This document shows, one piece after another, positions 1 through 64,000 of a stretch of 64,000 bases of DNA (positions are counted from its first letter, which is position 1; the number at the start of each line of letters is the position of its first letter). Below the pieces are notes generated by a model, which was not told the DNA's origin, did no database searches, and saw only the letters and a program-made list of their open reading frames with translations. A program made the translations under genes and the position numbers. Source of the DNA: Prevotella sp. E13-17 (GTDB lineage: Bacteria > Bacteroidota > Bacteroidia > Bacteroidales > Bacteroidaceae); contig NZ_CP091787.1 of the NCBI RefSeq assembly GCF_022024035.1, positions 3,070,001 through 3,134,000 of the forward strand, in the 5' to 3' direction.

Positions 1-876
1 GCCCCCACATCACAGGGGGTTCCTCCATCAGGAGCCGGCGAGTGCTGTGCGCCCCGATTGCTTCAGTATGCCCTCAACCATCATCTTCGTCCGCTCTGCA
101 TGGCGGAGTTCTGGCAGGGAGCATCGCCAAAGATGGAGATAAGACACCACGGACAGTACTATCCGGCCTGTCGAGGCAAGTGTCTTCCCATCCTTTCCTT
201 TATGCTTCAAGGACTGGAGGTGGAGCAACTGACACCATCGGCAGAGGCATCCGCCCTGGACATCATCTATGCCGATGCCGACATTGTGGTTGTCAACAAG
301 CCCTCAGGCATGTTGTCGGTACCCGGAAAGACTGCAGTTGTGTCTGTCTATGACCTGCTCAAGGAAAGATATCCTCAGGCAGAAGGGCCTATCATCGTGC
401 ACCGACTGGACATGGACACCTCGGGCATCATGGTGGCAGCCCTTACCCTGAAGGCCTATCACCACCTGCAGAAGCAGTTCATCAATCGTACTACGCATAA
501 GGAATACATTGCGCTAGTCCAGGCAAAGGACCACTTTACACCTGGCAAAGGACAACTCTGCCTACCCTTGCGTGCCGATATAGACGACCGTCCACGCCAG
601 TTGGTGGACTTTGAGCACGGTCGGCACGCATTAACCACCTACGAGGTGCTCTCCGTGAACGACCGTACAGCCCGTCTGAGACTGGTGCCCCACACAGGTC
701 GCACCCATCAGCTGCGCGTACATTGTGCTCATCATCAAGGACTTCACGCCCCCATCCTGGGCGACAACCTCTACGGACAAGCCTCCGACCGTCTCTATCT
801 ACATGCAGAAAAGTTGTCATTCACCCACCCCACAACAAGCGAAAAGCTCACATTCTGTGCACCTGTTCCCTTTTAA
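1..876 (+). CDS. RluA-family pseudouridine synthase, 5' end outside window
   Basis: The reading frame is open from the first base, so this is the C-terminal 291 residues of a longer protein; a start at 58 would need TTG and would cut through a conserved-looking region. The catalytic motif HRLDMDTSG lies at visible residues 134-142, with Asp137 as the expected nucleophile, followed by the RTHQLRVH motif typical of RluA/RluC/RluD enzymes, which isomerise uridine in rRNA or tRNA. Before the catalytic domain there is a segment with several cysteines (GECC near 14, PACRGKC near 55-61). I recall such an N-terminal extension in Bacteroidetes members of about 550 residues; a metal-binding role is inference. 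The RNA target cannot be told from sequence. Confidence 0.9.
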   Translation, partial: APTSQGVPPSGAGECCAPRLLQYALNHHLRPLCMAEFWQGASPKMEIRHHGQYYPACRGKCLPILSFMLQGLEVEQLTPSAEASALDIIYADADIVVVNKPSGMLSVPGKTAVVSVYDLLKERYPQAEGPIIVHRLDMDTSGIMVAALTLKAYHHLQKQFINRTTHKEYIALVQAKDHFTPGKGQLCLPLRADIDDRPRQLVDFEHGRHALTTYEVLSVNDRTARLRLVPHTGRTHQLRVHCAHHQGLHAPILGDNLYGQASDRLYLHAEKLSFTHPTTSEKLTFCAPVPF

Positions 877-936
877 TCAACATATAAAAAATATTAATTA
901 AAAGCATCTAACAATATCAATTCATAGGAAAATACC

Positions 937-944
937 TACCTTTG
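937..944 (+). promoter_or_regulatory. -7 promoter box of the M16 protease gene
   Basis: TACCTTTG matches the Bacteroidetes -7 consensus TAnnTTTG and lies 31 bp before the start codon in an AT-rich gap. No clear -33 TTTG is present. Confidence 0.6.
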
Positions 945-975
945 CTACAAATATACTATTTAATAACAAGTAAAA

Positions 976-3801
976 ATGAAAAAATTATTCATTAGTGCAC
1001 TGTTCCTAATGTTCGGTGCAATGACAATGGTGGCTCAACAGATGCCTCCCATTCCCGTTGACCCAGAGGTGCGAATTGGTAAGTTGGACAACGGTCTGAC
1101 CTACTACATCCGTCACAACGAATGGCCCGAGCATGTAGCAAACTTCTACATTGCTCAGCGCGTGGGTTCTATCCAAGAGGACGAGACGCAGCGTGGACTG
1201 GCCCACTTCCTTGAGCACATGGCCTTCAATGGATCAGAGAACTTCCCCAACAAGCCCGGCAAGAGCATCATCGACTTTACCCGCTCGCTGGGTGTTGAGT
1301 TTGGTAGCGACCTGAATGCCTATACCTCTATCGACCAGACCGTATATCGTGTCTGCAACGTTCCCACGACTAAAGGGCAGGCAGCCCTCGACTCTTGTCT
1401 GCTGATTCTAAAGGACTGGTCATGCGGTCTATCACTCGAAGCAGACGAGATTGACAAGGAACGCGACGTGGTTCACAATGAATGGCGTCTGGGTGAAGGT
1501 CCCTCACAGCGCATGATTACCCGTTCATTGCCTAAGATTTATCCTGGTTCGAAATATGGCGAGCGCATGCCTATCGGACTGATGAGCGTCATCGACAGCT
1601 TCAAGCCCTCTACGCTTCGTGCCTACTACCAGAAGTGGTACCGCCCAGACAACCAAGCTATCATCGTAGTTGGCGACATCGATGTCAACCACACCGAAGC
1701 CATGGTCAAGCAGTACTTCGGCGGCATCAAGGTTGCAGCAAACGCTGCTCAGGTAGTGCCCGAACAAGTCCCCGACAACGAAGACCCCATCTTTGTCTTC
1801 GAGAAGGACAAGGAGATGCGCATGAACAACATCATCCTGTTTATGAAACACAACGCCACACTGCCCGAGGAGAAGGTCAACATGGACTACCTGCTCGAGG
1901 TATATATCAAGGGTGTTGTTGCACAGATGTTCAACTCGCGTATGCGCGAACTGGCCGAGGATCCCAACTGCCCCTTCCTTCAGGTTTCTGGCGATGACGA
2001 CGACTATCTGTTGGCCAAGACCAAAGCAGCCTTCCAGATGATGGGTGTGCCCAAGGAAGGCCGCGACATGGAGACCCTCTACACGATGGTTCGCGAAGCT
2101 CGTCGTGTGGCAAAGTTTGGCTTTGCCGCTACTGAGTACGAGCGTGCCAAGGCCGACTACCTGAGTGCGCTGGAGAAGCAGTACACCAACCGTGCCAAGA
2201 TTACCAATGCACAATACGGCGATGACTATCGCGACAACTATCTGGCAGGCGAGCCTATCCCCTCTATCGAGATGCTCTACCAGATCATGAACCAGATTGC
2301 ACCCAACATTTCCGTAGAGGTTGTCAATCAGGTTCTGCCTCAGCTCATCAGCGATAGCGACAAGAACCTTGTCGTGATGGAGTGGGCACGTGAAGCCGAT
2401 GGACTCACCTACCCCACCGAGGCCGACATGAAGGCTGCCGTGGCTAAGGCCCGTGCCGAAGAACTCGTCGCCTATGTTGACAATGTCAAGAACGAACCTC
2501 TGATGGCAAAGTTGCCAAAGGCTGGAAAGATTAAGAAAGAAAGCGAGAACAAGACCCTTGGCTACAAGGAGCTGACACTGTCGAATGGTGCTACTGTTAT
2601 CCTGAAGCCTACAGACTATAAGGATGACGAGGTTCGACTGGAAGCATTTGCCATGGGTGGCAAATCACTCTTTGGCGAGGCCGACTATGCCAACTTGAAA
2701 GTCTTTGACCAGGTGATTGGCTATAGTGGCATTGGCAACTTCTCAAGCACAGAACTCAGCAAGGTTCTCGCAGGCAAGAACGTCAATGCTGATGCAACAC
2801 TGGGACTTACTCGCCAGTACGTTACTGCCCACTCTACACCAAAGGATCTGGAGAGCATGTTCCAGATGATGTATCTCTACTTCACTGCCATCAACAAAGA
2901 CGAGAAGCAGTTCCAGAACCTGATGACTCAGTTGGAAATGGCACTGAAGAACAAGCATCTCTCTCCCGATGCCGTTTACAACGACTCGCTGACCAACACC
3001 ATCTACTGCCACAATCCTCGTTTCCAGAGTTTGGAAGTAGAAGACCTAAAGAACATCAGCTACGACCGCATCCTGGAGATTCACAAAGATCGCTTCAAGA
3101 ATGCGTCTCAGTTCACTTTCGTCATCGTAGGTAAATTCGATGAGCAGCAGATTCGTCCTTTCGTTGAGCAATACATTGCCTCACTGCCCGGCAAAGGCAA
3201 GGCTGATAAGTTCAAGGACGTTCAGACCATCGCCACCGGCAAGATCGTGAATAAGTTCACACAGAAGAGCGATTCGCCCAAAGCTACCGCCGTTGAACTG
3301 TGGACAGCCAATGCGCCCTATACGCTCGAAAACATTGTGAAGCTTGATGCTGCCGGACAGATTCTGTCAATGCTCTATCTGCGCACCATCCGCGAGGAAG
3401 AGAGCGCTGCCTACTCATGCGGTGCTGGCGGACAATTCTCGTTGAGCGGCTCTACTCCCATGATGCAGTTGCAGGCCTATTGCCCCATGAACCCCGACAA
3501 GGAAGAGATTGCCGTCCGTCTGCTGCACGAAGGCATCGAGAAGGCTTCTAAGGAGATTGACGCCAACGATCTGGCTCAGATTAAGGAGAACATGCTGAAG
3601 AATGCCGATATTCAGGCAAAGAACAACGGTTACTGGATGAACGCCATCGTCACCTGGAAGGAGTACGGACTGGACATCCACACCAACTATAAGAAAGCCA
3701 TTGAGGCACTGACACCTCAGGCGCTCAGCCAGTTTATCAAGAATCAGATATTGAGCAGCGGCAATCACATTGAAGTGATCATGACCCCCGAGGCCAAGTA
3801 A
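976..3801 (+). CDS. M16 family zinc metalloprotease (insulinase/pitrilysin type), exported
   Basis: 941 residues, the usual size of two-half M16 proteases. An N-terminal signal peptide (MKKLFISALFLMFGAMTMVA, then QQ) indicates export to the periplasm. The inverted zinc motif HFLEH is at residues 77-81 in GLAHFLEHMAFNG, with a conserved downstream Glu region (ERDVVHNEW). The N-terminal half carries the active site; the second half (from about residue 530) resembles the inactive M16 C-terminal domain. The likely role is degradation of peptides in the envelope. It stands alone between its own promoter and a strong hairpin. A second M16 protease occurs at 46565, so the two may share or divide substrates. 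Confidence 0.93.
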   Translation: MKKLFISALFLMFGAMTMVAQQMPPIPVDPEVRIGKLDNGLTYYIRHNEWPEHVANFYIAQRVGSIQEDETQRGLAHFLEHMAFNGSENFPNKPGKSIIDFTRSLGVEFGSDLNAYTSIDQTVYRVCNVPTTKGQAALDSCLLILKDWSCGLSLEADEIDKERDVVHNEWRLGEGPSQRMITRSLPKIYPGSKYGERMPIGLMSVIDSFKPSTLRAYYQKWYRPDNQAIIVVGDIDVNHTEAMVKQYFGGIKVAANAAQVVPEQVPDNEDPIFVFEKDKEMRMNNIILFMKHNATLPEEKVNMDYLLEVYIKGVVAQMFNSRMRELAEDPNCPFLQVSGDDDDYLLAKTKAAFQMMGVPKEGRDMETLYTMVREARRVAKFGFAATEYERAKADYLSALEKQYTNRAKITNAQYGDDYRDNYLAGEPIPSIEMLYQIMNQIAPNISVEVVNQVLPQLISDSDKNLVVMEWAREADGLTYPTEADMKAAVAKARAEELVAYVDNVKNEPLMAKLPKAGKIKKESENKTLGYKELTLSNGATVILKPTDYKDDEVRLEAFAMGGKSLFGEADYANLKVFDQVIGYSGIGNFSSTELSKVLAGKNVNADATLGLTRQYVTAHSTPKDLESMFQMMYLYFTAINKDEKQFQNLMTQLEMALKNKHLSPDAVYNDSLTNTIYCHNPRFQSLEVEDLKNISYDRILEIHKDRFKNASQFTFVIVGKFDEQQIRPFVEQYIASLPGKGKADKFKDVQTIATGKIVNKFTQKSDSPKATAVELWTANAPYTLENIVKLDAAGQILSMLYLRTIREEESAAYSCGAGGQFSLSGSTPMMQLQAYCPMNPDKEEIAVRLLHEGIEKASKEIDANDLAQIKENMLKNADIQAKNNGYWMNAIVTWKEYGLDIHTNYKKAIEALTPQALSQFIKNQILSSGNHIEVIMTPEAK

Positions 3802-3825
3802 GCCACTGAAGCTATCAAAACGATA

Positions 3826-3855
3826 AGGGGCATCGCTCAGCTGAGCGATGCCCCT
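3826..3855. terminator. Bidirectional terminator hairpin between convergent genes
   Basis: A perfect 15-bp inverted repeat (AGGGGCATCGCTCAG and its complement, no unpaired centre) sits between the convergent M16 protease and korB genes. T-rich sequence follows on the plus strand. It can serve both transcripts. Confidence 0.8.
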
Positions 3856-3878
3856 ATTCTTTGTATCATCGTGATCGA

Positions 3879-4883
3879 TTAACGGACCTCCCAGATATCG
3901 TTGGTCTCCAACAGCTCCGTGAAGTTGTGATACTTCTTCTGAGCGCTTACCTCTGCCAACTGAGCATGAACAGCCTCGTCGTAGGTGGGAGCCTCAACAT
4001 CGCGAATCACACCAAGAGCAATGGGGAAGCCATCCTCTGGCGTCATCATGGCAAGCTTCAGCTGCAGGGTATTGTCTTCGCAGTGAGCATCATGCACCAG
4101 CACATCGTCGATGGTATAACCATCCTTGCCTATCTCAACGACCTTCAAGCCGAAGCCCTGCTGAACAAGACCGAACTCGTTGTTCTCACCGAACACCAGC
4201 TTTTCGCCATGTTTCACATAGATAGCATTCTTCTTACGACCCTCGTTATTGTAAACCACGTCGTGGCAGTGGTCGTTGAAGATCACACAGTTCTGCAGTA
4301 CCTCAGTAACCGAAGCACCCTTATGCTCATAGGCAGCCTTCAGCACCTCAACAGTACCCTTGGCATCGGTAGCCACGCAACGGGCAAAGAAGTGTCCACG
4401 GGCACCGAAGCAGAGCTCGGCAGGACGGAAGGGATCCTCTACCGTTCCATAGGGGCTCGACTTTGACACGAAGCCACGGGGCGAGGTAGGACTGTACTGA
4501 CCCTTTGTCAAACCATAGATACGGTTATTCAGAAGAATCATGTTCAGGTCGATATTACGACGGTTAGCATGGATAAAGTGGTTGCCACCGATAGCCAGTC
4601 CATCGCCATCACCCGACACCTGCCACACGGTCAGGTCAGGATTTGCCACCTTTGCGCCAGTAGCAATAGCCGCAGCACGACCATGAATCGTGTTCATACC
4701 ATAGGTAGCCATATAGTGAGGCAGACGACTTGAACAACCGATACCAGAAATCACTGCTACGTTCTCGGGAGCTACACCAATCTCGGCCATAGCTTTATGG
4801 AGTGAAGCCAGGAAAAAATGGTCACCACAACCAGGGCACCAACGAGGCTGGCCTTTCTTAAAATCTTGTGCTGTATAACTCAT
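3879..4883 (-). CDS. korB: 2-oxoacid:ferredoxin oxidoreductase, beta subunit
   Basis: Beta (thiamine diphosphate-binding) subunit of a 2-oxoacid:ferredoxin oxidoreductase, which converts 2-oxoglutarate or a related 2-oxoacid plus CoA to acyl-CoA, CO2 and reduced ferredoxin in the cytoplasm. WCPGCG near the N-terminus and GDGDGLAIGGNH mark the family. The ATG giving MSYTAQDFKKG was chosen (334 aa) because family members begin like this; an upstream in-frame ATG at 4907 would add eight residues without family character. It lies 32 bp after korA and is surely cotranscribed. Substrate is not certain: 2-oxoglutarate is favoured by family resemblance, but other 2-oxoacids are possible. Confidence 0.9.
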   Translation of the reverse strand: MSYTAQDFKKGQPRWCPGCGDHFFLASLHKAMAEIGVAPENVAVISGIGCSSRLPHYMATYGMNTIHGRAAAIATGAKVANPDLTVWQVSGDGDGLAIGGNHFIHANRRNIDLNMILLNNRIYGLTKGQYSPTSPRGFVSKSSPYGTVEDPFRPAELCFGARGHFFARCVATDAKGTVEVLKAAYEHKGASVTEVLQNCVIFNDHCHDVVYNNEGRKKNAIYVKHGEKLVFGENNEFGLVQQGFGLKVVEIGKDGYTIDDVLVHDAHCEDNTLQLKLAMMTPEDGFPIALGVIRDVEAPTYDEAVHAQLAEVSAQKKYHNFTELLETNDIWEVR

Positions 4884-4915
4884 AACTCTTAATTTTTCAC
4901 TTTTCACTCTATACT

Positions 4916-6763
4916 TTACTTCTTCAAGATCTCCTCGAATGCGTTTACTAACTCTTCTACAACGAAGGGCTGACCCTTTACCTGATTGAACTGGTAGGGA
5001 ACAAAGCCATCCACCTTCATGCGCAGATAGCCAGCCAACTGTCCCATGTTCTGCTCGGCCACAACCACCTTCTTGTATTTAGTAAGAACGGCAGCCGTGT
5101 TTTTAGGCAGCGGGTTCAGATACTTGAAGTGAGTCTGAGCAACTTTATAGCCCTTCTGGCGCAACTCATCCATGGCTGAATGCAGATGACCATAGGTAGA
5201 GCCAAAACCAACGATGAGCAAGTCTGCATCTTCTGCATCACCACCAACTTCAAGGTCGGGCACCTGAATATTGTCTATCTTCTGCTGGCGCAAGCGTGTC
5301 ATCAGGTCGTGGTTCTCTGGATTTGTTGAGATAGCACCCGTGTTCGAGTCCTTCTCCAGTCCACCCAGAATATGAGCAAAGCCCTCACGGCCAGGCACAG
5401 CCCAGTAGCGTGTACCGTTTTCTGCGCGCATGTATGGTGTCCACTTGCCTTTCAGTTCCTCGGGAACATAAGGAGGATTGATGGCATCCAGCTTAGTGAT
5501 GTCTGGCAGTTTGAAAGCGCCAGAACCATTGGCAACGAAAGCATCGGTGAGCAGCACCACAGGTGTCATGTGTTCCAACGCGATCTTACAAGCCTGATAA
5601 GCAGCATCAAAGCAGTCAGTAGGACTCGTTGCAGCCATCACAGGCATCGGACTCTCACCGTTTCGACCGAAAAGAGCCTGCAGCAAGTCGGTCTGCTCCG
5701 ACTTTGTCGGAAGACCCGTAGCAGGACCACCACGCTGCACATCAAGCACGACCAATGGCAACTCCATGATGACAGCCAAGTTCATGGCCTCACTCTTCAG
5801 GCAGATGCCAGGTCCTGAGGTGGATGTCACACCCAATGCACCTGCGAAAGACGCACCGAGGGCAGAGGCGCATCCGCTGATTTCATCCTCACACTGCACG
5901 GTAATCACGCCACATGACTTATGCTTAGAAAGTTCATGAAGCACATCGGTAGCAGGCGTGATAGGATAAGAGCCCAGATACAGTTTCAATCCAGCCTTCT
6001 CGGCAGCAGCGATGAAGCCATACGCCGTGGCTTTATTACCAGTGATGTCCATATAGCGTCCTGGAGTCTTCTCCTTGGTCTCCACACGATAAACATTGAT
6101 GGCACTGGAGTGCGTATTGTGACCGTAGTCCCAACCAGCCTGTATCACCTTGATGTTTGCCTCGGCAATAGCAGGCTTCTTGGCAAACTTCTCGCGCAAG
6201 AAATTGGCGACGAGATTCAGATCGCGGTCGAAGAGCCAGCAAACCAATCCCAATGCAAACATATTACGGCACTTTAACATGGCCTTATTGTCCATACCAC
6301 TGTCAGCCAAGCAATCCTTCACCATCTGGGTCATCGGACAAGCCACCACGCGGTCTGCATCAATACCCATCTCGCCCAAATAATCTTCTGTTGCGAACTG
6401 AGCCTTCTCCAAATCCTTGGGTCCGAAAGAATCTGTATCAATAATGATTGTTGCGCCGGGCTTGGCATAGCGATACTGTGTCTTCAATGCTGCTGCATTC
6501 ATGGCTACAAGCACGTCACACTTGTCACCAGGAGTATAAACCTTACCAGCACCAATGTGAACCTGGAAACCAGACACACCTGTCAGCGAACCTTGCGGGG
6601 CGCGGATATCTGCAGGATAGTCGGGGAATGTTGAGATGCCGTTGCCAACGGTGGCACTGACAGTAGAAAAAATGTTTCCGGCCAACTGCATACCGTCGCC
6701 AGAGTCTCCAGAGAAGCGCACGACCACTTGATCGAGTACTTTCACTTCCAAATTTTCAGCCAT
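4916..6763 (-). CDS. korA: 2-oxoacid:ferredoxin oxidoreductase, alpha subunit with fused gamma domain
   Basis: 615 residues: an N-terminal gamma domain (residues about 10-190, beginning VVVRFSGDSGDGMQLAG), then the pyrimidine-binding alpha domain (about 225-440) and a transketolase-C-like domain to the end. This gamma-alpha fusion is the usual Bacteroidetes form. With KorB it makes the cytoplasmic enzyme linking 2-oxoacid oxidation to ferredoxin. No ferredoxin-like delta subunit is encoded nearby, so electrons must pass to a separately encoded ferredoxin. First gene of the korAB unit. Confidence 0.92.
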   Translation of the reverse strand: MAENLEVKVLDQVVVRFSGDSGDGMQLAGNIFSTVSATVGNGISTFPDYPADIRAPQGSLTGVSGFQVHIGAGKVYTPGDKCDVLVAMNAAALKTQYRYAKPGATIIIDTDSFGPKDLEKAQFATEDYLGEMGIDADRVVACPMTQMVKDCLADSGMDNKAMLKCRNMFALGLVCWLFDRDLNLVANFLREKFAKKPAIAEANIKVIQAGWDYGHNTHSSAINVYRVETKEKTPGRYMDITGNKATAYGFIAAAEKAGLKLYLGSYPITPATDVLHELSKHKSCGVITVQCEDEISGCASALGASFAGALGVTSTSGPGICLKSEAMNLAVIMELPLVVLDVQRGGPATGLPTKSEQTDLLQALFGRNGESPMPVMAATSPTDCFDAAYQACKIALEHMTPVVLLTDAFVANGSGAFKLPDITKLDAINPPYVPEELKGKWTPYMRAENGTRYWAVPGREGFAHILGGLEKDSNTGAISTNPENHDLMTRLRQQKIDNIQVPDLEVGGDAEDADLLIVGFGSTYGHLHSAMDELRQKGYKVAQTHFKYLNPLPKNTAAVLTKYKKVVVAEQNMGQLAGYLRMKVDGFVPYQFNQVKGQPFVVEELVNAFEEILKK

Positions 6764-6803
6764 ATTTTTAAATAATTATACGAAGTAAGTTTAATTTTGG
6801 GTG

Positions 6804-6834
6804 CAAATTTCGGAATATTTATCGAATTATCAAA
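6804..6834 (-). promoter_or_regulatory. Probable korAB promoter
   Basis: Read on the minus strand, TTTG (6831-6834) is followed 19 bp later by GAAATTTG (6804-6811), one mismatch from the -7 consensus TAnnTTTG. It lies about 40 bp before the korA start codon. Confidence 0.5.
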
Positions 6835-6934
6835 ACTTTTATGCAAGAAATGTACAAAAATGAATAAAAAATCACTTTTTACTTACAAATTGCTAATAAT
6901 TGTTAGGCAATTTCGCCATATCAGGATTTCTTCG

Positions 6935-6942
6935 TAACTTTG
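6935..6942 (+). promoter_or_regulatory. -7 promoter box of the DUF3737 gene
   Basis: TAACTTTG matches TAnnTTTG. Because it overlaps an upstream in-frame alternative start (6940), it decides for the ATG at 6976. Confidence 0.65.
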
Positions 6943-6975
6943 CGCCGCAAAATAAAAGAAAACATAAGGGATATA

Positions 6976-7821
6976 ATGGAAATTATCAGAAATCAACATT
7001 TTGAAGGCGAGCGTCCTTTATTCGAAACACACAACGCTCGTTTGGAACAGGTAACAATTGGTGAAGGCGAGAGCGCCATTAAAGAGTGTTCAGACATCGA
7101 GGCCGAAGATTGTCATTTTTGGGGCAAATACCCCTTCTGGCATGTTCATGGTTTCAAGATCAACCGCTGTCAGTTTGACGCTGGTGCGCGCTCTGCTCTG
7201 TGGTATAGTGATCATATGGACATGCGCAACACGCGCATAGACGGACCAAAGATGTTCCGTGAGATGCACGACATGTATTTAGAGAATGTGGTCATCAACG
7301 ATGCCGACGAGACTTTCTGGAAATGTCGCGACATCGAAGCTCGCAACCTTGAGTTGCACGATGGCACTTATCCTTTCATGTTCTGCGAGAATGTGAAGAT
7401 CGACGGATTGAAGAGTGATTCAAAGTATGTATTCCAGTATTGCAAGAACGTAGAGATTCACAATGCCAATATCGTAACGAAGGACTCTTTCTGGGAATGT
7501 GAGAACGTGACCATCTACGACTCTGTGCTTGATGGTGAGTATCTGGCTTGGCATTCAAAGAACGTACGCTTGGTCAACTGTCACCTGGCTGGCGAACAAC
7601 TGCTGTGCTATGCCGACCAACTGGTACTTGAGAACTGCACATTTGCCCCCGATTGCGACCGCGTATTTGAATATAGCTGCATGGAGGCCGACATCAAAGG
7701 ACATATTGAGAATATCAAGAACCCCACCAGCGGGCATATCATCGCCGACTCTATTGGCAGCGTGACCATCGACAAGAACATTAAGCAGCCTGCCAATTGC
7801 GTGATTGAGGTAAGGAAATAG
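6976..7821 (+). CDS. DUF3737 family protein, right-handed beta-helix-like
   Basis: 281 residues from the chosen ATG (MEIIRNQHFEGERPLF). I recognise the DUF3737 family, found in gut bacteria; its function is unknown to me. The sequence has short, regularly repeated beta-strand-like runs such as FWECENVTIYDS and LAWHSKNVRLVNC, every 20-25 residues. That is typical of a solenoid resembling pectate-lyase-type beta-helices. There is no signal peptide, so it is probably cytoplasmic. A MalY-like aminotransferase gene follows after 35 bp, suggesting cotranscription. The annotated family is secure; any enzymatic role is not. Confidence 0.85.
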   Translation: MEIIRNQHFEGERPLFETHNARLEQVTIGEGESAIKECSDIEAEDCHFWGKYPFWHVHGFKINRCQFDAGARSALWYSDHMDMRNTRIDGPKMFREMHDMYLENVVINDADETFWKCRDIEARNLELHDGTYPFMFCENVKIDGLKSDSKYVFQYCKNVEIHNANIVTKDSFWECENVTIYDSVLDGEYLAWHSKNVRLVNCHLAGEQLLCYADQLVLENCTFAPDCDRVFEYSCMEADIKGHIENIKNPTSGHIIADSIGSVTIDKNIKQPANCVIEVRK

Positions 7822-7856
7822 AACATCAACGTCTATTTATAAAAAAGGAGAAGAAC

Positions 7857-9026
7857 ATGTCCAAATATAATTTCGATGAGATAGTCACACGCCGCCACAC
7901 TGGCTGTGTAAAGTGGGATGAACCCCGTCCGCTGTCCATTGAGGGCGAAGACGTCATTCCTCTATGGGTAGCCGATATGGACTTCAAGGCAGCCCCCGCC
8001 ATTCAGGAGGCAGTCATCAAGCGGGCTCAACATGGTGTTTACGGTTACACCGTTGTGGAGGACGACTATTTCGATGCCGTCATCTCCTGGTTCAAGCGTC
8101 GCCACCAGTGGGACATTCACCGCGAAGAGATTATCTACACCACAGGAGTGGTTCCGGCCATGTCGGTAGCCGTCAAGGCACTGACCATGCCTGGCGAGAA
8201 GGTGTTGATCCTCTCGCCCGACTACAATTGTTTCTTCTCCAGCATCCGCAACAATGGCTGTGAGGTTTTAGAGAGCATCCTGAGTCCTGTTGGCAACACT
8301 TTTGAAGTTGACTGGCACGACTTCGAAGCAAAATGTGCCGACGAGAAAACCACCGTATTCCTGCTCTGCAACCCTCACAATCCAACGGGGCGTGTGTGGA
8401 CCAAAGAAGAGCTGGCACGCATGAACGACATCTGCATGAAGCATCATGTCAAGGTGGTGAGCGACGAAATCCACTGTGAACTTGTCATGCCAGGCCATCG
8501 TTTCCAGCCCTTTGCAGCTGTCAGCGAGGCATGCCGACAGAACAGCGTCGTTCTGAACTCACCATCTAAGTCTTTCAACATTGCAGGACTACAGGCCGCC
8601 AACATCATCTGTTCTCAACCTGAGTGGCGCCATCGATTAGACCGTGCCGTCAACATCAACGAGGTGTGCGATTTGAACCCCTTTGGTCCTGTAGCCCTGA
8701 AGGCTGCCTACAACGACAGTGAAGACTGGATCGACGAACTGAACAGTTATCTATGGTCAAACTACCAGATGGTGTGCGATTATGCCAAGGAGCATCTGCC
8801 CCAATGGAAGGTCAGTCAGCTGCAAGGCACCTACCTGCTGTGGATTGACATCACTGCTACAGGCATGACCGCCCAGACCTATGCCGACCATCTGTTGCGT
8901 GACTATCACGTCTGGGTCAACCCCGGCACCATGTACGGTCCGCAGAGTGGCGAAGGCTATATCCGACTGAACATTGCTTGTCCGCAGTCACTTCTCAAAG
9001 AGGCATTGGAAAGAATCAAGGAATAG
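7857..9026 (+). CDS. MalY/PatB-type PLP-dependent aminotransferase (putative C-S lyase)
   Basis: 389 residues, fold-type I aminotransferase class I/II. The PLP lysine is K238 in SPSKSFNIAG, and NPHNPTGRVW is the conserved cofactor motif. The opening (KYNFDEIVTRRHTGCVKWD) and WVADMDF are typical of the MalY/PatB subgroup, which cleaves cystathionine or cysteine conjugates to pyruvate, ammonia and a thiol. It is cytoplasmic. AAGGAG lies just before the start, unusual among genes here. A C-GCAxxG-C-C protein gene begins 3 bp after its stop, pointing to a shared sulfur- or redox-related role, which is inference. Confidence 0.88.
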   Translation: MSKYNFDEIVTRRHTGCVKWDEPRPLSIEGEDVIPLWVADMDFKAAPAIQEAVIKRAQHGVYGYTVVEDDYFDAVISWFKRRHQWDIHREEIIYTTGVVPAMSVAVKALTMPGEKVLILSPDYNCFFSSIRNNGCEVLESILSPVGNTFEVDWHDFEAKCADEKTTVFLLCNPHNPTGRVWTKEELARMNDICMKHHVKVVSDEIHCELVMPGHRFQPFAAVSEACRQNSVVLNSPSKSFNIAGLQAANIICSQPEWRHRLDRAVNINEVCDLNPFGPVALKAAYNDSEDWIDELNSYLWSNYQMVCDYAKEHLPQWKVSQLQGTYLLWIDITATGMTAQTYADHLLRDYHVWVNPGTMYGPQSGEGYIRLNIACPQSLLKEALERIKE

Positions 9027-9029
9027 GTC

Positions 9030-9503
9030 ATGAGCATCTCCATCAATAGAGAACAACGCATCCGGCGAGCAGAAGAACTCTTCATGCAAGGGTTCAACTG
9101 CTCGCAATCGGTTGTAGCCGCCTTTGCCGACATCTATGGCTACACCGAAGAACAAGCATTGCGCATGAGTGCAGGCTTCGGTGCTGGTATCGGACGTCTG
9201 CGCATGTCATGTGGCGCCTTCAATGCACTGGCATTGCTGGCTGGGCTGGACTGCGGGTCCGTGACTCCCGGCGATCGTGAAGGCAAATCCTATAATTATA
9301 AAGTGGTGCAACAGTTGGCCGACCGCTTTCGCGAGGCTCACGGCTCACTCATCTGTGCCGAATTGCTCAAGTTGAAGAAGGATGCCCCACTCAGCTACGT
9401 GGCCTCTGAGCGCACTGCCGAATATTACAAGACACGCCCCTGTGTGAATCAAATTATATCTGCTGCCCATATATTTGCTGACTATTTGGAAGCAAAACAG
9501 TGA
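9030..9503 (+). CDS. C-GCAxxG-C-C family (redox-type) protein
   Basis: 157 residues with the family signature: Cys24 in GFNCSQSV, then Gly-rich FGAGIGRLRMSCGAF with Cys61-Gly-Ala, and later cysteines in the C-terminal half (LICAE, TRPCVNQ). Members are small helical proteins thought to bind a metal or to act in electron transfer, but I know of no firmly established function. The gene is coupled to the upstream aminotransferase with a 3-bp gap, so both are probably translated from one message. No signal peptide is present. Confidence 0.85.
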   Translation: MSISINREQRIRRAEELFMQGFNCSQSVVAAFADIYGYTEEQALRMSAGFGAGIGRLRMSCGAFNALALLAGLDCGSVTPGDREGKSYNYKVVQQLADRFREAHGSLICAELLKLKKDAPLSYVASERTAEYYKTRPCVNQIISAAHIFADYLEAKQ

Positions 9504-9542
9504 TTTTTCTTACGAATCATTCGTTATTTCAGAATAATTTTG

Positions 9543-9550
9543 TACTTTTG
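9543..9550 (+). promoter_or_regulatory. -7 promoter box of the CoA transferase gene
   Basis: TACTTTTG, a full TAnnTTTG match, lies 26 bp before the start codon in an AT-rich gap. Confidence 0.65.
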
Positions 9551-9576
9551 CACGCAAAATTATCAAATCCTCATAT

Positions 9577-11082
9577 ATGGCTTATACACGCATGACTGCT
9601 GCTGAAGCTGCAGCACTGATAAAAAACGGAGAGAACATTGCCATGAGCGGCTTTACGCCTGCAGGTGTGGCAAAGGCAACGACAAAGGAGTTGGCAAAGA
9701 TTGCCGTAGCCGAGCACGAAGCTGGTCGCGAGTTCAAGGTGGGCATCTTCACGGGTGCATCTACCGGTCAGAGTACTGATGGCGACATGGCCAATGCTCA
9801 AGCTATCAAATATCGTGCGCCCTACACCACCAACCCCGACTTCCGCAAGCATGTGAACAATGGTGAGATTCCCTACAACGACCTACACCTGAGCCACATG
9901 GCACAGGAGTTGCGCTATGGTTTCTACGGAGACATCGACTGGGCTATTCTCGAAGTCTGTGATATCGAGGAGTGCGGCAACGACTATCATGTTTACCTCA
10001 CAGCTGCCGGTGGTATCAGCCCCACTGCAGCTCGCTTGGCAAAACATGTCATCCTGGAGCTTAACAGTTTCCACAACCCCAATGCCAAGTTCATCCACGA
10101 CGTCTATGAGCCACTGGATCCTCCCTACCGTCAGCCCATCATGATTACGAAGGTGAGCGACCGTATCGGTGTGCCTTACGTGTCTATCCCCAAGGACAAG
10201 GTGGTAGGTGTCGTAGAGTGCAACATCCCCGACGAGGCGCGTGCTTTCAAGGACTCAGACCCTGTGACGGAGAAGATTGGTTTCCTCACGGCCGAGTTCC
10301 TGGTAGAGGAGATGCACAAGGGACGCATTCCCAAGGAGTTCTTGCCACTTCAGAGCGGTGTAGGCTCTACGGCCAATGCCATCCTGGCTGCTTTGGGCGA
10401 GGATAAGCACGTGCCCGACTTCAACATCTATACTGAGGTGATCCAGAACTCTGTCATCGAGATGATGCTCAACGGACGTGTAAAAGATGCGTCAGCCTGT
10501 TCGCTCACCGTCAGCAACGAGTGTCTGATGCAGGTTTACGACAATATGGACTACATGAAGCAGCACCTTACGCTGCGTCAGAGCGAGATATCTAATTCGC
10601 CCGAGGTCATCCGCCGATTGGGTGTTATCGCCATCAACACTGCCATCGAGGCTGACCTCTATGGCAATGTCAACTCTACACACATCAGCGGTGTCAAGAT
10701 GATGAACGGCATTGGCGGCAGCGGCGACTTCATCCGCAATGCCTATCTCTCTATCTTCACCTGTCCGTCTGTGGCCAAGGGTGGCATCATCTCAAGCATC
10801 GTGCCCTTCGTCAGCCATCAGGACTCTTCCGAACACGACGTGAACATCATCGTCACCGAACAGGGTGTGGCCGACCTGCGCGGCAAGAGCCCGGCTCAGC
10901 GTGCCGAGTGCATCATTGAGAACTGTGCACACCCCGACTACAAACAGTTGTTGTGGGACTACCTGAAGATTTCAAAGAAGGGACAGACCTGCCACAACCT
11001 GACTGCTGCCTTTGCCATGCACGACACTCTGGCACGCAAGGGCGACATGCATCTGACCGATTTCTCAGAATACGTAAAATAA
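9577..11082 (+). CDS. Acetyl-CoA hydrolase/transferase family CoA transferase
   Basis: 501 residues, full length for the acetyl-CoA hydrolase/transferase family (Cat1/ScpC/AarC type). The acyl-accepting glutamate is predicted as E287 in IYTEVIQNS, and GIGGSGDF follows in the C-terminal domain. In propionate- and succinate-forming Bacteroidales such enzymes move CoA between acetyl-, propionyl- or succinyl-CoA and free acids. That fits the 2-oxoacid oxidoreductase in this window, but the exact acid pair is not readable. Cytoplasmic. It has its own promoter and is followed after 6 bp by the helix-hairpin-helix envelope protein gene. Confidence 0.9.
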   Translation: MAYTRMTAAEAAALIKNGENIAMSGFTPAGVAKATTKELAKIAVAEHEAGREFKVGIFTGASTGQSTDGDMANAQAIKYRAPYTTNPDFRKHVNNGEIPYNDLHLSHMAQELRYGFYGDIDWAILEVCDIEECGNDYHVYLTAAGGISPTAARLAKHVILELNSFHNPNAKFIHDVYEPLDPPYRQPIMITKVSDRIGVPYVSIPKDKVVGVVECNIPDEARAFKDSDPVTEKIGFLTAEFLVEEMHKGRIPKEFLPLQSGVGSTANAILAALGEDKHVPDFNIYTEVIQNSVIEMMLNGRVKDASACSLTVSNECLMQVYDNMDYMKQHLTLRQSEISNSPEVIRRLGVIAINTAIEADLYGNVNSTHISGVKMMNGIGGSGDFIRNAYLSIFTCPSVAKGGIISSIVPFVSHQDSSEHDVNIIVTEQGVADLRGKSPAQRAECIIENCAHPDYKQLLWDYLKISKKGQTCHNLTAAFAMHDTLARKGDMHLTDFSEYVK

Positions 11083-11088
11083 ATACTG

Positions 11089-13098
11089 ATGCGACATCAG
11101 CGCAAACAACGATGGCTGCTACTCCTGCTCTGGGAATTAGCAGCCATCTGTGTTTCTGCACAGACCACAGCCACCGACTGGCATCAGGTGTACCAACAAC
11201 TGATTGAAGACTATGCCGACGACGAGGAGGCTAACTTATCTGATGCCGACATAGACTTGTTGCAACAGCTGGCCGACCACCCTATCAACCTCAATGCCAC
11301 AACACGCAGCGAACTGGAACAGCTGCCTTTTCTCTCCCAACAGCAGGTCATGGACCTCATGGAGTATCTGGACCGCTATCGGCCTGTGCGCTCCATGGGC
11401 GAACTGCGCATGATACGCTCCATGAACTATCAGCAACTGACGCTGCTGCCCTATTTCGTCTATGTCGGTGAATACACGCCAGCTGTCAACATGCGGCCAC
11501 CAGCCAACATCCGTCAGGCACTCACAGCCACTGGCAACGTGCCTTTCTACGACCGTCAGGGCGACAAGAATGGCTACCTGGGGCCTAAATATCGGCATTC
11601 ACTGCACTACGAACTGGACTATGGCAAAAAGCTACGCGCAGGTTTGATCGGTGCGCAGGACGCTGGCGAACCATTCTTCACCAACAAGAACCGCTGGGGA
11701 TACGATAACTATTCTTACTTTGTTCAGGTCAACAACTTGGGCCGTGTCACCACAGCCATCATCGGGAAGTATAAACTATCTGCCGGCATGGGGCTGACAG
11801 TGAACAATGGGTTATCGCTGGGAAAGACCATCACGCTGCAGTCGCTGGGCCGACTGACACAGGGCATCCGCCCACATAGCTCTCGCTCCGAGCAAGGCTA
11901 TTTTCAGGGTGTCGCAGCCACCGTCAGACTCACCAAGCCACTATCGCTCACCCTATTCGCATCGCACCGTGGGGTTGACGCCACACTCAACGACGATGGC
12001 GGCACAGTCAAAACGCTTATATACAGTGGCTACCACCGCACACCTGACGAGATGCTGAAGAAGCACAACACTCACCTCACTGCCTTCGGCATGATTGCCG
12101 ACTATCATGCAGCCGCCTTTCGCGTGGGTGCCACTGCCATCTACACGCATACCGACCGAGAGTTGCAGCCTGACGTCACGCAGCGTTTCCGCTACTACAA
12201 TCCCAAGGGCAGCCAGTTTCTCAATGCCAGCCTGTTCTATGGCTACGAGCATTACCGCTGGAGCATTCGTGGCGAGACTGCCATCAGCCAAGACGGAGCC
12301 ATCGCCACTATCCACTCGCTGAGTCATCAGTCACGCAGTGGAACGAGCATCACAGCGCTGCATCGATTCTACAGCTACCGCTACACGTCACTCTATGCAC
12401 ATAGTTTCAGCGAAGGCTCGCGCATACAGAACGAGAACGGCATCTACATCGGTGCCACCTGCCGACCACTGTCCCACCTGCAGTTGCAGGCCTATGCCGA
12501 CTATGCCTACTTCCCTTGGCCACGCTACCGCGCGTCGCAGCCATCACACGCACTCGATCTCTTTCTGCAAGCCAACTACCACCTGTCACGATGGGATCTC
12601 TCCGGACGTCTGCGCGCCCGCTTCCGCGAACAAGACGATGACAGCAAGACTTCACTTGTGTCCGTCAGAGAACAGCGCGGACGCCTGTCGGCCACCTATC
12701 AACCCTCTGAGTTACTCTCACTGAAGACCCAATTGGACCTCTCACAGAGGTCGAATCCCACCATCAGCCGTGGTGCCATGTTGAGCCAGCAGGGCACCTA
12801 TCAGACCAAAAGGCATCTGATCAGTGCCACCGCTGCCCTGTTCCTTACCGACGATTATGACAGTCGTCTCTATCTCTACGAACGGCAGATGCGCTACGAT
12901 TTCTCATTTCCCATGTATTATGGTCGAGGCATGCACCTCATGCTGTTGGCACGCACCGCCATCACTCCCTCCCTGCACCTCACCGCCAAGCTGGGCTACA
13001 CCAATTATTTCGACCGCACAGCCATCGGCTCCGGACTGCAGGAAATACCCCATTCCAGCACCACCAACCTCTCGCTACAACTTCAATACCGCATCTGA
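11089..13098 (+). CDS. Helix-hairpin-helix and beta-strand-rich envelope protein
   Basis: 669 residues. A signal peptide (to about residue 25, LLLLLWELAAICVSA) precedes a ComEA-like helix-hairpin-helix section (residues about 40-120: NLNATTRSELEQLPFLSQQQ). The remaining 550 residues alternate aromatic/hydrophobic strands with short turns and end in an aromatic-rich strand (LSLQLQYRI), as in outer-membrane beta-barrels. I know similar Bacteroidetes proteins only as helix-hairpin-helix proteins of unknown function. DNA binding at the cell surface would be speculative. Placed 6 bp after the CoA transferase gene, with which it may be cotranscribed. Confidence 0.78.
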   Translation: MRHQRKQRWLLLLLWELAAICVSAQTTATDWHQVYQQLIEDYADDEEANLSDADIDLLQQLADHPINLNATTRSELEQLPFLSQQQVMDLMEYLDRYRPVRSMGELRMIRSMNYQQLTLLPYFVYVGEYTPAVNMRPPANIRQALTATGNVPFYDRQGDKNGYLGPKYRHSLHYELDYGKKLRAGLIGAQDAGEPFFTNKNRWGYDNYSYFVQVNNLGRVTTAIIGKYKLSAGMGLTVNNGLSLGKTITLQSLGRLTQGIRPHSSRSEQGYFQGVAATVRLTKPLSLTLFASHRGVDATLNDDGGTVKTLIYSGYHRTPDEMLKKHNTHLTAFGMIADYHAAAFRVGATAIYTHTDRELQPDVTQRFRYYNPKGSQFLNASLFYGYEHYRWSIRGETAISQDGAIATIHSLSHQSRSGTSITALHRFYSYRYTSLYAHSFSEGSRIQNENGIYIGATCRPLSHLQLQAYADYAYFPWPRYRASQPSHALDLFLQANYHLSRWDLSGRLRARFREQDDDSKTSLVSVREQRGRLSATYQPSELLSLKTQLDLSQRSNPTISRGAMLSQQGTYQTKRHLISATAALFLTDDYDSRLYLYERQMRYDFSFPMYYGRGMHLMLLARTAITPSLHLTAKLGYTNYFDRTAIGSGLQEIPHSSTTNLSLQLQYRI

Positions 13099-13182
13099 TT
13101 CATGCGCTTGCTCGCCAAAGGTCCATCAGCTTCTGCTTGTTGACATGCGTCATGTTTGCAAGTTGCCATCGGAATGTTCACC

Positions 13183-13439
13183 CAAAGCGGCACTTTCCGC
13201 ATGGAATGGCGGTGCTTTAGTCATCTGACACCATCGCAACAACAACATAAGAGTTATGCTTTTATCGCAGTTCTAAGGGCTGGAGAGCCCACTTCCAGCC
13301 CCTGGATAGCAGCCGTCCAGCCCCTGGATAGCAATTGTCCAGCCCCTGGATTCAACTCAATAGTGGCACTATTAGCCGCAGAAAGTGCCACTATAACGCA
13401 CGTAAACGAGCACTTTAGGACAACGATAGTGGCTCTTGA
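13183..13439. repeat. 22-bp-periodic palindrome array A
   Basis: Non-coding. Small palindromes are centred at 13190, 13212, 13256, 13278, 13300, 13322, 13344, 13366, 13388, 13410 and 13432, all on one 22-bp grid; the 13234 position has no clear symmetry. Units change along the array: CAAAG-CGGCA-CTTTC, a weaker copy, AAGAG-TTATG-CTTTT, TCTAA-GGG-CTGGA, three exact TCCAG-CCC-CTGGA, then AATAGTG-G-CACTATT (7-bp arms), AGTG-C-CACT and two degenerate copies. The gap between the coding regions here is 436 bp and holds no convincing gene; the array fills most of it. Compare arrays B and C. Confidence 0.8.
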
Positions 13440-13460
13440 TGATGGTCAAAACAAAAAAAA

Positions 13461-13490
13461 GGAGAACCATCGTCAGTGTGACAGTTCTCC
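13461..13490 (-). terminator. Intrinsic terminator after the small basic protein gene
   Basis: GGAGAAC and GTTCTCC arms enclose a 16-base loop; on the minus strand they are followed by eight T residues. It closes the AICAR transformylase/small protein unit. Confidence 0.7.
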
Positions 13491-13534
13491 TTTTCTTTAT
13501 CGGACAGCGACATGCACGTGGCAAGACGCCATGC

Positions 13535-13732
13535 TTAATGCTTACGGTTGGCACGCTGCTCGCGGTATTTAGCCTTCTGACGGGCCGAGCCGCTGCCGTG
13601 TGCGCCAGTGATGAACTTCTTCTTTTTAGCCTTGGTCTTCACCTTACCCTCGTTGGGGTCTTTGCGCTCTCCACCGCGACCAAAAGAAATTCCATTCTCA
13701 AGAATCGACTGAAAATCATCCTCTCTGCCCAT
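13535..13732 (-). CDS. Small basic protein, unknown function
   Basis: 65 residues, strongly basic in the second half (VKTKAKKKKFITG, then SARQKAKYREQRANRKH). I believe very similar small proteins recur in Prevotella and Bacteroides, but I know no function. The charge pattern resembles small ribosome- or nucleic-acid-associated proteins; that is inference. It starts 82 bp after the AICAR transformylase stop on the same strand, without a clear promoter, and is followed by an intrinsic terminator, so it is probably the last gene of that unit. Array A lies just beyond the terminator. Confidence 0.6.
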   Translation of the reverse strand: MGREDDFQSILENGISFGRGGERKDPNEGKVKTKAKKKKFITGAHGSGSARQKAKYREQRANRKH

Positions 13733-13766
13733 AACATATATTTATTTGATTAGCAATCTAACCACT

Positions 13767-13787
13767 CCCCTCCCTCACAGGGAGGGG
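13767..13787. repeat. GC-rich palindrome of a dispersed Bacteroidetes type
   Basis: CCCCTCCC and GGGAGGGG arms with a 5-base loop, in the gap between two minus-strand genes, followed by TCGGGGGAGAG. I recall nearly the same sequence scattered through intergenic regions of many Bacteroidetes genomes. No U-tract follows, so it is not a plain terminator. Confidence 0.55.
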
Positions 13788-13814
13788 TCGGGGGAGAGTC
13801 TTTTCTGTGTGTTA

Positions 13815-15005
13815 TTAATGATGGAACAGGCGAACACCAGTAAAGGTCATGGCGATGCCATACTTGTCGCACGTCATGATGACATGGTCATCGCGCACAG
13901 AACCACCAGCCTGAGCAATAAACTCTACACCACTCTTGTGAGCACGCTCAATGTTGTCGCCGAAGGGGAAGAAAGCATCAGAGCCCAAAGCCACCTTAGT
14001 GTTCTTTGCAATCCACTCATGTTTCTCCTGTAGCGTCAGCACCTCGGGCTTCTCGGTGAAGAACTGCTGCCAAGCGCCATCGCGCAATACGTCGTCGTGC
14101 TCCTCTTCAGAGATATACACATCGATGGTGTTGTCGCGGTCGGCACGACGGATGCCCTCCTTGAAAGGCAGATTCATCACCTTGGGATGCTGGCGCAACC
14201 ACCAGATGTCGGCCTTCTGTCCTGCCAAACGTGTGCAGTGAATACGACTCTGCTGTCCGGCACCGATACCGATAGCCTGACCGTCCTTCACGTAGCATAC
14301 AGAGTTAGACTGTGTGTACTTCAGGGTGATGAGGGCAATAATCAGGTCGCGACGTGCCTCTTCGGTGAATGTCTTGTTGGCTGTGGGAATATTCTCAAAC
14401 AGAGCGGGATCGTCCAGACGAATCTCGTTGCGGCCCTGTTCGAAGGTAACGCCAAACACTTGCTTTGTCTCAATGGGTGCAGGTGTGTAGGCGGGATCTA
14501 TCTTAATCACATTGTATGTACCCTTACGCTTGACCTTCAGAATCTCGAGTGCCTCGGGGGTATAGTCTGGTGCAATCACGCCGTCGCTCACCTCACGCTT
14601 GATAATCAGCGCTGTGGTAGCATCGCAAGTGTCGCTCAGGGCTATAAAGTCACCATACGACGACATGCGGTCGGCACCACGTGCACGTGCATAAGCACAG
14701 GCGATGGGCGATTCATCAAGCCCTTTGATGTCATCTACGAAATAGATGTGCTTCAGCGTGTCGCTCAGGGGCAGACCTACTGCAGCACCTGCAGGCGATA
14801 CGTGCTTGAACGAGGCGGCAGCAGCCAGGCCTGTAGCAGCCTTCAATTCTTTCACCAGCTGCCATGAGTTAAATGCGTCAAGCAGGTTGATATAGCCAGG
14901 ACGGCCGTTAATCACTTCGATGGGTAACTCTGAGCCATCCTGCATAAAGATGCGTGATGGCTTCTGATTCGGATTGCATCCGTACTTCAATGCCAATTCT
15001 TTCAT
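13815..15005 (-). CDS. AICAR transformylase-domain protein (PurH-like, no IMP cyclohydrolase domain)
   Basis: 396 residues corresponding only to the AICAR formyltransferase half of PurH (normally about 510-530 aa with an N-terminal IMP cyclohydrolase domain). Family motifs visible are KYGCNPNQKPSR at the start, FKHVSPAGAA, and AQAGGSVRDD near the C-terminus. The reaction transfers formyl from 10-formyltetrahydrofolate to AICAR in late purine synthesis. The start is natural (MKELALKYG, own promoter), so this is a stand-alone form, not a truncation made here. IMP cyclohydrolase must come from elsewhere, or this is a paralogue beside a full PurH. Cytoplasmic. Confidence 0.88.
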   Translation of the reverse strand: MKELALKYGCNPNQKPSRIFMQDGSELPIEVINGRPGYINLLDAFNSWQLVKELKAATGLAAAASFKHVSPAGAAVGLPLSDTLKHIYFVDDIKGLDESPIACAYARARGADRMSSYGDFIALSDTCDATTALIIKREVSDGVIAPDYTPEALEILKVKRKGTYNVIKIDPAYTPAPIETKQVFGVTFEQGRNEIRLDDPALFENIPTANKTFTEEARRDLIIALITLKYTQSNSVCYVKDGQAIGIGAGQQSRIHCTRLAGQKADIWWLRQHPKVMNLPFKEGIRRADRDNTIDVYISEEEHDDVLRDGAWQQFFTEKPEVLTLQEKHEWIAKNTKVALGSDAFFPFGDNIERAHKSGVEFIAQAGGSVRDDHVIMTCDKYGIAMTFTGVRLFHH

Positions 15006-15042
15006 ACCTTATAAAAAGAGAAAATAATACCTTTTCTGACTG

Positions 15043-15050
15043 CAAAGGTA
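15043..15050 (-). promoter_or_regulatory. -7 promoter box of the AICAR transformylase gene
   Basis: On the minus strand this reads TACCTTTG, a full TAnnTTTG match, 37 bp before the start codon. Confidence 0.65.
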
Positions 15051-15133
15051 CTCATTTTTTGCAAATTATTCTCCTGTATCCTTCATTTTTATTTTTCCTT
15101 TAACTTCATTTTATATCTTCCTCAGAAACGAAA

Positions 15134-15169
15134 GGATGCCCGCTTCCATAAAAAGGAAAGCAGGCATCC
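15134..15169 (-). terminator. Hairpin downstream of the giant-protein gene cluster
   Basis: GGATGCCCGCTTCC faces GGAAAGCAGGCATCC across a short A-rich loop, with one bulge and one mismatch. It lies just after the last of three large minus-strand genes and is followed on that strand by TTTC. Confidence 0.6.
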
Positions 15170-15192
15170 CGGCGCAATCAATTATAAAGAAG

Positions 15193-18100
15193 TTATTTTA
15201 TAAATAGTCTCTTCGTGTTGATAATGTATAGACCGCTTGGTAGTTTCAGTACCTGCTGTAGAGGCATCTGACGAGAAACCAGTGTGCCATTAAGCGTATA
15301 GACAGTCACGTACTTACATCCGGCAAAGATTTTCTCAATGCCCGAAGTGATGTCGGCGGTGTAGGTGATGTCATGAGCAGGCATCGTCTTGTATTCCTGG
15401 TCGCTCACCCATCCGTTGAAGGTGTAACCTTCCTCGGCTGTGTATTGGCGTAGTACGATAGTTGCGCCATATTCCACTGGGTCACGTGCCCACTCTTGTC
15501 CGTTCACTATATAGATAACGTTGTATTTGTTGAACGTGTAAACGGCATCGTAGGTTACGTCATGAGCAGGAACGGTAGTACCTTCTGCCAATGTCGGATT
15601 CCAACCAGTAAAGGTGTGGCCTTCCTTCTCGGGGGCAGTTGGTGGTGTGATAACAGAGCCATAGTCTAGAGAATCTGTTTTGATGGTTACACCATCTGCC
15701 GTGAATGTCACGGCGTACTGGTTGACTGTAAACTGAGCCGTGAATGTCAGGTTAAATGCAGGCATCGAATCAGGAATCTCTGGTGTCCACCCAGTGAAGG
15801 TGTAGCCTTCCTTAACCGGATCGGTTGGCTTGGTTATGGAGGTCGCATAGGTTACCTCGTTCTCGCTTTCCTGTCCGTCAACAACCCATGTCACCTTGTA
15901 TTTGTTGGCTGTGTATACAGCGTCGTAGGTCACATCGTGTGCGGGCATTGTTGCACCTACCGTCAGTTCTGGATTCCATCCTTTGAAGGTGTGGCCTTCC
16001 TTGTCTGGAGCCTCGGGTGCAGTAATGGTAGCACCAAAGTCCAGCGCTTCAGTCTTAATAGTCTCACCATTGGCAGTAAATGTTATGGTGTACTGATTGA
16101 CAGTCCACGTAGCCTTATAGCTTCGGTTCTCCGTACTACCCGTAGCAATAATTACCGATGTCGTTGCCTCGTTGAGTCCCGTACCAGTCCATCCGGCGAA
16201 GGTATATCCCTCGCGGATAGGAGCGTTCAGCGTGATAGGCTGGCTCTCGATGGTGTAAGTTGTAGCGTTGGTGACACCCTCGGGCATTGCACCACCGTCC
16301 AGGTCATAGCTGATGGAGTAAGTGATAGCCTCCCATTGTGCCGTGAATGACTTATTCTCGGCAGGAACCTTGCTAGGTACCTGTGTGTCCCAACCCTTGA
16401 AGGTATAGCCAGTCTTGGTAGGAACCGGAGCTGTCAGGTCGCTGTTGTAGTCCTGTACCTTCACCACGTTCTCCTCACCATTGTTCAGTACGAACGTCAT
16501 CGTGTACTGGTTGATGGTCCACGTAGCCTTATAGCTTCGGTTCTCCGTACTACCCGTGGCAATAATCACCGATGTCGTTGCCTCGTTGAGTCCCGTACCA
16601 GTCCATCCGGCGAAGGTATATCCCTCGCGGATAGGAGCGTTCAGCGTGATAGGCTGGCTCTCGATGGTGTAAGTTGTAGCGTTGGTGACACCCTCGGGCA
16701 TTGCACCACCGTCCAGGTCATAGCTGATGGAGTAAGTGATAGCCTCCCATTGTGCCGTGAATGACTTATTCTCAGCAGGAACCTTTGCAGGAACAGCAGT
16801 ATCCCATCCCTTGAAGGTATAACCAGTCTTGGTAGGAACTGGTGCCGTCAGGTCGCTGTTGTAGTCCTGTACCTTCACCACATTCTCCTCACCATTGTTC
16901 AGTACGAACGTCATCGTGTACTGGTTGATGGTCCACGTAGCCTTATAGCTTCGGTTCTCCGTACTACCCGTGGCAATAATCACCGATGTCGTTGCCTCGT
17001 TGAGTCCCGTACCAGTCCATCCGGCGAAGGTATATCCCTCGCGGATAGGAGCGTTCAGCGTGATAGGCTGGCTCTCGATGGTGTAAGTTGTAGCGTTGGT
17101 GACACCCTCGGGCATTGCACCACCGTCCAGGTCATAGCTGATGGAGTAAGTGATAGCCTCCCATTGTGCCGTGAATGACTTGTTCTCGGCAGGAACCTTG
17201 CTAGGTACCTGTGTGTCCCAACCCTTGAAGGTATAACCAGTCTTGGTAGGAACTGGTGCCGTCAGGTCGCTGTTGTAGTCCTGTACCTTCACCACATTCT
17301 CCTCACCATTGTTCAGTACGAACGTCATCGTGTACTGGTTGATGGTCCACGTAGCCTTATAGCTTCGGTTCTCCGTACTACCCGTGGCAATAATCACCGA
17401 TGTCGTTGCCTCGTTGAGTCCCGTACCAGTCCATCCGGCGAAGGTATATCCCTCGCGGATAGGAGCGTTCAGCGTGATAGGCTGGCTCTCGATGGTGTAA
17501 GTTGTAGCGTTGGTGACACCCTCGGGCATTGCACCACCGTCCAGGTCATAGCTGATGGAGTAAGTGATAGCCTCCCATTGTGCCGTGAATGACTTATTCT
17601 CGGCAGGAACCTTGCTAGGTACCTGTGTGTCCCAACCCTTGAAGGTATAACCAGTCTTGGTAGGAACTGGTGCCGTCAGGTCGCTGTTGTAGTCCTGTAC
17701 CTTCAACACATTCTCCTCACCATTGTTCAGTACGAACGTCATCGTGTACTGGTTGATGGTCCACGTAGCCTTATAGCTTCGGTTCTCCGTACTACCCGTG
17801 GCAATAATCACCGATGTCGTTGCCTCGTTGAGTCCCGTACCAGTCCATCCGGCGAAGGTATATCCCTCGCGGATAGGAGCGTCCAGCGTGATAGGCTGGC
17901 TCTCGATGGTGTAAGTTGTAGCGTTGGTGACACCCTCGGGCATTGCACCACCGTCCAGGTCATAGCTGATGGTGTAGGTGATAGCCTCCCATTGTGCCGT
18001 GAATGACTTATTCTCAGCAGGAACCTTTGCAGGAACAGCAGTATCCCATCCCTTGAAGGTATAACCAGTCTTGGTAGGAACTGGTGCCGTCAGGTCGCTG

Positions 18101-19728
18101 TTGTAGTCCTGTTCCTTCATCACATTCTCCTCACCATTGTTCAGTACAAACGTCATCGTGTACTGGTTGATGGTAAACTGAGCTGTGAAGTTTTGGTCGG
18201 AAGCCGGCATCGTTTCAGGAACCACGGGAGTCCACCCCGCAAAGGTATAACCTACCTTCTGTGGGTCAGTGGGCTTGGTGATGGCAGTTGCGTAAACTAC
18301 GGAATCACTCTTCACTGTTTCTCCCTCAGAAGTGAACTTAGCTAAGTATTTGTTGGGCGTGTACTGAGCCGTGAAGACTACATCAGAGTCGGGTACCAGT
18401 TCTGGTACTTCGGGTTCCCATCCTTTGAATGTATGTCCCTCTTTTGCAGGTGCCTGTGGAATCACTATGGCAGTAGCATAATCCTGCTTCTGGTTAACTA
18501 CAGCCTCTCCTTTAGCCATGAACTTTACCTGGTACTGATTGATGGTGAACTGAGCCGTAAAGGTTTGGTTTTCAGCAGGCATGTTCTCAGGTACGACAGG
18601 CGTCCATGCAGAGAATGTGTATCCCTTCTTCTGCGGATCCTCGGGTAACGAGATAGCATCCTCGTAGAGCACAGAATCACTCTTCACAATTTCCCCTTCA
18701 GAGATAAACTTTGCCACATACTTGTTGCGCGTCCACTGAGCCGTAAAGGTCATGTTGCTTCCAGGAATGGTAGCAGGTACTTCAGGATCCCAACCGGCAA
18801 AGGTGAAGCCAGTCTTTGTAGGAGCACTCGTTGCGGGAATAGACTCACCATAGTTCTTCGTAATCCATCGAATCTCCTGCCCGTCAACTACATAAGTCAT
18901 CGTGTACTCATTAATTTGGAACTGAGCCTCGTAAGTTAATGGGTTGTTAGGCATCTTAGAAGCTACGGACGGTGTCCACTTCGTAAAGCTATAGCCCTCC
19001 TTACTAGGATTCTCTGGCAGTACAATCGTTGAGTTGTAGTCCTGCAATTCCGAACGTACCGTGTCGCCCTCACTGATGAATGTCAGTAAGTGCTGATTGG
19101 GCGCAAAGATAGCCTGCAATTCCGTAGCCTTCATGACAGCGAAAGTACAGGTGTCGTTTGTCTCATCATTTGACCATTTCACGAAGTGATAGCCGGTATT
19201 GGCTGTCGCTTTGAGGTGTGCTATTTCCTCCTCCTCATAGATGCCGCTGCCAGTAACGGTTCCCATCACCTCGTCGTTGGGGGTTCCTGTCACCTGATAC
19301 TTTGGCGTATTGGCAATGATGTCGTATTGAACGGGAGTTGACACTTCGCCAATCGTTCCACCATCCACAAGAGCAATCTTCGCACCATAGATGCGCTTTT
19401 CCTCTTGTGTCAATTTGTTGTAAACCTTCAAATAGGCTGTTTCCTCAGAAACGCCATCGCAACGGATTTGCAATAAGCCGTACTTATAGGTGATCTCATT
19501 CTTCACAACCTGTTCAAAGGTTGCTACGCCACGACATTCTTCACCGACAAAGGCAGCCACCTCATAGGGTGTGGTGTCTTCGTAGACGTTGGTGCCATCA
19601 GTCAGGTGGAAGTAGACCGACATATAAGATTGGTTTGCGTTAATATCGCATTGCCAGTGGCTCTGGGCACTGAGGGCCGAAGCCCACAGTACCATAGCCA
19701 TGATGGATAAGATTCTAATCTGTTTCAT
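15193..19728 (-). CDS. Giant InlB B-repeat-containing secreted protein
   Basis: 1511 residues from the ATG giving MKQIRILSIMAMVLWASALSAQ, a signal peptide. After an N-terminal domain (about 25-190) comes a long run of InlB B-type (Listeria-Bacteroides) beta-grasp repeats of about 65-75 residues, with signatures such as GYTFAGWTP and KEGHTFKGW. Five central copies of a 138-residue double repeat are nearly identical. The C-terminus (VTVYTLNGTLVSRQ, then LPSGLYIINTKRLFIK) looks like a type IX-like sorting or adhesion tail. The role is probably a surface or secreted stalk; ligand unknown. Start TTG at 19734 is possible but unneeded. Last of three linked giant genes, 12 bp after its neighbour. Confidence 0.88.
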   Translation of the reverse strand: MKQIRILSIMAMVLWASALSAQSHWQCDINANQSYMSVYFHLTDGTNVYEDTTPYEVAAFVGEECRGVATFEQVVKNEITYKYGLLQIRCDGVSEETAYLKVYNKLTQEEKRIYGAKIALVDGGTIGEVSTPVQYDIIANTPKYQVTGTPNDEVMGTVTGSGIYEEEEIAHLKATANTGYHFVKWSNDETNDTCTFAVMKATELQAIFAPNQHLLTFISEGDTVRSELQDYNSTIVLPENPSKEGYSFTKWTPSVASKMPNNPLTYEAQFQINEYTMTYVVDGQEIRWITKNYGESIPATSAPTKTGFTFAGWDPEVPATIPGSNMTFTAQWTRNKYVAKFISEGEIVKSDSVLYEDAISLPEDPQKKGYTFSAWTPVVPENMPAENQTFTAQFTINQYQVKFMAKGEAVVNQKQDYATAIVIPQAPAKEGHTFKGWEPEVPELVPDSDVVFTAQYTPNKYLAKFTSEGETVKSDSVVYATAITKPTDPQKVGYTFAGWTPVVPETMPASDQNFTAQFTINQYTMTFVLNNGEENVMKEQDYNSDLTAPVPTKTGYTFKGWDTAVPAKVPAENKSFTAQWEAITYTISYDLDGGAMPEGVTNATTYTIESQPITLDAPIREGYTFAGWTGTGLNEATTSVIIATGSTENRSYKATWTINQYTMTFVLNNGEENVLKVQDYNSDLTAPVPTKTGYTFKGWDTQVPSKVPAENKSFTAQWEAITYSISYDLDGGAMPEGVTNATTYTIESQPITLNAPIREGYTFAGWTGTGLNEATTSVIIATGSTENRSYKATWTINQYTMTFVLNNGEENVVKVQDYNSDLTAPVPTKTGYTFKGWDTQVPSKVPAENKSFTAQWEAITYSISYDLDGGAMPEGVTNATTYTIESQPITLNAPIREGYTFAGWTGTGLNEATTSVIIATGSTENRSYKATWTINQYTMTFVLNNGEENVVKVQDYNSDLTAPVPTKTGYTFKGWDTAVPAKVPAENKSFTAQWEAITYSISYDLDGGAMPEGVTNATTYTIESQPITLNAPIREGYTFAGWTGTGLNEATTSVIIATGSTENRSYKATWTINQYTMTFVLNNGEENVVKVQDYNSDLTAPVPTKTGYTFKGWDTQVPSKVPAENKSFTAQWEAITYSISYDLDGGAMPEGVTNATTYTIESQPITLNAPIREGYTFAGWTGTGLNEATTSVIIATGSTENRSYKATWTVNQYTITFTANGETIKTEALDFGATITAPEAPDKEGHTFKGWNPELTVGATMPAHDVTYDAVYTANKYKVTWVVDGQESENEVTYATSITKPTDPVKEGYTFTGWTPEIPDSMPAFNLTFTAQFTVNQYAVTFTADGVTIKTDSLDYGSVITPPTAPEKEGHTFTGWNPTLAEGTTVPAHDVTYDAVYTFNKYNVIYIVNGQEWARDPVEYGATIVLRQYTAEEGYTFNGWVSDQEYKTMPAHDITYTADITSGIEKIFAGCKYVTVYTLNGTLVSRQMPLQQVLKLPSGLYIINTKRLFIK
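16098..18170 (-). repeat. Five tandem 414-bp near-identical coding repeats
   Basis: Inside the InlB-repeat gene, the phrase encoding INQYTMTFVLNNGEENV and its surroundings recurs with an exact 414-bp period (seen at 16507, 16921, 17335, 17749). Copies differ at only a few codons, such as VLKVQ/VVKVQ/VMKEQ and TQVPSK/TAVPAK. DNA as well as protein is conserved, which indicates recent duplication or gene conversion. Confidence 0.92.
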
Positions 19729-19740
19729 AAGCAATCAAGT

Positions 19741-22700
19741 CTATTTGTTAGCTTTCAGAATCTTCTTGTAGTAAGTCTGTCCGTCGGCAACAACCGTTAC
19801 CACGTAAACACCAGCAGATAGTGAGCCTGTCGTGATGACAGCACTGTTGCCAAGATTGTTGGCTCTCACAACCTCACGTCCGCTCATGTTGGTCAGGGTC
19901 AGCTTGCTGATGTTATGACCATTTGCGCTTACGGTGATGTGATCGCTGAATACCTGAGGTGTTACGGTCAGCTTGTCCCACAAGTCTTTCACTCCAGTAG
20001 CTTCCTTGCCGATATGCAGAGCCATTGGCAGATGCCATGAACCTACATTGTCGACAGCAAATGCTACGTTCTCGGTAATGTCATAGAGACGCCCGTCTGC
20101 CACGTTGGCAGCCATGAAGGTGATATCCTCGTGGCGGTCGCCAACAACATTGATCAGTATGCGTCCATCCTTCCACTTACCAATACCGCGACATTCTGTT
20201 CCTGCAAAAGCACCTACGATGTATTCATTCTCTTGAGCGATAGAACCCTTATCGTAGAGTTGAGCTGTCACAGGCATCAGGTTAGCATAAGCATACTTGT
20301 CGCAAGCCCAAGGTGCCTCATAGAGTTCAATATGCTTGTCTATGCGACAGGAAGCGATAGATACGATGGTGGTGTTGAAGATAATCTCGTCAGCCTTGCC
20401 CGACTTAAACATGTAGCCCTTGCCAGGCTTCAGTCCGTCAAGACTTCCTGCCCATTCACCATCCACAAACTCTGCAAAGCCTTCTTGCCCGAGCACATAG
20501 TCGCCTTCCATTGGTGTGAAGAATGCGAATGCCTCTTCGAGGGTCATGGTCTGACCGATAGGATAGCCTATCCAGTTCCATCCCTTTGCTACCTCCAGCG
20601 ACTTGCTGAGTGCGTTGAACTCATAGCCGTCCAAAGTATTGTTGGCTGTCTCAGCCACCTTCACTTTGTAGGCTTGTGCAGGTTGTAGTTCTGTCAGATT
20701 GCCCACCAGTCCTAGCTGTGAATCCTTGATAGCCTCGGCCTTGAGACCCATAATCTTCTCTGCTGTAGGAGCAAACTCCTCTACAGGTACGGGTTGCTCG
20801 AAGTTGTGCGATACCCATGTCCAACCAGTTGGGAACTGATAGCCCAGTCTGGTCTTCTTTAGCTTGTAGTTGAACTCAGCCACCTCACTGTCGTCCAGAT
20901 CATGTCCCTTGGCCAGAGCCTTAATGGTTACATTGTCGGAAGCAATGATGATAGGACTATTGTCATCGTACTTAATCACGTTTGGACCTTCATTGCATGG
21001 ACATGTGCCATCCAGCGTGTAGTAAATCTCTGCGTTTTCAGTCTCAGACGAGAGTCGGATCTCTGTGCCGCGGTATACCTCGGTGCCCGATACACGTGAA
21101 GCACGTGGCTCCATAGCAAACATGTTGATGGCATCCTTTACGTTGACAAGCATCTGGCCCTTTACGTCGGTATCCTCTATAGAGAACGAGATGACAGTCT
21201 GACCAGGCAGTTCTCCAGAGACGGTAATCTCGGCCTGTCCGTTAGCATCGAGTGTCAACGACTGGATAGCTGTCTTTGCGATCATGTCGGAGAGCGACTT
21301 CACATGGACTGTCTTACCCTTTGAAGCATCAGCAGGCAGGGCAGCGATTTTGAATAAGCGGTCACCGCCGTAAGGCACGTTCGCCAGCGAGTCAACAACC
21401 ATGTTCTTGATGCGTGGCATAATGTCGAGACTCTGCGTGTAGTCTTCCTGCATAGGAATGCCAGCATAGCTTTCTACACTCTTCTTGATAGTTATTCTCA
21501 CGTCGTTGCCAGTCAATAGCTCATCGTTTGCAGGCATCTTGAAGAGAAGTTTTGATGCATAAGTCTGAGGATTGTCCTTGCTTACGCTCTCTTCATTAAT
21601 CAGTTCGATGGTACCTTCAGCCTTGACACTGTTTCTGGTCAACATGATGTTGTCAGTAGTTAGCGTAGCGGGATCCATGTACTTGTCGAACTCTATCTCC
21701 ACACCCTCGTTGTAGGCCTTCACGCTCTTCACGTTGGGCTGTACGAGTTGAGACATGGCGATGTTTACATCCAACTGTGGAGGAGGAACGGGCAGCCATT
21801 CAGAGTAGGTAGTCTGATAACCTTCCTTCTCAAACTTCACCTGCCAGAGTCCCTGCGGAACATCCCACTGATACATACCGTTCTCGTCGGTGAACAACGG
21901 GTTCTCCTGTGCATAGTCCTCTGCATTCCAAAGAACGATGTTCTCATGCAAGTCGCCATACATGTCCTCTACAATCTCCTTGTAGTAACAAGAAGCAAGA
22001 ACACCCTGTATGCGGTTAGACGATACAGCCTCATAGACATAACCTGATGGGTCCATAACATGCTCCACATGCTTGAATCGCCAATCGATATCATCCTTAC
22101 GCTTCTTTTTCTTCTTCTTGTCGTCTTTCTTGTAGCATTTCAGACTCTCAACACCCTTTTCTATCTTTTTCTTGGAGGCGTCGATGCCTGCGTCAATAAC
22201 GAAGCTTCCTATGCAAGTAAGTGCCTTTTGGGCAAGACCCCAAGCAGTGGCGGCAAGCGTTGTTCCTGCCGAAGCAACCGATCCGACGACGCCAGCTACA
22301 ACTTCCGCATCGCTTGTGAACGAGCTAACCAGTTCTACTGTCGCTTTTGTGATAACGGTGCCTAATAGTGCATAAGTAGCATTGCGGTACCAGTCTGCGT
22401 TGGCTTGGTCATCCTGACAAGAATTTGGAATAGAATAGTAGATGCCGGCTATGTCATTGATGTCATTAGCCAGGGAGATTGCCATAGATGCATACTTGAC
22501 AACAGGCAGTGCCTTCAGGGCAAACTTGAAAATCTTCTTAGCTAGCCAGCGAGCAGCTTTTGCCTGTAGCAGACTCTTCTGGAGGAATAGCTTTTCAATT
22601 CTCCATTTCCATACTTGGCCAGTCATGCCTTTCTGACCTGCAAATCTGATGTACGTATCACTCTTAGCCAAGCGGAACTCAATTTCCTCGACAGCCTTGA

Positions 22701-25700
22701 GCATGTTCCTCTCAGAAGCCTGTACCTTATCCACCATGCCAAGTGACCAATTGTTGATCATCTCAACAAAGTCGTTGATGGCCTTGATAGCATTGGCAAC
22801 CTTTTGTTCTACGGTTTCATTGCCTGAAGCGCGGAACATACGAGCGCCAGCCTCTACGGGTACTTGAATCGTTACGTGAACGTTTCTCAGTAGGTCAACA
22901 TACTCTGTCGTCTGGTCATTGAACTTCACATAAACGAAACTTCCGTCCGTACAAACCATCTCTTCATAGCCTGCCTCTATGAGAACGGCTGCTGTCAGTC
23001 CAGCGCAGTTGGTCATGGTGAACTTAGTGCCATTTTCAAGCGTGAACTCACCTTCTGTACCAAACTGCAGCCACTGTTCCAGGTTCTGCAAGTAGGTTTC
23101 TGTATCCCCATGCTTTGCCTGGAAGACAGCATACTCTTCATTGAGATAGTTTTCCAACTCATCATCGGTCATGCCTCTCAGCTGTGCTTCGACATCATCA
23201 GTGTTGACGATTACTTCATCATCACCGATGGCAGCAACCAGTGCTTCGAATGCATCATCACTCAATGGTTCTTCTGCATCAGCAAAGGCAGTTGCAATGT
23301 TCGCCATCTGTGTTTCGTACTCAGAAAGATAGTCGCCAAGTTCTGCTATTGTCTCATCTACCTGACGCTTGTCGAACTGGCTGGTAGCGTTACTTGTGAA
23401 ATCCACAGAGACATTTGTTGGAAGAGCGTCAGAGTTGTACTTCGCATTAGCCACCCAGCACTTTCTCTTTCCATCGTATACGGGATAGAGCGTAGATACG
23501 GTATTGTCGGATAACAACACGTTGAGCTCTACATTGGAAACCATTGTCGTGTCGTTATTGGTGAACTCTACCAAGAACGTGAAGTCTGGATAGCTTGGCC
23601 AATACCAGTAGGGCTTCAGTGTCTTACCAGGATTTGTGAAGTCGAACTCAGTTACATATTCGCACAGATCCAGTGAGGTGGCTGGGTGAGCCACATTGAT
23701 CATCGTCACCTTTGTAGGCTCAATGGCATTCTTGTCGTAGGTCACTTCCTTTACGTCAGATTGCAACTCCAGTCCATCCTGTGTCACCACCTTGGCATAG
23801 ATGCTGTGTGTGGACATGTTGTATGGGTTGTTCAGCTCAATCTCTGTGTTCCATGAGCCGTTTGCCAATGCTGTGGCATGACCAACAGAAACACCGTTGT
23901 CGAAGATTTCCACTTCCGACTTGCCAATAGCTGTACCCAGAACGGGAACCGTGGTCTTTGCCACCAGCGAAGGCGCTGTGATACTCAGATTGCTTACTGT
24001 GAAGACAACGCTGCCAATAGGCTGGCGCATGGTCTTGCCGTTGATGTCGAACTCAATGCTGGCACTGGGAGAGTAAACACCACCAATGGTTGGAATGACG
24101 CAGAATCTTACCTGGTCATCCATATTCTCCAGAGGCACGGTCAGACGATTACTTTCCTGCGTGTAACTGCCGATGATATTACCTGTCATCACAGAGTTGT
24201 TGACAAACGAACAGTTCTGAGGAAGTTCGAAGACGATTTTCAGGTCGCTCACACCATATTTATATATAGGCTTGAAGTCTATCTGTGCGCGCAGTGTGAG
24301 GTACTGTCCTGCAGAAATCTCGCTCTTGTTCACGCTGAAGCGGGTATTGCTGTCGGTGTAATACAGTTTCGTTTCGTCCAAGTAGGGGATGAGCTGGTTG
24401 GCGATGGTTGTCGTTTCTCCGCTCTTTACCGTTACCTGATTCTTAATGTAGTCTACACCTTCCTTCAGTCCCACTTCGGTGAACTGGCTCAGCAATCCGA
24501 TGGCATTGAACAAGTGGCTATAGCCCATGGTCACTAGTGTATAGGTACCATCGGTAAGCTCGTCAATGTTCAGTTGAACACCATCATAGTCGTACTTCTT
24601 CACGAAACGACCATCGCCATCATAGAGCATACCCACAATGCTGTTGTTGTCGGTCTGACGGAACGAAGCTGCAATGCCACCCAGCTGCTTGATGGGCAGT
24701 GTGATCGCTGCATTGTCGTTGGCGTCAACCGTACAACTGGCGGTAACGGGCATGAACTTGTTCTTCTTGCTGGTGGCGGTGATGGTGAATACCGTACCTT
24801 CGGCATGCTCGTCGAGCATCACAATCTGTGGATACTGCACGTTCAGGTCGGTGATAACCTTACCATCTGCATCCTTCACCGTGTAGGCCACATTCGCATA
24901 ATCATCGTAATAGCCCTTTGTCTCACCTTTAGCATCGGTATAGGTCAGCGTCAGTTGGATGCTTGTACCATTGATGTCCTTCAGTTCGAAGGTTGGTACT
25001 GTGCTCTCTTCCAATGATTCCAGTGAGGCAATGCTCTGTGTCTGACTAATATAGTCGGTAGCAGAAGCGATAATCTCAGTTGGCATGTCGAGAACTTCCA
25101 GTTGCCATTCGCCGTTGGCGCCCACCTTGGTGCTGTACGATTTGGTGTACTGTCCATGCACGGTCTGGTTGACAGTGATGCCAGCGCCCTTCAGCGGGTA
25201 GGTGGTCTTCACGTCTTTCACCATTCCCTTAATCTGTACCTTTGCGATAGGTGTCAGTGTATAGACGATAGCATTCGTGGCCTGTACCTCGTAGGTGACG
25301 TCTTCAGGCAGCATGTACTGCACGGCCAGTTGCTGGGGCAGACTGATACGATAGCCCACCTTGTTGCCTTCCAACTGATTGGCCAGTTGGTTACTACGTG
25401 TCAGATAGGTTCCCTTTTGGTCTGTCCAAGTGATGCCGGCCTGATCTGTTACGTCATCACCAGCAGGTGTCTCCACTTTCAGTGTCAACGTCTTTGGCTC
25501 TTTCAACTTGTTGAATGCCACAGCCACGTTCTTGTCGATAATTTCCACATTCAGAATCTCGCCCAGAATATCACCTGCCTTGTTCTTCAGGTATATATTA
25601 TAAGTGGTGTTCTGAATCAGACTGTTGAACGTGTAGGTCGTGCGATCAGTAATCACGTAGCGCAGCTTCTGTCCACTCTTTACGTTGATCAGTTCCAGGA

Positions 25701-26883
25701 ACATGTCTTTGTAGATGGCTGGGTTGCATCCCTCGGGCAGGTTCACTTCCAGTGCCTGTACCTCATCGGTAAACGGCAGAATGGTGAACTCCTTCCATCC
25801 GTCGGCGTCCTGATAGAGTGTCACAGCCTCGGCTGGTACATAGATAACCAGTCCACTGCTCACGCCTTCGAAAGCACCGCTCTCTACTTTGGGCGGAGTC
25901 ATGGCATAACACTTAATGGACTGCAGCGATGCGCAGTTGTAGAAGGCATACCATCTGATATTGGCAATGGATGCAGGCAGCACCACGCTCAGTAGGGTTT
26001 GATTGTTTTCGAAAGCCCACGATGGCACTTCGTCAGAACCACTAGTGCGGCTCATGTCGAGCAGCGTACAGTTGCCAAAACTGCTGGCTACGCCCCAGTC
26101 ACCATTGTTTATCGGTCCAGCCACGGTAATCATCTTCACCTGGTCGTTGCTGCCAACCATGTCAGAGATAGTGTAGTACAGATAGCCTGGCGTGAAGTCG
26201 TCAATGATAACCTCGCCTGTCTGGCTGTTCCAATAGTTCTTGCCCGGGTTCGATGGGTTCTCTGGGCTATATTCGAAGATAGCCGTGATGTTGACATCAT
26301 GTCTTGGCATCTCGAAGGAATAGTACGTATTCTTGATGACCAGACTGTCGCCAATCCTCATCTCGCGGAACTTATAGCCTTCGTTGACGTATGGATAGAC
26401 GTCCACCCATTCCTCTTCCTCTACGCTGGAGCCATTGGGCCAGTTAAAGTGACCTGCATCGGCAGGAATGGTAGAAAGATACAACTTGTGAGTTGTCTTC
26501 TTCATCTCGGGGTTACCTGGTGAAGAAGGATTATACTCGAAGTGGGCTGTCAGCGTAGCATCGCTTCGCTTCACCTCGTAGTAGAAACTATAGTTCTTGG
26601 AAATGGTATCGCCCTTTTCGTCAGACCAGTACACGAAGCGGAAGCTGCTGTTCGCATAGGCGCAGATCCATTGCTTCGATCCTACCTCGAGTCTTGATCT
26701 CATGTCACGGTTAAAAGAACCACCGTTGGCGGGGTCGGCCTTCAGATACAGCGTGCTATATTCCACAGCCATCTCGGGGTTACCCGGGTTCTGCGGATCG
26801 TAGTCATCGTCCGCCCAGCCTACTTGCGGTGTTAGCGCAAGTAAGCTCAGGCAGAGGATAAACATTCTATATAATCTGTTCAT
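19741..26883 (-). CDS. Giant multidomain secreted protein with C-terminal sorting-like domain
   Basis: 2380 residues. Signal peptide (MNRLYRMFILCLSLLALTPQ...WADD), two InlB-like repeats separated by NPGNPE/NPSNPG linkers (about 40-210), a BspA-like leucine-rich stretch (about 225-345), a carboxypeptidase-regulatory-like beta domain (about 545-630), and several Ig-like regions. Unusually for a secreted protein, residues about 1450-1600 are hydrophobic/alanine-rich and end in a lysine run (KKDDKKKKKKRKDD), followed by DPSGYVYEAV. A chitobiase-C-like domain (about 1935-2000, EIYYTLDGTCPC) precedes the C-terminal tail (LSAGVYVVTVVADGQTYYKK). Middle gene of three. Surface adhesion or glycan interaction is likely but unproven. 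Confidence 0.85.
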   Translation of the reverse strand: MNRLYRMFILCLSLLALTPQVGWADDDYDPQNPGNPEMAVEYSTLYLKADPANGGSFNRDMRSRLEVGSKQWICAYANSSFRFVYWSDEKGDTISKNYSFYYEVKRSDATLTAHFEYNPSSPGNPEMKKTTHKLYLSTIPADAGHFNWPNGSSVEEEEWVDVYPYVNEGYKFREMRIGDSLVIKNTYYSFEMPRHDVNITAIFEYSPENPSNPGKNYWNSQTGEVIIDDFTPGYLYYTISDMVGSNDQVKMITVAGPINNGDWGVASSFGNCTLLDMSRTSGSDEVPSWAFENNQTLLSVVLPASIANIRWYAFYNCASLQSIKCYAMTPPKVESGAFEGVSSGLVIYVPAEAVTLYQDADGWKEFTILPFTDEVQALEVNLPEGCNPAIYKDMFLELINVKSGQKLRYVITDRTTYTFNSLIQNTTYNIYLKNKAGDILGEILNVEIIDKNVAVAFNKLKEPKTLTLKVETPAGDDVTDQAGITWTDQKGTYLTRSNQLANQLEGNKVGYRISLPQQLAVQYMLPEDVTYEVQATNAIVYTLTPIAKVQIKGMVKDVKTTYPLKGAGITVNQTVHGQYTKSYSTKVGANGEWQLEVLDMPTEIIASATDYISQTQSIASLESLEESTVPTFELKDINGTSIQLTLTYTDAKGETKGYYDDYANVAYTVKDADGKVITDLNVQYPQIVMLDEHAEGTVFTITATSKKNKFMPVTASCTVDANDNAAITLPIKQLGGIAASFRQTDNNSIVGMLYDGDGRFVKKYDYDGVQLNIDELTDGTYTLVTMGYSHLFNAIGLLSQFTEVGLKEGVDYIKNQVTVKSGETTTIANQLIPYLDETKLYYTDSNTRFSVNKSEISAGQYLTLRAQIDFKPIYKYGVSDLKIVFELPQNCSFVNNSVMTGNIIGSYTQESNRLTVPLENMDDQVRFCVIPTIGGVYSPSASIEFDINGKTMRQPIGSVVFTVSNLSITAPSLVAKTTVPVLGTAIGKSEVEIFDNGVSVGHATALANGSWNTEIELNNPYNMSTHSIYAKVVTQDGLELQSDVKEVTYDKNAIEPTKVTMINVAHPATSLDLCEYVTEFDFTNPGKTLKPYWYWPSYPDFTFLVEFTNNDTTMVSNVELNVLLSDNTVSTLYPVYDGKRKCWVANAKYNSDALPTNVSVDFTSNATSQFDKRQVDETIAELGDYLSEYETQMANIATAFADAEEPLSDDAFEALVAAIGDDEVIVNTDDVEAQLRGMTDDELENYLNEEYAVFQAKHGDTETYLQNLEQWLQFGTEGEFTLENGTKFTMTNCAGLTAAVLIEAGYEEMVCTDGSFVYVKFNDQTTEYVDLLRNVHVTIQVPVEAGARMFRASGNETVEQKVANAIKAINDFVEMINNWSLGMVDKVQASERNMLKAVEEIEFRLAKSDTYIRFAGQKGMTGQVWKWRIEKLFLQKSLLQAKAARWLAKKIFKFALKALPVVKYASMAISLANDINDIAGIYYSIPNSCQDDQANADWYRNATYALLGTVITKATVELVSSFTSDAEVVAGVVGSVASAGTTLAATAWGLAQKALTCIGSFVIDAGIDASKKKIEKGVESLKCYKKDDKKKKKKRKDDIDWRFKHVEHVMDPSGYVYEAVSSNRIQGVLASCYYKEIVEDMYGDLHENIVLWNAEDYAQENPLFTDENGMYQWDVPQGLWQVKFEKEGYQTTYSEWLPVPPPQLDVNIAMSQLVQPNVKSVKAYNEGVEIEFDKYMDPATLTTDNIMLTRNSVKAEGTIELINEESVSKDNPQTYASKLLFKMPANDELLTGNDVRITIKKSVESYAGIPMQEDYTQSLDIMPRIKNMVVDSLANVPYGGDRLFKIAALPADASKGKTVHVKSLSDMIAKTAIQSLTLDANGQAEITVSGELPGQTVISFSIEDTDVKGQMLVNVKDAINMFAMEPRASRVSGTEVYRGTEIRLSSETENAEIYYTLDGTCPCNEGPNVIKYDDNSPIIIASDNVTIKALAKGHDLDDSEVAEFNYKLKKTRLGYQFPTGWTWVSHNFEQPVPVEEFAPTAEKIMGLKAEAIKDSQLGLVGNLTELQPAQAYKVKVAETANNTLDGYEFNALSKSLEVAKGWNWIGYPIGQTMTLEEAFAFFTPMEGDYVLGQEGFAEFVDGEWAGSLDGLKPGKGYMFKSGKADEIIFNTTIVSIASCRIDKHIELYEAPWACDKYAYANLMPVTAQLYDKGSIAQENEYIVGAFAGTECRGIGKWKDGRILINVVGDRHEDITFMAANVADGRLYDITENVAFAVDNVGSWHLPMALHIGKEATGVKDLWDKLTVTPQVFSDHITVSANGHNISKLTLTNMSGREVVRANNLGNSAVITTGSLSAGVYVVTVVADGQTYYKKILKANK

Positions 26884-26945
26884 AGTTCATGAGTTTTTAG
26901 TTCACATGAGTTTTTTTGTTCACGAGTCTCTGTTCTGCTCATGAA

Positions 26946-29900
26946 TTACTTCACAACAGCTTTTTGCCCATTCTTGATGTAAACACCCTTGGTGGCGTTC
27001 TCCACGCGACGGCCTTGCAGATCGTAGTAGTTCTCGTTGCTCAGTTGCTTGTCAACAGACTTGATGCCTGTCACCTCACCACCTTTGAGACGAATCAGGA
27101 AGCGGCCGTTCAGTGTGCCGGCTTCAGCCTGGAAGGAATAGCCAGCCTCGCCCAACAGAACCTCTTCGCCTGTCAGCAGGTCAATGATGTAAACCTCAGC
27201 ATCGGCCTTGGTGTCCAGGTTGATGGTGTAGGTATCAGCCTTTGTCACCTTCATGCCCAGGGCAACCTCACAATTGTTCAGCGGACGTTCGTTGATGGCG
27301 TAGTTCAAACCATCCTCGATGGTGTAGAGCAGTATGCCGTTTGCGTTGCCGTCCATGAACTTCGAAGCATCTTTGTCCATCTCATAGGTCAGCAGAGCTC
27401 CCTCGTTGATGACGAAGCGCGTCTCGTCACTCTGGTTCTCGCCCTCAATGGTCAGGTTGAAGATGCTACGCTGAGCGGTCATCTCGCTCTGGCGAGAGCT
27501 TGGGAAGTAGTTAACATCATCCTTGGCCTGTGGTGTCAGCTGACGACCCTCGCGCAGGAAGGTGATGCTAGCCTGGTCAAGTGGACGTTGCATGAAGAAA
27601 GCCTCACCAGGAGCCAGGATGTACTTATCGTCAACAGGAGAGTAAGCCTTGTATCTGTAACCATTCTCCCATATGGTGATAGGAGCGGTGCAGTCGATGG
27701 CACGTGTGTCGAAGTAGCAGGGGTATGGGTTACCGATGAAGTTCCAGTTGCGGTTCTGTGGGAACTCGCTCAGGTTCTCCTCCAGGTCAACCTCTACGGT
27801 GCCCGTGCGGAACATGTTGTTCTTGTTCACGCTTTGCTGAGCCTGTACGTCGAACTCAATGTCGTAGTTGGTGTTCTGATACTGACTACCATCTTCCTCG
27901 GTGATGGTCTCAGTGGTGTGAGCACCCTGCCAGATATAACCCTTGCCAGCTTCGAGAATGTCGTCGCCAGTCATGTTGTACCAGGTCTCGTCCATCTTTC
28001 CGTCGGCACGCTTCTTCACATCGTAGCCACGAACCACGAACTGCGTGTTGTTCACATTCACGATGTCGCTCACCTTCACGTCGAACGGCAGTGCAATGAA
28101 ATTCCACTCGTCAGCTCTCAGGTGCAGCTTCAGCGTGTTGTTGTCCGTGCGAATCTTACCGTTAGCCATCAGTGTGGCGAAGCGGCTGTAGGTGTCGCTG
28201 TTGCTCTCGCGCTTGTAGAAGTAGTCCCAGTACATGGAGAACTCCTTGGCAGAAAGCGTTGCATTACCCGTTACGGTAACGGCTGCGTAGCGATAGCGAT
28301 CCTCAGACCAGTAATTGTCACCACGATCCATCTTGGTCAGCTCTACGTTGGGCTTGTAGCTGAAGCTTACGGTGTCTGGCCATAACAGACGGTAGGTGTC
28401 GCTGATGATGATGTTCTCAGGCATGATGTTCAGTCCGTAGATATTGGGTGCGAATTTACTCCACCTGTCGGTCTGCTTATAAGATGCCAGTGAGAGTTCT
28501 GGTACATAGAGTGAGCACTGTGACTCCTTTCCACCCATGATGTCATTATCGTTGGCGTATGGAGGAGCAATAGCCTTCACCGTGATGCTAGTTAGGTTGT
28601 CGCAATCTCTGAATGGATAGAATACGCTGTTCACAGAGCTGGGCAGAGTCACTGCCGTCAGACTATCACAGTTACCGAAGGCATTGCTTTGAATGATGCT
28701 CAGTCCTTCGGGCAGTTCTATGTTCTTCAGTCCGCTGTTATAGAATGCGTCAAAACCAATCTTCTTGATAGTTGAAGGCAGCGTGACGCTCTTCAGTGCG
28801 GTACAACCCTCGAAGGTCTCGCTTTGGATTTCAGTCAGTCCATCGCCGAAGTTTACTTCTTCCAGTTCGAAGTTATTGTTGAATGCACTATAGCCTAAGT
28901 TGGTCAGAGTGCTTGGCAGAGTCACCTTCTTTAGTTTGCTGCCGTTACGATATCCTATAGAATGGCCTTGCTCGTCATAGTAATAATCCCAGTTGGTATT
29001 AGCTTGATAAGCGTAGTTGCCGATAGATGTTACACCCTCGGGAACAATCACCTCAGTAAACTGTGAGCAACCATAGAACGCATAATTGTCGATTGTCTTC
29101 AAGGTTGCAGGCAGTGCGACATCCTTCAGATTCTTACAATTGTAGAATGCGCGATAACCGATGGTTTCCAGATTTGCAGGGAGTACGACGCTGGTGAGCC
29201 CGGTGCGATCTCTGAATATCTCACGTGGAAGATTCTTCAGGTTGATACCGTTCATGTCGATTTCCTGCAGGTTGGTCAACTGGTTCTTGATCTTGTCCAT
29301 ATCAGTATCGTCCACAGGACCGCTGATGCGCAATCCCTGAACATCGGTGAAGTTATTGATGCGCTGCAGAACCTCATCGCCCAAAGTACCTGGGTCGCCG
29401 ATGGTGATGGTCAGGTAAACCATCTGCAATTGTGCGGCGTGCCATGCAATCTGCTCCTGCAGGATAGCGATGTCTTCAGCCTTGTAAGTACCAGCACCAA
29501 TGCCAGTCTGTACCTCGGTGATGAAGGTATTGGCTGCTTGCAACTTGGCGGCATCAATAAATTGGTTCTCCTGTCCTGCTGTAGCAAGATCTGTGAGTTG
29601 TTTCTCTATTACTGTATAAGCAGCATCCAGATTCTGCAGAGCCTTGGTGTCGGTCTTCAATGCCTTGATATAGGCCTTTGCCTGGTCGACATCCAGTTCT
29701 TCGGCTGCAGCAATAGCCTTTGCCTCGGTCAGTGCTGTTGCCAGTGCCTCCTTGCCATCTACCTTTTCGTGCTTCAATGCTGCAATGGCATCCTCGGTCA
29801 AGGTAATCTGGGCATTAAGGCGTTCTGCCACTTCCTCTGGAGTAGGATCGTCGTAGGTTACAGCAAACCTGTAGAAGCGGAACTGATCGCTTGTAGTATT

Positions 29901-32213
29901 GGTGATAGTCAACTCGTTAGCCTCACCTGTCCAACAGTTATTCTCAATGGTACCTTCACTTGCCTGTCCACGAACATACGAACTCTCACCATCGCTGGTG
30001 AAGAACTGAATGCGTACCATTGGGAGCTCTGATACGAAGGTCATAGAGTTCTTGCTATTTAGACGCATGTTGCTATAGTAACTGGAAGGAGTGTATCCTT
30101 CATTCTGATGGAAGGTCAGTTTCACCTTATTATAATATATAGTGTCGCCTTCGTTGTAATAATATGAGTAACCATTGCTTGGAATGTCGTATACCTCAAC
30201 AATATACATGAAGTTGGCCTTTACGTTCTCTACCACTGCGTTCAGAGTCTCGATTGCAGCAAGTTTGGCTTCTGCGTCCTCGCTCTCTAAAACGGTGTTG
30301 GCTTCAGCAATGGCTGCAGTAATCAACTGCTTGCCCTTGTCCTTAATCTGATCGTCTTGCAGCAACAGACCTGCAGAAGCGATGGCTTGGCTCAGCGCAT
30401 CTCCTGCCTTCTCGGCATCCATGCCCCAATAGTAAAGTTTGAAGTTGCTCCATGCGGCAAATCCGGAATTCTCATTGCTGGTGGAACCCTTCACACCCAG
30501 TTTAATGTCGGCACCTTCTGCTACGTAAGTATAGACCGCGTTGTGGTACATGTCACGGTTGAACACACTCCATGCACCATAATACCATGAAGGATAGCGG
30601 AAGCAACCATCATTGGAACAATAGTTGAAGTTCTCAAATCCAAGGCCGCTATTCTCCCATTCGTAATAGGTTTCCTCGGGAATACCTTCATCGAAGATGT
30701 TCTTCAGGGCAGAAGTGCTATTGTTCAGATACAGATATACAGGCACGTCGCGCTTGTTCTGTATGAAGTAAGCGTCACCTCCCTCGTAATTCTGATAGTA
30801 GCCCTGTGCCTGTACCTCATAGATACCTGCGGCAGGAGCCTTGATGGTTTGGTAAACATCAAAGTCGTTATACTCTACATAGGCTACGCGGTTCTCGAAT
30901 CTTGCGCCAGTGTAGGTCCAACCGTTGCTATAATTCATGAAGTTAGGATTGGTGAGCAACACCGTCTTGTTGTATTCGGGTGTAGCATAGCTACCGTTCA
31001 GAACCTGTGCTGTAATATCCTCAAACGATGTCACACCATCGTACCAATAATAGTGTACTCCCTCTATATCGTCAATGTCGGAAGTCTGATTGCCATTGCC
31101 ATCATTTAATATGATGTTTACCTTGTCGGTATAGATGGGCATATACCAGAATATGGTACCATTGATGGTATCCTTCTTTTCCATTTGCTTTCCTGGCCAA
31201 TCGCTAACTGAGGCACCTCCCCATGTATATAGGTAAGGTGCGATTGCGCAATCCACGTAAACCATTACCGAGTCGGTCGGTTGTGGATCGGGATCTTCAG
31301 GATTTGGATCGTCTATTCCGCCAGACTCTGAACCACTGATGCGTATGTACCAGTTTTTCCCGATTTCATCGCCACCGTCCCATGCTACCATGATAGTAAA
31401 CACGCGATAAGATGTGTCTTCGATATTAACAACGAAATTTCCATCCAGATCCGTTGTTATCCATTCTGGAAAACCATCTTGAGAAGCTAATTCCCCATAG
31501 CCTACCCAATATGTAGCGTCTTCAGTTACAGGACAGAACTTGAATTTCCATTCATCTTCAACATCAGCCTTGCTTAAGTCCACGGTAATCATGTAGGACT
31601 TGTCTGCTTCTATGGCGGAGAAAGATTCTGCTTGGGTGCTCCATTCATTGTGGCTTCCTGCAAGCATAACACCCTTAATGACGGTGTCGTTAACTTCTAT
31701 GGTTCCCTCCTGTCCGTTCTGTTCCTCATTCAGACTCATCTTGCCATTCAGAGCAACGAGAAAACCACTTGATTGCATCTCAGGCTTGCTCTCTTTGTAA
31801 TTTATCAGTTTACCATAAGCAATGACTTCATCGCCTACTTTGACTTCGTAATCTTTGGTAAGCTTTTCACCGTTGAAACCTTTGATGCGATAGAGCGTGA
31901 GGGTGTATGCCTCACCTGTCTCACTATCTGTTTCAGTTAGTTCAACAGTCATGTTTCCGTAAGTGGCGACGTCGAATTCTAGAATATTAGATATGACACC
32001 TCTTACCAGATATTCACTTTCTGTTGCTGTTTGACCAGTCTCTTGACAAACTTGAACAGCCTCCTTTACACTTAGAGCCTTTGCATAAACGTCTCTATAA
32101 GTGAAACTCTCTCCTTCGGAACTACCCATTATTGATGTAATTCCCTGTACTCCAGCCACAACTATCGCTGAGGCCAATAAGAGCACCGTCAAAAATAGAT
32201 ACTTCTTTTTCAT
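26946..32213 (-). CDS. Giant secreted BspA-like leucine-rich repeat protein with carbohydrate-binding-like domains
   Basis: 1755 residues. Signal peptide, then an OB-fold-like domain (about 45-160, YLVRGVISNILEFD to VGDEVIAYGKLINY), a SusE/F-like beta domain (about 170-300), and a CBM26-like module (about 315-400, VYVDCAIAPYLYTWGG). A further beta-rich domain, FIVAR-like helical segments (about 615-690 and 830-960) and BspA-type leucine-rich repeats follow (about 980-1240; LKDVALPATLKTIDNYAFYG pattern). The end, YYDLQGRRVENATKGVYIKNGQK, is the C-terminal tail common in Prevotella secreted proteins. Starch- or glycan-binding on the surface is a reasonable inference. First gene of the three-gene unit, with its own promoter. 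Confidence 0.85.
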   Translation of the reverse strand: MKKKYLFLTVLLLASAIVVAGVQGITSIMGSSEGESFTYRDVYAKALSVKEAVQVCQETGQTATESEYLVRGVISNILEFDVATYGNMTVELTETDSETGEAYTLTLYRIKGFNGEKLTKDYEVKVGDEVIAYGKLINYKESKPEMQSSGFLVALNGKMSLNEEQNGQEGTIEVNDTVIKGVMLAGSHNEWSTQAESFSAIEADKSYMITVDLSKADVEDEWKFKFCPVTEDATYWVGYGELASQDGFPEWITTDLDGNFVVNIEDTSYRVFTIMVAWDGGDEIGKNWYIRISGSESGGIDDPNPEDPDPQPTDSVMVYVDCAIAPYLYTWGGASVSDWPGKQMEKKDTINGTIFWYMPIYTDKVNIILNDGNGNQTSDIDDIEGVHYYWYDGVTSFEDITAQVLNGSYATPEYNKTVLLTNPNFMNYSNGWTYTGARFENRVAYVEYNDFDVYQTIKAPAAGIYEVQAQGYYQNYEGGDAYFIQNKRDVPVYLYLNNSTSALKNIFDEGIPEETYYEWENSGLGFENFNYCSNDGCFRYPSWYYGAWSVFNRDMYHNAVYTYVAEGADIKLGVKGSTSNENSGFAAWSNFKLYYWGMDAEKAGDALSQAIASAGLLLQDDQIKDKGKQLITAAIAEANTVLESEDAEAKLAAIETLNAVVENVKANFMYIVEVYDIPSNGYSYYYNEGDTIYYNKVKLTFHQNEGYTPSSYYSNMRLNSKNSMTFVSELPMVRIQFFTSDGESSYVRGQASEGTIENNCWTGEANELTITNTTSDQFRFYRFAVTYDDPTPEEVAERLNAQITLTEDAIAALKHEKVDGKEALATALTEAKAIAAAEELDVDQAKAYIKALKTDTKALQNLDAAYTVIEKQLTDLATAGQENQFIDAAKLQAANTFITEVQTGIGAGTYKAEDIAILQEQIAWHAAQLQMVYLTITIGDPGTLGDEVLQRINNFTDVQGLRISGPVDDTDMDKIKNQLTNLQEIDMNGINLKNLPREIFRDRTGLTSVVLPANLETIGYRAFYNCKNLKDVALPATLKTIDNYAFYGCSQFTEVIVPEGVTSIGNYAYQANTNWDYYYDEQGHSIGYRNGSKLKKVTLPSTLTNLGYSAFNNNFELEEVNFGDGLTEIQSETFEGCTALKSVTLPSTIKKIGFDAFYNSGLKNIELPEGLSIIQSNAFGNCDSLTAVTLPSSVNSVFYPFRDCDNLTSITVKAIAPPYANDNDIMGGKESQCSLYVPELSLASYKQTDRWSKFAPNIYGLNIMPENIIISDTYRLLWPDTVSFSYKPNVELTKMDRGDNYWSEDRYRYAAVTVTGNATLSAKEFSMYWDYFYKRESNSDTYSRFATLMANGKIRTDNNTLKLHLRADEWNFIALPFDVKVSDIVNVNNTQFVVRGYDVKKRADGKMDETWYNMTGDDILEAGKGYIWQGAHTTETITEEDGSQYQNTNYDIEFDVQAQQSVNKNNMFRTGTVEVDLEENLSEFPQNRNWNFIGNPYPCYFDTRAIDCTAPITIWENGYRYKAYSPVDDKYILAPGEAFFMQRPLDQASITFLREGRQLTPQAKDDVNYFPSSRQSEMTAQRSIFNLTIEGENQSDETRFVINEGALLTYEMDKDASKFMDGNANGILLYTIEDGLNYAINERPLNNCEVALGMKVTKADTYTINLDTKADAEVYIIDLLTGEEVLLGEAGYSFQAEAGTLNGRFLIRLKGGEVTGIKSVDKQLSNENYYDLQGRRVENATKGVYIKNGQKAVVK

Positions 32214-32329
32214 AATCCAAGGTTTTTAGTATTAATATATAATCGATTATCTCTAGATTTTCTCGATGTGGAGGGCTTTTCCCCAAAAAGGCTTATTCTA
32301 CCCCTCAATAACTAGTAAGTAGGTGTTGG

Positions 32330-32337
32330 CAAAGATA
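32330..32337 (-). promoter_or_regulatory. -7 promoter box of the giant-protein cluster
   Basis: Reads TATCTTTG on the minus strand, a full TAnnTTTG match, about 117 bp before the 1755-residue protein. The long leader leaves room for control of the whole three-gene unit. Confidence 0.6.
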
Positions 32338-32468
32338 GGGAATTATTTCCAATTGGCAATGGAAAAATTTAATTTTCTTTAGATTTTAACAAAAATAGTT
32401 TAATAAGTGTAAAACGGATAATCAAAAGTATAACTATCATATTGACAATCAGACAGTTAATAATCACA

Positions 32469-32527
32469 AAAAGCAGTACTTTTCGCATGGAAAAGTACTG
32501 CTTTTTGGTGTGAAAAGTACTGCTTTC
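32469..32527. repeat. 22-bp-periodic palindrome array B, short part
   Basis: Three 15-base units centred at 32476, 32498 and 32520: AAAAG-CAGTA-CTTTT, AAAAG-TACTG-CTTTT and AAAAG-TACTG-CTTTC. The second is the exact reverse complement of the first. The 7-base spacer after the first unit is CGCATGG, identical to that in array A after its first unit. Confidence 0.85.
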
Positions 32528-32563
32528 AGCGGATGTAAGCTTTCGTTCCTTTTTCGGAGTCTA

Positions 32564-32785
32564 TTACCAAGCCTTGACGATGCTGTTCTGCTTCTCGGTC
32601 ATGTGGTCCATCACCTCGTAGTAGTCTTGTAGATAGAGTGTGCCTGGAAGTCGCTCGGGTCCCTTGATGGAGCCCGTGACGTAGTCGGCCTGATGGCCCC
32701 ATCCGGTGATAAAGCCACCAACAATTGAGAGAAAAACCAAATTATATTTGAGTTTTTCCGAGATGCAGCCTAACTTCGACTTCGT
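32564..32785 (-). pseudogene. C-terminal fragment of an unidentified gene
   Basis: A 73-codon open stretch ending in a proper stop, with no usable start. The last 50 codons look like real protein (GFITGWGHQADYVTGSIKG and, later, LYLQDYYEVMDHMTEKQN), whereas the upstream part is low-complexity. I do not recognise the family. It sits between the two parts of array B and is probably the remnant of a gene otherwise deleted. The surrounding 968-bp gap holds otherwise only repeats. Confidence 0.5.
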
Positions 32786-32887
32786 CTAAGCTAGTGCAAA
32801 AGAGGGTGCAAACAAAACACCAAAACAGCCAGAATTACCACGCCATTTTAGGCAAGCAAAGATGCAAGAGTTGAGGTATTGAAAATG

Positions 32888-33165
32888 ACCTAGCCCCTGG
32901 AGCGGCAGAATCCAGCCCCTGGATGAACCAGTTCTAGGGGCTAGATCAGTCCGTTCTAGGGGCTAGATTCCACTCATCCAGGGGCTAGATCCAAACCAAA
33001 AGCGTTACTTTTGCGAGCTAAAAGTATAGCTTTTACCCACGAAGAGTAAAAGTCTAGCTCGGTAAAAGTGCCCGACTTAGGATGTCATAGTGGTGCTTTT
33101 AAGGGGTCATAGCAGTGCTTTCAGAGGGTCATAGCCATTGAGACCAACGGCCAGAGGGGGCTAAG
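32888..33165. repeat. 22-bp-periodic palindrome array B, long part
   Basis: Units centred every 22 bp from 32895 to 33159. The first five have 13-base cores (CCTAG-CCC-CTGGA, TCCAG-CCC-CTGGA, TCTAG-GGG-CTAGA twice, TCCAG-GGG-CTAGA). The register continues with AAAAG-CGTTA-CTTTT (33005) and AAAAG-TATAG-CTTTT (33027), two weak units, then CATAG-TGGTG-CTTTT, CATAG-CAGTG-CTTTC and a third CATAG copy with GTCATAG at exact 22-bp steps (33084, 33106, 33128), and a degenerate AGGGGGCTAAG. The array ends just before the stop codon of the kinase-like gene. Confidence 0.85.
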
Positions 33166-33181
33166 AGCGGCGCTATGATCA

Positions 33182-33817
33182 TTAGATATACTGCAATATC
33201 AGGTCCACAATCTCGGCCTCGGTCTTGCCGTCGGCAGAGATCACGAGCTGATAGTTACGCGTATCATAGCGCGACGTCTTCGTGTACTTGTTCACGTAGT
33301 TCTCGCGCATCTTGTCCACACGCTCGATGGTAGCGCGAGCCTCCTTCTCAGTCATGTTCTGTTTGCGCATGACGCGCTCCACCCTATACGGCATAGACGC
33401 CTGGATGAGGATGCTCAGGTGGTTGGGATGATCGCGAAGCACATGGAAGCCCGTACGTCCGGCAATGACACAAGAGCCACGCTGCGACAGACTCTGCAGT
33501 ATCAGCGTCTCCTTCTTATACACATCATCGGTGGTCAACGAGTCAGGTTCGTCGCCCCGTTGCGGAAGGAAGTAGTTGGAGTTCATGCCCGGTCCCAACT
33601 TCAGAATGCGCTCCACCTCAGCCCAGAAGCTATGCTCACGTCCCTTCAGATGTTCAATCTCGTCGGCACTGAGGTTGAACAGCTTCTGCAACTCATGAAT
33701 GAGCGCCTTGTCATAGAAAGGCACGCCCAACTTCTCTGCCAGCAGCCGACCCACGGTGCGTCCGCCACTGCCCAGTTCACGATTAATCGTGATAACAAAA
33801 TCCTCGTTCTTCTTCAT
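33182..33817 (-). CDS. Cytidylate kinase-like family protein
   Basis: 211 residues from the ATG giving MKKNEDFVITINRELGSGG. The GSGGRTVG loop and the downstream AGRTG, RVERVMRKQ and the final helical segment match the cytidylate kinase-like family (PF13189 type), a P-loop group related to Cmk but of uncertain substrate. A longer frame reaches upstream to 34081, but its extra part is a translation of array C and is rejected; an ATG at 33850 is a possible alternative start. Cytoplasmic. The gene is flanked on both sides by 22-bp-periodic arrays (B downstream, C upstream), which is unusual. Confidence 0.83.
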   Translation of the reverse strand: MKKNEDFVITINRELGSGGRTVGRLLAEKLGVPFYDKALIHELQKLFNLSADEIEHLKGREHSFWAEVERILKLGPGMNSNYFLPQRGDEPDSLTTDDVYKKETLILQSLSQRGSCVIAGRTGFHVLRDHPNHLSILIQASMPYRVERVMRKQNMTEKEARATIERVDKMRENYVNKYTKTSRYDTRNYQLVISADGKTEAEIVDLILQYI

Positions 33818-33892
33818 ACTTATTAGATTGGTAGTTTTCACATTTTTCATTATGTCATCATGTGGCTTCCCACATTTCTTGCGGTAAATATA

Positions 33893-33900
33893 CAAAGATT
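33893..33900 (-). promoter_or_regulatory. Possible -7 box of the cytidylate kinase-like gene
   Basis: Reads AATCTTTG on the minus strand, one mismatch from TAnnTTTG, between array C and the start codon. Confidence 0.4.
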
Positions 33901-33949
33901 TTCCGAAAGCACCATCACAATCCCTCCACTTTAACACATCCACGCCCCC

Positions 33950-34036
33950 TTCCCAGCACCATCGCTCCCCCTTCCCAGCGCCATCGCTCCCCCTTCCCAG
34001 CGCCCCCACCACCACTCCCGGCGCGTCTCCGCCGGG
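33950..34036. repeat. 22-bp-periodic palindrome array C
   Basis: GC-rich. TTCCCAGC starts at 33950, 33972 and 33994, exactly 22 bp apart. Palindromes AGCACCATCGCT and AGCGCCATCGCT are centred at 33960.5 and 33982.5; a degenerate unit follows at 34004.5 and a perfect CCCGGCG-CGTCTC-CGCCGGG at 34026.5, all in the same register. A second CTCCGCCGGG follows at 20 bp. Confidence 0.7.
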
Positions 34037-34057
34037 AAAAATGCATCTCCGCCGGGG

Positions 34058-34098
34058 CAAAAAAAAAGAGTACGCGCACACACGTACGCGTACTCTTT
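34058..34098 (-). terminator. secDF terminator
   Basis: On the minus strand, AAAGAGTACGCG and CGCGTACTCTTT form a 12-bp stem with a 10-base loop, followed by a long T run. It lies just after the secDF stop codon. Confidence 0.9.
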
Positions 34099-34122
34099 AT
34101 ATAATATACAGAGCGCTAATGC

Positions 34123-37100
34123 TTACTCAGCAGCAACGGCAGTCTCTTCCTCCTTGCGGTCCTTCTTGCTCATGGTGAGATAAGCAGTAGGAGCAGCGAT
34201 GAAGATAGAAGACAGCGTGCCAAATACAACACCGAGAATCATAGCAAACGAGAACGAACGGATGCTGTCGCCACCCAAGAAGAAGATGGTGAGCAGTACG
34301 ATCAAGGTCGTCACAGAGGTGTTGATAGTACGAGCCAAGGTCTGGTTCAGAGAATCGTTGAACAAGGTCTTGCGATCGCGCTTAGCATAGAGCTGCATGT
34401 TCTCACGGATACGGTCGAACACCACCACCTTATCGTTGATAGAGTAACCGATCACCGTCAGGATAGCACCAATGAAGGTCTGGTCAACCTCGAGAGACCA
34501 GGGCACGATGTGGTGCAACAGTGAATAGAAGCCGATAACAACCAGTGCATCGAGAGCCAGAGCAACGATAGAACCTACAGAGAAGGCTACGTTGCGGAAA
34601 CGCAACAGGATGTAGAGGAAGATGGCAATCAAAGCCAGAGCCACACTGATAACGGCACCCTGAGTGATGGTCTTTGCAACAGAAGGACCTACCTTTGAAG
34701 ACTCGATGATAGAACCGCCCTTACGATCGTCGGGGTTCTTGAAGGCTGCAACACTCTCCTGAGAGATGAGGCCTGCGCCCTTCAGTGTCTCATAGAGGAT
34801 ATTCTCTGCCTGATCGTCGATGGTAGGATCGTTAGAGGTGATATTCCAGTTGGTAGAGATACGCACGGTCTTCTCTGAAGAAGCACCCAGAGCGATCACG
34901 CTGGTGTAAGCCACCTTACCCTCTTCCTCAGTGAACACATTGCTAACGATCGAACGAACCTCCTCAACAGGTACTTCCTTGTCGAGCACAACCACATAGT
35001 TGCGACCACCAGTGAAGTCGATACTCTGGTCGAGACCACGCATAAAGAAGCTGCCGATGAAGACGAGTGCAGCAACACCCCAAATAGCATAAGAAGTCTT
35101 GAACTTACCCATGAAGTTGACGTGCGTGTTCTGCATCATGTTCTTAGAGAACGGTGTGGTGAAGGTGAGGTTCTGCCACTTGTCTTTCTTCATCTGATGG
35201 TCGTAAACCAGACGGGTCATAAATACGGCAGTGAAGAACGATACGCAGATACCGATAATCAGAGTCGTTGCGAAGCCACGGATAGGACCTGTACCGAATA
35301 CGTAGAGGATGATACCAGTGATCAACGAAGTCAAGTTAGAGTCGAAGATAGCTGAGAATGCGTTAGAATAACCGAGGTTCAGGGCCTCCTTGATATTCAG
35401 ACCGCGACGCAACTCTTCTTTGGTGCGCTCATAAATCAGCACATTAGCATCGACGGCAGTACCCAACGTGAGCACGATACCTGCGATACCAGGCATGGTC
35501 AGCGCTGCCTGGAACGAAGACAGGATGCCCAGCGTGAAGAACAAGTTGAACAACAGAGCCATGTTGGCCAGCATACCAGGAATCCAGTTGTAGAGGACAA
35601 CCATGACGCACATCAACAGGATGAAAGCTACAACAAACGAGATAGCACCCTGCTGGATAGACTGTGCACCCAGTGTAGGACCAACCACCTGCTCCTGAAC
35701 GATACGAGTAGGTGCAGGCATCTTACCAGAGTTCAGTGTGTTGGCCAAGTCCTTGGTCTCAGTCTGTGTGAAGTTACCAGAAATCTGCGAGTTACCACCA
35801 GTAATCTCGTCGTTCACACGTGGAGCGCTGTAAACCACGTTATCCAGAACGATAGCGATGGCGCGCTTGATATTGGTCTTGGTGAGGTTAGCCCAGATGC
35901 GGGTACCCTCAGTGTTCATCTGCATTGAAACGATAGGCTCGGGAGTGCCCATGCCCTGAGAATAGTCGTCCTTGGCAGAGGTGATCACGTCGCCAGAAAG
36001 AGGAGCCTTGCCTGAAGGATCGCTCACCTTGATAGCGTAGAGCTGGAAATAGTTGCCCTTCAAGGTGCCAAGGCGCTCGCCTTTTGCACTCCACAAGAGC
36101 TTCACGTCTGCGGGCAGGTCTTTCTTAGCAATATCTGAGTAGATGACGGCATTGACAGCTGCGGTATCCAGTTCGTTGACATCACCCAGCATAGCCAGAC
36201 CAGCACGCTCGGTGTGGAGGTAGTAGAACAGAGGATTCTGCTTCTTCGCCTTCTCAATAGCCTCACTGTTGCCGGCTGTGTCCTTGCCACCAGCCAACTT
36301 AGCTGCCAGATCGTTCTGGACTGCTGCAGTGTCGCCCTCAGCAGCCTCAGCAACCTCGGCTACGGTGGTGTCGGCAACCTCGCCAGCCTTCTGGCTCAGC
36401 TCTGCAGCATAGTCAGAGTTCAACTTTGACAGGGCAGGAAGGATTTCCTGGGCATTGTAGGTCTCCCAGAACTCCAAATTGGCGCTACCCTGCAACAGCT
36501 TACGAACACGCTCGGGCTCCTTCACACCAGGCATCTCGACCATGATACGGCTCTGGCCTTCCAGCTTCTGGATGTTGGGCTGAACCACGCCGAACTTATC
36601 GACACGAGTGCGAACGACGGTCTCGGCATTGTCGATAGCCGACTGAACCTCGGCACGGATGGCTGCAACGACCTCAGCGTTGGTACTGCGGGTTGACACC
36701 TTGTCGCGCATCTGCTGGGTGGCGAAGATAGCAGCCATGGGGCGCGTCTCGTTCTGCTCCCACATACGGGCAAAGATTGAAACGAAGTCGCCCTGAGTCT
36801 TCTTCTCTTCCTCACGAGCCAGATTTAACACTTTGCGGAAACCTGCATCGGTCTTATGGTCTGCCAACATGTCAACGATGTCGGGGACTGAGACTTCGAG
36901 AACCACGTTCATACCGCCTTTCAGGTCAAGACCCAGGCCGATTTCCATCTCACGACACTCTTTGAGGTTGTAGGCCCAGAGCCAAACGTTTGAATTCTCG
37001 ACCGAATCAAGGTACTCCAGACTAGCCTTCTCACCCTGCTGAGCAGCAATCTCAGCAGCCTTGTTCTCGTGATAGCGAGTGACAAACGAGAAGGAAAGAT

Positions 37101-37161
37101 AGAAGCAGCAGATCAGCACAAGTGCGACCGCAATAAACTTTACAATTCCTTTGTTTTGCAT
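34123..37161 (-). CDS. secDF: Protein translocase subunit SecDF (fusion)
   Basis: 1012 residues, SecD and SecF joined in one chain, as is usual in Bacteroidetes. The SecD part has an N-terminal membrane segment, LGLDLKGG near residue 77, a large periplasmic domain with an inserted low-complexity Ala/Glu-rich stretch (about 255-300), and the membrane bundle (GTAVDANVLIYERTKEELRRG near 575). The SecF part begins about residue 690 with SIDFTGGRNY and ends in DKVVVFDRIRENM and further membrane segments. It uses the proton-motive force to help SecYEG release exported proteins, which suits the many secreted giants here. Own promoter and strong terminator. Confidence 0.96.
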   Translation of the reverse strand: MQNKGIVKFIAVALVLICCFYLSFSFVTRYHENKAAEIAAQQGEKASLEYLDSVENSNVWLWAYNLKECREMEIGLGLDLKGGMNVVLEVSVPDIVDMLADHKTDAGFRKVLNLAREEEKKTQGDFVSIFARMWEQNETRPMAAIFATQQMRDKVSTRSTNAEVVAAIRAEVQSAIDNAETVVRTRVDKFGVVQPNIQKLEGQSRIMVEMPGVKEPERVRKLLQGSANLEFWETYNAQEILPALSKLNSDYAAELSQKAGEVADTTVAEVAEAAEGDTAAVQNDLAAKLAGGKDTAGNSEAIEKAKKQNPLFYYLHTERAGLAMLGDVNELDTAAVNAVIYSDIAKKDLPADVKLLWSAKGERLGTLKGNYFQLYAIKVSDPSGKAPLSGDVITSAKDDYSQGMGTPEPIVSMQMNTEGTRIWANLTKTNIKRAIAIVLDNVVYSAPRVNDEITGGNSQISGNFTQTETKDLANTLNSGKMPAPTRIVQEQVVGPTLGAQSIQQGAISFVVAFILLMCVMVVLYNWIPGMLANMALLFNLFFTLGILSSFQAALTMPGIAGIVLTLGTAVDANVLIYERTKEELRRGLNIKEALNLGYSNAFSAIFDSNLTSLITGIILYVFGTGPIRGFATTLIIGICVSFFTAVFMTRLVYDHQMKKDKWQNLTFTTPFSKNMMQNTHVNFMGKFKTSYAIWGVAALVFIGSFFMRGLDQSIDFTGGRNYVVVLDKEVPVEEVRSIVSNVFTEEEGKVAYTSVIALGASSEKTVRISTNWNITSNDPTIDDQAENILYETLKGAGLISQESVAAFKNPDDRKGGSIIESSKVGPSVAKTITQGAVISVALALIAIFLYILLRFRNVAFSVGSIVALALDALVVIGFYSLLHHIVPWSLEVDQTFIGAILTVIGYSINDKVVVFDRIRENMQLYAKRDRKTLFNDSLNQTLARTINTSVTTLIVLLTIFFLGGDSIRSFSFAMILGVVFGTLSSIFIAAPTAYLTMSKKDRKEEETAVAAE

Positions 37162-37205
37162 TTTATTTTTTTGTTATTAATTAAGTATTTCAAAATTTTA
37201 GCTTG

Positions 37206-37213
37206 CAAATATA
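37206..37213 (-). promoter_or_regulatory. -7 promoter box of secDF
   Basis: Reads TATATTTG on the minus strand, a full TAnnTTTG match, 45 bp before the start codon. Confidence 0.65.
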
Positions 37214-37332
37214 GTGATTTTTCTACACTTAGCGAAATTTTCAACCGATTTTCCTTCAATATTTAAGGTTTATGCACTTTTTCCTTGGGTTTTTGGTTTA
37301 TCGGTAATCGTTTTTAGGGGTGGTTTTAGTTA

Positions 37333-38421
37333 CTATTTTGTCCATTTCAACGAACAACTGATAGGATAGTGATCGCTGTAGTCTGCCCGACTATCAATCT
37401 GACAATCAAAGGGTTTAAAATGATCGGAGCAGAAGATATAATCTATCCGCACGTTAAAGCCTTTCTTATTGTAAGAAATGCCTGGTCCGCAACCACTTTC
37501 TACATAGCAGTCGTGCAGTCCCTGCCCTACGGTATAACGGGTAAACGAGATGGGGGTGTCATTGAAGTCGCCACATACAATCATGGGGTACTGACGGTGG
37601 TCCTCGACATATTGATGAACTGCCTTGGCCTCGCTGGCACGCGACACCATGGCTTTTGAGAGTTTTTCGATAAGCAACAGGGTTTCTGCTTCAGCATCTT
37701 CGCGCTCCATATTGCCTCGCAGCACATCCTTATAGCGCTGACGGTCATCGAACGATAAATGGGTGCTCTCCAAATGGTTATTGACCACAATGACGGTGTC
37801 ATCGTTGACCTTTAAATAGAACGCCACCGAACCATTAGAATACGATTTGTAGTCGATGCGTTCTTTCTTCACAATGGGATAACGGGAATGGATGCCTAAC
37901 GCATTGATATTGACACTTGTAGGATTGCTCACGTGCACCGTGTCATTGTAAGGATAGGTGTCCAGAAAAAAGGTGAGCTGATTGATTCTGGTGTTCTGTT
38001 CTTCCTGAATGCAAACGATGTCGGCATCAACCTTTTTCAGATATGAATAGATGGTGTCGTGAGCATTGCTATAACGGTGATTACCATCATAGCCACACAC
38101 GTTGTAGGATACAATCTTGATGCAACTATCGGGAACCTCTTTATCAAAATGGATGGGGGCATAATTCCTTATTGGTACGTACGCGAAAGCAAAGGCAAGG
38201 AGTGGTATCCACACATATTTCCACTTGAAGAGTACCCACAATACGAGTACAACCAAATTGGCGATGATAAAGAATGGGAAGGTCATGCCCACACACGCCA
38301 GCAGCGGATGGGATTCTGGATCCAAACGATCGCTATAGCCAACCGCTACCATTGCAAAGGCAGTGGCACAACTGGCACCGAGCAGGATGCTTACGAGGAA
38401 TTTTTTGATGCTCTTAAGCAT
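37333..38421 (-). CDS. Membrane-anchored endonuclease/exonuclease/phosphatase family protein
   Basis: 362 residues. Three hydrophobic segments in the first 105 residues (ILLGASCATAFAMVAVGY, FFIIANLVVLVLWVLF, VWIPLLAFAFAYVPI) anchor the protein, followed by a metal-dependent EEP domain: IKIVSYNVCG, the metal-binding Glu in DIVCIQEEQ, VNNHLEST, CGDFNDTP and, at the end, DYSDHYPI. The catalytic core appears complete. Substrate (nucleic acid, phospholipid or other phosphoester) is not known; the domain lies after the third membrane segment, on the side that topology must decide. The gene lies 14 bp after the rhomboid protease gene, a pairing I remember from other Bacteroidales. Confidence 0.88.
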   Translation of the reverse strand: MLKSIKKFLVSILLGASCATAFAMVAVGYSDRLDPESHPLLACVGMTFPFFIIANLVVLVLWVLFKWKYVWIPLLAFAFAYVPIRNYAPIHFDKEVPDSCIKIVSYNVCGYDGNHRYSNAHDTIYSYLKKVDADIVCIQEEQNTRINQLTFFLDTYPYNDTVHVSNPTSVNINALGIHSRYPIVKKERIDYKSYSNGSVAFYLKVNDDTVIVVNNHLESTHLSFDDRQRYKDVLRGNMEREDAEAETLLLIEKLSKAMVSRASEAKAVHQYVEDHRQYPMIVCGDFNDTPISFTRYTVGQGLHDCYVESGCGPGISYNKKGFNVRIDYIFCSDHFKPFDCQIDSRADYSDHYPISCSLKWTK

Positions 38422-38435
38422 GTGTGGCGATGATT

Positions 38436-39392
38436 TTATCGATCACGACTGGCTTCAAAGAGCCGTCTCTTCTCGTCTTTTGACAGACTGTCATAACCGC
38501 TGATACGTATCTTATCCAGAATTCTGTCTATCTCCTCTTGACGTTCCTTCTTACGGGCATTATATTCCATATCGTTATTAGAAGTGCCATCTGTACGAGT
38601 CTGACCGGAGAAGCCTGAAGTGGTCGTGAAGTTATTGCGCCACGTCGATTTTCTCATATTGTCTTTAGACCACCAGTCAAAGAACTGGCGAGTGCCATTC
38701 TGGTTGAAGTAATTATCGGGATGCTCACGCCAGTAGCGTATCAACAGAAAACCTGAAAGCATACCACCAAGGTGCGCTATATGAGCAACACCATCATCAT
38801 ACGAGGACATCACTGAGAACAACTCAACAACCACATAGAACGTGATAAACCACTTGGCCTTGACAGGAATAGGTAGCGGGAAAATAAAAATGCGCTCGTT
38901 GGGGAAAGTCATACCGAATGCTAACAGAATGGCATAGACGGCGCCCGAAGCACCTATCGTCAGAGAATGATTCAGGAAAGCCGCATTGTCCGACAGGCTC
39001 TTGAAGACATCTACGACAGAAGCACCAGGGACCCTACCCGCTACAAACAAATAGTAATCCACGAACTGAACAAGTTCCTGACAGACACCAGCAAAGATTC
39101 CACACGTAATGTAAAAAAACAGGAATTTCCTTGCTCCCCACTCACGTTCAATCACGCAACCGAACATCCATAGGGCAAACATGTTAAAGAATAAATGGGT
39201 CAAACTGCCATGCAAGAACTGATAGGTCACAAATTGAAACAAATGAAACTTGCTGGCCAAGAAAAAATAAAGGCCACCCAGACCATTCAGATCAATGCCG
39301 ATGGTTGCCAACACCACCGTTGCCAAATAAGCCAACACATTGATGATAAGCAGATTCTTTGTGACCGTGGGTATATTAGCAAACATGTTCAT
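38436..39392 (-). CDS. Rhomboid family intramembrane serine protease
   Basis: 318 residues with six predicted membrane segments. The catalytic serine is in the GASGAVYAILLAFG motif and the catalytic histidine in AHLGGMLSGF; HLFFNMFALWMFG (the HxxxN-type motif) precedes them. The C-terminal 80 residues are hydrophilic and charged (MEYNARKKERQEEIDR). Rhomboids cut membrane-spanning helices within the bilayer; the substrate here is unknown. First gene of a two-gene unit with the EEP-family protein, divergent from the HU gene. Confidence 0.93.
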   Translation of the reverse strand: MNMFANIPTVTKNLLIINVLAYLATVVLATIGIDLNGLGGLYFFLASKFHLFQFVTYQFLHGSLTHLFFNMFALWMFGCVIEREWGARKFLFFYITCGIFAGVCQELVQFVDYYLFVAGRVPGASVVDVFKSLSDNAAFLNHSLTIGASGAVYAILLAFGMTFPNERIFIFPLPIPVKAKWFITFYVVVELFSVMSSYDDGVAHIAHLGGMLSGFLLIRYWREHPDNYFNQNGTRQFFDWWSKDNMRKSTWRNNFTTTSGFSGQTRTDGTSNNDMEYNARKKERQEEIDRILDKIRISGYDSLSKDEKRRLFEASRDR

Positions 39393-39440
39393 AGCTCTAT
39401 GTATAAATTATAATTATCTGTAAATGATGCTTTTGTGCGG

Positions 39441-39448
39441 CAAAATTA
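39441..39448 (-). promoter_or_regulatory. -7 promoter box of the rhomboid gene
   Basis: Reads TAATTTTG on the minus strand, a full consensus match, 49 bp before the start codon, in the AT-rich divergent gap shared with the HU promoter. Confidence 0.65.
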
Positions 39449-39552
39449 CGAAAAATATCTCTTTTTTGCTAAAAAACAGGGGATAAACAACTTTTTTTAG
39501 GCAAAAAATAAAAATTTTCTCATTTTTTGCTTGTTATATAAATAGTTTCTTT

Positions 39553-39560
39553 TATATTTG
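39553..39560 (+). promoter_or_regulatory. -7 promoter box of the HU gene
   Basis: TATATTTG, full consensus match, about 55 bp before the start codon. It overlaps the first codon of an upstream in-frame ORF start (39558), so the later ATG is correct. Confidence 0.7.
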
Positions 39561-39614
39561 CGTCAGAAATTAGACAATCTTTTTGTATTATTCACTAAAA
39601 AAAACGAAGAAATT

Positions 39615-39887
39615 ATGAACAAGACAGAATTGGTAGAGAAGATCGCAGCTGGTGCTGGTATCTCAAAGGTTGACGCAAAGAAGGCTCTCGATGCAACTGT
39701 AGCAGCTATTAAAGGCGCTCTCGTTGCTGGTGATAAGGTAGCTCTCGTGGGTTTCGGTACTTTCGCAGTTAGCGAGCGTCCTGCTCGTGAGGGTATTAAC
39801 CCCGCTACTAAGGCCAAGATTAAGATTGCTGCCAAGAAGGTAGCTAAGTTCAAGGCCGGCGCTGAGCTTGCTGACGCTCTGAACTAA
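39615..39887 (+). CDS. HU family DNA-binding protein
   Basis: 90 residues, exactly the size of HU/IHF subunits: [15 protein letters not shown], then [20 protein letters not shown] (the conserved GFGTF and the arm region with INPATK), and a basic C-terminus. It binds DNA without strong sequence preference, bends it and compacts the nucleoid; acts as a dimer. Codons are strongly biased (many GCT, CGT, AAG), typical of a highly expressed gene. Monocistronic, with a strong promoter and terminator. Confidence 0.96.
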
Positions 39888-39910
39888 TAAATTCTGTAAA
39901 GAAAAAGTTA

Positions 39911-39948
39911 AGGTGCTTCTTTTCGCAAGAAGCACCTCTTTTTTTTTA
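39911..39948 (+). terminator. HU gene terminator
   Basis: AGGTGCTTCTT and AAGAAGCACCT make an 11-bp stem with a 5-base loop, followed by a run of T residues broken by one C. Confidence 0.93.
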
Positions 39949-39985
39949 TTAACCTTGAAAAGTTGCCACATTCAATAAAATTATG

Positions 39986-39993
39986 TACTTTTG
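39986..39993 (+). promoter_or_regulatory. -7 promoter box of rnr
   Basis: TACTTTTG, full consensus match, 30 bp before the rnr start; TTGC 19 bp upstream may act as the -33 element. Confidence 0.65.
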
Positions 39994-40023
39994 CGAAAGC
40001 AATCATAAATAACAGCTTTTATC

Positions 40024-42216
40024 ATGGGTAAGAAAAGAGGTGGAAAACGCATGTCAAAACGCGATATCGCTGATGCGTTACAGGCTTTATTTCAGGCACA
40101 TCCGAGTGAGACGCTCAGTTTCAAACAGATTTTCAAATCGCTCAAGCTGAGCACACATCCTGCCAAGATGCTTGCCATCGATGTGATGGAAGAGCTGGCA
40201 TGGGACGACTGGTTGTCGAAGGTGTCGGACAACAGCTATCGCCTGAACTTGAAGACACAGGTTCAGGAAGGCTTCTTTATACGCAAAGCCAACGGCAAGA
40301 ACTCGTTTATGCCTGCTGATGGCGGCAAGCCTGTATTTGTGGCTGAGCGCAACTCGATGTTTGCGCTCAACGGAGACCGTGTCAAGGTGGCCTTTATGGC
40401 GCGCCGGCAGAATCACATCAAGGAAGCTATTGTGACCGACATCCTGGAACGCAAGCATGATCAGGCTGTTGGTGTACTGCAGGTCGAGAAGGATTTTGCG
40501 TTTTTAAACACGGAAGGCAACATCTTTGTTCATGACATTCTGATACCCAAAAAGAAACTGAAAGGCGGGAAAACCGGCGACAAGGCTGTGGTGAAAATCA
40601 TCCAATGGCCTTCCGCCAGCTCGAAAAATCTCGTAGGCGAGGTCGTTGACGTGCTGGGTAAGCAAGGCGAGAACACTGTCGAGATGCACGCCATTTTAGC
40701 TCAATATGGCTTACCTTATAAATACCCGAAACGCGTTGAAGAAGCTGCTGAGAAGATTCCAGCAGAGATTACTCAATCGGAAATAGACCGACGAGAGGAT
40801 TTCCGCGAGGTTCTGACCTGCACCATCGACCCTAAAGACGCAAAGGACTTCGATGATGCGCTGTCAATCCGAAAAGACGGCAACTGCTATGAGGTAGGGG
40901 TGCATATTGCCGACGTCACGCACTATGTGACGGAAGGCAGTATCATCGACCGTGAAGCTGAGCAGCGTGGCACCAGCGTCTATCTGGTTGACCGCACCAT
41001 CCCCATGTTGCCTGAACGCCTGTGCAACTTTATCTGTTCGTTGCGTCCCAACGAAGAAAAGCTGAGCTACAGCGTGATCTTTAAGCTCGACGAGGAAGCA
41101 AACATCAAAGACTGGCATTTGGCACATACGGTCATTCGCAGCGACCGACGCTTTGCCTATGAAGAGGTGCAAGAGATACTGAAGACACCCGAAGATGCCG
41201 TCAAAGGGCAGAAGTCTGACACAACCGACTGGAGCACTGCTTTGCATACGCTCGACAAACTGGCCAAGAAACTACGCGAACGCCGTTTTAAGAATGGTTC
41301 GGTGAAGTTCGACCGCGAAGAACTTCATTTCGATGTTGACGAGAACGGCAAACCGACCCGTTGCTATTTCAAGAAATCGACCGATGCCACCCAACTCGTA
41401 GAAGAGTTTATGCTGCTGGCCAACAAGACGGTAGCGGAATGGGTAGGAAAAGCAGGAAAGGCAAACAAGAACGAGAAGACGGAAAAAGCCACCAAAGGCA
41501 AGACGTTCGTCTATCGTATCCACGACCAGCCCGACCCACAAAAACTGGAGAGCTTGCGTACGGCGCTGGCGCCCTTCGGTTATAAGGTGAAGACCAGTGG
41601 CACCCGTGGTGCACTGTCAAGGGGACTCAACAAGTTAATGGAGGAAGCACAGGGCATGCGCGAGCAGAAACTGGTGGAGACGCTGGCACTTCGCGCTATG
41701 ATGAAAGCCAAATACTCAACCCACAACATTGGTCACTATGGCTTGGCATTTGACAACTACACCCACTTCACTTCGCCCATCCGTCGTTATCCCGACATGA
41801 TGGTGCACCGACTGCTCACCCGCTATCAGGATGGCGGACGCTCAGCCAACCAGAATCACTTTGAAGAACTGTGTGAGCATGCCAGCCAAATGGAGCAAAC
41901 CGCACAGAATGCCGAGCGCGACTCTATAAAATATAAAATGGTAGAGTTCATGGCCGACAAGGTCGGCGAGGAGTTCGATGCCCACATCTCTGGCGTACAA
42001 TCGTATGGCATCTATTGCGAGATCGACGAGAACCACTGCGAAGGTCTCGTTGGCATGCACGATCTGGATGGCGACTACTATGAATTCGACGAGCGCAACT
42101 ACTGTTTGATGGGTCGTCGTCATCATCAGAAATATCAACTTGGCGATGCCATCCGCATCAAGGTGGCTCGCGCTAACATAGAAAAGCGCCAGCTCGACTT
42201 TGTGCTGGCCGACTAA
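40024..42216 (+). CDS. rnr: Ribonuclease R
   Basis: 730 residues with the order expected of RNase R: N-terminal winged-helix/cold-shock-like domains (about 1-220), RNB catalytic domain with the metal-binding TIDPKDAKDFDDALSI motif (about 270-600), and a C-terminal S1 domain (AHISGVQSYGIYCEIDENHCEG). A short charged insert (about 470-495, GKAGKANKNEKTEKATKGK) is a variable loop. It degrades structured RNA 3' to 5' in the cytoplasm. The start MGKKRGGKRMSKRD is basic. A PAQR-family gene begins 6 bp after its stop, so they are cotranscribed. Confidence 0.94.
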   Translation: MGKKRGGKRMSKRDIADALQALFQAHPSETLSFKQIFKSLKLSTHPAKMLAIDVMEELAWDDWLSKVSDNSYRLNLKTQVQEGFFIRKANGKNSFMPADGGKPVFVAERNSMFALNGDRVKVAFMARRQNHIKEAIVTDILERKHDQAVGVLQVEKDFAFLNTEGNIFVHDILIPKKKLKGGKTGDKAVVKIIQWPSASSKNLVGEVVDVLGKQGENTVEMHAILAQYGLPYKYPKRVEEAAEKIPAEITQSEIDRREDFREVLTCTIDPKDAKDFDDALSIRKDGNCYEVGVHIADVTHYVTEGSIIDREAEQRGTSVYLVDRTIPMLPERLCNFICSLRPNEEKLSYSVIFKLDEEANIKDWHLAHTVIRSDRRFAYEEVQEILKTPEDAVKGQKSDTTDWSTALHTLDKLAKKLRERRFKNGSVKFDREELHFDVDENGKPTRCYFKKSTDATQLVEEFMLLANKTVAEWVGKAGKANKNEKTEKATKGKTFVYRIHDQPDPQKLESLRTALAPFGYKVKTSGTRGALSRGLNKLMEEAQGMREQKLVETLALRAMMKAKYSTHNIGHYGLAFDNYTHFTSPIRRYPDMMVHRLLTRYQDGGRSANQNHFEELCEHASQMEQTAQNAERDSIKYKMVEFMADKVGEEFDAHISGVQSYGIYCEIDENHCEGLVGMHDLDGDYYEFDERNYCLMGRRHHQKYQLGDAIRIKVARANIEKRQLDFVLAD

Positions 42217-42222
42217 ACAACC

Positions 42223-42882
42223 ATGGCTATCAATTACACAAGAAAAGAAGAAATCTGGAACACATGGACACATGCCGGTGGTGCCATCATGGCTGGTGCC
42301 GTCGGCATTGCCTTTATCATCGTTGTGTGTCTGGGCGACATGAACCGCATGTGGGCTGGTATTGGCGTGGGGCTCTACCTGATTGGCATGACAGGCAGCT
42401 ATCTGGCTTCCACCATCTACCATGCCCTGAAAGAAGACAGTAAGTGGAAGGAGCACCTGCGCAAGTGGGACCATGCCGCCATCTACTGGCACATTGCCGG
42501 CAGCTACTCGCCCATCACGCTCATTGCGATGCGCGACTACGGGCACTGGGGATGGGTGCTCTTCACCTTTGTATGGTCGTGTGCCATCATAGGCACCTTC
42601 ATCAGTTTTATCCGACTGAAAGACCACTCCAACATTGAGACCATCTGCTTCTGCATTATGGGACTGTCCGTCTTGGCTGCATTCAAACCACTCATCGAGA
42701 CCGTAGAGGCATGGGCAGTGGTCATGATTGTGTTAGAAGGAGTCTTTTATATCACTGGTGCTATCTTCTATTCATTCAACAAAACAAGATACATGCACAC
42801 AGTGTTTCACTTCTGTGTGCTTGCTGGCTCTATCTGTCACATCATTGCAGTGTGGGACATTCTGATTTGCGGCATCTTTTAA
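42223..42882 (+). CDS. PAQR / hemolysin III family membrane protein
   Basis: 219 residues with seven predicted membrane segments. The N-terminus (EEIWNTWTHAGGAIMAG) and the conserved His near the C-terminal end (VFHFCVLAGSICHIIAVW) match the hemolysin III/PAQR family, whose members are believed to carry a metal-bound site in the membrane and include ceramidase-like enzymes. A true haemolytic role is not implied; the name is historical. Located 6 bp after rnr, probably same transcript, with a DUF4294 gene 10 bp downstream. Confidence 0.9.
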   Translation: MAINYTRKEEIWNTWTHAGGAIMAGAVGIAFIIVVCLGDMNRMWAGIGVGLYLIGMTGSYLASTIYHALKEDSKWKEHLRKWDHAAIYWHIAGSYSPITLIAMRDYGHWGWVLFTFVWSCAIIGTFISFIRLKDHSNIETICFCIMGLSVLAAFKPLIETVEAWAVVMIVLEGVFYITGAIFYSFNKTRYMHTVFHFCVLAGSICHIIAVWDILICGIF

Positions 42883-42892
42883 TATTATTCAG

Positions 42893-43504
42893 ATGAAAAA
42901 ATCTTTTCTACTGAGCGCACTCTTGACAACAGGCATCCTGACCATTGCAGCCCAACAGCAGCAAGATCTGGGCGACCCTACCTTTGTTCCCACCGTCAAG
43001 GTGAGTAAGACACTGGTGGACGGTGACTCTATCCAGTATATGGAGATGTCAAACGTATATGTTTACCCCGAACCAACTTTCAAGAGTAAGCGTCAGCAGC
43101 AAGCCTATATGCGACTGGTGAAGAACGTCAAGAAAGTGCTCCCTCTGGCTAAGAACGTGCGCCAGATGCTCATCGAGACTGCTGAAGTGCTGGAGAAGTT
43201 GCCAACCAAGAAAGAAAAAGATGAGCACATGAAACGTGTGGAAGCTTCTATTGTGGCAGAATACAAGCCAAAGATGAAGAAGCTCACCTTCTCACAGGGC
43301 AAATTGCTTATCAAGTTGGTAGATCGCGAGTGTAATTCTACAGCCTACGAAGCCATGCAAGCCTTTATTGGCCCTATACGTTCTGGTATGTGGCAAGCCT
43401 TCGCCTGGATGTTTGGCGCTTCACTGAAGAAAGGTTATGAACCCGAAGGTGTTGACCGTCTGACGGAACGTGTTGTACTGATGGTTGAGGCAGGACAAAT
43501 ATAG
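42893..43504 (+). CDS. DUF4294 family exported protein
   Basis: 203 residues. An N-terminal signal peptide (MKKSFLLSALLTTGILTIAA, then QQQQ) indicates export to the periplasm or surface. The rest matches DUF4294, a family restricted to Bacteroidetes as far as I know: VYPEPTFKSKRQQQAYMRLV, a helical charged middle, and SQGKLLIKLVDRE. No catalytic motif is apparent and no function is known to me. It is the last gene of the rnr/PAQR unit and ends before a hairpin. Confidence 0.88.
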   Translation: MKKSFLLSALLTTGILTIAAQQQQDLGDPTFVPTVKVSKTLVDGDSIQYMEMSNVYVYPEPTFKSKRQQQAYMRLVKNVKKVLPLAKNVRQMLIETAEVLEKLPTKKEKDEHMKRVEASIVAEYKPKMKKLTFSQGKLLIKLVDRECNSTAYEAMQAFIGPIRSGMWQAFAWMFGASLKKGYEPEGVDRLTERVVLMVEAGQI

Positions 43505-43505
43505 A

Positions 43506-43566
43506 CTTCTGCAACTCATCGTCTTTTTGCATCCTTCTGAAAAGACAGAATGATGCAAAGCAGAAG
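43506..43566. terminator. Long hairpin between convergent genes
   Basis: CTTCTGC (43506) pairs with GCAGAAG (43560), and TTTGCATCCTTCTG with CAGAATGATGCAAA (13 of 14 pairs). The bulge lies on the 5' side. It lies between the convergent DUF4294 and M28 genes and is a candidate bidirectional terminator. Confidence 0.7.
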
Positions 43567-43600
43567 CTAATGAGCAGAGCAACTAAAACAAAGACACTTC

Positions 43601-44596
43601 TTATTTTTCAGAATACAGCACCTGAACCAACGTCTGCCCCACCGCCTTCAGAGTGGTTGGATCAATATGTTCCATATCATCATGCACCGTATGCCACGTG
43701 GGGCCAAAACTGCTCTCCACGCAATCGGGGTAATATGGAATGATATCAATACAAGGAATACCTGCCACCTCATTGACCGGACCATGGTCGTCGGTTATCA
43801 TGCCACCATCTTGCTGGGGGAAGAATGAACCGAAGCCTGCCACCTCGGCAGCCTTCCAAACGCGATTCACCACTTTAGGAGCATATTGACGAGAGAACAG
43901 CTCACGATAAAAGCGTGCCCCTTGTCCGCCAACCATATCCAGGAGGATGCCATAACGATAGTTTCCGCCTTCTTTCTGTACTTTCTGTTGGGCTGCCCAG
44001 TATTGAGCACCTAACGCCCATGAGTCGTTCTGACCGTCGGTACCCCAATCTTCGGCATCGAAACAGACGAAGTCGATGCCAAACGACGCCAGTGTATCCT
44101 GTGCAGTATGAATCAATCGAGCGATCTCGAGCATCACAGCCACGCCACTGGCTCCATCATTGGCTGCCATCACCGGTTTGGTATGGTTAGCCTCATCGGG
44201 ATCATTATCTGCCCAAGGACGACTGTCCCAATGGGCACAAAGAAGTATTCTGTCAGTCTGTTCAGGACGATAGCTCGCTATAATATTATTAGCGCGAAGA
44301 GGTGTTCCGTCAAAGCCTTTCAAGACGGCACGCTGTTCGGTGACAGCCATTCCATAGTTCTGAAACTGTGCTACAATCCATGCAGCACACTGGTCGTGAG
44401 CCTCACTATTCATCGTACGAGGGCCGAACTCACACTGTTTGGCACAGAAGGCATAAGCAGAGTCAGCAGAAAAGGCCGGTCCCATTGCCACCATTTCGTC
44501 TTCGTCCTTAGCACTCTTTTTGGTGCCTCCACAAGCAGTCATCACGATCATTGTCATGATTAGCAGACTGATATATGCCACTATCTTTTTCTTCAT
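43601..44596 (-). CDS. M28 family metallopeptidase / glutaminyl cyclase-like lipoprotein
   Basis: 331 residues from the ATG giving MKKKIVAYISLL; the promoter 24 bp upstream supports this start over one 54 bp earlier. IVMTACGG is a lipobox-like end to the signal peptide, so it is probably a lipoprotein. M28 motifs are present: LCAHWDSRPWADND (zinc-binding His and Asp), NDGASGVAVMLEIARL, FDAEDWGTDG, and DDHGPVNEVAG near the C-terminus. The members closest to glutaminyl cyclases form N-terminal pyroglutamate; others are aminopeptidases. I cannot decide between these activities from sequence alone. Monocistronic, convergent with the DUF4294 gene. Confidence 0.88.
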   Translation of the reverse strand: MKKKIVAYISLLIMTMIVMTACGGTKKSAKDEDEMVAMGPAFSADSAYAFCAKQCEFGPRTMNSEAHDQCAAWIVAQFQNYGMAVTEQRAVLKGFDGTPLRANNIIASYRPEQTDRILLCAHWDSRPWADNDPDEANHTKPVMAANDGASGVAVMLEIARLIHTAQDTLASFGIDFVCFDAEDWGTDGQNDSWALGAQYWAAQQKVQKEGGNYRYGILLDMVGGQGARFYRELFSRQYAPKVVNRVWKAAEVAGFGSFFPQQDGGMITDDHGPVNEVAGIPCIDIIPYYPDCVESSFGPTWHTVHDDMEHIDPTTLKAVGQTLVQVLYSEK

Positions 44597-44619
44597 TGCT
44601 CTCGATTGATTTAGGCTTG

Positions 44620-44627
44620 CAAATTTA
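44620..44627 (-). promoter_or_regulatory. -7 promoter box of the M28 gene
   Basis: Reads TAAATTTG on the minus strand, a full match. Its position decides the start codon of the gene. Confidence 0.65.
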
Positions 44628-44655
44628 CAGTGAATTCCCGAAATCTCCAAATTAA

Positions 44656-44687
44656 TTTGTGTATTTCACAAGAAAACAGTAACTTTG
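44656..44687 (+). promoter_or_regulatory. cysS promoter (-33 and -7)
   Basis: TTTG (44656-44659) followed by TAACTTTG (44680-44687) with 20 bp between, a near-ideal Bacteroidetes promoter. It predicts a leader of about 125 bases before cysS. Confidence 0.7.
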
Positions 44688-44818
44688 CCGATTGAAAAAG
44701 AGCCGACCTGCACAAGGAGGACAGCAATTATCCACCAATGTAAAGAAACAGATTGCATTGGTGCAACGAAATAACGAGATAGACATAGAAATCATTCATA
44801 AAGAGATATATAGATTAT

Positions 44819-46309
44819 ATGGAATCAAAACTGGTCATTTACAATACGCTGACACGACAGAAAGAGCGTTTTGAACCACTCCATGCACCCAACGTTGGCA
44901 TGTATGTCTGTGGTCCCACCGTCTATGGCGATCCACATCTGGGCCATGCACGTCCTGCCATCACCTTCGATCTAGTATTCCGCTATTTGAAGCATTTGGG
45001 ATACAAGGTGCGCTACGTACGCAACATCACTGACGTAGGTCATCTGGAGCACGATGCCGACGAAGGCGAGGATAAGATTGCCAAGAAAGCCCGTCTGGAA
45101 CAGCTCGAACCTATGGAGATTGCTCAGTACTACACCAACCGCTATCATCAGTACATGGACGCACTCAACGTGCTGCGCCCTTCTATCGAGCCTCACGCCA
45201 CGGGCCACATCATTGAGCAGCAACAGCTGGTACAGCAGATTATCGACAATGGATTTGCATACGAGAGCAACGGCTCTATCTACTTCGACATTGAAGCCTA
45301 CAATAAGAAGTTCCAGTATGGCATCCTGTCAGGCCGTTCGCTGGAGAACGTGAAGGATGCCAGCCGCGAACTGGATGGTGTCGGAGAGAAGCACAACCAA
45401 GCCGATTTCGCTCTGTGGAAGAAAGCTCAGCCCGAGCACATCATGCGCTGGCCCTCGCCTTGGAGCGACGGTTTCCCCGGTTGGCACTGCGAGTGTACCG
45501 CGATGGGACGCAAGTATCTGGGTGAGATGTTCGACATCCACGGTGGTGGTATGGACTTGGTGTTCCCTCACCATGAGTGCGAGATTGCCCAGGCGCAGGC
45601 TTCCATGGGGCATCCTGCCGTGAAATACTGGATGCACAACAACATGCTGACCATCAACGGTCAGAAGATGGGCAAGTCGTACAACAACTTCATCACCCTT
45701 GAACAGTTCTTCACAGGCAATCATCCACTGCTCGAGAAAGCCTATTCTCCCATGACCATACGCTTCTTCGTTTTGAGCGCCCACTATCGCGGCACCGTTG
45801 ACTTCTCAAACGAGGCCCTACAGGCTGCTGAGAAGGGTTATGAGAAGTTGATGAATGCCATTGCCGATTTGGATCGCATCCAGGTGAGCGACAAGTGCGA
45901 CGCCGAAACAGAGAAGGTGGTCAAGACACTGCGCGAGAAGTGCTACGATGCCATGAATGACGATCTGGCTACGCCTCTGGTTCTGAGCCATCTCTTCGAA
46001 GCTTGCACCGTTGTCAACAAGTTGGTTGACCACAAGGCCACCATCTGTGCCGACTGTCTGAAGGAGCTTTCTGAGACTATGAAGCTCTTTGCTTTCGACA
46101 TTCTCGGCCTAAAGTCAGAGAAAAGCGGCTCTAACGACGAGCGTGAGGCTGCCTTTGGCAAGGTGATGGACATGGTTCTGGAATTACGTGCTAAGGCCAA
46201 GGCCGAAAAAGACTGGGCTACCAGCGACAAGATTCGCGATGAGCTTGCTGCTGCCGGTTTTGAAGTGAAAGACACGAAAGACGGTGTTACTTGGAAGTTG
46301 AACAAGTAA
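44819..46309 (+). CDS. cysS: Cysteinyl-tRNA synthetase
   Basis: 496 residues. Class I aminoacyl-tRNA synthetase with the zinc-binding Cys31 in [16 protein letters not shown], the HIGH-type motif HLGH at 40-43, other zinc ligands in [10 protein letters not shown] and HHECE, and the KMSKS variant KMGKS at 283-287. The C-terminal anticodon-binding region follows. It charges tRNA-Cys with cysteine in the cytoplasm. An ATG at this position with family-typical start ([16 protein letters not shown]) was chosen. The preceding leader of about 125 bases contains no gene I can support. A terminator hairpin follows. Confidence 0.97.
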
Positions 46310-46334
46310 GTCTTACACTCTCAACAAAAAAAAG

Positions 46335-46371
46335 AAGAAGGGTTAGGTGTTCACCTATTCCTTCTTTTTTT
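46335..46371. terminator. cysS terminator
   Basis: AAGAAGG/CCTTCTT and TAGGTG/CACCTA form a hairpin with a 2-bp internal loop and a tiny apical loop, followed by T residues. Confidence 0.83.
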
Positions 46372-46423
46372 GATCTTTTCAAGCAAAAACACAAATTAAT
46401 TTGGTTATTCTCCCGAATTGCGC

Positions 46424-46431
46424 TATTTTTG
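46424..46431 (+). promoter_or_regulatory. -7 promoter box of the second M16 gene
   Basis: TATTTTTG, full match. The predicted leader of roughly 130 bases is long for this window and contains a small ORF starting almost at the transcription start (see findings). Confidence 0.6.
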
Positions 46432-46564
46432 CGCTATGAAGATGGAAGCTGGAAATCATTTGCGATACTCTCTAAGGGGCAAATCCTTGAATTTCTTTGG
46501 AGAACCGGGCTATGGTAGTCTTGGTATTATTCATCTTGCAATAGGTATTACATTATAGCAGAAA

Positions 46565-49432
46565 ATGAAACGAATTGCTTTTCTTTTGGTTGTTGTCATG
46601 ACGGGTGTGTGTGCTTATGCACAGCTGGACGTCAAGGAGTTGAAACTTAGTAATGGCATGACCGTATGGCTGAACGAGGATCACTCCCAGCCAAAAGTCT
46701 TTGGCGCTGTTGTGGTAAAGGCTGGCGCAAAGGACTGTCCCAATACGGGTATTGCTCACTATTTTGAGCATATCATGTTTAAGGGTACTGACCGCATGGG
46801 CACTATTGACTATGAGAAAGAGAAACCTTGGCTCGACAGTATCTCGGCACAATACGACCTGCTCAGCAAGACCAAGAATGAGGCAGAGCGCACTCGCATC
46901 CAGAAACATATCAACGAACTAAGTCTAAAGGCTGCCAACTATACGATTCCCAATGAGTTCAGTCGGTTGATAACAAAATATGGTGGCAGTTCTCTGAATG
47001 CCGGCACCGGTCATGATTTGACCTACTATCACAACTCGTTCCTGCCACAGTTCATAGAACAGTGGTGCTGGCTGAACTCCGAGCGACTCATCAAACCTGT
47101 GTTCCGCGGTTTTCAGGGTGAGTTAGAGAATGTTTACGAGGAGAAAAACCGTGCAGCCGATGCCCTAGGCAATGCGCAGGATAAAGTGTTCAGTGCGGTG
47201 TTTAAGACCCAGCCCTATGCCTATTCTCTCATTGGTTCTACGGAGAATCTGAAGAATCCACGTCTGTCTGATATGGAAGCCTTTTTCAAGAAATACTATG
47301 TAGCATCAAATATGGGCCTGATCCTCTGCGGAGATATTAAGCCTGATGCGGCGCTGACAGCTTTGTTGGAGAAGACCTTCGGACGTGTGCAGACTGGTCC
47401 TGCGCCAGAACGAATAAAGAGCCCTATGCCTACGATTACGGCTGGCGAGCGTGAGGAGGTGGAACTGCCTATCCCGCTTGTGGGTGCTGAGGCTCTGATA
47501 TTCAAGGCTCCAACAGAGTTTGAGCCAGATGCTCATGCGCTCGACTTGGCTAACAAGCTGCTATATAACGGTAAGGCTGGTCTTCTAGATTCGCTGGTCA
47601 ACGAACACAAATTGATGATGGCTGCAGCTGTGAGTGCCTCGTTGGATGATGCAGCAGGTTCTGGCATTGTGGTCATTCCCAACCTCTTCGGTAAGATGAA
47701 AAAGGCTGAGGCCCGTGTGATGGAACAGGTCAAAAAGGTGATGGACGGTGATTTTACTGACGAGCAGATGGAGGCCCTGAAGCAAGAGATGCTGATGGAG
47801 GCAGAACTGAACATAGAAACGATTAGCAATCGCTCGAATGTGCTGATTGATGCATTCTCGAAAGGGCGCAGTTGGCAGGATGTGCTTCAAAAGATGGAAG
47901 GTATTCGCCGACTGACAAAGGCCGACGTGGTAGCTGCGGCAAGAAAGTATTATGGTGCCAACTATATCACTTTGGTCAAGAAATACGGCACGTCGAAGAA
48001 AGAAACACTGAAACAGCCAGGCTATAAGCCTATCAGTCCGAAAAATATGGATACGAAGTCGGCCTTTGCCCAGCAGTTAGAGCAGGTGCCTGTCAAGGAT
48101 ACAACGGTACGTACCGTTGACTTTAAAAAGGATGTGACTATCCATCCTCTCAAATCTCAAACCGTGTTGTTTTACAAGGAGAACCCCATCAATGACGTAT
48201 TTAGTTTTACCATCCGCTACAAGGATGGTGAACTGCATACACCAGCACTGAAGATCATGGCCGACTATCTGTCGCAGTTGGGCACCGACTCACTGAAGAA
48301 ACAGCAGTTGGAACAGGCTTGGCAGCGTATTGGCACCACGATGGAGATAGTGCCTGACAACGTAACTTTCAGCATCAACCTCACAGGTCCTGACAATCAA
48401 CTGGTGCCTGCCCTGCAGCTGTTGGCACATTTCCTGCGTTCGGCCAAAGGAGATCGTGATGCACTCAAAGATGTGAAGGATGAGGACAGGGTGGAACGTA
48501 AGAGCTTCGGCAAACAGAAAGACGACGTGTTGCGACCTGTGATGCATCGTATCGCTTATGGAGAAAGGTCGTCTTATCTCACGCAGATGAGTAGGAAGGA
48601 GGTGACGTCTCTGACAGATGAAGACCTGATGGTGCTCTTCCGTGAGTTGCAGCGATATGAGTGCGAAATCTTCTACTGTGGTCGCCAACCTATAGCGTAT
48701 GTAGCGAACGAGTCGCAACGCATCCTTCCTTTGGCTCAATGCACCAAGCCTCAGGCTGATACGTTCCGTCCTTTCCTGCAGTATGATGCCCCAGTGGTCT
48801 ATTTCTATCATGTGCCAAAGTCACGCCAGAACTATGTGGCCAGCTATGACGCTATCGGAGCGTTGCCTACACAGGCTGACCGTGCGCAGTTCAAGCTCTG
48901 GGATGAGTATTTCGGAGGCAGTATGTCGTCTGTGCTTTTCCAAAATGTCCGTGAGTTCCGCTCGCTGGCTTACTCTACGGGTGGCAATGCTCTGACTACA
49001 AGTCTTGCCAGGCATCCAGATTCAGTGCAAGGTTATGTCACGATAACAGGTACCCAAGCCGATAAGACATTGGAGGCGCTCTCAACCATAGACTCTCTGT
49101 TGCATCAGATACCGATGAAAGAGAACAATCTGGAAGCCGCGCGTCAGAGCGTTGTCAATGATATCCAGAATGCTTATCCTACTTTCCGTACCGTGGGAGA
49201 ATATGTGGCAAACCAACTGAGAGATGGGTATAGCGCTGATCCTCATGCGGATATTGCCAAAGACATACCTGCCGTTACGTCTCAGGACATCAAGCAGTTC
49301 CACCAACGGTATATCGCCTCTAATAAAAATCGTGTCTGGGTGGTTATTGGCGACAAGAAACTGACGGACATGAAGGCCCTTGCTCGCTTCGGAAAGGTGA
49401 TAGAACTGAAGAAAGAGGATGTATATAGGTAA
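46565..49432 (+). CDS. M16 family zinc metalloprotease, second copy, exported
   Basis: 955 residues. Signal peptide MKRIAFLLVVVMTGVCAYA, then QLDV. The zinc motif HYFEH is at residues 65-69 in GIAHYFEHIMFKG, with a downstream Glu in ELENVYEEKNRAAD. A charged helical insert (about 80-120) separates the motif from the next conserved block. It shares two-half M16 architecture with the protease at 976 but is clearly a different subfamily. It is periplasmic and likely degrades peptides. Monocistronic with a long leader. Confidence 0.93.
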   Translation: MKRIAFLLVVVMTGVCAYAQLDVKELKLSNGMTVWLNEDHSQPKVFGAVVVKAGAKDCPNTGIAHYFEHIMFKGTDRMGTIDYEKEKPWLDSISAQYDLLSKTKNEAERTRIQKHINELSLKAANYTIPNEFSRLITKYGGSSLNAGTGHDLTYYHNSFLPQFIEQWCWLNSERLIKPVFRGFQGELENVYEEKNRAADALGNAQDKVFSAVFKTQPYAYSLIGSTENLKNPRLSDMEAFFKKYYVASNMGLILCGDIKPDAALTALLEKTFGRVQTGPAPERIKSPMPTITAGEREEVELPIPLVGAEALIFKAPTEFEPDAHALDLANKLLYNGKAGLLDSLVNEHKLMMAAAVSASLDDAAGSGIVVIPNLFGKMKKAEARVMEQVKKVMDGDFTDEQMEALKQEMLMEAELNIETISNRSNVLIDAFSKGRSWQDVLQKMEGIRRLTKADVVAAARKYYGANYITLVKKYGTSKKETLKQPGYKPISPKNMDTKSAFAQQLEQVPVKDTTVRTVDFKKDVTIHPLKSQTVLFYKENPINDVFSFTIRYKDGELHTPALKIMADYLSQLGTDSLKKQQLEQAWQRIGTTMEIVPDNVTFSINLTGPDNQLVPALQLLAHFLRSAKGDRDALKDVKDEDRVERKSFGKQKDDVLRPVMHRIAYGERSSYLTQMSRKEVTSLTDEDLMVLFRELQRYECEIFYCGRQPIAYVANESQRILPLAQCTKPQADTFRPFLQYDAPVVYFYHVPKSRQNYVASYDAIGALPTQADRAQFKLWDEYFGGSMSSVLFQNVREFRSLAYSTGGNALTTSLARHPDSVQGYVTITGTQADKTLEALSTIDSLLHQIPMKENNLEAARQSVVNDIQNAYPTFRTVGEYVANQLRDGYSADPHADIAKDIPAVTSQDIKQFHQRYIASNKNRVWVVIGDKKLTDMKALARFGKVIELKKEDVYR

Positions 49433-49485
49433 GATATACATAGGTTAAGAAAAAGCCTGTGATACAAAGAAATATATTCTTTCGT

Positions 49486-49516
49486 TTTGCTATTCGCTGA
49501 CTTATTCGTACCTTTG
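49486..49516 (+). promoter_or_regulatory. Promoter of the U32 gene, close to the start codon
   Basis: TTTG (49486-49489) and TACCTTTG (49509-49516) with 19 bp between. The ATG at 49522 lies only 5 bases after the -7 box, so the transcript would have no or almost no leader. Confidence 0.65.
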
Positions 49517-49521
49517 CAACC

Positions 49522-50766
49522 ATGAATTTGAAGGATTTTGAGATTATGGCGCCTGTGGGCAGCCGCGACTCGCTGGCTGCAGCGCTGAAAGCGGGAGCCG
49601 ACTCCGTGTATTTTGGAGTAGAACAGCTGAACATGCGTTCACATTCGGCCAATCATTTCACCATCGACGACCTGCGCGAAATTGCTGCTACATGTAACGA
49701 AGCAGGCGTCAAGACCTACCTCACAGTGAACACCATCATCTATGGCGAGGACATCGCGATGATGCATCAGATTGTAGATGCTGCCGTCGAGGCCAAGATA
49801 TCGGCTGTGATTGCCTGCGACATTGCCGTGATGACCTACTGCCGCAAGGTAGGCATGGAGGTTCACCTCTCCACACAGTTGAACATCTCCAATGCCGAAG
49901 CACTGAAGTTCTACGCTCAGTTTGCCGATGTCGTCGTGCTGGCACGCGAACTCCGTATGGATCAGGTGGCCGAGATCTACCGTCAGATAGAAGAGCAGAA
50001 CATCTGCGGTCCCAGCGGCAAACAGGTACGCATCGAGATGTTCTGCCACGGTGCTCTGTGCATGGCCGTGAGTGGCAAGTGCTATATGAGTCTTGACAAC
50101 ACGGGGCGCTCGGCAAACCGAGGCTCGTGCATGCAGATATGTCGCCGTTCATACCTGGTGACCGACCGCGAGACGGGCACCGAACTGGAGATAGACAACA
50201 AGTATATCATGAGTCCCAAAGACCTGAAGACTGTTCGTTTCATCGACAAGATGATGAATGCCGGTGTCCGCGTCTTCAAGATTGAAGGACGTGCGCGCGG
50301 TCCCGAATATGTGCTCACCGTGGTGCAATGCTATAAGGAAGCCATCCAGAGCGTACTCGACGGCACGTTTACCGAAGAGAAGAAGGATGCTTGGGACGAG
50401 CGCCTTGCCACCGTCTTCAACCGAGGTTTCTGGGATGGTTACTATCAAGGACAGACACTGGGCGAGTGGAACACCAACTACGGCTCAAGTGCCACCGAGC
50501 GCAAGAAGTATATCGGCAAGGGCGTAAAATACTTCTCGAAGTTGGGGGTAGCAGAGTTCTCTGTAGAAGCTGGCACTTTCAGCGTAGGCGACAAGATGCT
50601 CATCACCGGTCCCACAACAGGTGCACTCTATGTGACCGTTGATGAGATTCACGATGACACCAGCAGTGTACAAACAGCCCAACAAGGCACACGCGTCAGC
50701 ATCAAGGTGCCAGAGAAGGTGCGTCCCAGCGACAAGCTATTCCTCATTGAGAAAGTTGAACATTAA
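49522..50766 (+). CDS. U32 family peptidase-like protein (possible tRNA hydroxylation factor)
   Basis: 414 residues, full length for the U32 family. Signature motifs are FCHGALCMAVSGKCYMS (near 174-190), SANRGSCMQICRRSY, KIEGRARGPEYV and a C-terminal beta domain. The cysteines around these motifs probably bind an iron-sulfur cluster. Bacterial U32 proteins of the TrhP/RlhA group assist hydroxylation of tRNA or rRNA uridine or cytidine; a protease role is known only for other members. The tRNA-modification group is favoured here because of length, but the subgroup is not certain. It has its own promoter with almost no leader; a SufE gene follows after 56 bp. Confidence 0.9.
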   Translation: MNLKDFEIMAPVGSRDSLAAALKAGADSVYFGVEQLNMRSHSANHFTIDDLREIAATCNEAGVKTYLTVNTIIYGEDIAMMHQIVDAAVEAKISAVIACDIAVMTYCRKVGMEVHLSTQLNISNAEALKFYAQFADVVVLARELRMDQVAEIYRQIEEQNICGPSGKQVRIEMFCHGALCMAVSGKCYMSLDNTGRSANRGSCMQICRRSYLVTDRETGTELEIDNKYIMSPKDLKTVRFIDKMMNAGVRVFKIEGRARGPEYVLTVVQCYKEAIQSVLDGTFTEEKKDAWDERLATVFNRGFWDGYYQGQTLGEWNTNYGSSATERKKYIGKGVKYFSKLGVAEFSVEAGTFSVGDKMLITGPTTGALYVTVDEIHDDTSSVQTAQQGTRVSIKVPEKVRPSDKLFLIEKVEH

Positions 50767-50822
50767 TAGTTCTTGGTGTTGCCAAGCAAATCAATTATTG
50801 ATAATTAGGGAATCATTGAAAT

Positions 50823-51242
50823 ATGACTATCAACGAAAGACAAGACGAAATTATCGAGGAATTCAGTGGATTTGACGACTGGATGGATAAATACCAACTG
50901 CTCATCGACTTAGGCAATGAGCAGGAGCCGCTTGACGAGAAATACAAAACAGAGAGCAACCTGATTGACGGCTGCCAAAGTCGAGTATGGCTACAGGCCG
51001 ACTATGTCGATGGAAAGATTCACTTCCAAGCCGAGAGCGATGCGCTGATTGTGAAAGGCATTGTGGCATTGCTCATCCGTGTACTTAACGACCAAACGCC
51101 GCAAGACATTCTGAGTGCCGACCTCTACTTCATCGAAGAGATTGGCCTGAAGGAGCACCTCTCCCCCACCCGCAGCAATGGTCTGCTGGCTATGGTTAAA
51201 CAGGCTCGCATGTATGCGTTGGCCTTCAGTCAGAAAGCATAA
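50823..51242 (+). CDS. sufE: SufE family sulfur acceptor protein
   Basis: 139 residues. The active cysteine is C51 in LIDGCQSRVW, the same position as in Escherichia coli SufE, and SADLYFIEEIGLKEHLSPTRSNGL is a family-typical C-terminal half. SufE takes sulfur from the cysteine desulfurase SufS for iron-sulfur cluster building. No other suf gene lies in the window. The neighbouring U32 protein probably contains an iron-sulfur cluster, so the pairing is sensible, though coupling is inference. It is convergent with the next gene, 6 bp apart. Confidence 0.93.
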   Translation: MTINERQDEIIEEFSGFDDWMDKYQLLIDLGNEQEPLDEKYKTESNLIDGCQSRVWLQADYVDGKIHFQAESDALIVKGIVALLIRVLNDQTPQDILSADLYFIEEIGLKEHLSPTRSNGLLAMVKQARMYALAFSQKA

Positions 51243-51248
51243 AGGGGA

Positions 51249-52571
51249 CTACTCTGTCAGATTCTCTTCATACGCATTGATGCGCTGCAGGTAGTAATCA
51301 CGAAAATCATCCCAATGATAGTATGGGGCAACATCTGTATTCAAAGGCAGAGTTGCCTCATTTTCGTTTAACAGGATTTTGAACAACACATCCTTATCTG
51401 ATACATTCTTGCGATAAAATGCGAACTGGACATTAGCCCCCATCGGCAAGACGCGATAGTCCACCCATCCACGTTTTTCCAGTTGATCCAGTTCATCCAC
51501 CTGTTGATCGTAGCCATCCAGTCCCAACAAGCACACCAGTGGCATGATTACCATCTCATGACCAAAGCGAAGCGTACTGCCAGGATGTGCCATTTTGATA
51601 CAACTGTCGGCCTGCTCAATGATGCGTCGCAACAGGTTGCGCTGCGAATAAGGCTGATCACCACCATCATACGGTGAGAATCCGTTTGTCAGATACTGCA
51701 ACACATTCTCTTTCTGCCAGTTTTCGTATATCTCTTGATCAGTGTATAGATCATAGAAGGTCATCTCCTTGCGCAATTCCGAGCTCTGCAGATTGGATGC
51801 CAACCGAAACAGATGTCGGTTGAGCTTCTCACCATCCACCTGCTGTTCCAGATAGTCTTTGTCATTAAACAAAGCGCCCACCATGCGCTGCCAGCGACGA
51901 CGTTTCTTACAGAACGTGTCAAAAGCCCGACGCTTCTGTGCCGACAGTCGTTCGGCCTGCAGCCCACTATCCCGCTGACACATATAGTACATCTCATGAA
52001 GGCTGGCATCCTGATGAATATCCAACTTCTGATTCAACAGCAACAATTGCTGCAATGCCACGCCCATGGCCAGCACCGTCTGTCCGTCGGTGGTACTATG
52101 CGCCTCCACATGCGCCCCTTCTCCAAACACAGGTCTGAATCGTTCATACATGCGTGCAATGATGACCCGCTGTTGCGACAGTCCCACCTCTGTCAGTTCG
52201 CCCCATCGCTGATAAGCCTCAGCCTTCATCCGTCTGACACGATCCAGCACATCTTTCCCCAGCGAGGTCAGCATGCCCTTATCATCAGCCGTCGTCAGGC
52301 AGTTCAAAGCAAAGTCATAGTCTATCTCCTCCTCATGATGATGCGAGCCGAAATGTCCGTAGTGGCTGACATAGAACAAGCGTTTCCCTTCGGGAGCTGG
52401 TGTCTGTTTGCGCTGCCGCGGGATAGGATATGCCAAAAACTCGCCACCAGACAGTCTCAGGTTCTTCTTGAACTCCTCCTTGGGCGTCGGTGCCTGTGTT
52501 TGCATCTGTATTTGACCCATGCCAGAAGACGAGAGTGCCGTCAGCATCAGCAGAAAAAACAGTTTTCGCAT
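51249..52571 (-). CDS. Histidine-phosphatase-fold secreted protein with altered active site
   Basis: 440 residues with signal peptide MRKLFFLLMLTALSSSGMG. The overall pattern matches the multiple-inositol-polyphosphate/histidine acid phosphatase group of Bacteroidetes, in which FYVSHYGRHGSR contains the catalytic RHGSR. Here the same place reads FYVSHYGHFGSH: R73, H74 and R77 are replaced by His, Phe and His. The C-terminal HE motif (LRFGHEMVIMP, about residue 340) is kept. The nucleophile is therefore missing, and the protein may bind phosphorylated ligands without hydrolysis. The reading frame is intact, so decay is not obvious. Own promoter. Confidence 0.82.
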   Translation of the reverse strand: MRKLFFLLMLTALSSSGMGQIQMQTQAPTPKEEFKKNLRLSGGEFLAYPIPRQRKQTPAPEGKRLFYVSHYGHFGSHHHEEEIDYDFALNCLTTADDKGMLTSLGKDVLDRVRRMKAEAYQRWGELTEVGLSQQRVIIARMYERFRPVFGEGAHVEAHSTTDGQTVLAMGVALQQLLLLNQKLDIHQDASLHEMYYMCQRDSGLQAERLSAQKRRAFDTFCKKRRRWQRMVGALFNDKDYLEQQVDGEKLNRHLFRLASNLQSSELRKEMTFYDLYTDQEIYENWQKENVLQYLTNGFSPYDGGDQPYSQRNLLRRIIEQADSCIKMAHPGSTLRFGHEMVIMPLVCLLGLDGYDQQVDELDQLEKRGWVDYRVLPMGANVQFAFYRKNVSDKDVLFKILLNENEATLPLNTDVAPYYHWDDFRDYYLQRINAYEENLTE

Positions 52572-52593
52572 TGTTCTTAGTTATTATTTGATG

Positions 52594-52601
52594 CAAAAGT
52601 A
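52594..52601 (-). promoter_or_regulatory. -7 promoter box of the phosphatase-like gene
   Basis: Reads TACTTTTG on the minus strand, a full match, 22 bp before the start codon. Confidence 0.65.
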
Positions 52602-52641
52602 CAAAATAAATCAGAATTCTTCATGAAAGCATCTAAAAAAA

Positions 52642-52673
52642 TTTGGTTATTCACGTTGTTTTCAGTAACTTTG
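52642..52673 (+). promoter_or_regulatory. Promoter of the rpoN-purE-ispG run
   Basis: TTTG (52642-52645) and TAACTTTG (52666-52673) with 20 bp between. It decides for the ATG at 52691 rather than upstream 52643. Confidence 0.7.
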
Positions 52674-52690
52674 CTCCAAAATTAAAGCAC

Positions 52691-53338
52691 ATGGCAAAGA
52701 ATCAAGTTTGGAACGATGACTTCTGGTTGCCGCTACTGCAGCTCTACCTGAAAAAACCTGTAGGCACCAAACCACTCTACAGCAAAGATTTGGTGGACCT
52801 CAGCCTGGAGTTACACATTGCTCCACAGGCCCTGCAAGCTCGCATGCACCAGATAGAAAGACTTGAGACTCCACTCATTGAGCGCCTCTGGCAGACCTAC
52901 AGCGAGAATCCTCGCCGCCTGCAGCGTGCTGTCAACACCCTGCGTCAGATGAAAGACTTTGGCGCCAGCGATGCATTCTATCGTGGTGTCGAGATACAAG
53001 AGTCGTTCGAGAAAGACTTCCGCCCATTGCCCGAGAACGAGCGGCTGAAGCCCGTCATGCTGATTCTTGTGCTCAATCTCTTCTTCCAGCTGACCCCTGC
53101 CACAATGGTCGAAGAGACGCCTGAGGTTGTCGAGCTGGCCCGCCAGATGAAGCTGTCGCCTGCCGAGGTCGTTGAAGTGCTCGTCACCTTCCAATCGTGC
53201 GATCCCTACTTTACCAAAAGTGATGTCACGCCATCACCACTCTTGCCCGCATGCCAGCAGATCTGGCATCGCTATGGCAATGGAGACCCCAACCAGCTTA
53301 ACGAACTGGCACAGGAACTGATGGCTTATTTCAAGTAA
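52691..53338 (+). CDS. Uncharacterised helical protein preceding rpoN
   Basis: 215 residues from the ATG giving MAKNQVWNDDFWLPLLQLY. I do not recognise a named domain. The protein is helical, without signal peptide or membrane segments, and contains a segment like a helix-turn-helix (QMKLSPAEVVEVLVTFQ). It ends 3 bp before the rpoN start, so the two are translationally coupled. I think such a gene commonly precedes rpoN in Prevotella-like genomes. A role in sigma-54 regulation is only a guess. Confidence 0.65.
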   Translation: MAKNQVWNDDFWLPLLQLYLKKPVGTKPLYSKDLVDLSLELHIAPQALQARMHQIERLETPLIERLWQTYSENPRRLQRAVNTLRQMKDFGASDAFYRGVEIQESFEKDFRPLPENERLKPVMLILVLNLFFQLTPATMVEETPEVVELARQMKLSPAEVVEVLVTFQSCDPYFTKSDVTPSPLLPACQQIWHRYGNGDPNQLNELAQELMAYFK

Positions 53339-53341
53339 ATT

Positions 53342-54889
53342 ATGGCTCAGATTCAGACTCAGGAACAGCGACAAGAACAGCGCATGCAGCAAGCCATCTC
53401 GCAGCAACAGCTGTTGAATGCACAACTGGTGGAACTACCCCTTCAGCAATTCATTGAACGGGTCAACACCGAGATGCACGACAATCCTGCTCTGGAACAA
53501 CAGACAGACGAGCCAGAATATCCCGACAACCCAGATTTTAACGACAGTCTTGACGCTCAGGATAACCCCAACGAAGACTACGACAGTCAGCGAGAACGCG
53601 AAGAACGTCAAGACGCGCTTGACGCCGCCTTGCAAAGTTTTGGCCAAGACGACGAGGATCTGCCTGTCTATTCTGGCAGTCACACCACGGACGAAGATTC
53701 TCATGAAGAAGAGTCCTTTGGCACCAACGAGACCTTCTATGACATGCTGCTACAGCAAGTCAGCGAACTGGAACTCAGCGACGAGGAACGCTATGTGATG
53801 GAGTATCTCATCCGCTCATTGGCCGACGATGGTCTGCTGCGCACTCCCATCGACACCATCGCAGAGGAGCTGGCAATCTATCACAACATTGATCTCAGCC
53901 CAGAAGAAGTCGAGAAGATTCTTCATCGTCTTCAGCAATTTGACCCACCAGGCATTGGCGCTCGCAATCTGCAGGAATGCCTGCAACTACAAGTTAAGCG
54001 CAAACTCGACGAAGACACCAGTAACGTCGCGCCACAAGACAAGCTCGACATGGAGCAGCTCATGCTGCGCGTCCTCACCGATCACTTCGACGACTTTAAG
54101 AACCAGCGATGGGATAAGTTGCAGAAAGACCTCAACATAGGCAGTCAGCGGATGCAAGACCTGACGCGCGAACTGCGTCACCTCAATCCACGTCCTGGTG
54201 CATCCATGAGTGAGACCATCGGTCACTCCATACACCAAATCACCCCCGATTTCATTGTTGAAACACAAGACGATGGTACCGTCACCTTCACACTGAACAC
54301 CAACGACATACCACAGTTGCAGGTTTCTCCATCATTTGCCGAACTGCTGAAGGACTATCAATCCAACAAGGACAGCATGACCCGCCAGATGAAGGAAGCC
54401 CTGCTCTACACCCGTCAGAAAGTAAGTGCAGCACAAAGTTTCATCGATGCCATCAAGATGCGTCATCACTCCATGACCCTCACCATGAAGGCCATCATTC
54501 AGTTGCAACACCCTTTCTTCGTGGAGGGCGACGAGACGCTACTTCGCCCCATGATATTGAAAGACGTGGCTGAGAAGACCGGACTGGACATCAGCACCGT
54601 CTCCCGTGTTTCCAACTCCAAATACGCTCAGACGCGATGGGGTACCTTCCCCCTGCGCTATTTCTTCAGCGAGAGTTTCACCACACAGAATGGCGAGGAG
54701 CTGTCCACCCGCGTTGTCAAAGCAGTATTGCGCGAGATGATCAACGAGGAAGACAAGCGCCATCCCCTTGCCGACGATGTTCTCTGTAAGATGCTGGCGC
54801 AGAAAGGCTATCCCATAGCCCGCCGTACCGTAGCCAAATATCGCGAGATGCTGGGCATACCCATTGCACGTTATAGAAAGTCTAATTAG
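53342..54889 (+). CDS. rpoN: RNA polymerase sigma-54 factor
   Basis: 515 residues. N-terminal Gln-rich activator-interaction region (QIQTQEQRQEQRMQQAISQQ), an acidic linker (about 55-125, rich in Asp and Glu), the core-binding domain, and the C-terminal DNA-binding domain with the RpoN box ARRTVAKYRE near residue 495. It directs polymerase to -24/-12 promoters that need an enhancer-binding ATPase. No enhancer-binding protein is in the window. Cotranscribed with a preceding unknown gene and following PAP2-like, purE and ispG genes, an arrangement without obvious functional theme. Confidence 0.96.
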   Translation: MAQIQTQEQRQEQRMQQAISQQQLLNAQLVELPLQQFIERVNTEMHDNPALEQQTDEPEYPDNPDFNDSLDAQDNPNEDYDSQREREERQDALDAALQSFGQDDEDLPVYSGSHTTDEDSHEEESFGTNETFYDMLLQQVSELELSDEERYVMEYLIRSLADDGLLRTPIDTIAEELAIYHNIDLSPEEVEKILHRLQQFDPPGIGARNLQECLQLQVKRKLDEDTSNVAPQDKLDMEQLMLRVLTDHFDDFKNQRWDKLQKDLNIGSQRMQDLTRELRHLNPRPGASMSETIGHSIHQITPDFIVETQDDGTVTFTLNTNDIPQLQVSPSFAELLKDYQSNKDSMTRQMKEALLYTRQKVSAAQSFIDAIKMRHHSMTLTMKAIIQLQHPFFVEGDETLLRPMILKDVAEKTGLDISTVSRVSNSKYAQTRWGTFPLRYFFSESFTTQNGEELSTRVVKAVLREMINEEDKRHPLADDVLCKMLAQKGYPIARRTVAKYREMLGIPIARYRKSN

Positions 54890-54900
54890 TCATCATCAGG

Positions 54901-55557
54901 ATGTCAAGAGAAAAAAACATCATCAGGATATCAAAAGATAAAAGCATCATCATTGCCGCCCGCACTATCAGCATGATGTTCACCCCCTTTTACCTGCCGT
55001 TGGTAGGTCTTATTGTACTGTTCACCTTCAGCTATCTCAGTCTGCTGCCTGCAGGCTATCGGTTCATGGTGCTTAGCTTGGTGTACCTGTTCACCATCCT
55101 CATGCCCACCTTTCTCATTCGTCTTTATCGCAACTATCATGGTTGGACACTTTTCGAACTGAGCAGCAAGCGCCGTCGCCTTGTGCCCTACCTCATTTCC
55201 ATCTGCAGCTATCTGCTGTGCATACAGGTGCTCAACGCACTCAACATTTTCCATTTCGTATCATCCATTGTCTTTGCGGCATTGATGGTACAGATTGTGT
55301 GTGCCATCATCAACGTGTGGTGGAAGATTTCCACCCATACCGCAGCCATCGGAGGTGTGGCAGGTGCCCTGTTGGTGTTTGCCGAGATATTCTCCTTCAA
55401 CCCTGTCTGTTGGCTTTGCCTCACCCTCATCGTAGCCGGTCTGTTGGGCAGTGCCCGCATGTTTCTGCGTCAGCATACGCTGGCCCAGGTGTGTGTAGGC
55501 TTCCTTGTAGGCTTCCTCATTGGTGGTACAGGCATTTTCTATTTCGCAATTGATTAA
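54901..55557 (+). CDS. PAP2-like multi-pass membrane protein
   Basis: 218 residues with about six hydrophobic segments and a basic N-terminus. The end of the protein (STHTAAIGGVAG, and GSARMFLRQHTLAQVCVG) resembles the C-terminal motifs of PAP2-type lipid phosphatases, but the first PAP2 motif (KxxxxxxRP) is not evident (only KRRRLVPY). It may be a divergent, possibly inactive, member. Located 11 bp after rpoN and 14 bp before purE. Confidence 0.7.
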   Translation: MSREKNIIRISKDKSIIIAARTISMMFTPFYLPLVGLIVLFTFSYLSLLPAGYRFMVLSLVYLFTILMPTFLIRLYRNYHGWTLFELSSKRRRLVPYLISICSYLLCIQVLNALNIFHFVSSIVFAALMVQIVCAIINVWWKISTHTAAIGGVAGALLVFAEIFSFNPVCWLCLTLIVAGLLGSARMFLRQHTLAQVCVGFLVGFLIGGTGIFYFAID

Positions 55558-55571
55558 AAAGTATCAAGAAT

Positions 55572-56078
55572 ATGAAACCAGTAGTAAGTATCATCATGGG
55601 CAGCACGAGCGACCTGCCCGTCATGGAAAAAGCATGTAAGTTGCTCGACGAGATGCAGGTTCCTTTTGAAGTCAACGCACTCTCTGCCCACCGCACTCCC
55701 GATGCCGTCGAGACCTTTGCGCGCACAGCCCAGGAACGTGGTCTGAAGGTTATCATTGCCGGTGCCGGTATGGCTGCCGCCCTGCCTGGTGTCATCGCAG
55801 CCTCAACCACGCTGCCCGTCATCGGTGTTCCCATCAAGGGCATGCTTGACGGTCTCGACGCCATGCTCTCCATCATCCAGATGCCCCCAGGCATTCCCGT
55901 AGCCACCGTGGGTGTCAACGGAGCTCAGAACGCAGCCATTCTGGCTGTCGAGATGCTTGCCCTCAGCGATGCTGACCTGGCAAAGCGACTGAGCGACTAC
56001 AAGACTGGTCTGAAGAGCAAGATCGAGAAAGCCAACAAGGATTTAGCAGAAGTGAAATATGAGTATAAGACGAACTAG
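55572..56078 (+). CDS. purE: N5-carboxyaminoimidazole ribonucleotide mutase
   Basis: 168 residues, full length for class I PurE. IIMGSTSDLPVM (with the phosphate-binding Ser-Asp), SAHRTPDAV (catalytic His), and GAGMAAALPGVIAA with PVIGVPI are all present. It converts N5-CAIR to CAIR in purine synthesis, in the cytoplasm. The purK partner is not in the window. It overlaps the start of ispG by 20 bp in another frame, indicating coupled translation. Confidence 0.96.
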   Translation: MKPVVSIIMGSTSDLPVMEKACKLLDEMQVPFEVNALSAHRTPDAVETFARTAQERGLKVIIAGAGMAAALPGVIAASTTLPVIGVPIKGMLDGLDAMLSIIQMPPGIPVATVGVNGAQNAAILAVEMLALSDADLAKRLSDYKTGLKSKIEKANKDLAEVKYEYKTN

Positions 56079-57450
56079 TAGTGTCTGCCACGTAGGCCAC
56101 ATTGCCATTGGTGGCGACAACCCCATCCGCATACAGTCGATGGCTACCACCGACACCAACGACACCGAGGCAAGCGTGGCTCAGGCCAAGCGCATTATCG
56201 ATGCTGGCGGCGAACTGGTACGCTTCACCACCCAAGGCAGTCGCGAGGCAGAGAACATGAAGAACATCTCTGCCCGTCTGAAGGCCGATGGCTACACCAC
56301 CCCACTGGTGGCCGATGTGCATTTCACAGCTCACACTGCCGACATTGCAGCACAGTACTGCGAGAAGGTGCGCATCAACCCAGGCAACTATGTTGACCCG
56401 GGCCGCACGTTCAAACACCTGGAATACACCGACGAGGAGTATGCCGCCGAACTCGAGAAAATAGAGAAGAAGCTCGTGCCCTTCATCAACATCTGTAAGG
56501 AGCACCACACGGCCGTGCGTATCGGTGTGAACCACGGCTCCCTGTCCGACCGCATCATGAGTCGCTATGGCGACACCCCCGAGGGTATCGTAGAGAGCTG
56601 CATGGAGTTCCTGCGCATCTTCCGTCGCGAACAGTTCAACGATGTGGTCATCTCCATCAAGGCCTCGAATACGGTTGTCATGGTGACCACCGTGCGCCTG
56701 TTGGTGAAGACCATGGACCAGGAGGACATGCACTATCCTCTGCACCTGGGCGTCACCGAGGCTGGCGAAGGCGAAGATGGCCGCATCAAGTCGGCACTGG
56801 GCATTGGAGCCCTGCTGACCGAAGGCATTGGCGACACCATCCGTGTGAGCCTCAGCGAGGAACCCGAATACGAGATTCCCGTTGCCCGCAAGCTGGTGGA
56901 CCTGATTCCCGAATGCACCAGGCTCCGTGCCGAGGCAGAGGCCAGCATTCAGGACGACACCATCACGCTGTGTCTTGATGCACCCGACTGGGAGACCTAC
57001 CAGCTGAAGGCCGCCATGGCCGTAGGTGCCCTGCTCATAGACCGCAAAGCCACGAAGCTGCAACTGTCTGTCAGCCAACAGCCGACAGCCGACAGTCAGA
57101 TGCTCACATCGCTGGCCGACGCCATTCTTCAGGCAGCACGCATCAAGTTCACCAAGACAGAATATATCTCTTGTCCAGGTTGCGGACGCACGCTCTACAA
57201 CCTGCAGGACACCATTGCCAAGATCAAGGCAGCCACGAAAGAGCTGGTCGGACTGAAGATTGGCATCATGGGATGCATTGTGAATGGCCCCGGCGAGATG
57301 GCCGATGCCGACTATGGCTACGTGGGTGCTGGTCGTGGCAAGATCAGCCTCTATCGTGCCAAGGAGTGTGTGCTGAAGAACATTCCTGAAGAGGAAGCCG
57401 TAGAACGCCTTTTAGAACTGATCAACAACGACCGCGCCGCCAAGGCGTAG
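56059..57450 (+). CDS. ispG: 4-hydroxy-3-methylbut-2-enyl diphosphate synthase
   Basis: 463 residues. TIM-barrel domain (about 1-290: GGDNPIRIQSM, RINPGNYVDPG), a short intermediate segment (about 290-365), and the [4Fe-4S] domain (ISCPGCGRTLY with Cys372 and GCIVNGPGEMADADYGYVG). It makes HMBPP in the MEP isoprenoid pathway using reduced ferredoxin. Bacteroidetes enzymes I remember carry a large inserted domain and reach about 600 residues; here the insert is only about 75 residues. The start overlaps purE and matches the family start. Confidence 0.94.
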   Translation: MSIRRTSSVCHVGHIAIGGDNPIRIQSMATTDTNDTEASVAQAKRIIDAGGELVRFTTQGSREAENMKNISARLKADGYTTPLVADVHFTAHTADIAAQYCEKVRINPGNYVDPGRTFKHLEYTDEEYAAELEKIEKKLVPFINICKEHHTAVRIGVNHGSLSDRIMSRYGDTPEGIVESCMEFLRIFRREQFNDVVISIKASNTVVMVTTVRLLVKTMDQEDMHYPLHLGVTEAGEGEDGRIKSALGIGALLTEGIGDTIRVSLSEEPEYEIPVARKLVDLIPECTRLRAEAEASIQDDTITLCLDAPDWETYQLKAAMAVGALLIDRKATKLQLSVSQQPTADSQMLTSLADAILQAARIKFTKTEYISCPGCGRTLYNLQDTIAKIKAATKELVGLKIGIMGCIVNGPGEMADADYGYVGAGRGKISLYRAKECVLKNIPEEEAVERLLELINNDRAAKA

Positions 57451-57474
57451 GCCGTTGCGCTGTATAAAAACAAG

Positions 57475-57510
57475 AAGAAGCCCCGGGCAACACTGTCCGG
57501 GGCTTCTTTT
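57475..57510. terminator. ispG terminator
   Basis: AAGAAGCCCCGG and CCGGGGCTTCTT form a 12-bp GC-rich stem with a 10-base loop, followed by TT and then ATTT. It may also act for the convergent purF-like gene. Confidence 0.88.
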
Positions 57511-57533
57511 ATTTAGAAAGATAAGTTGTGGGA

Positions 57534-58967
57534 TTATCCGAAAAATTCGCCATCACCCTGCTGGTCGTAGCTGCTGCCATCGAAGCAGTGCGTACAAACG
57601 CTGTTCTTGGGCAGACCTATAGATGCGACGAGGTCCTCGAGCGTTGCAAACTTCACCGAGGTGAGTCCCAGACGGCGGGCAATCTCATCGACCATGCGCT
57701 TGTATTCGGGCGAGTCTGTCTGTGCATACTTGTCGAGCTTGGCCTTGTCGTCGCCTTCAAAGTCGCGAATAATCTGACGAGTGATCAGCTCCATATCGCT
57801 CTTTGAAGAGGTGAAACCGATGAATGGACAGCCATAGACCAATGGCGGACACGAGATACGCACATGTACTTCCTTGGCACCATTCTCAAAGAACTCGCGC
57901 ACATTGTCGCGCAACTGTGTGCCACGCACGATAGAGTCGTCGCAGAACACGATGCGCTGGTCCTTCAGAATATTACCATTAGGAATCAGTTTCATCTTAG
58001 CCACCAGGTTACGACGCGCCTGATTGTTGGGAGTAAACGAGCGTGGCCAGGTGGGTGTGTACTTCAGTACGGCACGCTTGTATGGAATCTTAGCACCATC
58101 AGCATAGCCCAGAGCCATGCCTACACCCGAGTCGGGGATACCGCATACCAAGTCGGCTTCCACTTGATCTTTCTCACCCATGCGCTTACCATTGCGCTCA
58201 CGCACCTCTTCCACGTTGATACCCTCGTAGCAAGAGGCAGGGAAGCCATAGTAAACCCACAAGAACGAACAAATCTGACAGCGCTTGAAGGCTGGCTGCA
58301 TCACTTCCACTGCGTCGCTCTTCACCTTGACAATCTCGCCGGGACCGATGTCGCGCACGGTCTTATAACCCAGATTGGGGAAGCTGGTAGTCTCGCTCGA
58401 CAGGGCATAGCCATCTTCTCGGTGGCCCAGCACGATGGGGGTGCGGCCCAGGAAGTCGCGCGCTGCGATGATGCCATCCTCTGTCAGAATCAGCATTGAG
58501 CACGAACCCTTGATTTTACGATAGACCAGATTGATGCCATCCACAAACGTGTTGCCCATGTTGATGAGCAGAGCCACGAGCTCTGTTTGGTTCAGGTTGT
58601 TGGCACTCTGCTCGCTCAAGTGCATACGCTGCGCCAGAAGTTCGTCGGCAATTTCGCGCAAGTTGTTTATCTTTGCCACCGTGACCACGGCATAGCGTCC
58701 CAAATGTGAGTTGATGATGATTGGCTGAGGGTCGGTATCGCTGATGACGCCTATGCCCAAATTACCAGAAAAGTCGTCAAGTTCGTCTTCAAACTTCGAA
58801 CGGAAATAGTCGCGCTCCAAAGAGTGGATACTGCGTGAAAATCCCTTTTCTTCATCGTAAGTTACCAAACCTGCACGTCGTGTACCAAGGTGTGAATTGT
58901 AATCGGTTCCGTAAAACAAATCGTTTACGCAACTCTTTGTAGAGATTGTGCCAAAAAAGCCGCCCAT
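57534..58967 (-). CDS. Amidophosphoribosyltransferase-like protein lacking the N-terminal cysteine
   Basis: 477 residues from the ATG giving MGGFFGTISTKSC; a frame extending 357 bp upstream is non-coding and overlaps the opposite PAP2 gene region. The C-terminal half is a clear PRPP-binding transferase domain (VFCDDSIVRGTQ). The N-terminal half resembles the class II glutaminase of PurF, but residue 2, which should be the nucleophilic Cys (MCGI...), is Gly (MGGF...). The protein could use ammonia directly or be a regulatory paralogue of a complete PurF elsewhere. Role in the first step of purine synthesis is likely but not proven. Confidence 0.87.
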   Translation of the reverse strand: MGGFFGTISTKSCVNDLFYGTDYNSHLGTRRAGLVTYDEEKGFSRSIHSLERDYFRSKFEDELDDFSGNLGIGVISDTDPQPIIINSHLGRYAVVTVAKINNLREIADELLAQRMHLSEQSANNLNQTELVALLINMGNTFVDGINLVYRKIKGSCSMLILTEDGIIAARDFLGRTPIVLGHREDGYALSSETTSFPNLGYKTVRDIGPGEIVKVKSDAVEVMQPAFKRCQICSFLWVYYGFPASCYEGINVEEVRERNGKRMGEKDQVEADLVCGIPDSGVGMALGYADGAKIPYKRAVLKYTPTWPRSFTPNNQARRNLVAKMKLIPNGNILKDQRIVFCDDSIVRGTQLRDNVREFFENGAKEVHVRISCPPLVYGCPFIGFTSSKSDMELITRQIIRDFEGDDKAKLDKYAQTDSPEYKRMVDEIARRLGLTSVKFATLEDLVASIGLPKNSVCTHCFDGSSYDQQGDGEFFG

Positions 58968-59000
58968 AATTGTTATCGCTGTGTTGATTAAAAATCGGTG

Positions 59001-59008
59001 CAAAATTA
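59001..59008 (-). promoter_or_regulatory. -7 promoter box of the PurF-like gene
   Basis: Reads TAATTTTG on the minus strand, a full match, 33 bp before the chosen start codon. Confidence 0.65.
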
Positions 59009-59035
59009 CAAAAATCTCGCTGAATGAGCAACATT

Positions 59036-59995
59036 TCAACGAGATTTTTTGTATATAAACCTTAAAAGGAAATAATAGAACGTGCCGAAGAATACACCGG
59101 CTATTGCATCGATGGCATAATGCGCCAAGATATAGAAGGTGCCAAAGAACATCAGGACCGCAAGGGGCAGCAGACTGAAGAACAGCCAGCGACTGCGTGC
59201 CTGCCATGCCAACCACAGCAGAATGGTGGTGACGCCGACATGACTGCTGGGAAAAGCAGCCGTGGGGCGCTCGCCGGCGTTGTGCGAGATGATGGTGAGT
59301 TGATGGAACAGACCGTCTTGCCACCCGGGAATGGGCAGACAGTCGGTGTTGTTCTCAAAATAGTGACCGACGTTGGGGAACACGCCTTGTGCAATCTGGT
59401 CCACACCCACGGCGCAGTAGTAGAACTGCGGGCCGACCACAGGCAGGAAGATGAACACCAGATAGAACAGGAAGAAACTGCCCAACAGGATGAATGCCAT
59501 GCGCTCGAAGTCATCAAAACGCTTAAAGAGATAATAGAGCATCACGGCCAGCATCACCACATAATAGCTCTCGTAGCCCAGTTTCACCAGTTCGCTGACC
59601 AGCGGTTGAGGAAACTGCTGGGCAAAGAGCAGAGCGGGCTGACAGCTAAAGACCGTCTGTTCGCACTGGGCAAACACGTGATCGAGATTGGGCAGCATGC
59701 GGTTCAGCTCGTAGGTGTCGGGATACCACAGCCCCAGCAGCATCAACTGTGCCAGGGCGCGCAGGAACATAGTGAAGCGACAGGGCTTCAGTGTGTATAT
59801 CCATTTCAGCAGAAATAGGGCTGCCAATGTCTGCAAACGCACGCTCACCATGGATGCCATGTGCAGTTCATGACTGAACGAGTAGTAGAGCATGAGCAGC
59901 GAGGTGAACACCACGTAAGCCATGATGAGCCATTCAAAAGCCAAGAATCCCTGACGGGGCTGCTCGTCACGAGCAAATAGTTGTCTTAAATCCAT
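59036..59995 (-). CDS. PAP2/inositolphosphotransferase-like membrane protein
   Basis: 319 residues with about six membrane segments. The C-terminal part has AAFPSSHVGVTT and AHYAIDAIAGVFFG, motifs 2 and 3 of the PAP2 superfamily, with the expected His residues. The overall look (long N-terminal membrane region, conserved GW/HN stretch) is closer to the Aur1/Ipt1-like inositolphosphotransferases. In sphingolipid-making Bacteroidales such proteins may act in inositol lipid formation; that is inference. Its first 10 bases overlap the end of the epimerase gene, so the pair is coupled. Confidence 0.85.
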   Translation of the reverse strand: MDLRQLFARDEQPRQGFLAFEWLIMAYVVFTSLLMLYYSFSHELHMASMVSVRLQTLAALFLLKWIYTLKPCRFTMFLRALAQLMLLGLWYPDTYELNRMLPNLDHVFAQCEQTVFSCQPALLFAQQFPQPLVSELVKLGYESYYVVMLAVMLYYLFKRFDDFERMAFILLGSFFLFYLVFIFLPVVGPQFYYCAVGVDQIAQGVFPNVGHYFENNTDCLPIPGWQDGLFHQLTIISHNAGERPTAAFPSSHVGVTTILLWLAWQARSRWLFFSLLPLAVLMFFGTFYILAHYAIDAIAGVFFGTFYYFLLRFIYKKSR

Positions 59996-60999
59996 CCGTT
60001 ATCTTGATACCATTTCACAGTGAGGGGCACTCCCTTCTCCAATGTGTATTGAGGGTTATAGCCCAACTCACGACGGGCGGGCTCGATGTCACAGCGCCAG
60101 TTGCGCTGTTTCAGTATGTGATACTTATCATTATTCAGTGCGCTAATCTTGCCACGCAGATGACCTATCTGGTCGCCAAACCAAGTGACCACGCGCAACA
60201 CCCATACGGGTGCCGTGATACGAATCCACCAAGGGTTGCCCAGTTCGCGGCGAATCAAGTCAGAAAAGGTCGTTGACTGATAGACCTCGCCATCGCTCAG
60301 GAAGTATTTGTGGCCCACTTCGCCATGCTCCAGTGCCAAAAATACGGCCTGTACCACGTCAAGCACATAGACAAAAGTGATGTCCTGACGGGTGAAGCCC
60401 ACGGCAAAGTCACTGTGCTGCTTGATGCTCTGCACCATCAGGAAGTAGTCGCGCTCGCGAGGACCATAGACGCCCGTGGGGCGTAGCACGATATAGGGGA
60501 AAAGCTTACCGGTCGATGATTCGCCATTCAGTGTGTCCAACCAGCGCTCTGCCTCCAGCTTGCTCTTGCCGTAGGCAGTGTTGGGCTGTGGTGTGTCGGT
60601 GTCCTTTATCTCGGTGTAGGGCTGACGTTCGCGGATGGCTCCAAAGACACTGAGCGAGCTCAGATAGACAAAGCGCTTCAGCGGCATCTGCAGTGCCATC
60701 AGGGCACGCACAAGATTCTTGGTGCCCTCGGTGTTCACGCGAAAGAAGTCTTCGGTGTTCAGGCATTTTGTCACGCCGGCAGCATGCACCACATAGTCAA
60801 ACTGGTGGGGACGCAACTGCGCCTCCAGCTTAGACTGGTCCGACAGGTCGAGCTCCAGGAAGTGCAATCCCTCGATGTTCAGAAAGTCACGTTTGCTACT
60901 GCCACGCATGGCTGCCCAGGTGTCGAAGCCCTGACGCACGGCTTCTTCGCAAATAAACGAGCCTATAAATCCGCTGGCTCCCGTGATAAGAATCTTCAT
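59986..60999 (-). CDS. NAD-dependent epimerase/dehydratase family protein
   Basis: 337 residues from the ATG giving MKILITGASGFIGS, the Rossmann glycine motif. YGKSK (about 147-151) supplies the catalytic Tyr and Lys, and SSLSVFGA the Ser. Short-chain extended dehydrogenase fold, cytoplasmic. The likely substrate is a nucleotide sugar or a steroid-/lipid-like compound; sequence does not tell. A longer frame reaches 61062 but passes through the promoter. It is followed, overlapping by 10 bp, by the PAP2-family gene, so a shared pathway, perhaps in lipid or glycan synthesis, is plausible. Confidence 0.9.
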   Translation of the reverse strand: MKILITGASGFIGSFICEEAVRQGFDTWAAMRGSSKRDFLNIEGLHFLELDLSDQSKLEAQLRPHQFDYVVHAAGVTKCLNTEDFFRVNTEGTKNLVRALMALQMPLKRFVYLSSLSVFGAIRERQPYTEIKDTDTPQPNTAYGKSKLEAERWLDTLNGESSTGKLFPYIVLRPTGVYGPRERDYFLMVQSIKQHSDFAVGFTRQDITFVYVLDVVQAVFLALEHGEVGHKYFLSDGEVYQSTTFSDLIRRELGNPWWIRITAPVWVLRVVTWFGDQIGHLRGKISALNNDKYHILKQRNWRCDIEPARRELGYNPQYTLEKGVPLTVKWYQDNGWI

Positions 61000-61018
61000 A
61001 ATCGTCAAAATTTGGGTG

Positions 61019-61026
61019 CAAAGGTA
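61019..61026 (-). promoter_or_regulatory. -7 promoter box of the epimerase gene
   Basis: Reads TACCTTTG on the minus strand, a full match, 19 bp before the start codon, 23 bp from the divergent -7 box of the M15 gene. Confidence 0.65.
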
Positions 61027-61048
61027 GTAATTATTAACTGATTTTGTG

Positions 61049-61056
61049 TATATTTG
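61049..61056 (+). promoter_or_regulatory. -7 promoter box of the M15 gene
   Basis: TATATTTG, full match, 17 bp before the start codon. The divergent promoters nearly overlap. Confidence 0.65.
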
Positions 61057-61073
61057 CAGCAAAAAATAACAAG

Positions 61074-61718
61074 ATGAAATGGCTCTTATATATTAATATG
61101 GTGGTGCTGACGCTGTGCGCACAAGGCTGCAAAGCACAGGGCGAAGACTTCTCAATCAGCGAAATCAGCGACTCGGTATGGCACGTGATGCAGGGCAAGA
61201 CATACCACGACAACCCGCACATCCAGCGTGCCGACCTGCGCTATATCCGCGTGCTTCACTGGGACTACGACGGCAAGACACACCAGGGCGAGATGGTGTG
61301 CAACAAGCTCATTGCGCAAGACCTCATCGACATTTTCCGCCAACTCTACAAGGCGCACTACCCCATCGGGCGCATGGTGCTGCCCGACAACTACGATGCC
61401 GGCGACGAACGACAGATGCGCGACAACAACTCATCGTGTTTCTGCTATCGCGTCGTGGCCAACTCGAAGACGCTGTCGAAGCACGCCATGGGCATGGCCG
61501 TGGACCTGAACACGCTTTACAATCCCTACTACCGCCGCTACCCCAGCGGAAAGGTGGTCATTCAGCCCACCACCGGCAAGCCCTACTGCGACCGCTCGAA
61601 GAAGTTCCGCTATAAGATCACCAGCGACGACCTGGCTTGTCGCCTCTTCAAGAAGCACGGTTTCACGTGGGGAGGCGACTGGAAGTCGCACAAGGACTAC
61701 CAGCATTTCGAGAAGTAA
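61074..61718 (+). CDS. M15 family D-Ala-D-Ala carboxypeptidase-like protein
   Basis: 214 residues from the ATG giving MKWLLYINMVVLTLCAQGCKAQ, a signal or lipoprotein-type leader (CAQGC is an imperfect lipobox). The zinc and catalytic residues of VanY/L,D-type M15 peptidases are visible: SKHAMGMAVDLN (His and Asp) and the C-terminal SHKDYQHFEK (His). It probably trims peptidoglycan stem peptides in the periplasm. Start chosen after the promoter rather than at 61044. Its codon usage is GC-richer than neighbouring genes. Confidence 0.86.
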   Translation: MKWLLYINMVVLTLCAQGCKAQGEDFSISEISDSVWHVMQGKTYHDNPHIQRADLRYIRVLHWDYDGKTHQGEMVCNKLIAQDLIDIFRQLYKAHYPIGRMVLPDNYDAGDERQMRDNNSSCFCYRVVANSKTLSKHAMGMAVDLNTLYNPYYRRYPSGKVVIQPTTGKPYCDRSKKFRYKITSDDLACRLFKKHGFTWGGDWKSHKDYQHFEK

Positions 61719-61799
61719 ACACAGTGTAAACATAACATAAAAAAAGCGAACTTCTGAGCTTTTTGACGACTATACAGAGAGAATCAAAGAGAAAATAAC

Positions 61800-61807
61800 T
61801 ATTTTTG
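61800..61807 (+). promoter_or_regulatory. -7 promoter box of the thioredoxin-like gene
   Basis: TATTTTTG, full match, 36 bp before the start codon. Confidence 0.62.
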
Positions 61808-61843
61808 CAGTCGAAACTTATTAATAAAACAACACAACAGAAA

Positions 61844-62824
61844 ATGAAAAGACTTTTTTCACTGGCTGCACTACTGGCAGCAGCACTGCCTTTCATGGCA
61901 CAGACACAGTTCACCGTGAAAGGTACGGCTCATAAAGACGCCAAGACACTGGCCTTGATGGAGATAGGCACGAACCAACAAAACGAGACCATCAACGTGA
62001 CCAACGGCACTTTCACCATCAATACCGACAAGCCCGAAGGCACGGTGATGGCTATCATGGATGCTGAGCACAAATTGTTCAACATGTTCGTGGTGGATGG
62101 CAAGGAGCTGACGCTGGATATGAACACCGACGAGGTGAAGGGCTCGGCACAGAACATGGCTCTTGCCAAGTTGGCGCTCGCCATGAGCAAGGCAAAAACG
62201 GAAACAGAACAGGAAGAGGTACTGCGCCAAGGACTGGCTGCTAACCCCAACAATGCTGTGGGCGCCTTCGCCATGTCGCAACTCATGTATGTCATGAGCT
62301 ACGACGAGCTGAAAGCAGAGATTGAGAAAGATGCGCCCTACCTGAAACACCCCCTGTGTGCCAAGGTAAAACCATACTTGGAGTCGTTGGCCCTGCGTGC
62401 ACCCGGCACCATGTTCAAAGATATTGAAGAGGCCGACACACTGGGCAACAGCCACAAGCTGAGCGAATATGTGGGCAAGGGCAACTATGTGCTGATAGAC
62501 TTCTGGGCTTCGTGGTGCGGACCCTGCATGATGGAGATGCCCAACGTGAAGGCTAACTTCGAGAAGTACAAGGCGAAGGGCTTCAACGTGGTGGGCCTGT
62601 CGTTCGACCGCAATGCAGATGCTTGGAAAAAGGCTATCGTCGAGAAGGGACTGAACTGGACGCACCTCTCAGACCTGAAGTTCTGGCAGACCATTGCTGC
62701 CCAGACCTACGGCATCCGCAGCATTCCTTCGAGCATCCTGTGCGACCCCACCGGTAAGATCATCGCCATTGACCTGCGTGGCGAGAAACTCGGCGACAAG
62801 CTGAAGGAGATCTACGGTTTCTGA
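61844..62824 (+). CDS. TlpA-like thioredoxin-fold thiol-disulfide protein
   Basis: 326 residues. Signal peptide MKRLFSLAALLAAALPFMAQ. An N-terminal DUF4369-like beta domain (about 22-115) and helical part precede the C-terminal thioredoxin domain with the active site WASWCGPCMMEMPNVK and the cis-Pro segment SIPSSILCDPTGK. It is probably periplasmic and takes part in disulfide exchange or cytochrome maturation, as do TlpA/ResA proteins; substrate unknown. The start at 61844 follows the promoter. Closed by a strong terminator. Confidence 0.92.
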   Translation: MKRLFSLAALLAAALPFMAQTQFTVKGTAHKDAKTLALMEIGTNQQNETINVTNGTFTINTDKPEGTVMAIMDAEHKLFNMFVVDGKELTLDMNTDEVKGSAQNMALAKLALAMSKAKTETEQEEVLRQGLAANPNNAVGAFAMSQLMYVMSYDELKAEIEKDAPYLKHPLCAKVKPYLESLALRAPGTMFKDIEEADTLGNSHKLSEYVGKGNYVLIDFWASWCGPCMMEMPNVKANFEKYKAKGFNVVGLSFDRNADAWKKAIVEKGLNWTHLSDLKFWQTIAAQTYGIRSIPSSILCDPTGKIIAIDLRGEKLGDKLKEIYGF

Positions 62825-62843
62825 ACAACTGCCAAAACGCAGG

Positions 62844-62883
62844 AAAAGCTTAGCCTTACATGACATAAGGCTAAGCTTTTTTT
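62844..62883 (+). terminator. Terminator of the thioredoxin-like gene
   Basis: AAAAGCTTAGCCTTA and TAAGGCTAAGCTTTT form a 15-bp stem with a 7-base loop, ending in a T run. Confidence 0.92.
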
Positions 62884-62966
62884 GTTGGTCACAATACCTA
62901 CTTTTGGTTAATCTGTTATGACATATAGGAAATGGCTTCATGAAAGCAAAACCATCTTTTTTCGGT

Positions 62967-62998
62967 ATTGCACAACTCACGCAATCATCCTACCTTTG
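62967..62998 (+). promoter_or_regulatory. Promoter of the calycin-like gene
   Basis: ATTG (62967-62970) and TACCTTTG (62991-62998) with 20 bp between, about 80 bp before the start codon. Confidence 0.6.
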
Positions 62999-63077
62999 CA
63001 GCGCTTTTTTGAGCACCGGCACGTCGTTGCAATTGATACACATACAACATATTAATCATTTAAAATCAGGTATTAGC

Positions 63078-63956
63078 ATGAAGAAGATTTACTCAACTAT
63101 CCTTGCAGTTGCCATGATGTTTGGCATGCAGTCGTCAGTGATGGCAGAAACTTATCAGGCATGGGGTGCCGTGCTCTTTTCCTACATCACATCACCTATG
63201 TATGATGCAGACGAAACCATTGAAGTGACCAACGAGACCATTAAGTTCCACTCAGACACGTGGGGCGACGGCTCTTTTGCCACCGCCAACGGCGAAGGCA
63301 CATTGACAATGGCCGGTCATGGCGAGCCAAAGCAATATGCTGCCAACATCACGGGGTCTGTGGAAAGCCAGCAGTTTGTGATTAACGTGCCCTCTGTGAT
63401 GGGAGGAACGACCATCAACGTGACGCTTGGCGACATGCCCGCCACTGTTGCCGTTGACGGCACCTACAAGGCTGGCACCTATGCCAATGCAGCCTACTTC
63501 AAAAAATATGCGCCCTCGGCCGACCAATCCATCGCTATCAAGGTCAACGAGGGACTGGAATCGGTGAGCGTGAGCCACACGTCAGAGACTTGGGGCACAT
63601 TCACCTATGCGGCAGTGACGGTGACTGCCAACGAGGATGGTTCGTTCACGCTGCAAGGTGAAGGCACCTGCGCCATGCCAAGCATGCAGGGAGGCGACGC
63701 CAAGAACTATGCTTCTGATTTTAAAGGCACCGTGAAAGACGGTGTGCTGACGGCAGAACTGGTGGTGCCTTCTGTGATGGGCGGTGTGACCGTGGTGTTC
63801 AATCCTGCAGACTTTGAAGAGGTTCTGGCTACATCTGTCAGCGCCATCCGCAAGGATAATGCTGCAGCGCCCGTCTTCAACATCCATGGTGTGCGTGTGG
63901 ATTCCAACTATAAGGGCATCGTTATCAAGAACGGAAAGAAATACTATCAGAAGTAA
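63078..63956 (+). CDS. Calycin-like domain exported protein
   Basis: 292 residues from the ATG giving MKKIYSTILAVAMMFGMQSS, a signal peptide (processed after VMA). Two tandem beta-rich halves (about 30-150 and 160-265) each contain WG, a glycine/threonine-rich segment and VPSVMGG. This fits the calycin-like proteins of Prevotella and Bacteroides. A short C-terminal tail (NIHGVRVDSNYKGIVIKNGKK) resembles the sorting-like tail of the giant proteins here. Ligand unknown. Its stop overlaps the next start (TAATG), so they are coupled. Confidence 0.83.
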   Translation: MKKIYSTILAVAMMFGMQSSVMAETYQAWGAVLFSYITSPMYDADETIEVTNETIKFHSDTWGDGSFATANGEGTLTMAGHGEPKQYAANITGSVESQQFVINVPSVMGGTTINVTLGDMPATVAVDGTYKAGTYANAAYFKKYAPSADQSIAIKVNEGLESVSVSHTSETWGTFTYAAVTVTANEDGSFTLQGEGTCAMPSMQGGDAKNYASDFKGTVKDGVLTAELVVPSVMGGVTVVFNPADFEEVLATSVSAIRKDNAAAPVFNIHGVRVDSNYKGIVIKNGKKYYQK

Positions 63957-64000
63957 TGAACAGACATCTACTTCTGTCAATGCTGGGAATAGTCGCTGTC
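63956..64000 (+). CDS. Start of an exported protein, truncated by window end
   Basis: Fifteen codons are visible: MNRHLLLSMLGIVAV, the beginning of a signal peptide. The ATG overlaps the preceding stop as TAATG, strong evidence of coupled translation with the calycin-like gene. Product unknown; TonB-dependent receptors often follow such genes, but this cannot be judged here. Confidence 0.6.
   Translation, partial: MNRHLLLSMLGIVAV

Follow-up and report, generated by a model that had tools for sequence, protein, structure and literature searches.

In the known dispersed palindromes, the sequence is kept and the geometry varies. REP/BIME palindromes, which go with RAYT transposases, are clustered intergenic elements made of species-specific words, and CRISPR arrays alternate conserved repeats of ~25–40 bp with unique spacers of about the same length and are accompanied by cas genes. 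Plasmid iterons and the parC/ParR system contain phased sites that are filled by packed dimers, at few loci lying mostly on plasmids. The sites of Noc, SlmA, and MatP are dispersed chromosomal landmarks, single sites with conserved words, and multi-site operators are composed of phased palindromes.

Here we describe intergenic arrays of palindromic units on a 22-bp grid in Prevotella sp. E13-17 (hereafter designated G000), starting from one locus, array B, in the window, that is, the whole 64-kb stretch analyzed (bases 3,070,001–3,134,000 of the 3,454,626-bp single-contig genome; positions in the window are given in its own numbering). With the 22-bp step, the sites are phased near integer helical turns, as in phased operator or partition-site arrays; the arrays thereby resemble iterons and parC in phasing, and Noc, SlmA, and MatP sites in dispersal. 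In form they do not fit CRISPR arrays, the units being 22 bp with ~9 bp between 13-mers and the arrays being dispersed at 89 loci. Like REP/BIME elements, they are clustered, intergenic, species-specific palindromes, from which the strict 22-bp grid distinguishes them.

Two published repeats of related appearance can be compared by their descriptions. BrickBuilt of Porphyromonas gingivalis is reported to consist of 23-nt direct repeats, 1 to 22.8 units at 19 loci, with a leader and a tail carrying IS5-type terminal repeats (PMC4596501). It is alike in forming intergenic tandem arrays of short units with more and less conserved positions at many loci (PMC4596501), whereas the present arrays have a 22-bp step, palindromic units, a narrow range of unit number, and neither leader nor tail that we could find. 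PINSR of Prevotella intermedia and P. nigrescens is a 188-bp repeat with 177–184 intergenic copies and no terminal inverted repeats; about three quarters of its loci are common to two strains, and some rearrangements occurred between copies, as far as the consulted part of the source tells (PMC4755523). It shares with our arrays the Prevotella lineage, intergenic position, copy number, lack of terminal repeats, and a link to rearrangement, but is described as one 188-bp consensus, and the same part of the source mentions no 22-bp grid, palindromes, or dialects (PMC4755523). Compared in this way, by description, PINSR is the nearest published repeat found and may be a relative of the arrays. 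A literature search, mostly at the level of titles and abstracts and including few subscription papers, found no published description of such arrays. They belong with dispersed or phased palindromic site arrays, among which conserved geometry with changing sequence is an unusual property.

Results

Array B and its surroundings

The first-pass annotation had described this locus as one array in two parts, with mixed arms and units in both orientations, and its 22-bp periodicity and coordinates were right: centers lie at 32476, 32498, and 32520 and, on 22-bp steps, from 32895 onward. The first part (32470–32526; like all arrays below, not assigned to a strand) consists of three flank-type units of the form AAAG..CTTT, with 13-mers at 32470, 32492, and 32514. 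It is followed by an open frame of 73 residues on the minus strand (32564–32785), a possible gene remnant in which no Pfam match was found at E 0.01, and then by the left flank of array B (32801–32879), with four grid positions (13-mers at 32801, 32823, 32845, and 32867). This flank is worn, two of the four positions being recognized as units. The earlier remark that some units are degenerate is supported. The core (32889–32989) has five units (13-mers at 32889, 32911, 32933, 32955, and 32977; centers at 32895, 32917, 32939, 32961, and 32983) of the pattern YCYAG SSS CTRGA, and the right flank (32999–33121) has six flank-type grid positions (13-mers at 32999, 33021, 33043, 33065, 33087, and 33109). 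Array B is a true periodic array with mixed arms. The 13 grid positions proposed between 32895 and 33159 hold for five core and six flank-like units, and the last two (33131–33165; 33131 and 33153) are unrecognized as units.

The core centers read, in order, CCC CCC GGG GGG GGG; units do occur in both orientations, and what had been taken for alternation is one switch. Recomputation of the distance from the short array to the core agreed with the earlier figure (32895 − 32520 = 375 = 17 × 22 + 1, one base off phase). Given this one-base offset and the worn grid of the left flank of B, the locus is better described as two arrays than as one in two parts: a long array whose left flank is worn and, upstream of it, a short array made of the three units at 32470, of a kind that recurs elsewhere in G000. 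Array A (13184–13438) is of the same kind, with four flank positions, four core units (13272, 13294, 13316, and 13338), and four flank units. The first reading lacked the usual 4-5-4 plan, the ~89 copies in the genome, and the finding that related species share the step but use different words.

The neighboring genes, both on the minus strand, encode a large protein with BspA-type leucine-rich repeats (26946–32213; PF13306) and a cytidylate kinase-like protein (33182–33826; PF13189). Upstream of the latter gene, at 33945–34004, the window contains 2.7 copies of a 22-bp direct repeat, CCCCCTTCCCAGCGCCATCGCT, whose step is also 22 bp and which has a short AGCG..CGCT palindrome; the copies are almost identical and are therefore perhaps a young tandem duplication. 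Elsewhere, five copies of a 414-bp tandem repeat (16063–18174; 96% matches) lie within a 1513-residue open frame (15193–19734).

A 22-bp grid throughout the genome

The exact core pattern TCYAGSSSCTRGA occurred 243 times in G000, near-identical array copies included, versus none for the pattern read backwards. Among the matches listed (100 of the 243, in 36 clusters), all within-cluster distances were multiples of 22, and the largest cluster, a size reached by 18 clusters, was 88 bp, that is, five units. A scan for four flank units (threshold 24; slightly overlapping stretches totaling ~1.17 Mb of G000) gave 104 arrays at a spacing of 22, whereas ten other spacings gave no more than one array each. 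Moreover, twelve arrays cut on the grid aligned without gaps over 154 columns, and, with a matrix of 4 flank, 5 core, and 4 flank units, arrays scored 90–195 against a maximum of −72 for the reversed sequence; one further match (score 28), at the edge of a stretch, was part of a known array. A chance origin of the grid is excluded.

Model and pattern searches, followed by reading of sequence stretches, yielded at least 89 long arrays in G000. The model search scored the best 150 of 588 candidates, so that more arrays are possible; reading of ~770 kb of gaps added three. The sensitivity of a strict palindrome-run scan was too low for it to serve.

Plan of the long arrays

Core units have the word TCYAG-SSS-CTRGA and flank units AAWAG..CTWTT, with mostly three or four flank units per side. 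The core-like run comprised five units in 83 of the 89 long arrays, four in five arrays, and three in one, a count obtained from the 4-5-4 matrix scan, the five-unit limit being given also by the exact pattern alone. All four left flank units were recognized in 53 of the 89 arrays and all four right ones in 55, and a further flank-like unit preceded unit 1 in 30 arrays and followed unit 13 in 18; the 13-unit plan is not strict. For 52 non-redundant arrays, the information was 8–19 bits in each of the 13 units (8–11 in the three outer flank units, ~15 in the core-adjacent one, and 17–19 in the core) and dropped outside them, the adjoining units carrying 2.4 and 3.1 bits and those farther out 0.8–1.8, in a profile that favors the frame of the 13-unit matrix with which the arrays were placed. 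Outside the units, no conservation was found in these 52 arrays.

The long arrays have a dyad as a whole: compared with its own reverse complement, the profile of the non-redundant set was positive at one of seven offsets. In 58 non-family arrays, core centers at positions 1 and 2 were mostly CCC and those at positions 4 and 5 mostly GGG, CCCGG being the commonest order (9 of 58). Spacers were unrelated, with a median pairwise identity of 49% among non-family arrays.

The same step with other words in related genomes

A model of four flank units (AAAG..CTTT) matched, at E 0.001, 28 of 59 other genomes of the same genus versus 0 of 40 of other genera; among those 28, 13 had at least 10 matches and five had a single one, maybe by chance. 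Within the family, at E 1e-6, four of nine same-genus and one of 71 other-genus genomes matched. In stretches of G012, G017, G063, G077, and G079, 27 of 37 readings were of 4 or 5 units and the longest was 9, the arrays of G017 ranging from 4 to 9; some arrays of G010 and G077 were read twice, one base apart. The reversed-sequence control on the relatives' stretches gave 97 matches, triggered by the arrays themselves, and spacing controls were used instead.

The core pair was found only in G000 and G301 among 398 same-genus genomes, and other words occupy the grid elsewhere. G016, missed by the flank model, carries another palindrome, TGTAATTTGA.TCAAATTACA, at step 22, a clear result with 21 arrays in 160 kb and none at nine other steps. 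The evidence is weak for G024 (2 arrays at step 22 and also 2 at each of two other steps) and for G069 (2 at step 22 and 1 at step 23), and for all three genomes the matrices, trained on the same sequences at step 22, favor that step. A blind scan of G016, G024, and G069 pooled gave 11 at period 22 against a mean of 2.6 and a maximum of 5 at others, and G024 alone showed no clear excess (9 versus an other-period mean of 6.1 and maximum of 13). The blind scan of nine genomes outside the genus gave 2 at period 22 versus a mean of 1.65, and six genomes of other families (101 kb, one contributing only 1.3 kb) had no period-22 excess. The sister-genus genome G505 has two 4-unit arrays (L340 and L341), also spaced by 22 bp, in which AGGGTC and AGCCTC half-sites occur together in a single palindrome.

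A third palindrome class, TCTAGASTCTAGA, is carried by Xylanibacter brevis and by RUI122 (see below), as five units alone (L088), as four with four of the TCYAG-SSS-CTRGA type (L139, L140, and L154), or as six with three (L141). In G000, flank units and units of the TCTAGASTCTAGA type stand ahead of two family arrays, at 2647828 and 2671133 (L194 and L195); the third class therefore exists in G000 too.

Spacing of the arrays on the chromosome

Long arrays keep apart from each other. One of 89 intervals was shorter than 12.5 kb versus 24 expected, the minimum being 11 in 20,000 random placements and 10 in 5,000 placements with a 60-kb jitter that kept regional density. With the exact pattern alone, the first 1.14 Mb gave 1 of 35 versus 11 expected (lowest of 50,000 random placements, 2). 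Comparable results were obtained for X. brevis (4 of 47 intervals below 12.5 kb versus 12.7 expected; best 150 of 573 candidates scored) and G010 (0 of 65 below 7 kb versus 11.3 expected; best 150 of 745 scored), where positions were merged by eye and missing arrays could conceal short intervals. Array density was about one per 39 kb in G000 and one per 7.6 kb in G016. GC skew of the pieces read indicates an origin at about position 0 of G000 and a terminus at about 1.6 Mb; the half around the origin holds 56 arrays and that around the terminus 33. In three bins poor in arrays, which were read whole, GC content was 0.43–0.46, below most others.

The spacing rule is confined to long arrays, because some short arrays lie 0.8–3.5 kb from a long one. 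Outside the long-array frames fell 21 of the 104 flank-scan arrays, most of 3–5 units, three of them within 0.1 kb of a long array and looking like extensions.

Array copies and orthologous loci

Single linkage at >72% identity groups 31 of the 89 long arrays together as copies, from which it follows that many long arrays spread by copying; smaller clusters comprise 6, 2, and 2 arrays. Copies of the 31-member family have ragged, variable, and truncated ends, and a GGCTCAG-type neighbor is present in only some of them. Other dispersed intergenic modules, such as CCCTCCCGAGGGAGGG-type inverted repeats and a GGCTCAG..CTGAGCC module, adjoin a number of family copies (L043, L041, L036, and L007).

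In a collection of named genomes, the search of which may omit records very near the window, the three-core pattern was found in X. brevis ATCC 19188, the MAG Prevotella sp. RUI122, and one Alloprevotella MAG contig. The last (L145; JAFYFI010000167.1) is 3 kb long, is filed under Alloprevotella RGIG7039, and contains one array; it is probably a misbinned piece of G000's own species, because its flanks are 98–99% identical to those of the G000 array at 803195. Both flanks were orthologous to those of one G000 array in 17 of 39 foreign arrays, the misbinned contig included; 14 matched on one side (several at contig ends), one joins the flanks of two arrays, and seven were unmatched. Locus B was not among the loci matched on either side in this comparison of 39 foreign arrays.

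Comparison of 16 orthologous pairs at 14 loci, for which two pairs with 66-bp gaps were set aside, gave identities of 86% for the core motif (873/1014) and 59.5% for the core spacer (418/702), the values for flank motifs and flank spacers being 80% and 74%. Of 18 pairs, 11 were compared at the level of single units, and the changes in them often came in blocks, in which runs of units with identical spacers stand beside unrelated ones, in register. The suspicion, raised earlier for B, that arrays are rebuilt is thus borne out at orthologous loci other than B. In the clearest case (750310), a search of the 89 G000 arrays gave no ectopic source for the replaced blocks. At 1052558 and 3319284, the difference between the species amounts to exactly 66 bp, or three units (5 versus 8 core units). 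In the array at 630926, G000 and X. brevis have the same base at 282 of 286 positions, within flanks of 72–92% identity, the values for RUI122 being 68–77%, and it looks as though this array moved between species as a unit.

A proposed docking-site model

Going past the DNA anatomy, we tentatively propose, as our leading reading but at a likelihood short of even, that the arrays are phased sites for dimers of a putative protein that assembles into a nucleoprotein serving as a chromosomal landmark. Each 22-bp unit, with its palindrome of 13–19 bp, would be the site for a dimer of a sequence-specific DNA-binding protein, dimers being suggested by the palindromic form of the units. Since 22 bp is about two helical turns, neighboring dimers would lie on nearly the same face and might pack against one another. 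The limited range of unit numbers suggests that the assembly has a defined size, which would set the number of units: about four dimers on short arrays and, on long ones, a mirror-symmetric 4+5+4 assembly with two site classes, for which the array dyad suggests a closed symmetric complex. The resulting bodies, tens of kilobases apart between genes, would mark the chromosome, for example as domain boundaries, for anchoring, or in segregation or the timing of division; the sharing of loci between species, the wide spacing, and the missing link to particular genes suggest such a landmark rather than a regulon. Selection would act on geometry, and the recognized word would drift with the protein, giving rise to species dialects. 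A search for the putative array-binding protein gave no candidate, and a change of dialect, with one protein keeping hundreds of sites, is a problem that the docking model finds hard to explain.

Alternative readings

The strongest rival is that the arrays are selfish or hitch-hiking dispersed repeats, whether MITE-like, REP-like, or of a new kind, which copy into intergenic DNA and of which the grid is a by-product. The copy clusters, with their variable and truncated ends, speak for such an origin, as do the whole-unit insertions or deletions, the block differences, and the array at 630926, nearly unchanged within less similar flanks. Still, the 52 non-redundant arrays have no conserved ends outside the units, motifs are kept better than spacers, loci are common to different species, and spacing is non-random, even the copies avoiding other arrays (1 of 31 family copies within 10 kb of another array versus about 10, a third, expected). 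A MITE should have terminal inverted repeats or otherwise defined ends, whereas here nothing is conserved outside the units and the family ends vary. As for REP/BIME, the Y1 transposase (RAYT) family (PF01797) was found in 7 of 11 genomes tested, G000 among them, but not in G012, G017, G024, and G063, of which G012 and G017 are array-rich and at least 94% complete, G063 is rich and 81% complete, and G024 has weak array evidence. On this balance, we consider the selfish repeat a possible but rather doubtful explanation. A phage or plasmid source found no match: the core-pair pattern was absent from viral_contigs, and one family copy with its flanks matched neither plasmids nor phages.

Alternatively, the arrays might be marks for DNA recognition or exchange, such as recombinase, DNA uptake, or self-recognition sites with species dialects. 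This would account for palindromes that vary between species, for the block differences within arrays, for the one-sided matches of 14 of the 39 foreign arrays, and for locus 782512, where homology to RUI122 ends within about 60 bp of the left edge of the array. The one-sided matches are, however, partly contig ends; only one of the 39 joins the flanks of two G000 arrays, and in that case one flank, a piece of 276 bp, may itself be a repeat. As no candidate enzyme was found either, exchange marks seem improbable.

Gene context bears on the two remaining readings. Among the 89 long arrays, 78 overlap no called frame (longest open frames of at least 100 codons) and 11 overlap one; in ten of these the overlap is 1–97 bp, and for array A it covers 309 bp of a short frame that competes with another. 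The arrays lie between tandem genes in 56 cases, convergent genes in 22, and divergent genes in 11; the 639 adjacent gene pairs in long stretches were 464 tandem, 86 convergent, and 89 divergent. That the arrays act at the RNA level, by terminating transcription or by forming series of hairpins where genes end, would agree with the commoner convergent context (22/89 versus 86/639), with a tendency in 34 tandem contexts to lie nearer the end of the upstream gene (22 versus 12, p 0.12; medians, 71 and 213 bp), and with the correlation between the two arms within core units (odds ratio 3.6, p 1e-4, for units that are non-independent). Against it, sense-strand C.A mismatches (18) were not rarer than G.U-type pairs (12), 11 of the 89 arrays lie between divergent genes, an Rfam scan of the window at the gathering score gave no match, and a strict 22-bp grid would reflect a rule of the DNA helix, not of RNA, all of which makes the RNA reading very unlikely. 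Least probable are operators of an ordinary regulon, whose multi-site form the phased palindromes resemble, since the divergent context is not enriched (11/89 versus 89/639) and the flanking genes have no common function (85 proteins, taken from 91 listed references, with 116 Pfam families, none in more than two proteins). Collectively, the MITE, REP/RAYT, regulon, and RNA readings fit less well than the landmark reading.

Discussion

The docking-site model can be widened, with more reserve, to a chromosome-organizing system of Bacteroidales, perhaps family-wide, in which geometry is the conserved information, the word is free, and an architectural protein and its site arrays co-evolve; we regard this as conceivable, though on the unlikely side. 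In such a system, the geometry would be the 22-bp step with about four units or the mirror-symmetric 4+5+4 arrangement, and a fast-evolving protein would face hundreds of arrays that are renewed in blocks yet stay at the same loci. It would be a bacterial counterpart of centromere or satellite turnover. What is unusual here is that geometry is kept and sequence changes, the reverse of the known dispersed palindromes.

The arrays may also explain published Prevotella repeats such as PINSR. If they are docking sites, they would offer a handle on the organization of Bacteroidales chromosomes and a testable case of sites and their binding protein drifting together.
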